Of a stretch of DNA of 36,237 nucleotides, positions 1 to 36,237 are shown piece after piece. Source of the stretch: Candidatus Magasanikiibacteriota bacterium (GTDB taxonomy: Bacteria; Patescibacteriota; Patescibacteriia; Magasanikbacterales; UBA922). The stretch lies in contig JABIGQ010000009.1 in the NCBI GenBank assembly GCA_018650085.1, positions 1 through 36,237 of the forward strand, written 5' to 3'. Numbering within the stretch: position 1 is the stretch's first letter; the number at the start of each line of letters is the position of its first letter. Made by a program: the position numbers and the translations under genes. Under the pieces are notes generated by a model. That model was not told the origin of the DNA. It searched no databases and worked only from the letters and a program-made list of their open reading frames with translations.

Positions 1-985
1 CAGTTTTAAATTCCCATTTATAATATCCGGACCTACTATCATCAAATGCACCGTCTCCATCTTTTCTTTTTATTGTATTTAACAAATTTACTGTATACCA
101 CATGTCTTCTTCACGGCTACCTAATAATTCCTGTGGATCAAATACAAATGTATAAGCATGACGTGCGTCTCCATCTTCATACATAGTCATAGCATTTGCA
201 TTTACCAGAGGTACTTCTGCTAAATTTGCGTCTGATGATCTAAGTATACGAACAGCAGAAGTATCTAGCGTATCACAAATAAATGCTCCTGATCCATCAT
301 CTAAACAATCACCATAATATGGATTTATAATATTATTATCCCCATCTAGCTGACACCCTTCGCGAGTTGAACCACCATTTTCCGTCCAACAGCTATCATT
401 ACTATTTATAATAATACTTTCTGGATTAATAGGTTCTATAAATGTAACAGCAATTTTTGTGTTTCTTTTTATATCTGTAGCATTTCTAAATGGATAATGA
501 TCTGAAATAATAGACCCCAGTGATCCACTTCCTGCAAATGTTTCAAATCCAGGCCTTCTTCCTCCATCTAACCCCCGCCTAGACGTGGCACTTAGTAAAC
601 TGCTAATCACAAACTGAACAATAGCAAGAGCAGAAAGTATAATTACTAATCCAATAATTGCATTTGATATTATTTTTTTTGCTTTTCCAATAGTTTCTTC
701 TTTTCCTGCAGAAGTCATCCATAATGCACCAGCGTAGACCATGATTCCTAATAAAATTGTCCCAAGCAATCCAAGTACTGCACGAATAATACGAGCAACA
801 ATGACACGAATATCTGTTCCAGATAATGCAATAGTATCTTCTATAGGTTGTAAACCAAGTGTATCTTGTGCATGAACTTGTCCTGTAAATAAAAATGGTA
901 AACAAAAAACAACACCAAAGAAAAACACAGTCAATGATGTTGCTTTTATAAAACGAAAAGTTTTAGAGTGAATCCACCGAGACAT
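1..985 (-). CDS. Partial secreted/membrane protein: N-terminal TrbC/VirB2 pilin-like two-TM region followed by a bacterial Ig-like (Big_5-like) region; runs off the left edge
   Basis: Manual translation from ATG at 985..983 is open to base 1: MSRWIHSKTFRFIKATSLTVFFFGVVFCLPFLFTGQVHAQDTLGLQPIEDTIALSGTDIRVIVARIIRAVLGLLGTILLGIMVYAGALWMTSAGKEETIGKAKKIISNAIIGLVIILSALAIVQFVISSLL...IAVTFIEPINPESI... Absent from the ORF track, probably because it has no stop inside the window. Confidence 0.85.
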   Translation of the reverse strand, partial: MSRWIHSKTFRFIKATSLTVFFFGVVFCLPFLFTGQVHAQDTLGLQPIEDTIALSGTDIRVIVARIIRAVLGLLGTILLGIMVYAGALWMTSAGKEETIGKAKKIISNAIIGLVIILSALAIVQFVISSLLSATSRRGLDGGRRPGFETFAGSGSLGSIISDHYPFRNATDIKRNTKIAVTFIEPINPESIIINSNDSCWTENGGSTREGCQLDGDNNIINPYYGDCLDDGSGAFICDTLDTSAVRILRSSDANLAEVPLVNANAMTMYEDGDARHAYTFVFDPQELLGSREEDMWYTVNLLNTIKRKDGDGAFDDSRSGYYKWEFKT

Positions 986-1013
986 GAAGCAATGGATTAA
1001 AGAATTAGAAACA

Positions 1014-1451
1014 CTAACTCAATTGTGCTTGGAGAAGAGTACGAACTCGTGCACCATCTGCACGTCCGCCAATATTTTTCATAACTGCTCCCATTACAAC
1101 ACCAAATTGAGTATCACTTCCAAGTGTGGAAAGTGTTTCCTTTATTATACCATTAATTTCATCATCTGGTAAGTCTTCTGGCAAATAAGCTGTGAGTATC
1201 TTTAATTCTTTTTCTACAGCAGAGATAAGATCCTCTCTATTTCCTTTTCTAAATTCTACAATACTATCTTTTAATTGTTTTACTTGTTTTTTTATTACAG
1301 TCATTACCGCATCATCAGACAGTTCAGATTTCGTTTCAATTTCTTGATTTTTAATCTGTGAATACAAAATACGCAACGTTGATAACGTTGCGGTATTTCG
1401 TTCTTTCATCGCCTGATCACGTGCCTGTAAAATATCTGTTCTTAAAGACAT
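1014..1451 (-). CDS. yqeY: GatB/YqeY domain-containing protein
   Basis: 145 aa, MSLRTDILQARDQAMKERNTATLSTLRIL...YLPEDLPDDEI...GRADGARVRTLLQAQL, typical YqeY; directly downstream of rpsU as commonly seen. Confidence 0.9.
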   Translation of the reverse strand: MSLRTDILQARDQAMKERNTATLSTLRILYSQIKNQEIETKSELSDDAVMTVIKKQVKQLKDSIVEFRKGNREDLISAVEKELKILTAYLPEDLPDDEINGIIKETLSTLGSDTQFGVVMGAVMKNIGGRADGARVRTLLQAQLS

Positions 1452-1462
1452 ATATTATACAT

Positions 1463-1711
1463 TTACCTTCTTTTACGATTAAAGAGTTCTTCATCTGGTG
1501 GAAGTTTCCCAACCTTTTGAAGATATGCTTTTTTTGAATTTATTTTTAAACGTTGAACCGTATTGTTTCTTTGGACATTCTTACTTGGCTTATCTTCAAG
1601 AAATTTAACTTTTCTTGCCTGAAGAATTTTACCAGAACGAGTCCATTGTTGTTTTACGCGTCTAAAAAATGCTTCAAATGATTCATTTTTCTTTCTTTTT
1701 ATTTCTGACAT
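1463..1711 (-). CDS. rpsU: 30S ribosomal protein S21 (bS21)
   Basis: 82 aa with KNESFEAFFRRVKQQWTRSGKILQARK S21 motif; SD-like GGGAGGTG upstream of ATG; followed by yqeY. Confidence 0.85.
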   Translation of the reverse strand: MSEIKRKKNESFEAFFRRVKQQWTRSGKILQARKVKFLEDKPSKNVQRNNTVQRLKINSKKAYLQKVGKLPPDEELFNRKRR

Positions 1712-1756
1712 ACTTGCTTGTCACCTCCCGTTAGGGACAAATTAAAAATAATATAA

Positions 1757-1919
1757 TTAGACTTGTTGCATAATAAGCTTTGTTGCGAAATTTTCATATT
1801 TTGAGGCAGATTTTATAAATATTTTTTGATACATAGCTATGCTACGTAGATAAAAATTTTATGAAAGCTGTCCAAATATATGGAGATTGCAGCAGAAGCT
1901 TATTATGCAACAAGTCTAA
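1757..1919. repeat. 163-bp MITE-like long imperfect palindrome with 24-bp perfect terminal inverted repeats
   Basis: TTAGACTTGTTGCATAATAAGCTT (1757..1780) is the exact reverse complement of AAGCTTATTATGCAACAAGTCTAA (1896..1919); inner arms remain similar (roughly two thirds by eye) up to the central palindrome CATAGCTATG (1832..1841). Confidence 0.85.
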
Positions 1920-1926
1920 CAGCTAG

Positions 1927-1955
1927 ACTATACACGTATTTACTAAGAAAGTCAA
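1927..1955 (-). promoter_or_regulatory. Putative sigma70 promoter for rpsU-yqeY
   Basis: Minus strand TTGACT-N17-TATAGT (-35 at 1955..1950, -10 at 1932..1927). Confidence 0.6.
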
Positions 1956-1990
1956 TAGTCTTACATGAATTCTCTTAATTTCTTTCTCTG

Positions 1991-3364
1991 CTATGCTTCT
2001 AAGATCTTTTTTAGTTTTTTTCCTATTTTCTTTTGATCTACAATTTCTTGGATACCTGAACTCATATCACGTATAATCACTGTACCATCTTGGACCTCTT
2101 TTTGTCCTAAAATAACAGTATGAGTAGCATGTTGCTTATCTGCTAATTCCAACTGTGCCTTTAGAGATCCTTTTGATAAATTAGCTCCCAAAGTAATGCC
2201 CTCCCGTCTTAATTCTTCCATAAGAAATAATGCACGTCGTCTCCCCTGTTCTCCAAGTTGTGCAAAAAATAGATGCGGTTGTTTTTCTTTCTTTTCTTTC
2301 CCTTGATGTTGTTGGGCTTTTTCTTTTAGGGCTAAAATCACTCGTTCTATTCCCATAGAAAATCCAGCTGCCGCAGTAGGACGCCCTCCAATTTGTTCTA
2401 CCAATCCATCATATCGTCCACCAGCACAAAGTGCATTTTGGGATCCATCTTCTTCTCCATCTTTATCTAGATATAATTCAAATACAGTATCTGAGTAATA
2501 ATCTAATCCACGAACAAGCGTAGGAGTAAGAACATATGGAATATGTAATTCATCTAAATATTCCAATACTTTCATAAAATAATCTTTTGATTCTTGACTA
2601 AGCCAATCAAGAATTTGTGGTGCATCTTGTACCACTTCTTTATCTTGTTCGTTTTTTGAATCTAAAATACGTAGAGGATTTTTATTTATGCGCTTTCTTG
2701 ATTCTTCTGAAAGATACGCACGTTTACTACGTAGATATCCTACAAGTTCTACAATATAATTTTGTCGATCTTCTTCTGATCCTATACTATTTATATATAC
2801 CAGTGTTTCTAATCCAATATCTTTTAAAGTATTATATGCAACCACAATAAGTTCTGCATCAATCACTGGATCACGATCTCCCAATGTTTCACATCCAAAT
2901 TGATTAAACTGACGATACCGTCCTGCCTGTGGTCTATCATGACGAAATACTGGTCCTTCGTACCATACTTTTACTGGCTGTGGCAAACTATGCATACCAT
3001 TACTAATATATGCTCTAGCGATACCAGCAGTAAATTCTGGTCTCATGGCAACTTTCTTCCCATCACGATCTTCAAAAACATACATCTCTTTACTGATAAC
3101 ATCAGTAGCTTTCCCAATTGAACGGATAAATAACTGTGCTGGCTCTAACACAGGTGTTTGCATATATTTATACCCATATGCACTAGCCACAGATCTTGAA
3201 ATACGAGATACATCTAACCAATATGATTCATGCTTTGGTAAAACATCTTTCATCCCACGCAAAGGATCGTATGTTTTTATTTTCTTTTCAGTAGTTTTCT
3301 TTACTGCTTTTTTCGTTGTTTTCTTCACATCTTTTTTTGGTTGAACTTTCTTTTTCGCTGGCAT
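1991..3364 (-). CDS. hisS: Histidine--tRNA ligase with Lys-rich N-terminal extension
   Basis: Class II HisRS sequence (PLRGMKDVLP, RPEFTAGIARAYI, YEGPVFRHDRPQAGRYRQFNQFGCE, GLDYYSDTVFEL, AAGFSMGIERV). ORF opens at 3394; the internal Met MPAKKK at 3364 is the likelier start and avoids overlap with lepB. Confidence 0.93.
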   Translation of the reverse strand: MPAKKKVQPKKDVKKTTKKAVKKTTEKKIKTYDPLRGMKDVLPKHESYWLDVSRISRSVASAYGYKYMQTPVLEPAQLFIRSIGKATDVISKEMYVFEDRDGKKVAMRPEFTAGIARAYISNGMHSLPQPVKVWYEGPVFRHDRPQAGRYRQFNQFGCETLGDRDPVIDAELIVVAYNTLKDIGLETLVYINSIGSEEDRQNYIVELVGYLRSKRAYLSEESRKRINKNPLRILDSKNEQDKEVVQDAPQILDWLSQESKDYFMKVLEYLDELHIPYVLTPTLVRGLDYYSDTVFELYLDKDGEEDGSQNALCAGGRYDGLVEQIGGRPTAAAGFSMGIERVILALKEKAQQHQGKEKKEKQPHLFFAQLGEQGRRRALFLMEELRREGITLGANLSKGSLKAQLELADKQHATHTVILGQKEVQDGTVIIRDMSSGIQEIVDQKKIGKKLKKILEA

Positions 3365-3368
3365 ACTA

Positions 3369-3965
3369 TTATAAGTTATATTGAGGAACATCAAAAATGG
3401 TTACACGTGTAAATGGCCACCCTCTTATCCATGTTTTTCCAACAATAGCCCCTTCATGAATTGGCCCAAATCTTCTAGAATCAAATGATTCATCTCTATT
3501 ATCCCCCATGACAAAATATTCTTCCGCCCCTAGGGTATACTGTACAGATCCGTTTGTTTCTTCTACTAGATATGTTTCTTCTACTACAACCCCCTGTGGG
3601 TGCTCTTCATTATAAACAATCACTTTATTTTCTTCTACACGTACTCGTTCTCCTGGAAGAGCAAGTATGCGTTTTAGATAATATTCTTTTTCTTGTATAT
3701 TTGGGGCACGAAATACAATTACTTCCCCTCTTTGTGGCTCACTAAATCTATAAGATAATTCATCTATAATAAGATATTCTCTTTCAAAGAATGTAGGTTC
3801 CATTGATTTACCCTTTACCAAAAATGGTTTAAATAAAAAATAACGAACCAATGCAATGGTCACGCCTGCAAGTACTGCAATTTTTATTAATTCAAGAAAA
3901 AACAAACCCAATGAGCCTATAAAACTTTTTTCTTCTTGTGTCTCCTCCGGAGAAAAGTGATCCAT
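3369..3965 (-). CDS. lepB: Signal peptidase I
   Basis: 198 aa, N-terminal TM, GKSMEPTF catalytic Ser box, YYLKRILALPGERV catalytic Lys box, EYFVMGDNRDESFDSRRFG. Confidence 0.95.
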   Translation of the reverse strand: MDHFSPEETQEEKSFIGSLGLFFLELIKIAVLAGVTIALVRYFLFKPFLVKGKSMEPTFFEREYLIIDELSYRFSEPQRGEVIVFRAPNIQEKEYYLKRILALPGERVRVEENKVIVYNEEHPQGVVVEETYLVEETNGSVQYTLGAEEYFVMGDNRDESFDSRRFGPIHEGAIVGKTWIRGWPFTRVTIFDVPQYNL

Positions 3966-4034
3966 ATGTGATGATAAAGTAAGGTAATCGATGGATAGTA
4001 TAGCAGAAAATTGCTAAAAATGCAACTAAAATAG

Positions 4035-4060
4035 AAAAACAGCCTCATTGCTGTTTTCTC
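4035..4060 (-). terminator. Rho-independent terminator of tRNA-Val/tRNA-Ile unit
   Basis: AAAACAGC-ctcatt-GCTGTTTT hairpin (4036..4057) followed on minus strand by TTTTTCTATTTTA. Confidence 0.65.
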
Positions 4061-4065
4061 TCTTG

Positions 4066-4139
4066 TGGGCGTGCCAGGAATCGAACCTGGGACCTCTACA
4101 TTATCAGTGTAGCGCTCTAACCAACTGAGCTACACGCCC
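4066..4139 (-). tRNA. tRNA-Ile (anticodon GAT)
   Basis: Minus strand cloverleaf GGGCGTG...CTACA-CTGATAA-TGTAG...CCAGGTTCGATTCCTGG-CACGCCC; CCA not encoded. Confidence 0.95.
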
Positions 4140-4169
4140 TTTTATTTCTGGAATACTATTCCAACACAG

Positions 4170-4243
4170 TGAATCTAAGAAGATTCGAACTTCTGACCTC
4201 TACAATGTCAATGTAGCGCTCTAACCAACTGAGCTATAGATTC
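4170..4243 (-). tRNA. tRNA-Val (anticodon GAC)
   Basis: Minus strand GAATCTA...CTACA-TTGACAT-TGTAG...AGAAGTTCGAATCTTCT-TAGATTC; CCA not encoded. Confidence 0.93.
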
Positions 4244-4278
4244 ACACTATTGGAATCAACAGAACTGCTATGGCAACT

Positions 4279-4307
4279 ATAATACAAAAGATTACAAAAA
4301 AAGTCAA
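4279..4307 (-). promoter_or_regulatory. Putative promoter for tRNA-Val/tRNA-Ile
   Basis: Minus strand TTGACT-N17-TATTAT (4307..4302 and 4284..4279). Confidence 0.6.
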
Positions 4308-4308
4308 G

Positions 4309-4334
4309 AAAAAATCCCCCCACAAAGGGGGGAT
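4309..4334 (-). terminator. Terminator downstream of khpA
   Basis: ATCCCCCC-acaaa-GGGGGGAT (4314..4334) followed on minus strand by a T-run (TTTTTTC). Confidence 0.7.
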
Positions 4335-4349
4335 AACATAATAGAATAA

Positions 4350-4727
4350 TTAGATATTCAAATTATCAACAGCACTTGTATCAATATCATCTAAAGATGG
4401 TTGAGCTGGTGCTTGTGTTTGAACTGGCGCATGAGATTGAACCGGTGCATGAGATGGTGCAGAAAGATGAGCTGGTCGCCCGCCTTCTGGTTCATTGATC
4501 TTCAAGTTAACACGAGCATTATTCTTTGCACCTACAACTTTAAGTAATGTTCTAATTGCACGAGCAGTTTGTCCTCGTCGGCCAATAACGTAGCCCATAT
4601 CACTTGGGTTTAAATCCAAAGTAATGAGCACACCGCGTTCGTCTACTGTTCGTGTTGATTTTACGTCTTCTGGATTATTTACAATCGCTTTTACAACGTA
4701 TTCAAGAAATAATTGATCTTGTTCCAT
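4350..4727 (-). CDS. khpA: KH domain RNA-binding protein (KhpA/YlqC family) with Ala/Pro/Gln-rich C-terminal tail
   Basis: FLEYVVKAIVNNPEDV...SDMGYVIGRRGQTARAIRTLLKV, then tail SHAPVQSHAPVQTQAPAQP; adjacent to rpsP as usual. Confidence 0.9.
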   Translation of the reverse strand: MEQDQLFLEYVVKAIVNNPEDVKSTRTVDERGVLITLDLNPSDMGYVIGRRGQTARAIRTLLKVVGAKNNARVNLKINEPEGGRPAHLSAPSHAPVQSHAPVQTQAPAQPSLDDIDTSAVDNLNI

Positions 4728-4892
4728 ATCCTAGCTGTTCTAAAAATAAAAACTGAATAAATGACATAAAAAAATGCAGGTATTGCCTTTATTTTTTTAC
4801 GCATATATATAGAGAACTGTCGACTGCCGAAAAAAAAAGGCCAGCCCCATAGTCATAATTATACAAAAAAACGAAAAAAGTGTCAATCATAA

Positions 4893-4931
4893 TAACAAAA
4901 AACTGCCCAAGCTGTGGACAGTTTTTTTTAT
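4893..4931 (-). terminator. Terminator of rpsP
   Basis: AAAAAACTG...CAGTTTTTT hairpin just after the rpsP stop; T-run on both strands. Confidence 0.6.
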
Positions 4932-4940
4932 TATATTTTT

Positions 4941-5441
4941 TTAGGCTTTTTCTTCTTCTTTTTTCTCTTCTACCTCTGGAGCTGGAGTTTCTTCTGCTGG
5001 CGCAGGTTCAGCTTCCTTTTTTTCTTCAGCTTCTGCTGCTTCTTTTGCAGCCTTTGCTTCTGCCTCTGCTACTTTCTTTGCTTCTGCCTCTGCTTTTTTT
5101 GCCTCTACAGCTTCTTTTTTCTTTTCTTCTTTTGCTGCTTTTTTCTCGTCTAATTTTACTTGACGTTTTTTACTAATCTTTACTGATTTTTTCTTTTTCT
5201 TTGATTCCATTAATCCAGCATTGATCAGTAAATTTGCAACTGTTTCTGAAGGTTGTGCACCTACAGATAACCAATGTTTTACTCGATCTTCTTTTAAATT
5301 GAGAGCTTTATCCCCTACTGGGTTATAATTCCCTAAAATTTCCAAAGCTTTTGCTTGTGGATCTCGTGCTTGTTCTGAGATAATAACACGGTATGTTGGG
5401 TATTTTTTCTTACCCAATCTTTGTAAACGAATACGTAACAT
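4941..5441 (-). CDS. rpsP: 30S ribosomal protein S16 with long Lys/Glu/Ala-rich C-terminal tail
   Basis: MLRIRLQRLGKKKYPTYRVIISEQARDPQAKALEILGNYNPVG...EDRVKHWLSVGAQPSETVANLL core; then about 80 aa of low complexity. Confidence 0.95.
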   Translation of the reverse strand: MLRIRLQRLGKKKYPTYRVIISEQARDPQAKALEILGNYNPVGDKALNLKEDRVKHWLSVGAQPSETVANLLINAGLMESKKKKKSVKISKKRQVKLDEKKAAKEEKKKEAVEAKKAEAEAKKVAEAEAKAAKEAAEAEEKKEAEPAPAEETPAPEVEEKKEEEKA

Positions 5442-5502
5442 ATGTATGTAAATTATAATTTAGAAATATACCTTAGAGCGTGACGGTATTTCTATAGATG
5501 GG

Positions 5503-5531
5503 AGTATACATGTATATATATGGATTGTCAA
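5503..5531 (-). promoter_or_regulatory. Putative sigma70 promoter for rpsP
   Basis: Minus strand TTGACA-N17-TATACT (5531..5526, 5508..5503). Confidence 0.7.
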
Positions 5532-5549
5532 GAGGATAAAGCCAATTTT

Positions 5550-6632
5550 TTATTTTAAATCTAATTGAGAAAGCCCTCCTTCATGACTTATAAACATGGT
5601 ATTTTCATAAATTCCTTCTGCTATATATAACTCTGTATATGAAGCAGTAGTCTCATAATGATATATTGGCTCCCAATTTTTTCCATCTTGTGAAGCTAAT
5701 ATTCCATAATTTGTCACATCATTTGGGCTATTATTTTCTACATGAGTCGCTGCATAATATCTATTATCTATTTTTACTGAACTATATATATAACTACCAC
5801 TCATCCAATTTATATCCTCATCTTCTGGTTTCCAGACATCTATAGCTTTTGGTGTATTTATGTCATAAAAAGCTACTCCATACCTATACCCCTTATCCCC
5901 AAATAACAATATATTCTGTTTTTTAGAATCATATATATGAGAAGTAAAACCTTCATCCCAAATTTTCTTCCAAGTTTCTCCATTATCTCTTGTCTCTATT
6001 GCCCATCTCGTAACATCCCCAGTGCCTATAATTACTCTATCTGATAATGCAATGATATCATGAGTATGTCTCATTTTTGATAATGTTGTTTGATCACCAT
6101 AAAATTCTTTTTCTTCTGGAAATATATCCCACATATGTTTCCACACTTGCCAACTTACCCCATTATCTATACTGTTATATACAACAGGATCATTACCAGC
6201 CCAAAGTGTGGCATAATGCGTTCCTTTTTTATCATCAGTAAGCCCCCAAAACACTCCAATATTTTCAGTTACAACTTCCCAAGTATTTCCCAAATCTGTA
6301 GACCTATATGTTTTTACTGGGTTTTGGTCACTATAATATATCACACCATTACTATCTATAAATATATGTGCATAAGAATATGTATCTTCAATATGTAACA
6401 AGGTTGTCCATGTTATACCATCAAACATAACTAGTCCATGAGAATCTCCAAAATCGGCTACGGCAATTACCGATTTCAATGTTTGATGAAATAATATTTT
6501 GTGCACTGATAATATATATTCTGGTAATGACATGTCTTTTCTGTTTTCTTCAATAACATTACTATTTATCATAAAAAACATAGAAATAATTACAACAACT
6601 ATCACTGTTGATATCGTTATCAATTTTTTCAT
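5550..6632 (-). CDS. Membrane-anchored/secreted Asp-box (BNR/sialidase-type) beta-propeller-like protein
   Basis: N-terminal hydrophobic signal/anchor; repeated Asp-box-like motifs STDLGNTWEVV, SIDNGVSWQVW, TRDNGETWKKI, SQDGKNWEPI. Confidence 0.75.
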   Translation of the reverse strand: MKKLITISTVIVVVIISMFFMINSNVIEENRKDMSLPEYILSVHKILFHQTLKSVIAVADFGDSHGLVMFDGITWTTLLHIEDTYSYAHIFIDSNGVIYYSDQNPVKTYRSTDLGNTWEVVTENIGVFWGLTDDKKGTHYATLWAGNDPVVYNSIDNGVSWQVWKHMWDIFPEEKEFYGDQTTLSKMRHTHDIIALSDRVIIGTGDVTRWAIETRDNGETWKKIWDEGFTSHIYDSKKQNILLFGDKGYRYGVAFYDINTPKAIDVWKPEDEDINWMSGSYIYSSVKIDNRYYAATHVENNSPNDVTNYGILASQDGKNWEPIYHYETTASYTELYIAEGIYENTMFISHEGGLSQLDLK

Positions 6633-6725
6633 AATAAATATATTAATAGTATTATACTTGTCAATAATACTTTATATGTTACCCTATTTTTTATATGATT
6701 ACAAGAATATTTTTAAACAAAAATA

Positions 6726-7949
6726 CTAAAAACGTGCTAAAAGATCCTCAAATGTTTCTCGTTTCCGAATAACTTGCACATCATCTCCATCTACCAGTAT
6801 CTCTGTAGGTAATCCACGTAATTGATAATTACTTGCCATACTCGCCCCATATGCTCCAGCAACTCCTATAGATAATATATCATTATCACGAACCTCATGC
6901 ATCATACGATCACGGGCAAAAAAGTCTGAACATTCACAAATATTTCCTGTAATATCATATTCTTGAAACATTCCATCTGGATTACTTATGTTTGTAATCG
7001 GATGATATGAACCATACATAGCCGTACGCACTAGATGATTCATTCCCGTATCAGTTCCTACAATTATTTTTCTACTAATTGACTCTTTTATGGTATTTAC
7101 CTGTGTTAATAAAAAACAACTTTCTGCTACAATGTAGCGCCCTGGTTCAAATCGTAATACAGGATGCGCCCCATATGTTTCACAAAATGATTCAAATCTT
7201 CTGTCAATTTGCATTCCAAGTGTATTCATATCTAATCTACTTTCTTCTGGACGATATGGCACACCAAATCCCCCACCTACATCTACAAATTCAAGCCCTT
7301 CAAATTGGGTAGCAATATCTAAAATAACATCTAATGCTAAGATTGGTTCACGAAGACGTAACCATCCTGACCCAATGTGCTGGTGAATTCCTACAATCTG
7401 TAAATTATGCTCTTTTGCAATTTCTTTTACTTTTTCTACATTTTTAAATGAAATACCAAATTTAGAATCGGCTCCACCTGTGATATTTGTTTCATGAGAC
7501 GCTATCCCTATATTTGGGTTAAAACGAATAGATACACGGCTCCCAGAAAATGCACGCCCATATTTTTCTAATCGTGATAAAGAACCAATATTTAATAATA
7601 CTCCTAGTTCATGTACTTCTGTCATTTCTTTATCTGTCATGTTATTCCCAGTATATAAAATTCTATCTGGGGTAGCTCCACAATGTAATGCCATATGAAC
7701 TTCTTCTACAGACACTGCATCAATTCCAAGCCCCTGACCAATAATTTCTTTTACAAGAGATGGATTATAATTTGCTTTAATTGCATAAAAAAAATCAGCA
7801 TTCTCATATTTTCCTATACCCTCTTTTAATTCAGCGATTCTTTCTCGAATAACTGTAGCGTCATAAACATATAATGGTGATCCAAATTGTTCACATAACC
7901 CCTCTACTTTTTGTTTTCCGATATAATAATTGTTGTCTGTTAATTGCAT
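6726..7949 (-). CDS. lysA: Diaminopimelate decarboxylase
   Basis: FYAIKANYNP PLP-Lys motif, VDVGGGFGVPY, RFEPGRYIVAESCFLL, GNICECSDFFA, VAGAYGASMASNYQLRGLPTEILV. Confidence 0.9.
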   Translation of the reverse strand: MQLTDNNYYIGKQKVEGLCEQFGSPLYVYDATVIRERIAELKEGIGKYENADFFYAIKANYNPSLVKEIIGQGLGIDAVSVEEVHMALHCGATPDRILYTGNNMTDKEMTEVHELGVLLNIGSLSRLEKYGRAFSGSRVSIRFNPNIGIASHETNITGGADSKFGISFKNVEKVKEIAKEHNLQIVGIHQHIGSGWLRLREPILALDVILDIATQFEGLEFVDVGGGFGVPYRPEESRLDMNTLGMQIDRRFESFCETYGAHPVLRFEPGRYIVAESCFLLTQVNTIKESISRKIIVGTDTGMNHLVRTAMYGSYHPITNISNPDGMFQEYDITGNICECSDFFARDRMMHEVRDNDILSIGVAGAYGASMASNYQLRGLPTEILVDGDDVQVIRKRETFEDLLARF

Positions 7950-7965
7950 ATAATATTAATTAAAA

Positions 7966-8898
7966 TTATCTTTTTATAAAATTTACACGTTCTATAGTCA
8001 TTTCAAAATATTGTCCAACCCATTCTATCACACTACCCACATAAATAAAAAATTTACTTAAATATGATATCTTACCATTTGATGGCACAATCATAGTTGA
8101 ACCACCATCTGGATTTTCTGTACTTTGCACTTTTATCTTCAATCCATAATTAGCAGCAACTTCTACTGCAATGGGATGAACTACTGAAGTACGAAGTGTA
8201 AGGAACTGTTTACTTGTCATGCTATCATACCGTATACAATCTTTATCACCACTGTTTGGGTCTTTATTATATACACCATCTACATCAGTAGAATTTATAT
8301 ACAGATCCGCCTGCATGACAATGCACACAAGTGTACCAGTGGTGTCTGAGCCCCCACGCCCAAGCGTTTTTATACTACCACATGGCATAGCACCATAGAA
8401 ACCACCTATCACGCATCTTTCGTCCCCAAATGCTTCACGAGTAGCTACAGACGTTTGTGCTTTATCAATTTCTCCAATACTATTTAAACAAATAACATCT
8501 GCTGCATCTACCCAATGCCAACCAAGTAGTAATGCCATGATTTTTGATGAGAGGTATTCTCCACGACTTGCAATATAATCTTGCCCAGCACCATTATCTA
8601 TATCACTTAAGATCTTTTTAAACTCAGCTGGAATATCAATATTTATTTTTAAATCATCTACAATCTGGATAAAACGTGCTTCTACTTCCTTGAACTTATC
8701 GTTCATAAGAAGATCTGTTATCTTTGGATCCTCATTATCACGCCGACCAGGTGCAGAAACGATAACCCAATGAATTGATTTATCTGCACTAACCTGATTT
8801 GCTACAAACTGATACAGCATAGCTGTGGCTAGTGATGTTCCACCAAATTTTACTCCATGTTTATATTGTTTCTCCTTATTTACAGTACAAATTTTCAT
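7966..8898 (-). CDS. lysC: Aspartate kinase, catalytic domain only (no ACT domains)
   Basis: KFGGTSLA, SRGEYLSSKIMA, LGRGGSDTTGTLV, STDVDGVYNKDP, VVHPIAVEVA; ends ~35 aa after the usual end of the catalytic domain (STMIV). Confidence 0.88.
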   Translation of the reverse strand: MKICTVNKEKQYKHGVKFGGTSLATAMLYQFVANQVSADKSIHWVIVSAPGRRDNEDPKITDLLMNDKFKEVEARFIQIVDDLKINIDIPAEFKKILSDIDNGAGQDYIASRGEYLSSKIMALLLGWHWVDAADVICLNSIGEIDKAQTSVATREAFGDERCVIGGFYGAMPCGSIKTLGRGGSDTTGTLVCIVMQADLYINSTDVDGVYNKDPNSGDKDCIRYDSMTSKQFLTLRTSVVHPIAVEVAANYGLKIKVQSTENPDGGSTMIVPSNGKISYLSKFFIYVGSVIEWVGQYFEMTIERVNFIKR

Positions 8899-8919
8899 AT
8901 ATAAAAAAATTAAGCAAAC

Positions 8920-8945
8920 AAAAAACCCGCTTTCGCGGACTCTCC
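8920..8945 (-). terminator. Intrinsic terminator inside the lysC 5' leader
   Basis: Minus strand GTCCGC-GAAA-GCGGGTTTTTTG; U-run lies about 20 nt before the lysC ATG. Confidence 0.75.
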
Positions 8946-8972
8946 TTTTGTATTATGATATATACAACAAGA

Positions 8973-9038
8973 CTAGACCGCTATAGGCGAGCTCTTCTTG
9001 TTCATCTTCGCTACTAATTGTAGATAAGTCATATTCAT
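8973..9038 (-). CDS. Putative leader peptide MNMTYLQLVAKMNKKSSPIAV (21 aa) upstream of lysC
   Basis: ORF from ATG 9038..9036 to TAG 8975..8973; three Lys codons (AAG, AAG AAG); overlaps stem-loop 8966..9002 and precedes the terminator. Confidence 0.5.
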   Translation of the reverse strand: MNMTYLQLVAKMNKKSSPIAV

Positions 9039-9047
9039 AATATAAAT

Positions 9048-9076
9048 ACTGTATCAGCATGATGATACGTTGTCAA
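9048..9076 (-). promoter_or_regulatory. Putative promoter of lysC-lysA leader
   Basis: Minus strand TTGACA-N17-TACAGT (9076..9071, 9053..9048). Confidence 0.55.
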
Positions 9077-9153
9077 ATAATATTGTGGATAAAACTTAAA
9101 CATGAGGCATGATTCAAATAGCATGTATTTGTAATTTGTTTGTTTCTTGTATC

Positions 9154-12100
9154 TTACTTTTCTTCCACAGCAACTTCATCTAACTTCACACTAAGCAAAT
9201 GACTCATACCGTCATTTCCCATAGTTACACCATATAACGCATCCGCTGCGTGCATAGTCACACGATTATGTGTGATAATAATAAACTGAGAATCATGAGA
9301 TAATTCTTTTAAAATATCTACAACACGTACAGTATTTGCTTCATCTAGTGCTGCTTCTACCTCATCTAAAACCACAAATGGTGATGGATTGGTTTTTAAA
9401 ATCGCACACATAAGCGCAATGGATGTCATGGTGCGCTCTCCTCCAGACAATGTCTGGATATGCTTAATCTTTTTTCCAGGAGGACAAGCTGTAATGTCTA
9501 TTCCCTTTAATACTTTTTTTCTTCTTTTCTTTTTTTCATCGCCTTCTTCTATATCCTCTTCCATTTCATCCTGAGCGTCAGCCAAAGGATCTTCTCCGTC
9601 ATATCCATACACTTCTACTAACTCTGCTTTTCCTCCATCAAATAGCATTGTAAAATATCTAGAAAATTCTTTTTTTATTTGTTTAAACGCACTGCCACGT
9701 TTTTTCTTCATGATTTTATCTAATTCATCTATCAACTTTTCTAAATCACGAATTGCTTTTTCTAAATCGGTTAATTGCGCATAGAGTGACTCATGGCGTA
9801 ATTTTGTTTCTTCATATTCACTGACCACTTCTGTATCTATACCACCTATTAAACTTAGTTGATATTTTAATTTTTGTACAGCAACTTGTAGTGTATCAAT
9901 TTCTTCCAATGCAACCGTAGGCACACCACGTGCAATAATTGGTTCTATTGCTGTATGTAATTCTTGATACAATTCATGTAATAAATCTTCTTGTTTTGTT
10001 TCAAATTTTACAAAAGACATTTGTTTTTCATTTTTTTGTCCTAGCAATTCATTTACTGTTTGCTGTGTTTCTTGCATACTATCTTGCAGTTCAAACACAC
10101 GCTTCTTTTTATTTTCTTCCACTGCATTAAATTCTTCTATCTTTGCATCATGTTCTTTTAGCGTTTCTAACACCGCTTCAATATCTGCGTCTAATTGTTC
10201 TTTTTCTACAGATAAATCTTTCATCACTTCTCCATAATCTTCTGGACTCATTGTTTGGAGTGCAAGTTCTTGCTCAAGTGTAGATAATTCACCTGCTACC
10301 GCTATCGCTTGTTTTTCTACCATCTCTCGCTTGTTTTTTGCTACTTGCAATGCTCCATCTGTCATACGTGCTTCACTCATTACTCGCTCAAGTGCAATCT
10401 CTAATACATCATATGTATGCCGTTTTTCTGCAATCTGCTTTTCTACTTCTTCTGTCTTTGCAGCAACTGCCTTTGGCGCACTACCATCTTTGAAACTTAG
10501 TCCATGTGAATGCCTTCTTCTATGCCCACCTTTTACCGCACCACTTGTTTCAAATAAATCTCCCTCTAGTGTCACCATACGTACACGTCCAATCCCAATT
10601 TCTTTTGCAGTTGAAAAATCATCTACAACAAGTGTAGAACCAAATACAAATGAAAACACAGGACTATATGCTTCATCAAATTGAATTAATTCCTGCGCCA
10701 ATCCGTGTACACGAGGATGGTTTAAAAATTCATATACAAATGAAGGAACATCTCGTTGCCTTATTTTTGACAATGGTAAAAATGTAGCAACCCCAAAACG
10801 TCCCTCACGTAAAAACTGTACACAACCTTTTGCGTCTTCTACAGACCCAACTACAATAGAAGACAACTGTCCACCAGCTGCCACATCTAATGCTGTCTGA
10901 TACTGTTCTTCCACATCTCCCAGTTGTGCCACTACTCCATGCACATCCCCCAGCTGATGCTGAGATTCCAATACTGCCTGCACTGCCCGAAGACCGGTAA
11001 TTTGAAATACAGATTGTTCACTTTTTACCCTAGTTAATTGCGATTCTAAAGATGCAATATCTCCACGAAGACGTGTTTTTTCTATAGATTGTTCTTCTTG
11101 TGTTTGTTTTAATTTTTCAACATCAACTTCCTTTCCATTACATTCTTTTTCTATAGTCGACACTTCTTCATCCAACTGTTCTTTTTGTTCACGAAGTGTA
11201 GTGATCTTACTTTCTAACCAGCCCACTTGATGCTGTCCTGACTTACTATATTCTGTTTGTAATTTTCCTTGCAATACTGCTTTCTCACGCTCCAATGCAT
11301 TTTTTTTATGTACCACTTCTTGATATGCTTTTTGGAGTTCGGTAAATGCTTCTTGGCGACTAGACGCTTGTGCTAATTCTGCCAACTCTACCTGAATACT
11401 TTCTAATAATTTTTGTTTTTCTTTCAACTCTTCATCTATTCCTTTTATACTTTCATCTAAAATTGAAATATTATCATCATGATACTGCCAAAGTGTGGCA
11501 TAATATGTTTCTTGTTTTTCTTGTAATGTTACAGTTAATTCTTTTCGTTTTTCTAATTTTTTTACCTGACGAGATAATGTTTTCAATCGTGGAGAAATTT
11601 CATGTAATAACAAATCCGCCTGCCCTACATGCTCTTTTGTTCGTGCCAATTTTAATACTGCTTGATGCCTTTTAATCTGAAATTCTTTAATTCCAGTCGC
11701 TTCGTCAAAAAAATCTTTTCTATCTTGCGGAGACTGAAGTAACATACGATCTATCATCCCCTGCCCAATGACTGCATAAGATCCTTGCCCAAACTGTGCC
11801 TTTGCCAAAAGTAATTGCAAGTCAAGCAAACGTACACTATGCCCATTTATAAGATATTCACTATCTCCAGATCTATATAATTTTCGCCCAATAACGACTT
11901 CATCATAATCAATATCTACACGACCATCACTATTATCAAGGGTCATCATGACACTTGCCACACTCATTTGCCCCTTTGAAGATGAACCTGAGAAAATAAT
12001 ATCATGGCTTTTCTTCCCACGAAGTTGCTTCATACTCTGTTCACCCAAGACCCAACGAATAGCATCTGACACATTACTTTTCCCACTGCCATTTGGCCCT

Positions 12101-12207
12101 ACAATAGTTGTAATGCTACTTCTACCTTGTTTTTCTGGTAAAAATGTCAATATAGTCTTACTAGCAAATGACTTGAATCCCTGAATTTCTAACTGTTTTA
12201 AGTACAT
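9154..12207 (-). CDS. smc: Chromosome segregation protein SMC (short-armed, 1017 aa)
   Basis: N-terminal MYLKQLEIQGFKSFASKT...GPNGSGKSNVSDAIRWVLGEQS; C-terminal LSGGERTMTSIALMCAI...PFVVLDEVEAALDEANTVR. Confidence 0.95.
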   Translation of the reverse strand: MYLKQLEIQGFKSFASKTILTFLPEKQGRSSITTIVGPNGSGKSNVSDAIRWVLGEQSMKQLRGKKSHDIIFSGSSSKGQMSVASVMMTLDNSDGRVDIDYDEVVIGRKLYRSGDSEYLINGHSVRLLDLQLLLAKAQFGQGSYAVIGQGMIDRMLLQSPQDRKDFFDEATGIKEFQIKRHQAVLKLARTKEHVGQADLLLHEISPRLKTLSRQVKKLEKRKELTVTLQEKQETYYATLWQYHDDNISILDESIKGIDEELKEKQKLLESIQVELAELAQASSRQEAFTELQKAYQEVVHKKNALEREKAVLQGKLQTEYSKSGQHQVGWLESKITTLREQKEQLDEEVSTIEKECNGKEVDVEKLKQTQEEQSIEKTRLRGDIASLESQLTRVKSEQSVFQITGLRAVQAVLESQHQLGDVHGVVAQLGDVEEQYQTALDVAAGGQLSSIVVGSVEDAKGCVQFLREGRFGVATFLPLSKIRQRDVPSFVYEFLNHPRVHGLAQELIQFDEAYSPVFSFVFGSTLVVDDFSTAKEIGIGRVRMVTLEGDLFETSGAVKGGHRRRHSHGLSFKDGSAPKAVAAKTEEVEKQIAEKRHTYDVLEIALERVMSEARMTDGALQVAKNKREMVEKQAIAVAGELSTLEQELALQTMSPEDYGEVMKDLSVEKEQLDADIEAVLETLKEHDAKIEEFNAVEENKKKRVFELQDSMQETQQTVNELLGQKNEKQMSFVKFETKQEDLLHELYQELHTAIEPIIARGVPTVALEEIDTLQVAVQKLKYQLSLIGGIDTEVVSEYEETKLRHESLYAQLTDLEKAIRDLEKLIDELDKIMKKKRGSAFKQIKKEFSRYFTMLFDGGKAELVEVYGYDGEDPLADAQDEMEEDIEEGDEKKKRRKKVLKGIDITACPPGKKIKHIQTLSGGERTMTSIALMCAILKTNPSPFVVLDEVEAALDEANTVRVVDILKELSHDSQFIIITHNRVTMHAADALYGVTMGNDGMSHLLSVKLDEVAVEEK

Positions 12208-12279
12208 AATAATGGATATGTGTTATATTAAGTGTATATACAAAGGCTGTTTCATAATATGTAAAACAGTATACCACTC

Positions 12280-12308
12280 TTGACAAAAGCCAACAAGTAC
12301 GATACTGT
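12280..12308 (+). promoter_or_regulatory. Putative promoter of the nrnA-like gene
   Basis: TTGACA-N17-TACTGT. Confidence 0.5.
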
Positions 12309-12333
12309 ACGCTGTTAGAAAAAAAGTCTAAAT

Positions 12334-13338
12334 ATGGGGAAATTTATATCACAACAAATTCATACACGCATGCAAAGATCAAAGCATGTGCTTTTAGTAC
12401 CCCATAAACACCCAGACGGAGACGCTCTAGGGGCATTGACCGCATTTTCCAGATACCTAGATAGACTAGATATATCCCACAGCGCTTACTGTTCTACAGA
12501 TATTTCTTCTGTCTATAATTATATTATTCCTACAGCACTACATTGGAAAGATGAAACTATTTGGGAAGATACAGATATTGACACTGTTGTCGTCTTTGAC
12601 ACTGGAGATCTCCGCCATGCACGTATTGATAATTTCATAAAAAAACGTTCAGATATTACTGTAGTAAACATAGATCACCATATTACAAATAACTCTTACG
12701 GAAAGCTCAATCTTGTATTCCCTACTCTATCCTCTACATGTGAAATTATTTTTCATTACTTGAAAGCAAATAAACAAGTTATTACAGAAGATATAGCAAC
12801 GAGCTTACTTACCGGTATTATTACTGACACAGGAAATTTTACAAATAGTGCTACTACGAAAGAAGCCTTATTTATAGGAAGTAAACTCATTCAAACAGGA
12901 GCAGATTTTCATACTATTCAAAAACAAATATTTAAACGATTGCCAATAGATGCATTGAAACTGTGGGGATTAATATTTTCTCGTCTAGAAAAACATGAAA
13001 AATTTCAGTTAGTTCATACTTTTTTTAAACATGATGACATAGAAAAATTCAATGTACAGACAGAAGATTTAGAAGGACTTACCAATTTTCTTAATGCTAT
13101 TCATGAAGGACATGCTGGTATGCTTTTAAAAGAGCAAAAGGATGGAAGCATAAAAGGAAGTTTCCGTACAACCAGAGAGGATGTAGATGTTTCTGCTATG
13201 GCAAAACATTTTGGTGGTGGTGGGCATAGAAAGGCGGCTGGGTTTAGTGTAAAAGGACCTATAGAAGATGCATTATCATTTATATTAAAAGAATTAGAAC
13301 AATTATTTCCTCAGGGCGGGCTTATCTTAGAAGAGTAA
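12334..13338 (+). CDS. DHH/DHHA1 family phosphoesterase (NrnA-like)
   Basis: PHKHPDGDALGAL, VFDTGD, VNIDHHITN, TGIITDTGNF, FGGGGHRKAAGF. Confidence 0.9.
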   Translation: MGKFISQQIHTRMQRSKHVLLVPHKHPDGDALGALTAFSRYLDRLDISHSAYCSTDISSVYNYIIPTALHWKDETIWEDTDIDTVVVFDTGDLRHARIDNFIKKRSDITVVNIDHHITNNSYGKLNLVFPTLSSTCEIIFHYLKANKQVITEDIATSLLTGIITDTGNFTNSATTKEALFIGSKLIQTGADFHTIQKQIFKRLPIDALKLWGLIFSRLEKHEKFQLVHTFFKHDDIEKFNVQTEDLEGLTNFLNAIHEGHAGMLLKEQKDGSIKGSFRTTREDVDVSAMAKHFGGGGHRKAAGFSVKGPIEDALSFILKELEQLFPQGGLILEE

Positions 13339-13474
13339 GTATCATGAAGTCTCTCAGTCATAAACAAATTCAGTGTATACTCTATTATTATTAGATATAT
13401 AGTTACTTCCATGTTATCTTGATTATTTCCCTTTAATACGATACTATAATAGAGTAATTACTTATATTTTTATT

Positions 13475-14068
13475 ATGAATACTCCAACATCCCAACACTT
13501 GATCCCAACGGTTATAGAAAAAACACATTATGGTGAGAGAGCGTATGATATTTATTCTCGTTTGCTAAAAGACAGAATTATATTTTTAGGAAGTGGCATA
13601 GATGATGCTGTAGCAAATACTATTATTGCTCAACTATTATTTTTAGAAAATCAAGATCCAGAAAAAGATATTAAAATTTATATTAATTCTCCGGGTGGAT
13701 CTGTAACTTCTGGTATGGCAATTTATGATACCATGCAATATATTAAGCCAGATGTTTCTACTATTTGTATAGGGATGGCGGCTAGCATGGCTTCTGTGCT
13801 TCTGGCAGCGGGAGAAAAAGGAAAACGATTTTGTCTACCAAATAGCGAAGTAATGATTCACCAAGTGATGGGTGGAACTCAAGGACAAGCAAGTGATATA
13901 GAAATTCATGCAGAGCGAATTATAAACATGAAAGCACGACTAAATAAATTACTCGCAAAGCATACAGGACAAAAAGTAGGAACAATAGAAAAAGATAGCG
14001 ACAGAGATAAATTTATGTCTGCAGTAGATGCAGTGAAGTATGGGCTGGTGGATAAAGTGATTAAATAA
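13475..14068 (+). CDS. clpP: ATP-dependent Clp protease proteolytic subunit
   Basis: [42 protein letters not shown] catalytic motifs. Confidence 0.97.
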
Positions 14069-14080
14069 AAAATACAAACA

Positions 14081-14113
14081 AAAAAACATCCTTATTACAT
14101 AAGGATGTTTTTT
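14081..14113 (+). terminator. clpP terminator
   Basis: AACATCCTTA-ttaca-TAAGGATGTTTTTT. Confidence 0.85.
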
Positions 14114-14157
14114 ATTCAGCAATATTTTATATATAATAAAACACTATTGAATGGAGT

Positions 14158-14200
14158 CTGTCGACAATATAACGAACGTTATATAGTGCAATCACGACAG
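14158..14200. repeat. Nested inverted repeat between convergent genes
   Basis: CTGTCG (14158..14163)...CGACAG (14195..14200) enclosing ATATAAC-GAAC-GTTATAT (14167..14184). Confidence 0.6.
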
Positions 14201-14251
14201 CCCCCCTATTATTTTTAGAAATCCCATGCACTGGGATAGATGAAAGAACAA

Positions 14252-14551
14252 TTACTTCATAGTAGAAGGAGTCGTGTGACTCCCACCCTGCCGAGACCCT
14301 AGATGCCCAGAATTGCTTCCATCTCCTTCTCTAGAAAGATAAGCAACTCTATAGTCATTCATATCTACGATAACACAACCTCCCAGACGATAACCCGTTT
14401 GGGTCATACCAACCCAAATTTCTTCTATGCCTTTAGTAATATATATAAATCTTCTAGCCATGCCAGCTCTCCTGCGAGTTATTTGCCAATTTGTATAGGA
14501 ACCCATCCCCACACAAAATAAGGCAAAAGAATGTTGGAAATAAACTATCAT
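14252..14551 (-). CDS. Uncharacterised small protein (99 aa or a shorter internal start)
   Basis: Open frame with plausible composition; start uncertain (no clear SD); an antisense ORF 14303..14521 also exists. Confidence 0.45.
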   Translation of the reverse strand: MIVYFQHSFALFCVGMGSYTNWQITRRRAGMARRFIYITKGIEEIWVGMTQTGYRLGGCVIVDMNDYRVAYLSREGDGSNSGHLGSRQGGSHTTPSTMK

Positions 14552-14587
14552 ATTTCTAAAAAAAAATCAAGATACATAGTTTATCCC

Positions 14588-16684
14588 CTACTCCAAATGT
14601 ACACTTTTCTCCCACTCTACTATTTTTTCTTTTAATGTAGGATACGAATTGAGATCAATATCTACTGCAATATCTCTGGCAAGTTCAATAATATCTGTAT
14701 CTTGCATAGTTGCAATGCGCAACTGCATCATACCACTTTGACTAGTACCATAGACATCTCCTGGGCCACGCGTTTCCAAATCATGTTCTGCCAGAGCAAA
14801 TCCGTCTATAGTAGATTCGAAAAACTGTAATCTATCTAATGCTTTTTTACTATCTGAGTCTGTAAAGACAAAACAATATGATTGGTGTTCCCCTCTCCCC
14901 ACACGCCCACGAAATTGATGAAGTTGCGCCAGCCCAAATCTGTCTGAACCTTCTATCATCATCACACTTGCATTTGGGATATCCACACCTACTTCTACCA
15001 CAGAAGTAGAAACTAAAATATCTATATCCCCAGCACCAAATGCTTGCATGATTTCATCTTTCTCCTTTGTTTTCATCTTTCCGTGAATATATGACACACG
15101 TAAATTTGGGAAAACTTGTGTAGATAATTTTTCATACTCTGCCATGACTGTTTTCTTTTCACTTCCAGCATTGGCTATTTTATCTTCTTCATTTTCTTGA
15201 ATTAGTGGGCATATCACAAATACCTGTCTCCCCTTTCCTACCTGCTCTGCTATAAATGTATATGCCTTATCTCTATGATGTGGCTCTACCAATCTGGTTT
15301 TTATTTTCTTCCTCCCGCTTGGCATGGTTTTTATAATAGAAATATCTAATTCTCCATACATAGTAAGTGCAAATGATCTCGGTATGGGCGTAGCAGTCAT
15401 AGATAAAAAATGTGGCGTTGTATTCACATTTCCAGATTTTTCTTTTAAAATTTTTCGTTGCTCTACACCAAACCTATGCTGTTCATCTACTATGACAAGC
15501 CCTAAATCATGAAATTCTACTGCCTGTGATAATAATGCATGCGTCCCAACCATGATATGGATTTTTCCTGCTTTTATACCAGCCAATACTTCCCTTTTCT
15601 TTCCTATTTTTGTTTTTTCTGTCGTCTCAAATTTTATAGCACTTGTTTCTGAAGCCACAACTAGTGCTATAGAAATATCTATATCTTTAAATAATTTTTT
15701 CAATGATGCCACATGCTGACGAGCAAGAATTTCTGTAGGAGCCATCATCACTACTTGCAATCCATTTTTTATCGCATTCAATGCCACAAGCCCTGCGACC
15801 ACAGTTTTCCCTGCACCCACATCTCCCTCTAACAAACGATTCATTGGAGTCTTTTTTTCTAAATCACTAATAATTTTCCACGCAGCTATTTTTTGATCTT
15901 TTGTTAATGTAAATGGTAATGAAGAAACAAATGAACTTATATCTTTTTCTTTAAATGTAAGTTGTGGAGCAATTGATGTATCATGAGATGCACGAATAAG
16001 AACCGCCCTAAGTTGTAAAATAAATAATTCGTCAAACTTCAATCTTTTTTCTGCCAAATCTAATTCTCTTTGATTTTCTGGAAAGTGAATTGCATGCAAT
16101 GCCTCACTATACGGCATAATATCTGCTCGCTCACATATATCTTGTGGCAACCAATCCGGTATTGTTTTTACCTCATCAATAATTTGTTTTAATAAAAAAC
16201 GAATTTGCTTATGCGTAATCCCTGCGGTAAGTGGATACAGTGGAACAATCCTAGCAGTATGCGCTGTCTCCACATTCTTTTTTATTTTTTCATAACTTGG
16301 AGATATCATCTGCATCCCAAACATGCTATCTGTCACTTTCCCAGAAAAATAAACAGTATCCCCAGCACTTAACACTTTTTTTATAAATGGCTGTCCAAAC
16401 CAGACCAAACGTAATTCTCCAGTATCATCTGACACCAATGCCTCTATAATTATTTTCCTCTGCCTAGGACTTCTTTTTGAAGAAATAAGATTAATCGTTG
16501 TCTTTATTGTTACTTGCTGTCCATCTTTTAGAGAATCAATAGTGGCAACATTACTATAGTCTTCATAACGAAATGGAAAATACATAAGTAAATCCCCTAC
16601 AATATAACCCCCAAGACGAGCCAGTTTATTTTCTAGCACCTTTCCTACACGATTGAGTTGTGATACAGGTGTTTGGAGTTTCAT
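14588..16684 (-). CDS. recG: ATP-dependent DNA helicase RecG
   Basis: N-terminal wedge/OB region, NRLLEGDVGAGKTVVA, APTEILARQH, VDEQHRFGVEQR, SMTATPIPRS, HQFRGRVGRG. Confidence 0.95.
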   Translation of the reverse strand: MKLQTPVSQLNRVGKVLENKLARLGGYIVGDLLMYFPFRYEDYSNVATIDSLKDGQQVTIKTTINLISSKRSPRQRKIIIEALVSDDTGELRLVWFGQPFIKKVLSAGDTVYFSGKVTDSMFGMQMISPSYEKIKKNVETAHTARIVPLYPLTAGITHKQIRFLLKQIIDEVKTIPDWLPQDICERADIMPYSEALHAIHFPENQRELDLAEKRLKFDELFILQLRAVLIRASHDTSIAPQLTFKEKDISSFVSSLPFTLTKDQKIAAWKIISDLEKKTPMNRLLEGDVGAGKTVVAGLVALNAIKNGLQVVMMAPTEILARQHVASLKKLFKDIDISIALVVASETSAIKFETTEKTKIGKKREVLAGIKAGKIHIMVGTHALLSQAVEFHDLGLVIVDEQHRFGVEQRKILKEKSGNVNTTPHFLSMTATPIPRSFALTMYGELDISIIKTMPSGRKKIKTRLVEPHHRDKAYTFIAEQVGKGRQVFVICPLIQENEEDKIANAGSEKKTVMAEYEKLSTQVFPNLRVSYIHGKMKTKEKDEIMQAFGAGDIDILVSTSVVEVGVDIPNASVMMIEGSDRFGLAQLHQFRGRVGRGEHQSYCFVFTDSDSKKALDRLQFFESTIDGFALAEHDLETRGPGDVYGTSQSGMMQLRIATMQDTDIIELARDIAVDIDLNSYPTLKEKIVEWEKSVHLE

Positions 16685-16727
16685 ATATTAGTATTGTAGC
16701 AAATGATAGAAGTTGATTCAAGAAAAA

Positions 16728-16773
16728 AAGCACCTCCGGGGAGGTGCTCAGTGAGACCAAGATTTGGTCTCAC
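16728..16773 (-). terminator. Tandem hairpins / terminator of the small zinc-ribbon gene
   Basis: GTGAGACCA-agatt-TGGTCTCAC (16751..16773) and GCACCTCC-gg-GGAGGTGC (16730..16747), then TTTTTTTC on minus strand. Confidence 0.8.
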
Positions 16774-16949
16774 TGTTTTCCCTGCTTCTTCAAGAAGCGG
16801 GGAAACGAGATCTGATATCGTCCCCGAGGGACTACCTCAGACCCACATGAACAAAACATGGCATCATTTGCCACAAGAACAACAGATGAGTTCTTACGGT
16901 AAACGATACTATAGGCTGCCCGACACTTGGGGCACTTCACTTCTACCAT
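16770..16949 (-). CDS. Small zinc-ribbon-like protein, 59 aa (missed by the ORF track)
   Basis: MVEVKCPKCRAAYSIVYRKNSSVVLVANDAMFCSCGSEVVPRGRYQISFPRFLKKQGKQ*; SD AAAAGGAGG 5 nt before ATG; promoter upstream; terminator downstream; CxxC...CxC. Confidence 0.85.
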   Translation of the reverse strand: MVEVKCPKCRAAYSIVYRKNSSVVLVANDAMFCSCGSEVVPRGRYQISFPRFLKKQGKQ

Positions 16950-16980
16950 TTCTACCTCCTTTTAGCTAATGGCAAAAATA

Positions 16981-17009
16981 ATAATACTCCACACACATAG
17001 ATAAGTCAA
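16981..17009 (-). promoter_or_regulatory. Putative promoter of the zinc-ribbon gene
   Basis: Minus strand TTGACT-N17-TATTAT. Confidence 0.65.
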
Positions 17010-17051
17010 TGAACATACTGTTATATAATCAAAGTTATCCAGAACGATACC

Positions 17052-17081
17052 TTGACATATATGTTTATTTATGAATATGAT
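17052..17081 (+). promoter_or_regulatory. Putative promoter of the 17154..17810 gene
   Basis: TTGACA-N18-TATGAT (a TATAAT overlaps at 17081..17086 but the spacer would be 23). Confidence 0.5.
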
Positions 17082-17153
17082 ATAATTATATTGATTAGTA
17101 TTTCTTTACTAATCAAAAAAATAACAACACAGATTCATACCTGGAGGTTACTT

Positions 17154-17810
17154 ATGTATCCAATACATTATATCTGGGAAAATGGGAACCTAAAGACTAC
17201 TCCTATCTACTCCGCAGAATTTTCTCCACCACTCGAAAGGAGAGAATGTACTGTATTGATAAAAAATCTACCAATAGGATTTTATATTCTTACAAAAAAA
17301 GATGCTTCTATTTGTTCAAAAAAGGAGACAAATCATAAGACATCTTGGTATTGTAGAATTCCTATGGGATCTAAAGTGATTATCATGTTCATCTGTTCAG
17401 ATAGCTATCATGATAAAAAATTTGTTATAGATAATGAGATAGACAAGGGATTTTATACACAACCATGGGATTTTTACATTCATTATCAAATAATGTCATA
17501 TCCCAATGAATACAGTACATCCCCTACCGTTCCATCTACTGTCAATCAACCACCACCACACTGGTTAGGTAAAAGATTATCAATGACAGTTAACCTAGGA
17601 ACAAATCATCCATTACACCCGACAAACAAATCCTCCTATATTGTAATACTTACATCTCTAAACCCCTTACAGATAAGACTTCCTTGGGGACGGAGATATC
17701 ATTCTCCACCAAGTAATCTTCTTTGGTTCAAACTAGAGATTCCATTACTTCATGAGAAATACTTCACCCTTGTCCCCACACCGCCGCCACAAAACATTAT
17801 TGGAGGGTAA
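17154..17810 (+). CDS. Uncharacterised protein, 218 aa
   Basis: Internal start MYPIHYIWENGNLKTTPIYSAEF preceded by CTGGAGGTTACTT (SD GGAGG); the upstream extension in the track (17052) is probably 5' UTR; no family recognised. Confidence 0.7.
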   Translation: MYPIHYIWENGNLKTTPIYSAEFSPPLERRECTVLIKNLPIGFYILTKKDASICSKKETNHKTSWYCRIPMGSKVIIMFICSDSYHDKKFVIDNEIDKGFYTQPWDFYIHYQIMSYPNEYSTSPTVPSTVNQPPPHWLGKRLSMTVNLGTNHPLHPTNKSSYIVILTSLNPLQIRLPWGRRYHSPPSNLLWFKLEIPLLHEKYFTLVPTPPPQNIIGG

Positions 17811-17862
17811 TGCCTATACATTGCAACATATTGCGATAGATAGTCTCCCCTTCAGTACCATA

Positions 17863-17898
17863 GAGCATGCCTGAAAAGCCATGCTTTTCTCTTTTAAA
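17863..17898 (+). terminator. Possible terminator of the 17154..17810 gene
   Basis: GCATG...CATGC hairpin followed by TTTTCTCTTTT. Confidence 0.45.
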
Positions 17899-17901
17899 AA
17901 A

Positions 17902-17930
17902 TTGACAAACTATATAAATTTATATATAAT
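17902..17930 (+). promoter_or_regulatory. Consensus sigma70 promoter for tRNA-Arg
   Basis: TTGACA-N17-TATAAT, exact consensus, -10 ends 21 nt before the tRNA. Confidence 0.8.
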
Positions 17931-17951
17931 GACTTCGTTTTACACTCAAAA

Positions 17952-18023
17952 GCTTTCGTAGTTCAACGGATAGAACATCGGTTTGCGGAACCGAAGATCT
18001 AAGTTCGATTCTTAGCGAGAGCA
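17952..18023 (+). tRNA. tRNA-Arg (anticodon GCG)
   Basis: GCTTTCG...TCGGT-TTGCGGA-ACCGA...CTAAGTTCGATTCTTAG-CGAGAGC-A; anticodon GCG; CCA not encoded. Confidence 0.9.
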
Positions 18024-18027
18024 CACG

Positions 18028-18063
18028 AAAAAAAACATTCCAAATAATTTGGAATGTTTTTTT
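18028..18063 (+). terminator. tRNA-Arg terminator
   Basis: AAAACATTCCAAA-taa-TTTGGAATGTTTTTTT; symmetric, may also serve the convergent gene. Confidence 0.8.
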
Positions 18064-18078
18064 ATGTAATAATATTTC

Positions 18079-18600
18079 TTAGTGTATCTGCCAATCCCTA
18101 GCAAATGTATCACTGGCAGGTTCGTCTTCTTTTTCTAAATCTTCATCCATATACTCTAACAATGTCTTTCTCACATCTATAGGATTTTCATCTTTTAGTA
18201 AAATACGTAATGTGGGCCTAAGTATTGATTTTGTTTCAAAAAACAATACTTTTACCTTTGGTGGTTTGTAAATAATATAAAAAGCACCCAAATCTGAAAA
18301 TTCATATAATCTATCTCCCAGCACAATTCCTATCTCTGTAATAGCAAATGGGACATCTACAGGATCTTGCTTATCTTGTAAAAATAAGATAATAGCAGCC
18401 AAGACGATAATTAATGTAAATAGAAAATCACCAGTAAACAACCCATACACGACAAGCAATGTGCCTACAATAGCCATAAGAATATACCATCTTTTTCCAC
18501 GATCATAGGTTTCATACTCTGGCATAGCCCATTCATGAAGTACATCTCCAAATTTAGTATCTGCTGTTATTTTTTTTTGTGTAAATAGTGTAGTTATCAT
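18079..18600 (-). CDS. Two-TM membrane protein with soluble C-terminal domain
   Basis: Likely start at MITTLFTQKK (18600); hydrophobic RWYILMAIVGTLLVVYGLFTGDFLFTLIIVLAAIILFL hairpin. Confidence 0.7.
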   Translation of the reverse strand: MITTLFTQKKITADTKFGDVLHEWAMPEYETYDRGKRWYILMAIVGTLLVVYGLFTGDFLFTLIIVLAAIILFLQDKQDPVDVPFAITEIGIVLGDRLYEFSDLGAFYIIYKPPKVKVLFFETKSILRPTLRILLKDENPIDVRKTLLEYMDEDLEKEDEPASDTFARDWQIH

Positions 18601-18659
18601 ATATAAAAAGTATATCACATATGAGAAAAGAAAAAAAGTATCCCCAACACCTAAACACC

Positions 18660-18688
18660 TTGTCAAAAAGCATATTTTTGTGTATACT
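18660..18688 (+). promoter_or_regulatory. Putative promoter of the LCP gene
   Basis: TTGTCA-N17-TATACT, only 8 nt before ATG 18697. Confidence 0.6.
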
Positions 18689-18696
18689 TAGCGCAT

Positions 18697-20133
18697 ATGC
18701 GACCACGTCCAGTTAATTTCTTACAACGAGAAACAGAACAGATAAAATCTCGATCACAGTGGGTCGTGTTTTTTGTTATTTTTACAGTACTTGCATTTGC
18801 TATTACAGGATGTGTCAGTCGTTTATTTTTTTCTACCCCCTTTCCAGATGATCCATCTGCATATGACCCCATTACTCTAGAACCAAAAAAACCTGAAGGA
18901 TTTTTAGAAAGAATGAAACAATTAGTCTTTAGCAAAGATATTATTCTCGAAGGAGAAAAAAGAGATAGAATAAATATTCTTGTATTAGGCCAAGGAGGCA
19001 TAGGACATGATGGCCCTTATCTTACAGATACGATCCTCCTTACCAGCATTAAGCCCTCTACAGATGAAGTCTCTATGGTCTCTATTCCTAGAGATCTCAA
19101 TGTATATATCCCTGATTATGGGAAAAGAAAAATAAATCATGCCAATGCATTTGGAGAATCAAAAAAACAAGCAGGCGGCCCTATTTTAGCAAGCCACGTT
19201 ATAGAAGAAACCTTTGATCAAGACATTGATTATTATATACGAGTAGACTTTAAAGCATTTAAAGAATTAATAGATGATGTAGGAGGAATCACGGTAAATG
19301 TAGAGCGTTCCTTTATTGATTATGAATACCCTGCCCCAAATGAAGAATATCAGACCGTTTCCTTTACAAAAGGAATACAGACTATGGATGGAGATACTGC
19401 ACTTATATTTGCCAGATCTCGTCATGGAAACAATGGAGAAGGCTCTGATTACGCCAGATCAAAGAGACAGCAAAAGATGATCCTTGCATTAAAAGAAAAA
19501 TTATTATCTTTTGAAACCTTGACAAATCCCATAAAAATACATAAGATATTAGATTCCCTGCAGTCGCATATTGTGACAAACATGGAATTCTCAGATATTA
19601 TGATGTTTTTACGCATGGCAAAGGACTTGAAAACATCTGAAATGATTACCCTAACACTAGATGATAGCCCAAATGGCTTCTTATCTCAAGGGTTCAATGA
19701 CTATGGTGAATGGGTACTAGAACCAAACAGTGATTCATTTGATGATATAAATACACAAATTGCATATATTTTCGATGAACCACCAAATATAGAACGCCAT
19801 AATACACCTACCCAAGAAACAAATAATCCAATTATTGTCTATGATGGGGTATCTATAGAAGTCCAAAATGGTACATGGCGTGCAGGATTGGCGGCTCGTA
19901 TGAAAAAGCAATTAGAAGAAAAAGGATTCTATATTTCATCATTAGGAAATACAAATACACGACCACAACTTACCAGCAGTATGATACTGCTAAACTCTCA
20001 AGTAGATAAGACTATTATAGAAACAATGCAAACAGAATTACAAATGCCACTAATAGAGGTACTCCCAGAAGGAGAAAAAGCAGAACAAGATACAGATATA
20101 CTTATTATATTAGGCGAAAATTTTACAGATTAA
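18697..20133 (+). CDS. LytR-CpsA-Psr (LCP) family protein with C-terminal LytR_C-like domain
   Basis: TM anchor; INILVLGQGG, LTDTILLTSIKP, VSMVSIPRDLNVYIP, KINHANAFG, DGDTALIFARSRHGNNGEGSDYARSKRQQ. Confidence 0.92.
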   Translation: MRPRPVNFLQRETEQIKSRSQWVVFFVIFTVLAFAITGCVSRLFFSTPFPDDPSAYDPITLEPKKPEGFLERMKQLVFSKDIILEGEKRDRINILVLGQGGIGHDGPYLTDTILLTSIKPSTDEVSMVSIPRDLNVYIPDYGKRKINHANAFGESKKQAGGPILASHVIEETFDQDIDYYIRVDFKAFKELIDDVGGITVNVERSFIDYEYPAPNEEYQTVSFTKGIQTMDGDTALIFARSRHGNNGEGSDYARSKRQQKMILALKEKLLSFETLTNPIKIHKILDSLQSHIVTNMEFSDIMMFLRMAKDLKTSEMITLTLDDSPNGFLSQGFNDYGEWVLEPNSDSFDDINTQIAYIFDEPPNIERHNTPTQETNNPIIVYDGVSIEVQNGTWRAGLAARMKKQLEEKGFYISSLGNTNTRPQLTSSMILLNSQVDKTIIETMQTELQMPLIEVLPEGEKAEQDTDILIILGENFTD

Positions 20134-20134
20134 T

Positions 20135-21541
20135 ATGACAAAATCACAAAGAACAATTCATGACAAAGGATTACCAACTGTTGCACTCGTAGGAAAAGTA
20201 AATGTAGGGAAATCAACATTATTTAATACGCTCACAAAACAAAAAAAGGCTATTATTTCTGATATCCCCGGAACAACCAGAACAAGTAATATTGGTATTG
20301 TTATTTGGCGTGGTCAAGAAATTCGTCTAATTGATACTGGTGGATTAACCTTTGATGATCAAGTCCCATTGGAAGATGATATTTTAAAACAATCAGAGCG
20401 CGCAATGAAAGAAGCAGATATCATTTTATTTATGATAGATGCAAAGGCAGGAATCCTACCCCAAGAAAAAGAACTGGCAAAACGATTACAACGTATAAGT
20501 ATAAAACCAGTTATTTTAATAGCAAATAAAGTAGACTCCGAAAAAATAAACATGACACTTACAGAACCAGAATGGTATAAACTAGGACTAGGAGAACCTT
20601 TTGCTATTGCTGGTGCAAGTGGAAGACAAACAGGAGATCTCCTTGACAATATTTTTGATATATTAGAACAAGAAGAAAAGAATCCAAAAGACTTTACAGA
20701 AGAAAAAGAAGGAGATGTCATAAAAGTAAGTCTCATAGGAAAACCAAATGTAGGGAAATCATCACTTTTCAATAAAATAATTGGACAAGATAAAGTGATT
20801 GTGAGTCCTATGGCTCATACCACTAGAGAACCATATGATACTATGATCTCTTATGAACATACACAAACTGATGGAGAAATAAAAAAACAACTCATTACAT
20901 TTGTAGACACTGCCGGAATAAGACGAAAATCAAAAGTAAAAGGCATACTCGAACGATTGGGAATTACAAAAAGTATCGTCGTTGCATCAGACTCAGATAT
21001 AGCCCTTTTAGTCCTTGATGGTTCAGAGCCAATTAGTTCACAAGATATGCAATTAGGTGGATTGCTAGAAAAAAAGAGTAAGAGCGTAATGATTGTTATT
21101 AATAAATGGGATCTTACAGAAGATAATAGCGATACAAACCGCAATGAAGTCAGACGTATGGTGTATTCATATTTTCCACATCTTAAATTTGCACCGATTC
21201 TGTTTGTCAGTGGAAAAACAGGAGAAAAAGTTCACCAAATTTTCCCATATATTCTACACGCATGGAATGCCAGAAAGACACATATTGCAAATCGTGCGCT
21301 AGAACATTTCTTGGAACAATCTACAAAAGAACATAGACCTGCACGTGGAAAAGGAACACGTCATCCTAAATTATTTGGAATGAGACAACTCCATGAAAAC
21401 CCTCCTATCTTTGAGTTATTTGTAAAACAAAAAACATCATTGCATCGTTCCTATGTTCACTTTCTAGAAAATCGTCTTCGTGAACAATTTGATTTCTTTG
21501 CAACTCCTATTGTTATAAAATTAACAAAAGTAGATCGATAA
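20135..21541 (+). CDS. der: Ribosome biogenesis GTPase Der (EngA)
   Basis: Two GTPase domains (GKVNVGKSTLFN / GKPNVGKSSLFN, DTGG, DTAG, NKVD, NKWD) plus KH-like C-terminus. Confidence 0.96.
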   Translation: MTKSQRTIHDKGLPTVALVGKVNVGKSTLFNTLTKQKKAIISDIPGTTRTSNIGIVIWRGQEIRLIDTGGLTFDDQVPLEDDILKQSERAMKEADIILFMIDAKAGILPQEKELAKRLQRISIKPVILIANKVDSEKINMTLTEPEWYKLGLGEPFAIAGASGRQTGDLLDNIFDILEQEEKNPKDFTEEKEGDVIKVSLIGKPNVGKSSLFNKIIGQDKVIVSPMAHTTREPYDTMISYEHTQTDGEIKKQLITFVDTAGIRRKSKVKGILERLGITKSIVVASDSDIALLVLDGSEPISSQDMQLGGLLEKKSKSVMIVINKWDLTEDNSDTNRNEVRRMVYSYFPHLKFAPILFVSGKTGEKVHQIFPYILHAWNARKTHIANRALEHFLEQSTKEHRPARGKGTRHPKLFGMRQLHENPPIFELFVKQKTSLHRSYVHFLENRLREQFDFFATPIVIKLTKVDR

Positions 21542-21568
21542 CCGCACTCTATCCTTAAACACCATTCT

Positions 21569-22120
21569 ATGCTTCTCATCATTGGACTTGGTAACCCGGG
21601 AAAAAGCTATCTAAAAACACGTCATAACGTGGGTTTTATGATACTAGATGAATTGCGTGAAGCACTACAGACCTATGATGCAAATCCGTGGGAACTAAGT
21701 AAAAAATTTAATGCTGAAATATCTGGAGCTAATGTAAAGGGAGAAAAAATAATATTGGTAAAACCAATGACTTTTATGAATCGTTCTGGTCAAAGCGTTG
21801 GGTTAATTGCTAATTACTATAAAATATTACCAAAAGACATTCTGGTTATTCATGATGATAAAGATATTCAATTGGGTGAATATAAAGTGCATACAGATAG
21901 AAGTGCAGCAGGACATAATGGAATAAAATCAATTATACAATATATTGGCACACAAGATTTTACACGATTTCGAGTTGGTATTGCAAAACATAGTGATAAA
22001 AAAGTAAAAGACACTGCCAAATTTGTCCTTGGTAAATTTGGATTATTTGAAAAGAAAAAATTAGAAGCCGTTACCACCGGAATCATTACTCATATTATTG
22101 ATAGATTTATTGCCCCATAA
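21569..22120 (+). CDS. pth: Peptidyl-tRNA hydrolase
   Basis: LIIGLGNPGKSYLKTRHNVGFMI, KPMTFMNRSGQSV, VIHDDKDI, AGHNGIKSI. Confidence 0.96.
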   Translation: MLLIIGLGNPGKSYLKTRHNVGFMILDELREALQTYDANPWELSKKFNAEISGANVKGEKIILVKPMTFMNRSGQSVGLIANYYKILPKDILVIHDDKDIQLGEYKVHTDRSAAGHNGIKSIIQYIGTQDFTRFRVGIAKHSDKKVKDTAKFVLGKFGLFEKKKLEAVTTGIITHIIDRFIAP

Positions 22121-22135
22121 CTATAAACATAATCT

Positions 22136-23218
22136 ATGTTATCAAAGGAGGTCTTGTTTTCATTTTTCCCAAAGTGCACACACACCAGATATCGCACCCT
22201 TATTCGGGTGTTTTCTTCGTTAGAACACGCGTGGACTGCAGAGCTAGATGATCTAAAAAAAACAAAATGGCAAGATGATATTATTGCTGAATTTTTAACT
22301 TGGCGAGATAAACTCGATGTAAATCGTATAGAAGAAATGTTGGAAAAACGCTCTATCCGTGCCATTACAAAAACAGATGAAGAGTATCCAGCATTATTAA
22401 AAAATATTTTTGATCCCCCACTTTGTTTATTTGTACGCGGATCTACATTACCAACACATCGCTATTACCTGGCAGTTGTGGGCCCTAGAAAAAACACTCC
22501 CTATGGGAAACATATTACAGAATTATTTATAGCACAACTGGCACAAGCGGGGATCACTATTGTCAGTGGTCTTGCCTATGGCATAGACGCTATAGCACAC
22601 AGAGCCACACTCCAAGCAGGTGGGCATACGGTTGCAGTACTTGGTGGTGGAGTAAATAAAGAGCATGTTCAGCCAGCTCAAAATCAAAGACTTGCCGAAG
22701 ATATTCTACAAGCAGGTGGAGCACTTATGGCAGAATATCCACCAGGAACAATACCAACTAGATATACATTTCCACGAAGAAATAGAATCATTTCTGGCAT
22801 ATCGCTTGGGACACTTGTCATAGAAGCCGGAGAATCATCTGGTTCACTTATTACAGCACAGTGTAGTATTGATCACCACAGAGATGTCTTTGCCGTGCCA
22901 CAAAACATTACCTCACAAATGAGCATAGGGGTAAATAAATTAATACAAAGTGGTGCACATCCTGTTATTTCTCCAGATGATGTACTAAATATACTTGATC
23001 TTGGGCATATAAAACAACACATAGATACCCAAAAAGAACTCCCCGGAACACAGGAAGAAAGACAGATCTTGGATCATATTTCTCAAGAACCAAAGCATGT
23101 GGATGAAATTGTGCGAGAATTAAAGCTCCCCTCTTCAAAGATAACCAGTACCTTGACAATCATGGAAATGAAGGGTATGGTAAAAAACCTTGGAATGATG
23201 CACTATATCAAGAAATAA
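22136..23218 (+). CDS. dprA: DNA-processing protein DprA
   Basis: VVGPRKNTPYG, IVSGLAYGIDAIAHRATL, TVAVLGGGV, FPRRNRIISGIS, VIEAGESSGSLITA; C-terminal winged-helix-like segment. Confidence 0.95.
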   Translation: MLSKEVLFSFFPKCTHTRYRTLIRVFSSLEHAWTAELDDLKKTKWQDDIIAEFLTWRDKLDVNRIEEMLEKRSIRAITKTDEEYPALLKNIFDPPLCLFVRGSTLPTHRYYLAVVGPRKNTPYGKHITELFIAQLAQAGITIVSGLAYGIDAIAHRATLQAGGHTVAVLGGGVNKEHVQPAQNQRLAEDILQAGGALMAEYPPGTIPTRYTFPRRNRIISGISLGTLVIEAGESSGSLITAQCSIDHHRDVFAVPQNITSQMSIGVNKLIQSGAHPVISPDDVLNILDLGHIKQHIDTQKELPGTQEERQILDHISQEPKHVDEIVRELKLPSSKITSTLTIMEMKGMVKNLGMMHYIKK

Positions 23219-24547
23219 TTGAATATGACCTTCGAGCAAGCCGAACAATATATTTACTCACTCTCAAATCTCCCTCGCACAGAATATATGCGAGATATAA
23301 AACACTGCAATATTTATCTAAAACGATTGCAATTTTTTTTAGATATTTTAAAAAACCCAGAACAACATATCCCCCACTATATCCACGTTACAGGAACCAG
23401 TGGAAAAGGATCTATAACAAATATGCTACACCAAATATTATTAGAAAGTGGAAAAATAGTAGCCTCAAATGTATCTCCTCACCCTACAAGCATTGAAGAA
23501 AGATGGAGACTAGGAGATAAAACAATGAGTAAACAAGAATTTGCAGATATTATAGATGCTGTGATAAAACCTGCACTTGATACATATATACGCACCAGTC
23601 CATATGATATGATTTCTTTTTTTGAAATTATGACCGCTATTGGACTATTTTGGTTTGCAAAACATAATGCGCAATGGTGTATTTTAGAAGTAGGTTGTGG
23701 AGGAAAATTTGATAGCACAAATATTATTCCACATAAAGATATTGCTATTATTACAAATATTGGATTAGATCATATAGGAATTATAGGAGATAATAAAAAA
23801 GAAATTGCAATAGAAAAATCTGGCATTATATTAAAAAACGTTCCAGTATTTACACAAGAAACAGATCCTACTATTTTAGATGTGTTTAAAAATGAATGTG
23901 ATAAACAAGATACAATACTTCATATTTCAAATAACGATTATAAAAAAACAAACTCAGATATTTCTGAGATGACATTTCTATACAACGAGAAACAATTTAC
24001 AATAGAAACACTGGGAGAACACCAAATAAACAATGCTATCCTCTGCATAGATGTAGCAAAACATTTGGGAATAAAACAAGAAGATATACAAATAGGGTTA
24101 AAAAAAACAAATCTTCCACTACGAATGGAAATCATGTCAAAAGACCCATTTGTGATTATAGATGGAGCGCATAATCCAGACAAGATGAAAACCTCTGTAA
24201 AAACCATGCAAGAAATAAAAAAACTCTATCCACAGGCAAACATTCATTTGCTTCTTGGTTTTTCTAAAGATAAAAATATAGAAACAATGCTTGAACAATT
24301 ATCTACACTAGATCCACATACTGTATCTTGTACGAGAAATACTGCGCATGCATTTAAAACAGTTGCAACACCCAAGTATATTGAAGAAAAGATAAAACTA
24401 TCTACACCAGAAACAAAGACATTTATTTCTCTTGATCCACAGCTAGCCCTAAAGTGGAGTCAGACACAAATGGAAAAGCATGATATACTCTTTATTACAG
24501 GATCAATTTATTTGAGCGGTGAAATACAAACATATTTGACAATATAG
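23219..24547 (+). CDS. folC: FolC-like Mur ligase family protein
   Basis: HVTGTSGKGSITNMLHQIL, SPHPTSIEER, LEVGCGGKFDSTN, TNIGLDHIG, DGAHNPDKM. Confidence 0.85.
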   Translation: MNMTFEQAEQYIYSLSNLPRTEYMRDIKHCNIYLKRLQFFLDILKNPEQHIPHYIHVTGTSGKGSITNMLHQILLESGKIVASNVSPHPTSIEERWRLGDKTMSKQEFADIIDAVIKPALDTYIRTSPYDMISFFEIMTAIGLFWFAKHNAQWCILEVGCGGKFDSTNIIPHKDIAIITNIGLDHIGIIGDNKKEIAIEKSGIILKNVPVFTQETDPTILDVFKNECDKQDTILHISNNDYKKTNSDISEMTFLYNEKQFTIETLGEHQINNAILCIDVAKHLGIKQEDIQIGLKKTNLPLRMEIMSKDPFVIIDGAHNPDKMKTSVKTMQEIKKLYPQANIHLLLGFSKDKNIETMLEQLSTLDPHTVSCTRNTAHAFKTVATPKYIEEKIKLSTPETKTFISLDPQLALKWSQTQMEKHDILFITGSIYLSGEIQTYLTI

Positions 24548-24597
24548 CTCTTTTAATCTATGATCCACGCACACTAGATTTGTAACATAAATATTAT

Positions 24598-26868
24598 ATG
24601 GGAAAAACCCTCGTTATTGTAGAGTCTCCTACAAAAGCTAAAACTATTTCAAAATTCCTTGGCGCATCATATATGGTGGAGTCTTCTTTTGGGCATGTCC
24701 GTGACCTGCCAAAAAGTAAGATGGGCATAGATATAGAAGGTGGAACATTTGATCCACACTATATTACAGCGCGTGATAAAACCAAACAAGTCAAAAAATT
24801 AAAAGAATTGGCAGCAAAAGCAGATACCATTATCTTTGCTACTGATGAAGATAGAGAAGGAGAAGCTATATCATGGCATCTTACACACGTATTAAAAATA
24901 AAACCAGAAGAAGCAAAACGAATTGCATTTCATGAAATTACAAAACATGCCATAGAAGAGGCGCTAAAACATCCTCGCCATATTGACCAAAAGCTCGTAG
25001 ACGCCCAACAAGCTCGCCGTGTGCTAGATAGATTGGTAGGATATGAACTCTCCCCTCTTTTATGGACAAAAGTTGCCAGAGGACTTTCTGCTGGTCGTGT
25101 ACAGTCTGTGGCTTTACGATTGGTTGTAGAAAGAGAAAGAGAAATATTAGCATTTAACCCAGAAGAATACTGGACCATAGAAGGAATGTTTTTCACACCA
25201 GAGAAAGAAGAACTTATTGCAAAATTACATGCTATTGATGGAAAAAAATTAACAAAATTTGATGTTAATAATGAAAAAGATGCAAAAGCTATTGTAGAGA
25301 AATTGACAGGAAAAGATTTTCATATTACACATATAGAAAAAAAAGAAGCAAAACGCACTCCCCCTGCTGCATTTATAACTTCCACTCTTCAACAACGTGC
25401 AAATACCATGCTTGGGTATTCTGCAAAACAAACTATGCGATTAGCCCAACAATTATATGAGGGTATAAAACTTGGCAGTGAAGGCCAACAAGGACTCATT
25501 ACATATATGCGTACAGATTCTACAAATTTATCTACGAAATTTTTAGATGAAACTACTAGCTACATAGCACAAGAATTTGGAGAAAAATATAGTCTAAAAG
25601 AACCAAGACTTTATAAGAAAAAAACAAAAGGTGCCCAAGAAGCACATGAAGCGATCCGCCCATCCGATCCAGCACGATCTCCAGAATCAATACAAGAATT
25701 CCTAGATCCACAACAGTATCGTTTGTATAGTCTTATTTGGAGACGTGCCGTTTCTACTCAAATGACAGAAGCGCGTTTAAATAAAACGACTATTGATATT
25801 ACAGGAAATGAACATACATTTCGTGCCACAGGGCAAACGATGGTTTTTGATGGCTGGATGAAATTATATCCAAACAGAACAAAAGAAGAAATCCTTCCCG
25901 ATTTAGAAGAAAGAGAAAAAATGCACTGTGAAAGCATTACGCCTACACAACATTTTACAGAACCACCAGCAAGATATTCCGATGCAACATTGGTAAAAGT
26001 TCTTGAGGAACATGGCATTGGTCGTCCATCTACTTATTCCCCTACCATTGGGACTATTGAAGCGCGCAATTATGTAGAACGAATAGAAAAACGACTCAAA
26101 CCAACACCAATTGCATTTGTAGTTATTGATTTATTAGTAGAACACTTTTCTGATATTGTGGACTATGCATTTACTGCAAAAATGGAAGAAAACCTAGATG
26201 AAATTGCAGCGGGAAGTAAACACTGGAAACCAATTATTTCTACATTTTATCACCCATTTCACGAAAATCTAGAAAAGAAAAAAGAAGAAATTACAAAAGA
26301 TCAAACTACTCATACCAGAGAAATTGGAAATGACCCAAAGACTGGGGATCCTATTATTGTAAAAATTGGACGGTATGGGCCATATGTACAGAAAGGAACA
26401 AAAGACGATGAAGAAAAACCACAATTTGCATCTCTAGAAGATGGGCAAGCACTAGAAACGCTTACACTAGAAGAGGCCCTACACCTTCTTTCTTTGCCAC
26501 GAAAAGTTGAGCTGAAAGATGGATTAATTATGGAAATCGCAAAAGGCCGTTTTGGGCCATATATCAAACTTGAAGGAAAATTTTATTCTATAAAAGATTC
26601 TGACCCATATACCATTACAAAAGAAGAAGCGCTAGAAGTGGTAAAAGAAGGAAAAGAAAAAGAAGCCCAAAAACAAATTCAAATCTTTGAAAGTGGCATT
26701 CAAGTACTCAATGGTCGCTATGGACCATACATAACAGATGGAGAAAAAAATGCAAAAATCCCAAAAGATACAGAACCAAAAGACCTAACAGAAGAACAAT
26801 GTAAAGCATTGTTAAAAGATGCAAAACCAAAGCGTGGAAGAAAGAAAACGACAAAGAAAAAGAAATAA
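24598..26868 (+). CDS. topA: DNA topoisomerase I
   Basis: TLVIVESPTKAKTISKFLG, ATDEDREGEAISWHL, GLSAGRVQSVALRLVVEREREI, LITYMRTDSTNLS; C-terminal repeats and Lys-rich tail. Confidence 0.97.
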   Translation: MGKTLVIVESPTKAKTISKFLGASYMVESSFGHVRDLPKSKMGIDIEGGTFDPHYITARDKTKQVKKLKELAAKADTIIFATDEDREGEAISWHLTHVLKIKPEEAKRIAFHEITKHAIEEALKHPRHIDQKLVDAQQARRVLDRLVGYELSPLLWTKVARGLSAGRVQSVALRLVVEREREILAFNPEEYWTIEGMFFTPEKEELIAKLHAIDGKKLTKFDVNNEKDAKAIVEKLTGKDFHITHIEKKEAKRTPPAAFITSTLQQRANTMLGYSAKQTMRLAQQLYEGIKLGSEGQQGLITYMRTDSTNLSTKFLDETTSYIAQEFGEKYSLKEPRLYKKKTKGAQEAHEAIRPSDPARSPESIQEFLDPQQYRLYSLIWRRAVSTQMTEARLNKTTIDITGNEHTFRATGQTMVFDGWMKLYPNRTKEEILPDLEEREKMHCESITPTQHFTEPPARYSDATLVKVLEEHGIGRPSTYSPTIGTIEARNYVERIEKRLKPTPIAFVVIDLLVEHFSDIVDYAFTAKMEENLDEIAAGSKHWKPIISTFYHPFHENLEKKKEEITKDQTTHTREIGNDPKTGDPIIVKIGRYGPYVQKGTKDDEEKPQFASLEDGQALETLTLEEALHLLSLPRKVELKDGLIMEIAKGRFGPYIKLEGKFYSIKDSDPYTITKEEALEVVKEGKEKEAQKQIQIFESGIQVLNGRYGPYITDGEKNAKIPKDTEPKDLTEEQCKALLKDAKPKRGRKKTTKKKK

Positions 26869-26881
26869 CAGACTAATAAAG

Positions 26882-26911
26882 AAAAAAGGATGAATATCTT
26901 CATCCTTTTTT
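26882..26911 (+). terminator. topA terminator
   Basis: AAAAAAGGATGAA-tatc-TTCATCCTTTTTT. Confidence 0.85.
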
Positions 26912-26913
26912 CA

Positions 26914-27060
26914 TACCTATTTTTTACAAAAGATACCTGAGGAAAATCCTTTTTCTCAAATATTGCGAATTCTACACCCAAAACATGAAGCGCATGCAGC
27001 GAGAACTAAGCAATATTTGATAAAAAAATGCGCCCGAATTATTTTTGTAAAAAATAGGTA
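26914..27060. repeat. 147-bp nested palindromic element with 18-bp perfect terminal inverted repeats
   Basis: TACCTATTTTTTACAAAA (26914..26931) vs TTTTGTAAAAAATAGGTA (27043..27060); inner pair TCAAATATTGC / GCAATATTTGA. Confidence 0.75.
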
Positions 27061-27084
27061 CGAAAAACTGTAATCTAAGATTAA

Positions 27085-27183
27085 TAAAAAAACACCATCT
27101 ATTATAAGATGATGTTCTTCATTGTAGCAGGAAGGCTATACCCCAATGCCTGAGCTGATACAAGAGGCCCTTGTACCTGCTAC
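27085..27183 (-). ncRNA. Candidate ~95-nt structured ncRNA (three-way junction plus terminator)
   Basis: Promoter TTGCAC-N17-TATACT puts the start at 27183; RNA begins GUAGCAGG pairing with CCUGCUAC, encloses UACAAG-GGCCU-CUUGUA and AGGC...GCCU hairpins; ends ACAUCAUCU-UAUAAU-AGAUGGUGU-UUUUUU. Confidence 0.6.
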
Positions 27184-27189
27184 ATAAAT

Positions 27190-27218
27190 AGTATATCAAG
27201 GTATGTTAAAATGTGCAA
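27190..27218 (-). promoter_or_regulatory. Putative promoter of the structured ncRNA
   Basis: TTGCAC (27218..27213), N17, TATACT (27195..27190). Confidence 0.6.
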
Positions 27219-27243
27219 CAGCCATTTCTTTGCTAAAATAACA

Positions 27244-27316
27244 CAAAAAGAAAAATACCTCGTTTAACCGAGGTATTTTTCTTTTGGCGTTTGGGTTATG
27301 TACCCTTGTATCACTC
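27244..27316 (-). ncRNA. Candidate ~70-nt short RNA ending in a strong terminator
   Basis: Promoter TTGACA-N17-TATTAT at 27351..27323; terminator with 17-bp stem AAAAGAAAAATACCTCG / CGAGGTATTTTTCTTTT (27246..27285). Confidence 0.45.
27246..27285. terminator. Strong, nearly symmetric terminator hairpin
   Basis: 17-bp perfect stem with 6-nt loop; T-rich on both strands. Confidence 0.8.
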
Positions 27317-27322
27317 GCTCAT

Positions 27323-27373
27323 ATAATAGCACATTTTTCATGTTTTGTCAATAGGGCCATATTCATGTATACT
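27323..27373. promoter_or_regulatory. Divergent promoters with overlapping -35 boxes
   Basis: Plus: TTGTCA (27345..27350)-N17-TATACT (27368..27373). Minus: TTGACA (27351..27346)-N17-TATTAT (27328..27323). Confidence 0.6.
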
Positions 27374-27383
27374 ATGAATATGG
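27357..27383. promoter_or_regulatory. Operator-like inverted repeat spanning the plus-strand -10 box
   Basis: CCATATTCAT-GTATACT-ATGAATATGG, perfect 10-bp arms. Confidence 0.6.
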
Positions 27384-27523
27384 CAACACAAAATAGGTTT
27401 TTGTGGGGTCTGGGGGTAATTGGGACTATTGCAGCCCCAATTTATGGAGGCTTCCCTGTCTTCATCCTAGGCATCGTCATTTTCTTCTTGGGGTTCTTTG
27501 CCCCAAAAGGGAAACCACAGTGA
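27380..27523 (+). CDS. Small hydrophobic membrane protein, 47 aa (or 49 aa from 27374)
   Basis: MATQNRFLWGLGVIGTIAAPIYGGFPVFILGIVIFFLGFFAPKGKPQ; -10 box is 6 nt upstream; the track start (27284) lies inside the upstream terminator/promoter region. Confidence 0.65.
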   Translation: MATQNRFLWGLGVIGTIAAPIYGGFPVFILGIVIFFLGFFAPKGKPQ

Positions 27524-27537
27524 CTCACTCTTTTTTA

Positions 27538-27575
27538 CGGACATGGTGTGGAGACTCCATGTCCGTATATCTCTT
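27538..27575 (+). terminator. Terminator-like hairpin after the small membrane protein gene
   Basis: CGGACATGG-tgtggagact-CCATGTCCG then TATATCTCTTATTTTTT. Confidence 0.55.
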
Positions 27576-27592
27576 ATTTTTTATAAATATAT

Positions 27593-27928
27593 ATGTCTCA
27601 CCCAATTCATCATTATAACAAACGAAAACGTATCCATAAAAAACATGAAAAATATCCTCACCCAGATCCACTACGAAAAACCGTAGATAGACTCATTTAT
27701 GTATTTGGATTGGCAGCCCCACTCCTAGCACTCCCGCAAGTCTATAAAATTTTTTCAGAACAAAATGCTACAAGCATGTCACTTCTAACATTTAGTTCCC
27801 ACATAGTTACAAATTTTTTCTGGATTCTCTACGGAATACTTCATAAAGAAAAACCAATTATTGCCGTATATATTGGATGGATACTAGTAAACAGTTTAAT
27901 TGTCATAGGAACAATACTCTATGGCTAA
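27593..27928 (+). CDS. SemiSWEET-like / PQ-loop small transporter
   Basis: Three predicted TMs with LPQVYKIFSEQNATSMSLLTFSSHIVTNFFWILYGILHKEKPIIAVYIGWILVNSLIVIGTILY. Confidence 0.8.
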   Translation: MSHPIHHYNKRKRIHKKHEKYPHPDPLRKTVDRLIYVFGLAAPLLALPQVYKIFSEQNATSMSLLTFSSHIVTNFFWILYGILHKEKPIIAVYIGWILVNSLIVIGTILYG

Positions 27929-27944
27929 GACTCTATTTAAGAAA

Positions 27945-27977
27945 TAAAAAAACCTCGATGTATTCGAGATTTTTTTA
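27945..27977. terminator. Bidirectional terminator
   Basis: AAAAAACCTCGA-tgtat-TCGAGATTTTTTT between convergent genes. Confidence 0.75.
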
Positions 27978-27983
27978 TACTAT

Positions 27984-28334
27984 TTATTTTTTCTTTTTCG
28001 TGGGTCGTTTTTTTCTTGTTACTTTTTTCTTCACATCACTTACCTTTTCTTCAAATTTATCTGCTATCTTTCCTACAACAAACTTTTCTACCAGCCCTCC
28101 CATCATAGAGCTTACCACTCCCATATTTTTTGAAACGGTATCAATTCTATCACGCATATATTGCACTGCTTCATTGATAAGTTCTAATTTTACGGTAATG
28201 GTTTCTATAATATCGTTTGCGTTTTTTAGTACACGTGCTGCTTGGTATAGTAACCAACAAAGGAAAAAAGTAAACCAAACAATACACACGGCAAGGACAA
28301 TATATAAGAGATCTAAACTTGTGCTGACAGGCAT
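27984..28334 (-). CDS. Small single-TM coiled-coil-like membrane protein with Lys-rich tail
   Basis: N-terminal TM LDLLYIVLAVCIVWFTFFLCWLLY, helical middle, C-terminal KKKVTRKKRPTKKKK. Confidence 0.7.
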   Translation of the reverse strand: MPVSTSLDLLYIVLAVCIVWFTFFLCWLLYQAARVLKNANDIIETITVKLELINEAVQYMRDRIDTVSKNMGVVSSMMGGLVEKFVVGKIADKFEEKVSDVKKKVTRKKRPTKKKK

Positions 28335-28435
28335 ATAATAAGCATTAAAAATAATGGATAAATATATTATAACATAAAAAAAGAAAATACAGAAATTTTT
28401 ATTCTATTTATATAATTGATTATCAAAATGTATAT

Positions 28436-29839
28436 TTAATCCCCTCTCCCTCTTGCTCCTTTTTTCTTTATATTTGCTAATGTACTAAGCATTCTTTTCA
28501 AATCAAGTACACCTTGATGCTCTTCTCCAAGAAGTTCTTTAGATCTTTCGTAGAGATCTTCCAAACTTATTGCATCACGTTTTGTATCAAGCGCCTTAAA
28601 AAACTCCTCTCCTAATACAGAAGTTAAACGATCAGGATCTTTGTCAAAAACCATTCCTTTATTGTGCTCTAATTGAATAACTCGATCAATTAATATTTTT
28701 TGTTCAATTTTGCTTAAACCATCCTTCATCATTTGAAAAGAGAGATCTGCGATATGTTTCCATGCATCCCCTCCATGTTCTTTAGAAGGATAAAACCCAG
28801 TAAAAGCATCTTTACTTTCATAAAAATATTCCCGTAATTCTTGATCCGATAAGTGTCGTATCAACTCATCAGCAGATAAACCTCTTGGTTCTGGTAAACG
28901 ATGCATCATATAATCACTATCCTGATGCTCTATTTCACTACTCACTGCACGAATAAAATAGGTACGTAACCAACTAAACATCTTTGGAATTTGATCTTTT
29001 ATATCTTCTACTAAGACATTATCCCGAAAAGAGACTTCTCTATTTACACGCGTAGAAAGAGTATCTCCTAATACTTCATTTATTTCTACTTCTAATAGTT
29101 CTGCCCCATAAAAAGACAAAATTTCACGTTCCAGATCCACATGTTTATAATCTTTACGATTTTTAATGTCTTTTGTTTTGTCTTCCTCCTCCATTTTTTT
29201 TATACATTGCTTTTTTATATCATCAGAAACATGAATATCCACTATATTTAGACAATTCATGTATGCGTACGCTTGATTATATAATTGTAAATATATCAAA
29301 TGATCTAATTCATATAAAGCTTTTTCTTCATTTACATTAAAAAATTCTTTTGCTACATCTTCAGGTATATGTTCTAATAAGATCTGAAGATACTCATACC
29401 TCTTTCTTCGATGAATGAAATTAACACCTGTTCTTTTTAAAATACCACGTCTCAATGTTTCATCTTGTAAAAAATTAAGATCCTCGAAACAATCTAAATT
29501 CCAAGCAACCAGTGTAATCTTTCCCTTCTTCTCTATTAATTCTTTTGCAAGTTCAGATGAACAAATTAACTCATCAAATTTGTGTTTATAATAAAAAACT
29601 TCTGAAACAAATCCTTCATTTATGAGCGTATCAGCTATTTCCTGATTTAAACCTACACATCTTTCAAGATTATAAGATAAGTATTGTACACCATCTTTCA
29701 ATGCTAAGATATTTAATGCAGCATTATTATCTATATAATCCAAAGAATCATACAATTCATAACTTCTTTCCTCTGATTCCAAAGTAGATGTGTTGTTTAA
29801 TATATCTACTTCAGAGATTGCATCAAAACTATTTCTCAT
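28436..29839 (-). CDS. Uncharacterised, apparently alpha-helical protein, 467 aa
   Basis: Long intact ORF; no family recognised; C-terminal motif PEPRGLSADELIRHLSDQELREYFYE...EHGGDAWKHIADLSFQMMK. Confidence 0.8.
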   Translation of the reverse strand: MRNSFDAISEVDILNNTSTLESEERSYELYDSLDYIDNNAALNILALKDGVQYLSYNLERCVGLNQEIADTLINEGFVSEVFYYKHKFDELICSSELAKELIEKKGKITLVAWNLDCFEDLNFLQDETLRRGILKRTGVNFIHRRKRYEYLQILLEHIPEDVAKEFFNVNEEKALYELDHLIYLQLYNQAYAYMNCLNIVDIHVSDDIKKQCIKKMEEEDKTKDIKNRKDYKHVDLEREILSFYGAELLEVEINEVLGDTLSTRVNREVSFRDNVLVEDIKDQIPKMFSWLRTYFIRAVSSEIEHQDSDYMMHRLPEPRGLSADELIRHLSDQELREYFYESKDAFTGFYPSKEHGGDAWKHIADLSFQMMKDGLSKIEQKILIDRVIQLEHNKGMVFDKDPDRLTSVLGEEFFKALDTKRDAISLEDLYERSKELLGEEHQGVLDLKRMLSTLANIKKKGARGRGD

Positions 29840-29977
29840 ATATTTTATAAATATCTTCTATAATATATATCATTATACCAAAAAAAGAAAACTATAACAA
29901 AAAATTTACATATTCCTAAAAAAATACGAGGAACAATTATATTCGTTCCTCGTACAATTCATTATTTCCATCATTTA

Positions 29978-32410
29978 TCACCCACGCATAACAGCCCCAG
30001 CCTTATCTTCCAATGCTTTTACTACACACGCAGAAATATTATCTACTTCTTCTGTAGTCAATGTTTTTTCTTCTGAACGATACATCATTCTATATGCCAT
30101 ACTTTTCTTTCCTTCTTCAATATGTGATCCCTGATACACATCAAATAATTCTACAGAAACAATCAATGGATCAATTGCATATATAATAGTACTGACCTCA
30201 TCATGTGTTTTCACCGCATCTACTACAAATGCAAGATCTCTTAATACTTCTGGATATGCAGATAAACGTGTATAAGATTGTTTTATTCCTATATACTCTA
30301 CCAATTTACTCAAATTAATTTCAGCCACAGCAACTCTAGGATCAATACCAAGACTGTCAGATACACGTGGATGCACTTCAAATACACGCCCCACAACATT
30401 TCCTTTTACAAAAATATGAGCACTTCTTCCACCGTGCATATACTCATGTACTTCAGGCATTGATTCAAAAGTAAATTCTATACCTAAAGTGTTTGCAATA
30501 CTTTCTATAATTCCTTTTACATGAAAAAATGGAACGTCCACATCTTTTTCTGAATATGCAACACCTAACATCACATCTTGACGAGGTAATGTTTCCTCTC
30601 CAATACCACTTTTTTCTCCCACTTCTTCTTCTATATATGTTTGTCCTATTTCAAAAAATCTCACAGCATCTTCTCTATGCAAATTTTTCTCCACATTTAC
30701 TAGCATGTTTGCAAATAATGTTCTTCTTAAAAATGGTCTATCCTTTTGCATTGGATTTTCCAGTTCAATATACTTGTCTGTTGCTATACCTATTTTTTCT
30801 AACCAATCCCCAGATACAAATGAATAATTATAAACTTCTGTATATGCACCATGCAGTGCTAACACTTCTCTGACAGCATGCTCTACAGATCGCAATCTAT
30901 TTTCTTCTGGTGGCATAACAGGAAATACTGGCAATACTGGCGTAATATTATCGTATCCATACATGCGTGCTATTTCTTCTACAAGATCTTCACGAATAGA
31001 GATGTCTTTTGTGGCGCGCCACGTTGGTATAGTAACAGATAGTGTACTTCCATTTACCTCCACGCCAAATCCTAAACTTTCTAATATCTGCACTACTGTT
31101 TCTTTCTCTATTGCCATTCCAATCTTTTTATCTAAAAATTCTTGTGTTAATTCAATTGGTCCTTGATTTAGAGTAAACTCTTTTTCATCAATAACATTAC
31201 TTACTACTTTTACATTTGGGCATAATTCTTTTGTAAGCTCTACTGCTCTTTTCAATGCAAGCATTGTATTCTCTGGATCTAAACTTTTTTCAAATCGTGA
31301 TGAAGAATCTGTACGAAGCCCCAACTTCATAGATGTTCTTCTAATATTTACCGCTTTAAAATTTGCTGATTCAAAAATAATAGTTGTAGTGCTATCTGTA
31401 ATTTCACTTGTTTTTCCACCCATCACTCCAGCAAGCGCTACTGCCTTTTTCGCATCTGCTATGACAAGCATTTCCTCTGTAAGTTTATGTTCTCCCCCAT
31501 CTAGCGATATAAATTCTTCTCCTGCCTTTGCTTTTCTTACAGAAAGTGGAAGCTCTACCATACTAGCATCAAATGCATGCATAGGTTGCCCCAGATCATG
31601 CATAACGTAATTAGTAATATCTACTATATTATTAATTGGACGAATACCTACAGCAAGCAATAATTCTTTTAACCATTTAGGAGATTCTCCAACGGTAATT
31701 CCCTCCATAGCAACAGCACTATATCGTGGACACAAATCAGTATCTTCCACTGATACAGATAATGCCATATCACTTCCAGCAACTATTTCTTCTGGTGTAT
31801 ATGGTTTTAATTCTGTCTTTTGCATTGCTGCTACTTCACGTGCCATACCATAATTTCCCCATAGATCTGGCCTATGTGTCATAGATTTATTGTCCACATC
31901 AAATACCACGTCATCAATTCCAAGTGCGACAGCAAGTGAAATTCCAGCATCTGCCTCTACATCTGAAATATCCACAATTTCTTTTTCATCTATACTTGGA
32001 TACATTGCTCCTAGTCCAATTTCATCTGCTGCACAAATCATTCCAAATGAAGCAACTCCACGGATTTTTGTTTTTTTCAATTCTATTAAATCCCCTTCTC
32101 CATGCCAGCGTACCTTTGCTCCTATTTTTCCTAGAGCCACTTTCATCCCTACACGCAGATTAGATCCACCACAAACAATCATAATATCATTCTCTCCATC
32201 ATAGACTTCACAAAGAGATAATTTATCTGCATCTGGATGCTTTTCTACTGTTTTTACTTCTCCCACTACAATATTATCTAGCTCACTTGCTTTATCCTCA
32301 AATCCATCTACTTCTACTGTATGAAGTGTGAGTTTCTCTGCAAAAGACTCTGCATCCAATGAGTCTGGTATTTCTACATATTTTTTTAACCAATTTTTTG
32401 ATATGTTCAT
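29978..32410 (-). CDS. pheT: Phenylalanine--tRNA ligase beta subunit
   Basis: MNISKNWLKKYVEIPDSLD, tRNA-binding VVGEVKTVEKHPDADKLSLCEV, B5 and ferredoxin-fold anticodon-binding regions; internal Met at 32410 preferred over 32464. Confidence 0.95.
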   Translation of the reverse strand: MNISKNWLKKYVEIPDSLDAESFAEKLTLHTVEVDGFEDKASELDNIVVGEVKTVEKHPDADKLSLCEVYDGENDIMIVCGGSNLRVGMKVALGKIGAKVRWHGEGDLIELKKTKIRGVASFGMICAADEIGLGAMYPSIDEKEIVDISDVEADAGISLAVALGIDDVVFDVDNKSMTHRPDLWGNYGMAREVAAMQKTELKPYTPEEIVAGSDMALSVSVEDTDLCPRYSAVAMEGITVGESPKWLKELLLAVGIRPINNIVDITNYVMHDLGQPMHAFDASMVELPLSVRKAKAGEEFISLDGGEHKLTEEMLVIADAKKAVALAGVMGGKTSEITDSTTTIIFESANFKAVNIRRTSMKLGLRTDSSSRFEKSLDPENTMLALKRAVELTKELCPNVKVVSNVIDEKEFTLNQGPIELTQEFLDKKIGMAIEKETVVQILESLGFGVEVNGSTLSVTIPTWRATKDISIREDLVEEIARMYGYDNITPVLPVFPVMPPEENRLRSVEHAVREVLALHGAYTEVYNYSFVSGDWLEKIGIATDKYIELENPMQKDRPFLRRTLFANMLVNVEKNLHREDAVRFFEIGQTYIEEEVGEKSGIGEETLPRQDVMLGVAYSEKDVDVPFFHVKGIIESIANTLGIEFTFESMPEVHEYMHGGRSAHIFVKGNVVGRVFEVHPRVSDSLGIDPRVAVAEINLSKLVEYIGIKQSYTRLSAYPEVLRDLAFVVDAVKTHDEVSTIIYAIDPLIVSVELFDVYQGSHIEEGKKSMAYRMMYRSEEKTLTTEEVDNISACVVKALEDKAGAVMRG

Positions 32411-32565
32411 ATGTTTTATCACAAGCCACAAGTCACGTAACACGAACCAAATATTCGTATCCAAGCTACGTGTAAAACTTGTAGGCTTTTATTATTTTAA
32501 ATGATTTAACACAAATTTTACAATCTATGCTTTTGTTTCGTGTTATGTGCCTAGTGGTACGTGTT

Positions 32566-33597
32566 CTAGAATTGATTCAAAAACCTCATATCTCCACTCA
32601 TAAAATGCCTAATGTCCTCTATACCATATCTCTGCATAACCAAGCGCATACTTCCTAAACCGAATGCAAATCCACCCCACACTTCCGGATCAAGTCCACC
32701 AGCTTTTATTACATGAGGATGAACTAACCCACAAGGAATAATTTCTACCCATCCAGAATGTTTACACGCACTACATCCATCTCCACCACAAACAAAACAT
32801 TTCATATCTAATTCAAACCCAGGCTCTACAAATGGAAAATGTCCTGGACGTAATCGTACTTCCACCTCTTTTTTTAAAATTCCTTCTAACAACCCTTTCA
32901 TAATGCCTATAAGATTGCTAATTGATAAATCTTTATCTATAATTAATCCTTCCATCTGATAAAAAGTATGCTCATGATTTCCATCTGTTGCTTCATTACG
33001 GAAACATCTTCCGGGAACTACTGTTCGTAGCGGTGCTCCATATTTATGCATAGCACGTACTTGTACTGGAGAAGTATGTGGTCTCATAACCCAGTGTGGA
33101 TTATCTTTTACATAAAAGGTATCCATACTTTCTCTAGCAGGATGATGTGACGGAATGTTTAGTGTTTCAAATGCATAGTAATCACTTTCTAGTTCAGGAC
33201 CATCTAGTACCATAAATCCCATAGAAGTAAACAATTCTTCTAGTTCTTTATTTATAATACTCATAGGGTGCATATGCCCTATTTTTTCTGCTGGAATTGC
33301 AGGTTGAGTCACGTCAATTGTTTCTTTTTTTTCTAATTCTGCCAGTGCTTGTCCTTTTAATTCTTCACTTCTTTCTGATATCATTCCTTGCAATTCTTTT
33401 TTTACTACATTTGCAAACTGCCCAAATTCTTTTCTAGCATCATTTGAAAGATCTTTTAAATTTTTCATGACTGTTGTCATTTCTCCTGACCGTCTAGAAA
33501 AAAAACGTTGTTCTAATTCCTCTAGCATAAGAGTATCTTTCACTTCATCTAGCGCTATAAGAAAATCTTTTTTTATTTGTTCAAATTGTTCTTTCAT
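32566..33597 (-). CDS. pheS: Phenylalanine--tRNA ligase alpha subunit
   Basis: HPMSIINKELEELFTSMGF, HHPARESMDTFYV, MRPHTSPVQVRAM, GRCFRNEATDGNHEHTFYQMEGL, GLGSMRLVMQRYGIEDIRHF. Confidence 0.95.
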   Translation of the reverse strand: MKEQFEQIKKDFLIALDEVKDTLMLEELEQRFFSRRSGEMTTVMKNLKDLSNDARKEFGQFANVVKKELQGMISERSEELKGQALAELEKKETIDVTQPAIPAEKIGHMHPMSIINKELEELFTSMGFMVLDGPELESDYYAFETLNIPSHHPARESMDTFYVKDNPHWVMRPHTSPVQVRAMHKYGAPLRTVVPGRCFRNEATDGNHEHTFYQMEGLIIDKDLSISNLIGIMKGLLEGILKKEVEVRLRPGHFPFVEPGFELDMKCFVCGGDGCSACKHSGWVEIIPCGLVHPHVIKAGGLDPEVWGGFAFGLGSMRLVMQRYGIEDIRHFMSGDMRFLNQF

Positions 33598-33609
33598 AAT
33601 AAAAGATAA

Positions 33610-34071
33610 TTAAGACTGATTCTTTTTAATTGGAGTTATAATATTATTTTCTGTTATTACTTTTTCTGTTTCTTTCTCCTCTTTTAAATATGCTTCTTCA
33701 AAAATATCTAAATAAGATTCAACTAATTCATCTATTTCTTGTCCCATTGATACATGATTACCTTTAGGATGAATTTCTCTGAGCAATCCTTGTTTTACAC
33801 GTATTTTAAGTATTTGCTTTATTTTTTCTAATTCATTTTCTAAAACGAAACCATTAGAAATGTCTATATATTCACGCACTCCTGTCTTTATCTCTTTTCT
33901 TACACTACGAATAATATTAATATGTATAACATTTATTTTATCATTATTTTTCTCTACAAAACTCATCATACTATCTATCGCTATTCCATATATCCTACGA
34001 CCTAAATAAGATCTTTCTTTATTTTTTATATATTCTTGTGTAGGAAAAATTTTTTCTATTACTTCTCCCAT
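33610..34071 (-). CDS. Uncharacterised protein, 153 aa
   Basis: Intact ORF between rseP-like and pheS genes, same strand, short gaps; no family recognised. Confidence 0.65.
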   Translation of the reverse strand: MGEVIEKIFPTQEYIKNKERSYLGRRIYGIAIDSMMSFVEKNNDKINVIHINIIRSVRKEIKTGVREYIDISNGFVLENELEKIKQILKIRVKQGLLREIHPKGNHVSMGQEIDELVESYLDIFEEAYLKEEKETEKVITENNIITPIKKNQS

Positions 34072-34072
34072 A

Positions 34073-35245
34073 TTAAAATAAATGAATCAAATCTCTAATA
34101 CTAATAATAATAAGTAAGCCAAATAATAACATGAAACCTGCTGTATGTGCTCTGTTTTCATATTTTTTTGGGACACGTTTACCAGTCACTGCCTCTATAG
34201 CTATAAATAATAAATGTCCTCCATCCAATGCTGGAATTGGTAAAATATTAATAGCTGCCAGACTTAGAGAAATCATAGCAGTAATATTGATAAGATAATG
34301 AATCCCCAGACTTGCACTTTGACCCACCATAGTGGCAATGCCTACAGGTCCTGACACATCCATAATCATTCCTTGGCCTAAAATAAGTCCTTTTATTATT
34401 ACATAAAACCCTACAAAAATATTTGCCAGCCCAATAAACGCTGCGAGAATTCCTTTCCAAATAGCAATATACCATGGATAACGAACTACTGCAGCATCTA
34501 CCAGCATGACTCCTAAACGTGGGGTGTCTACAGAACCAAATGCCTTTGGTGTTGCAGTTGTAGTCAATACTTTATCTTCTCTTGTATATGTAATGCTTAT
34601 TTCCTCTCCACCATGTGATTTTATATATTCTACCATTTCTGACGTATTATCCATTTCTTCTCCATCTAGAGAAAGCACTGTATCTCCAAATGCAAATCCT
34701 GCTTCTCCTGCAGGAGAATTTGCTTCTACTTGCTGGATAATCACTGCAGGTTCTTCTACTACAATAGCATGCTTATCTTCTATAGTAGATAAATCAGTAG
34801 GCAACCCTATCATAAACCCAATCCCCAGCAACACCGCAGCTAATACAATATTCATGACAACTCCAGCAACAATAACAATTGCTCTTTGCCATGGTTTTTT
34901 ATTACCAAAGCTATCTTCTTCATTTGCTTTACTTCCATCTTGACCTTTTATCTGACAAAATCCTCCAAGTGGTAAGAGATTAAGAGAATAGATAGTATTT
35001 GGATATACATAACTTTTTTCTTCTCCTGCACCCATTTCTATTACATTTGGTCCACTTTTTTTCTTTTTTACCCAATGCAATTTTTTTGTCTTTGGATCAC
35101 GATAAAATCCATAGATAAATGGAGGAAATCCTATGGCAAATTCATATACTTTCATGCATGTTTTCCTTGCAGCTATAAAATGCCCAAATTCATGAACAAA
35201 CACAATAAGGCTTAACACAATAACAAATGTAATAAATGCTGTCAT
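34073..35245 (-). CDS. Site-2 protease family M50 metalloprotease (RseP-like) with PDZ domain
   Basis: HEFGHFIAARK zinc motif, PLGGFCQIKG, PDZ AEAGFAFGDTVLSLDGEE, NILPIPALDGGHLLF. Confidence 0.93.
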   Translation of the reverse strand: MTAFITFVIVLSLIVFVHEFGHFIAARKTCMKVYEFAIGFPPFIYGFYRDPKTKKLHWVKKKKSGPNVIEMGAGEEKSYVYPNTIYSLNLLPLGGFCQIKGQDGSKANEEDSFGNKKPWQRAIVIVAGVVMNIVLAAVLLGIGFMIGLPTDLSTIEDKHAIVVEEPAVIIQQVEANSPAGEAGFAFGDTVLSLDGEEMDNTSEMVEYIKSHGGEEISITYTREDKVLTTTATPKAFGSVDTPRLGVMLVDAAVVRYPWYIAIWKGILAAFIGLANIFVGFYVIIKGLILGQGMIMDVSGPVGIATMVGQSASLGIHYLINITAMISLSLAAINILPIPALDGGHLLFIAIEAVTGKRVPKKYENRAHTAGFMLLFGLLIIISIRDLIHLF

Positions 35246-35253
35246 ATAAATGA

Positions 35254-35282
35254 TTGACTTTACGAGCGTATCACGCTACTAT
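35254..35282 (+). promoter_or_regulatory. Putative lemA promoter
   Basis: TTGACT-N17-TACTAT. Confidence 0.5.
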
Positions 35283-35354
35283 ATACTTACATATTATGGC
35301 AGAAATCACTATAAATTACAAGGTGTTTTCATCTATGATGATATCACCATATTT

Positions 35355-35382
35355 GTAAGGACAGGTCGCGACCTGTCCCTAC
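35355..35382. repeat. GC-rich palindromic repeat
   Basis: GTAAGGACAGGTCGCGACCTGTCCCTAC; inner 20 bp GGACAGGTCGCGACCTGTCC is a perfect palindrome in an otherwise AT-rich intergenic region. Confidence 0.85.
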
Positions 35383-35417
35383 TGTCATCTTAATTATTTA
35401 TTCATAAATATATTTCT

Positions 35418-35981
35418 ATGGAAATACTATTCGTTGTTCTCGCAGTTTTAGCAGTAATCGCCATCTGGCTTATTGCTTTATTTAATGGCTTAGTAAGGCT
35501 AAACAATAGAACAAAAGAAGGCTGGAGCGATATAGATGTTCAACTAAAACGCCGCCACGACCTTATCCCAAATTTAATTGCAAGCGTAAAGGGATACATG
35601 AAACACGAAAAAGGACTCTTAGAAAATGTAACAAAACTAAGAAGCCAAGCAATGGATGCTCAAGCAGCTGGAGATACAAAAGCACTTGGAGTTGCAGAAG
35701 GACAACTTGGTGGAATGTTAGGAAAATTGCAAATTGCAGTAGAAGCATATCCAGATTTAAAAGCAAATAATAATGTAGCACAACTCATGGACGAGCTCTC
35801 TGATACAGAAAATAAAATACAAGCATCACGTAGATTTTATAACGGACTTGTTCGTGACTTCAATACAAAAATCGAAACCTTCCCAAACAATGTTTTTGCT
35901 GGAATGCTTGGGTTTAAACAATATGATTTTTTTGAAATCACAGATGCAAAGGAACGTGAAAATGTGAAAGTTGAACTTTAA
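35418..35981 (+). CDS. lemA: LemA family protein
   Basis: N-terminal TM, LNNRTKEGWSDIDVQLKRRHDLIPNLIASVKGYMKHEKGLLENVTKLRSQA, FNTKIETFPNNVFAGMLGFKQYDFFE. Confidence 0.96.
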   Translation: MEILFVVLAVLAVIAIWLIALFNGLVRLNNRTKEGWSDIDVQLKRRHDLIPNLIASVKGYMKHEKGLLENVTKLRSQAMDAQAAGDTKALGVAEGQLGGMLGKLQIAVEAYPDLKANNNVAQLMDELSDTENKIQASRRFYNGLVRDFNTKIETFPNNVFAGMLGFKQYDFFEITDAKERENVKVEL

Positions 35982-36088
35982 TTCTTATAACTTGTATCTT
36001 GTAACATATAACTTAATATTTTTTTAAGATTTATTTTTTGTATTTACAATACGTTACAAGTTACAAGCTAAACGTTACAAGACAAAAT

Positions 36089-36237
36089 ATGTACAATCAA
36101 ATTGATAGCAACAAACGAAAAACAAACATCCTCTTTCTATTATTTTTTTCCCTCATTATCGCCCTGTCTGTGTTTATGGCAGAGTATATGGATTATGGGT
36201 ATGGGGTTGTTATTGTTGCGTTTATATTTTCTATGGG
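36089..36237 (+). CDS. htpX: N-terminus of HtpX-like M48 metalloprotease (truncated by window edge)
   Basis: Manual translation MYNQIDSNKRKTNILFLLFFSLIIALSVFMAEYMDYGYGVVIVAFIFSM; next to lemA; not in the ORF track, probably because it lacks a stop. Confidence 0.85.
   Translation, partial: MYNQIDSNKRKTNILFLLFFSLIIALSVFMAEYMDYGYGVVIVAFIFSM

Follow-up and report, generated by a model that had tools for sequence, protein, structure and literature searches.

The stretch of DNA analyzed here (referred to as the window; 36,237 nucleotides) is one of the contigs of a 1.0-Mb Candidatus Magasanikiibacteriota genome (G000) and harbors, on its minus strand, the gene smc followed by lysC and lysA. The interval between smc and lysC contains, at positions 8918 to 9041 of the minus strand, a promoter, a leader open reading frame (ORF) of 21 codons, three of them AAG, and hairpins for antitermination and termination that compete with each other (Table 1). 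The promoter, the ORF, the pairing segments, and the terminator are all located where an earlier, sequence-only reading of this DNA had placed them.

Table 1. Features of the lysC leader region and the genes behind it (window coordinates; an asterisk after a peptide sequence marks the stop codon)
Feature	Coordinates	Strand	Remarks
Promoter TTGACA-N17-TACAGT, TG extension	9076..9048	-	10/12 matches; predicted start about 9041
Leader ORF, 21 codons, MNMTYLQLVAKMNKKSSPIAV*	9038..8973	-	Probably leaderless; homologues in 17 further genomes
Lys codons AAG	9008-9006, 8999-8997, 8996-8994	-	Sequence
Regulatory pair AAG AAG	8994..8999	-	Second KK of the conserved KKxKK
Segment 1 AGAGCTCGC	8987..8995	-	Partner is segment 2, or segment 4 in the full-length fold
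Segment 2 GCGGTCT	8975..8981	-	Overlaps leader stop codon 8973-8975
Segment 3 AGTCCGC	8935..8941	-	Pairs with segment 2 (antiterminator) or segment 4 (terminator)
Segment 4 and U-tract GCGGGTTTTTT	8920..8930	-	3' arm of intrinsic terminator
lysC, aspartokinase catalytic domain, 310 aa, without ACT domains	7966..8898	-	Pfam PF00696; best PDB match 3tvi (aspartokinase)
lysA, diaminopimelate decarboxylase	6726..7949	-	TIGR01048, 383 bits (cutoff 297.9); PDB 2p3e, E = 3e-68

The leader region and its downstream genes

The terminator stem (8945..8920, minus strand) is GC-rich and followed by six T residues, an arrangement for which the expectation was 0.2 in shuffles of positions 8600 to 9200, and lysC starts 20 nt past this hairpin. 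A transcription start for lysC downstream of the terminator had been named by the sequence-only reading as an observation that would speak against attenuation; no promoter-like site was found between the terminator and lysC. Folding of the region yielded the mutually exclusive structures which that reading had anticipated, i.e., competing 2:3 and 3:4 pairings, with none of 200 dinucleotide shuffles folding as well (z = -3.2). It also disclosed a 1:4 pairing which the reading had lacked: positions 8997-8987 (segment 1 and Lys codons) are able to pair with 8930-8920 (segment 4 and the U-tract), thus enclosing the 2:3 hairpin, and the combination of 1:4 and 2:3, rather than the terminator, represents the minimum-energy fold of the full-length sequence.

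When the window leader is considered alone, its three Lys residues in 20 codons carry a p value of 0.21, bearing out the caution already voiced that three lysines might be due to chance, and its three AAG codons carry a p value of 0.0035, because AAG accounts for only 19% of the Lys codons in the window's genes. The 2:3 complementarity of the window sequence alone is likewise not significant (p = 0.11, unbiased shuffle test). The window copy is among the more degenerate members of the family described below, with KMNKK in place of KKxKK and a U-U mismatch in the 2:3 pairing, and that this particular copy still works in G000 is a less certain claim than the existence of the attenuator class itself.

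Scores of the lysC product against the NCBIfam aspartate kinase models were under the cutoff. The window's lysC was not found in other genomes of the family, an aspartokinase search of 86 genomes of the order gave weak matches in only two genomes besides G000, and a LysC query against genome contigs in the related-locus search recovered no relatives, while a tblastn search with LysC against phage records returned distant aspartokinases only. Aspartokinase genes do occur in records titled Listeria, Enterococcus, or Salmonella phages, which probably represent bacterial DNA. Neither asd (PF01118) nor dapA (PF00701) was detected in G000, both searches being positive in 14 of 14 control genomes, and the lysine pathway of G000 therefore looks incomplete; its LysA may possibly use scavenged DAP. 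In view of the missing asd and dapA matches, the proposal that the element provides feedback control over a kinase without ACT domains goes too far.

Lysine leaders and their asparagine and threonine counterparts

Eight genomes of the family carry the element after smc (G000, G001, G002, G012, G017, G025, G031, and G081). The only congener of G000, G001, possesses the element and is devoid of lysC, and six other genera are likewise without this lysC. In these relatives, a promoter precedes a 16- to 20-codon ORF which specifies a KKxKK core (e.g., MNIVLTQLVSKKEKKLSPAG*, MKNMNAIQLFTLKKVKKISLAG*, and MNFNSFTTKKTKKITLPAG*) and whose stop codon overlaps GCGGGAT, this being followed by CCCGC-loop-GCGGGATTTTTT. 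In G001 and G002, the leader is followed by a gene for a 243-aa protein, X, and then by a dapF-like gene (PF01678, 1e-14; TIGR00652 under the cutoff). Comparison of the two congeners at this locus (window positions 5550 to 8898 versus L062) revealed that the leader was kept and the genes behind it exchanged, i.e., X-dapF in G001 and lysC-lysA with a BNR-repeat protein gene in G000, in both cases before rpsP.

A covariance model (R1) built from the eight post-smc elements was run against 86 genomes from the order and 384 from the class. It retrieved, from a genome of another family outside the training set (G076, E = 4e-11), a leader MATKIINSKKTKKISLAG* directly upstream of lysC-asd-lysA, the LysC and LysA proteins of which share only 27 to 30% identity with those of the window. 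Further R1 matches comprised a leader upstream of lysA in G010; leaders in G026, G027, and G016, with lysA of G027 located about 0.5 kb upstream on the opposite strand; a leader MKYFLLSNKDKKPAT* upstream of dapA (PF00701, 3e-92) in G674, which belongs to another family; and leaders in G630 and G565, also of other families. An additional model, R3, which contains only 3 base pairs and whose list includes false positives below a significance of about 1e-5, identified leaders immediately upstream of lysC in G148 (E = 4e-8) and G163, both from another class. Within the Patescibacteria, elements of this type thus extend over several families, which belong to two classes (Ca. Magasanikbacteria and others).

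Matches of R3 at G002:C11 and G081:C165 proved to be the terminal parts of lysine-rich coding regions lying ahead of terminators and were rejected; weak R1 matches (L093, L094, L096, L099, L103, L104, L107-L111, L114, and L117-L119) were rejected by eye as coding sequence or plain terminators. Two further sequences were noted: a possible second Lys leader MLYSISYNLNKKKYPEVFSW* with a terminator, which immediately precedes the G016 leader in a tandem arrangement (G016:C56:4942-5028; L161 43-129), and a weak candidate (E = 0.36) in G443, from another class of the phylum, where MNAQFSQFAKKSISTRLRR* and a terminator lie upstream of lysC-lysA (L005 2439-2545, minus strand).

Eight of the 18 Lys leaders precede a gene of the cognate pathway, namely, lysC (G000, G076, G148, and G163), lysA (G010), dapA (G674), or a dapF-like gene (G001 and G002). 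The targets of the remaining ten (about half), which have no proven lysine role, encode acetyltransferases, amidohydrolases, M23 or M20 peptidases, and proteins of no assigned function. At five loci (L154, L155, L159, L160, and L065), the first gene encodes a GNAT acetyltransferase (weakly ablB-like), an ATP-grasp-like protein (by eye), or a formyltransferase protein, and the next one an amidohydrolase or an M23 peptidase; this second target group possibly represents a lysine-acquisition pathway.

Conservation of the leader frame and its Lys codons, which had been suggested as a check on the sequence-only reading, is apparent across the 18 members: of the 321 leader residues, 78 are lysine (binomial test against the composition of the window's genes, p about 7e-19), with the KKxKK core described above, and the prevailing Lys codon (41 of 58) is AAG, which is the less frequent of the two in the genes of the window. 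Terminators are present in all members, and segment 2 begins 9 to 15 nt past the end of the last Lys codon in 18 of 18. The leader stop codon overlaps or abuts segment 2 in most members, those of G010, G025, and G674 departing from this pattern. For the eight members identified first, the 2:3 hairpin was predicted when the RNA was folded up to the terminator 3' arm and the last Lys codon was occupied by a ribosome.

A MAFFT alignment (A1) gave a weak consensus structure because of misalignment, and pairing was therefore tested on segments. Hand-marked segments paired better within than between members (permutation test, p = 5e-5 for each of 2:3 and 3:4), their choice by eye favoring this result. 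In a test free of this bias, a 28-nt stretch spanning the leader stop was shuffled and its pairing with the 5' arm of the terminator was scored; p was below 0.05 in 15 of 18 members, and the Fisher combined p of about 1.5e-21 is inflated by shared ancestry. Both pairings, 2:3 and 3:4, are kept through sequence change, as the earlier reading would lead one to expect: GCGGGAT in segment 2 is replaced by GGTAGTT (G026), GAAGGGT (G027), GACGGGT (G016), or GTCGGCT (G630), and the close relatives G148 and G163 carry GCGGGG/CCCGC and GCGGAG/CTCCGC, respectively. Covariation across members thus preserves the mutual exclusivity of antiterminator and terminator, for which the window alone is not significant.

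Weak R1 matches also exposed a sister group, consisting of leaders with about six Asn codons (e.g., MRYILVNNNNNNSQ*), an antiterminator, and a terminator directly upstream of tRNA-Asn(GUU). A model of these leaders, R2, was built without tRNA sequence; within the order, 30 of 30 examined loci (L124-L153), G000 included, are upstream of tRNA-Asn(GUU), as are 19 of another 20 loci from the class (L165-L184), giving 49 of 50 in total. G000 itself carries two copies (G000:C25:2438-2522:+ [L140] and G000:C23:593-677:-). In the pairing test, 77% of 48 Asn leaders reached p < 0.05. In these elements, a tRNA gene is apparently attenuated through the codon that its product reads. Thr-rich leaders with terminators (e.g., MYMTQINSTTTTTTTTSGG*) were found upstream of aspartokinase genes in six genomes of other Patescibacteria (L010, L016, L019, L021, L028, and L031); they are analogous to thrL but have no Rfam match. 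Four of these six aspartokinases are open frames of 812 to 902 aa, whereas it is Lys leaders that precede lysC genes. The match of leader codon identity to target for Lys, Thr, and Asn strongly supports codon-specific sensing, as judged from sequence.

In the 44 Lys and Asn leaders taken together, the median distance from the end of the -10 box to the ATG is 8 nt (quartiles 8 to 9), 17-nt spacers dominate, and the best promoter averages 9.9 of 12 matches, with a score of 9 or more in 89% compared to 8% at random positions. No Shine-Dalgarno sequence was present in these 44 leaders. Given a normal start distance, the RNA would begin at or next to the AUG, and the Lys and Asn leader ORFs are, therefore, probably leaderless.

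Proposed mechanism and alternative explanations

We consider it highly likely that positions 8918 to 9041 (minus strand) of the window specify a ribosome-mediated transcription attenuator which senses charged tRNA-Lys. Directly observed here are the leader with its codons and the competing pairings, the conservation of these features, and, in relatives, target genes for lysine or DAP. The occurrence of the element before unrelated lysC, lysA, dapA, and dapF genes reinforces the lysine attenuator proposed by the sequence-only reading, in which stalling with coupled transcription remains the conjectural part; the transcription start, translation, stalling, read-through, and transcription-translation coupling invoked below are what we infer from this arrangement. 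RNA polymerase would start at about position 9041, and translation of the leader ORF would begin at or very near the 5' end of the transcript. With ample Lys-tRNA, the ribosome is expected to reach the stop codon overlapping segment 2 and to block the pairing of this segment, whereupon the 3:4 terminator would form and transcription would end at about position 8920. When Lys-tRNA is scarce, the ribosome would stall on AAG AAG and cover segment 1, allowing 2:3 pairing in place of the terminator and, consequently, transcription of lysC-lysA. If the leader is not translated, 1:2 and 3:4 are predicted to form and the operon would be off.

The hairpin could instead be a mere smc terminator, with the 21-codon ORF and the alternative pairings being accidents of an AT-rich intergenic region. 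Its position between smc and lysC on the same strand is in keeping with such a role, as are the nonsignificant lysine enrichment and 2:3 pairing of the window alone; the terminator, however, is located 209 nt past smc and after a promoter and an ORF of its own, and eight genomes have retained the element behind smc, Lys codons included. The leader ORF also occurs at loci without smc, before lysA, lysC, and dapA, which contradicts this explanation and renders it very improbable. Control of lysC by a lysine riboswitch (L-box), a T-box, or another translation-independent RNA sensor is scarcely credible: lysine genes elsewhere are usually regulated by RNAs of this kind (L-box: PMC1262725), yet no Rfam match was obtained at the gathering threshold in the window, nor any match to the leader element at relaxed thresholds in related loci, and the element, about 120 nt long, is maintained as a reading frame.

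Stalling might also be caused by the basic and highly conserved KKxKK peptide itself, or by some other signal, rather than by a shortage of Lys-tRNA, in which case the element would be a nascent-chain or general translation-stress attenuator, and the fact that part of the downstream genes are not lysine genes fits this view. The same architecture is nevertheless found with runs of Thr8 or Asn6, each matched to its own target, and the dominance of the rarer codon AAG in the leaders also argues for codon sensing, such that we regard peptide-induced stalling as unlikely. Somewhat more weight is due to the possibility, still a minor one, that the element is ancestral to the smc locus, where it served X-dapF, and was inherited in G000 by an imported lysC-lysA pair, being now in decay or only partly functional. 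In the congener G001, X-dapF does lie behind the leader at this very locus, and G000 combines a more degenerate leader with undetected asd and dapA. Against advanced decay, the leader, its codons, the position of its stop, and both hairpins are all still present in G000, and since lysA alone is a lysine gene, its control would still make sense.

Patescibacteria are largely uncultured, and little is known of their regulation. On the evidence from the three leader types, it is likely that these bacteria possess widespread, undescribed, leaderless ribosome-mediated attenuators with interchangeable codons (Lys for lysine or DAP genes, Thr for aspartokinase, and Asn for tRNA-Asn), of which the window element is one member. 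If so, Patescibacteria would contain a lysine-specific class of ribosome-mediated attenuator, the Asn version would constitute a translation-sensing feedback loop on a tRNA gene, and these reduced epibionts would use the coupling of transcription to translation as a means of sensing amino acid charging. Reporter constructs of the matched Lys, Thr, and Asn versions would offer a direct test of codon-specific sensing.

Comparison with known regulatory systems

Lysine genes are known to be under the control of L-box riboswitches and not of classical leader peptides, attenuators being listed for histidine, threonine, and phenylalanine (PMC1262725). The L-box and T-box likewise exert cis-acting RNA control over lysine genes but do so through direct binding of lysine or uncharged tRNA. 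None of the Rfam families considered (L-box, T-box, Thr_leader, and other amino acid leaders) matched the Lys, Asn, or Thr elements, and a search of the open-licence literature found no leader-peptide attenuator in Patescibacteria, for lysC, or before a tRNA gene.

Among characterized systems, the window-type element most closely follows the design of the proteobacterial trp, his, thr, leu, ilv, and phe leaders, with which it shares a leader rich in the regulatory amino acid, 1:2/2:3/3:4 segments, a stop codon at segment 2, an intrinsic terminator, and, for eight of the 18 leaders, a target in the cognate pathway. It differs from them in its specificity for lysine, its occurrence in Patescibacteria, its apparently leaderless ORF, its position before lysC, lysA, dapA, or dapF, and the lack of sequence relation to an Rfam family. 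Two elements of Sinorhizobium meliloti (PMC10117765) invite comparison. The candidate leader peptide SEP5 has Lys codons near its 3' end and is linked by the authors to the threonine and lysine pathways; its sORF, however, contains six Thr and three Lys codons, lies upstream of an aspartate dehydrogenase gene, and occurs only in Sinorhizobium, and the passage concerned describes no competing structures for it. The trpL/rnTrpL attenuator of the same species, as portrayed there, resembles the Lys leaders in that its leaderless ORF starts from the AUG, but it employs Trp codons, acts on trpE, and is unrelated in sequence and phylum. The mechanism proposed for the window element is a textbook one; what is new, as far as we could establish, is its specificity for lysine, its apparently leaderless ORF, and the host.

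Follow-up and report, generated by a model that had tools for sequence, protein, structure and literature searches.

A putative two-chain noncoding RNA encoded beside topA in Patescibacteria

RNA-RNA pairing between adjacent genes is used by both crRNA/tracrRNA pairs and type I toxin-antitoxin units. In the CRISPR repeat:anti-repeat duplex, tracrRNA and crRNA are two separately encoded small RNAs with coevolving pairing segments. Likewise, adjacent antisense sRNA pairs (IstR-1/tisB, OrzO/zorO) and sRNA sponges have a neighbour-encoded partner and a 5' seed. The U4/U6 snRNA duplex, which we mention as a works-like comparison only, joins two noncoding RNAs through a pair of intermolecular helices that surround a junction, and SRP RNA (4.5S) is an example of a short hairpin-type housekeeping RNA. 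To our knowledge, outside CRISPR and the antisense control of mRNAs no bacterial noncoding RNA has been described that consists of two coevolving chains transcribed separately. Here, we describe a locus in a 36,237-nt contig stretch of a Candidatus Magasanikiibacteriota bacterium (the window) encoding two neighbouring small RNAs, RNA-A and RNA-B, on which no publication was found in the literature searched (Table 1).

Table 1. Features of the RNA-A/RNA-B locus, in positions of the window
Feature	Positions	Strand	Basis or remark
topA, conserved neighbour, convergent with RNA-B	24598..26868	+	TIGR01051; flanks the pair at 26 compared loci
RNA-B promoter, TTGCAC-N17-TATACT, extended -10 (TGA)	27190..27218	-	extended -10 in 24/28 homologues
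RNA-B core, 60 nt	27124..27183	-	covariance-model matches; covariation in P1, P2 and P3
RNA-B P1, GUAGCAGG/CCUGCUAC	27183-27176/27131-27124	-	covariation
RNA-B P2	27172-27169/27135-27132	-	covariation
RNA-B P3	27168-27165/27143-27140	-	covariation
RNA-B terminator	27087..27120	-	14-pair stem, then U tract
RNA-A promoter, TTGACA-N17-TATTAT, TG before -10	27323..27351	-	11/12 consensus matches
RNA-A, ~70-77 nt: 5' seed, hairpin GGGU/ACCC, helix-II segment, terminator	27240..27316	-	conserved upstream of RNA-B
RNA-A terminator, 17-bp stem and U tract	27246..27285	-	sequence
Helix I, A strand GUGAUACAAG	27305..27314	-	pairs with 27155-27164, 9/10 in the window
Helix I, B strand CUUGUAUCAG	27155..27164	-	complementary to the extreme 5' end of RNA-A
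Helix II, A strand ACCCAAACGCC	27286..27296	-	pairs with 27140-27150, conserved A-G and C-A mismatches; unique in the window
Helix II, B strand GGCAUUGGGGU	27140..27150	-	3' half of the RNA-B loop

The original prediction read the RNA-B region as the complete transcription unit of a structured noncoding RNA of no recognised class, in a CPR bacterium, and this reading is upheld. The promoter, the 8-bp outer stem and the terminator lie exactly where it had put them, and the claimed absence of an ORF is borne out, the sole frame longer than 20 aa beginning upstream of the transcription start, in the promoter. When the window was compared with Rfam, the gathering score was reached only by three tRNAs elsewhere in it; a relaxed scan returned sub-threshold matches only, and the candidates it raised were terminator-like hairpins, all below gathering. 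Among 31 homologous loci, Rfam 15 gave one match above the gathering score, a tRNA, the others being sub-threshold. We infer from the sequence that promoter, 60-nt structured core and terminator form a real unit, which is presumably transcribed. The fold of the 99-nt RNA-B strand beats 200 of 200 shuffles (z -4.8), and that of the 60-nt core by itself is unremarkable (z -1.4); the evidence that counts for a structure is comparative.

A BLAST search returned RNA-B relatives from four genomes within the same family. A five-sequence covariance model extended them to at least 18 of 46 family genomes, an 18-sequence model to at least 27 of 86 genomes of the order, and a 27-sequence model to further families of the class, these counts being lower bounds because a limited number of candidates was scored per genome. 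RNA-B occurs as one copy per genome in Ca. Magasanikbacteria and is sparser through the rest of the class, and it was single copy in each whole genome searched, with the exception of one contig-end sequence occurring twice. The sensitive searches covered this class, which we take to be ABY1; the RNA is conserved in 12 of its families (f1, f7, f8, f14, f16, f18, f22, f23, f51, f58, f65, f83), and many class genomes gave no match, where the limited scoring may have missed copies, though some genomes may truly lack the RNA. When 84,980 species genomes were scanned for the pattern, 41 matches resulted, only 13 of which, from Patescibacteria, score well with the model, the remaining ones being at chance level; the true matches all belong to Ca. 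Magasanikbacteria, Parcubacteria or Patescibacteria. No genuine match was found in the viral contigs scanned.

Covariation among the homologues defines the RNA-B fold. The outer stem P1 (8 bp) holds in 96.7% of cells and shows both-side changes at 8/8 pairs, and P2 (RAGG/CCUY) and P3 (RCCY/RGGU) are kept in 86% and 93%, respectively. Both-side changes occur at 13 of the 16 RNA-B pairs, and none of 500 shuffles matched the observed values. Judged from these alignments, the conserved fold is one long hairpin made up of P1, P2 and P3 and capped by a large apical loop. The inner three-way junction proposed earlier does not survive this comparison: its letters are present in the window, but it is 56% paired across 27 homologues, the same as shuffled columns, and its helices UACAAG/CUUGUA and AGGC/GCCU are not conserved. 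The proposed loop-loop contact is likewise wrong, the loop apparently pairing with a second RNA. Thus, the original prediction was correct about the unit and its outer stem but not about the inner fold or the loop contact, and it missed the neighbouring RNA-A.

Homologues with enough upstream sequence have a further transcription unit ahead of RNA-B, namely RNA-A, which was found in 37 of the ~41 genomes having RNA-B. Its promoters are mostly of the form TTGACA-17-TGnTATnnT, with at least 9/12 consensus matches in 26 of 28 homologues. Because the seed begins 3-7 nt past the -10 element, we take it to be the 5' end of RNA-A, whose start was placed by promoter spacing. The fold of RNA-A has a z of -8.4, and conservation is slight outside the RNA-B-pairing segments, the hairpin and the terminator. 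Partners were looked for in G270 and G248 and not found; a candidate RNA-A word 58 kb off in G270 is without a promoter and probably coding, and G152 (L118) is a doubtful case.

The extreme 5' end of RNA-A is complementary to the 5' half of the RNA-B loop (helix I). Across 32 genomes, 96.6% of the helix I pairs are standard and both sides are changed in 62 cells, whereas shuffled partners reach a mean of 77.6% and a maximum of 83.4%. When the count was restricted to one family to lessen the effect of relatedness, 145 of 150 pairs were formed, compared with a maximum of 137 in 20,000 shuffles. A segment taken from RNA-B alone finds an upstream match in cis that beats 100,000 permutations, and with RNA-A delimited the duplex energy averages -16.5 kcal/mol in cis versus -8.8 kcal/mol for swapped partners (0 of 100,000 permutations). 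In the pair-by-pair count, registers were set by hand, and permutations leave some effect of common descent. The loop complement scores at least 10.5 on the upstream sense strand in 17/28 cases and in 0/28 downstream or antisense. RNAcofold, which cannot model the A:B pseudoknot, predicted helix I in most pairs tried with modest net gains of -0.1 to -10 kcal/mol.

The 3' half of the loop pairs with an RNA-A segment past the small hairpin (helix II). This helix is weaker than helix I, being 76.9% paired, yet none of 2000 partner shuffles equalled the observed value and its duplex energy in cis beats 100,000 permutations. In distant families (L116, L117, L145), whole blocks are swapped on both sides, and class-level replacements are seen in L116 (ACCGCAAAACGAAG/CUUUGUUUUGGGGU) and L117 (CCCAAUGAC/GUCAUUGGG). 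At position 4 of helix II, the covariation may arise transitively, by way of helix I, P3 and the RNA-A hairpin. Compensatory changes are found between what appear to be two separate transcripts.

RNA-A lies 80-150 nt upstream of RNA-B on the same strand in most genomes. The spacing is 543 nt in G142 and 922 and 934 nt in G052 and G075, and in G236 RNA-A lies on the opposite strand at the far side of RNA-B, so that the two converge. The pair usually sits between relA/spoT, which is divergent from RNA-A at 23 loci with parB and parA farther out, and topA; the window's genus has a SemiSWEET gene in place of relA/spoT and retains topA. A search beside topA in other families yielded further pairs. 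The position of the pair suggests proximity to the partition/origin region. The usual placement close upstream on one strand would also suit a single long leader or attenuator, with the RNA-A and RNA-B segments as alternative structures of one molecule. We consider such intramolecular pairing very improbable: each RNA has its own promoter and terminator, the spacing reaches ~930 nt, the G236 genes converge, and the window has no gene downstream of RNA-B on its strand. Own promoters, wide spacing and the convergence in G236 make cis action within one transcript unlikely.

Matching pairing surfaces kept across many families of the ultra-small Patescibacteria point to an undescribed RNA of two parts, and the best reading of these sequences appears to be a new heterodimeric bacterial noncoding RNA. 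RNA-A and RNA-B would be made from separate promoters, ended at separate terminators and then joined as a heterodimer. The RNA-B stem P1-P2-P3 would display a loop of ~24 nt, whose 5' half could form the 9-13 bp of helix I with the RNA-A 5' end and whose 3' half the ~10 bp of helix II with its conserved mismatches. The RNA-A hairpin (RGGU/ACCY), P3 of RNA-B and helices I and II might then make up a four-way junction with exchangeable arms. As the two pairing segments vary in concert, they are unlikely to have a fixed third target, and since the seed is free to vary if its partner follows, the conserved entity would be the A:B complex itself and not the pairing of either RNA with a third, mRNA target. 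On this sequence evidence, the locus probably encodes a two-chain noncoding RNA, and the A:B complex conserved as its product would most likely serve as a housekeeping RNA or an RNP scaffold. The stricter proposal of an obligate two-chain RNA across the class, a four-way-junction heterodimer acting as a housekeeping machine outside CRISPR, could as easily fail as hold. The U4/U6 duplex has no homology to it, belongs to another domain of life and has another strand order. A likeness of RNA-A GGUGAU and RNA-B AUCACC to the 16S 3' end was considered and discarded, since the two segments vary in step with each other (GGUAAU/AUUACC, GUUGAU/AUCAAC).

The main rival is a sponge or antisense relationship: RNA-A would be an antisense regulator or sponge devoted to RNA-B, itself a regulatory sRNA, or the reverse, with the free partner acting on mRNAs and pairing leading to titration or decay. 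Two neighbouring small RNAs, a 5'-end seed on RNA-A and an accessible RNA-B loop are what such a pair would look like, the promoter is stronger on RNA-A than on RNA-B, and the slight conservation of RNA-A beyond its pairing segments, hairpin and terminator makes a dedicated regulator of RNA-B possible. We nevertheless hold this explanation to be unlikely, as the RNA-B loop changes together with RNA-A, which would oblige any mRNA target to follow, and simple antisense control has no need of a second helix with conserved mismatches. Unlike the described antisense sRNA pairs, neither RNA encodes a peptide, the two helices are non-collinear, and the pair is conserved across a class instead of a few genera. 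Nothing beyond the general knowledge that RNAs of neighbouring genes pair in both speaks for a crRNA/tracrRNA-like guide-RNA pair or for a type I toxin-antitoxin unit, and this is the least probable of the alternatives. Neither a CRISPR-like array nor a Cas protein lies beside the locus, and every frame of 20 aa or more on the RNA strands begins upstream of the inferred transcription starts, leaving no ORF within either transcript; in further contrast to tracrRNA:crRNA, the partners are single copy and two helices form in one loop.

The pair might also descend from a known housekeeping RNA (SRP RNA, 6S, RNase P, tmRNA) that split or diverged. A role in SRP was examined because SRP RNA is undetected in the class: neither RF00169 nor RF01854 matched in the window or its own genome, and in the class search RF00169 was found in 0/40 genomes and RF01854 in 0/12, with 13/14 controls found. 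In the near-complete genome G142, however, tblastn with E. coli Ffh and FtsY gave no match at E<=1, and the control proteins trmD, ftsE, rplS, grpE and rpsP were all matched. G142 would thus have no SRP protein left for an SRP RNA to bind, and RNA-A:RNA-B as an SRP replacement loses its basis. tmRNA is present in G142, and neither RNA has an above-threshold Rfam match at the homologous loci or the domain IV motif of SRP RNA. Hence, from searches for SRP RNA and tmRNA, we see only a slight chance that the pair derives from a known housekeeping RNA. The SRP pathway appears to be missing, its RNA being undetected in 40/40 class genomes and Ffh and FtsY in G142, which agrees with the report that many CPR bacteria are without SRP subunits (PMC8080830).

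If the proposed heterodimer is real, a bacterial RNA machine would be built from two separately transcribed chains outside CRISPR. The age of the pair (12 families), its single copy and its conserved locus suggest that it does something basic for these bacteria, whose genomes of ~1 Mb have shed SRP RNA among other basic RNAs. The A:B pairing predicts exact compensatory mutants and can thus be put to a direct test in vitro, with no need to grow the organism.

Several minor features were observed at these loci. The gene order parA-parB-relA/spoT-[RNA-A RNA-B]-topA is conserved at related loci of the order. A 467-aa ORF (28436-29839, minus strand) has no Pfam, NCBIfam or PADLOC match. In f1 genomes (e.g. 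L050, L051), the RNA-A terminator hairpin is often near CCCCAGUCGUAAGACCGGGG, with a GUAA loop and a conserved A-C mismatch, and is better conserved than a plain terminator requires. Between topA and RNA-B (26907-27067) lies a MITE-like element, without a second copy in a search of the window, whose 25-nt terminal inverted repeats (96%) enclose a second inverted repeat of 17 nt.
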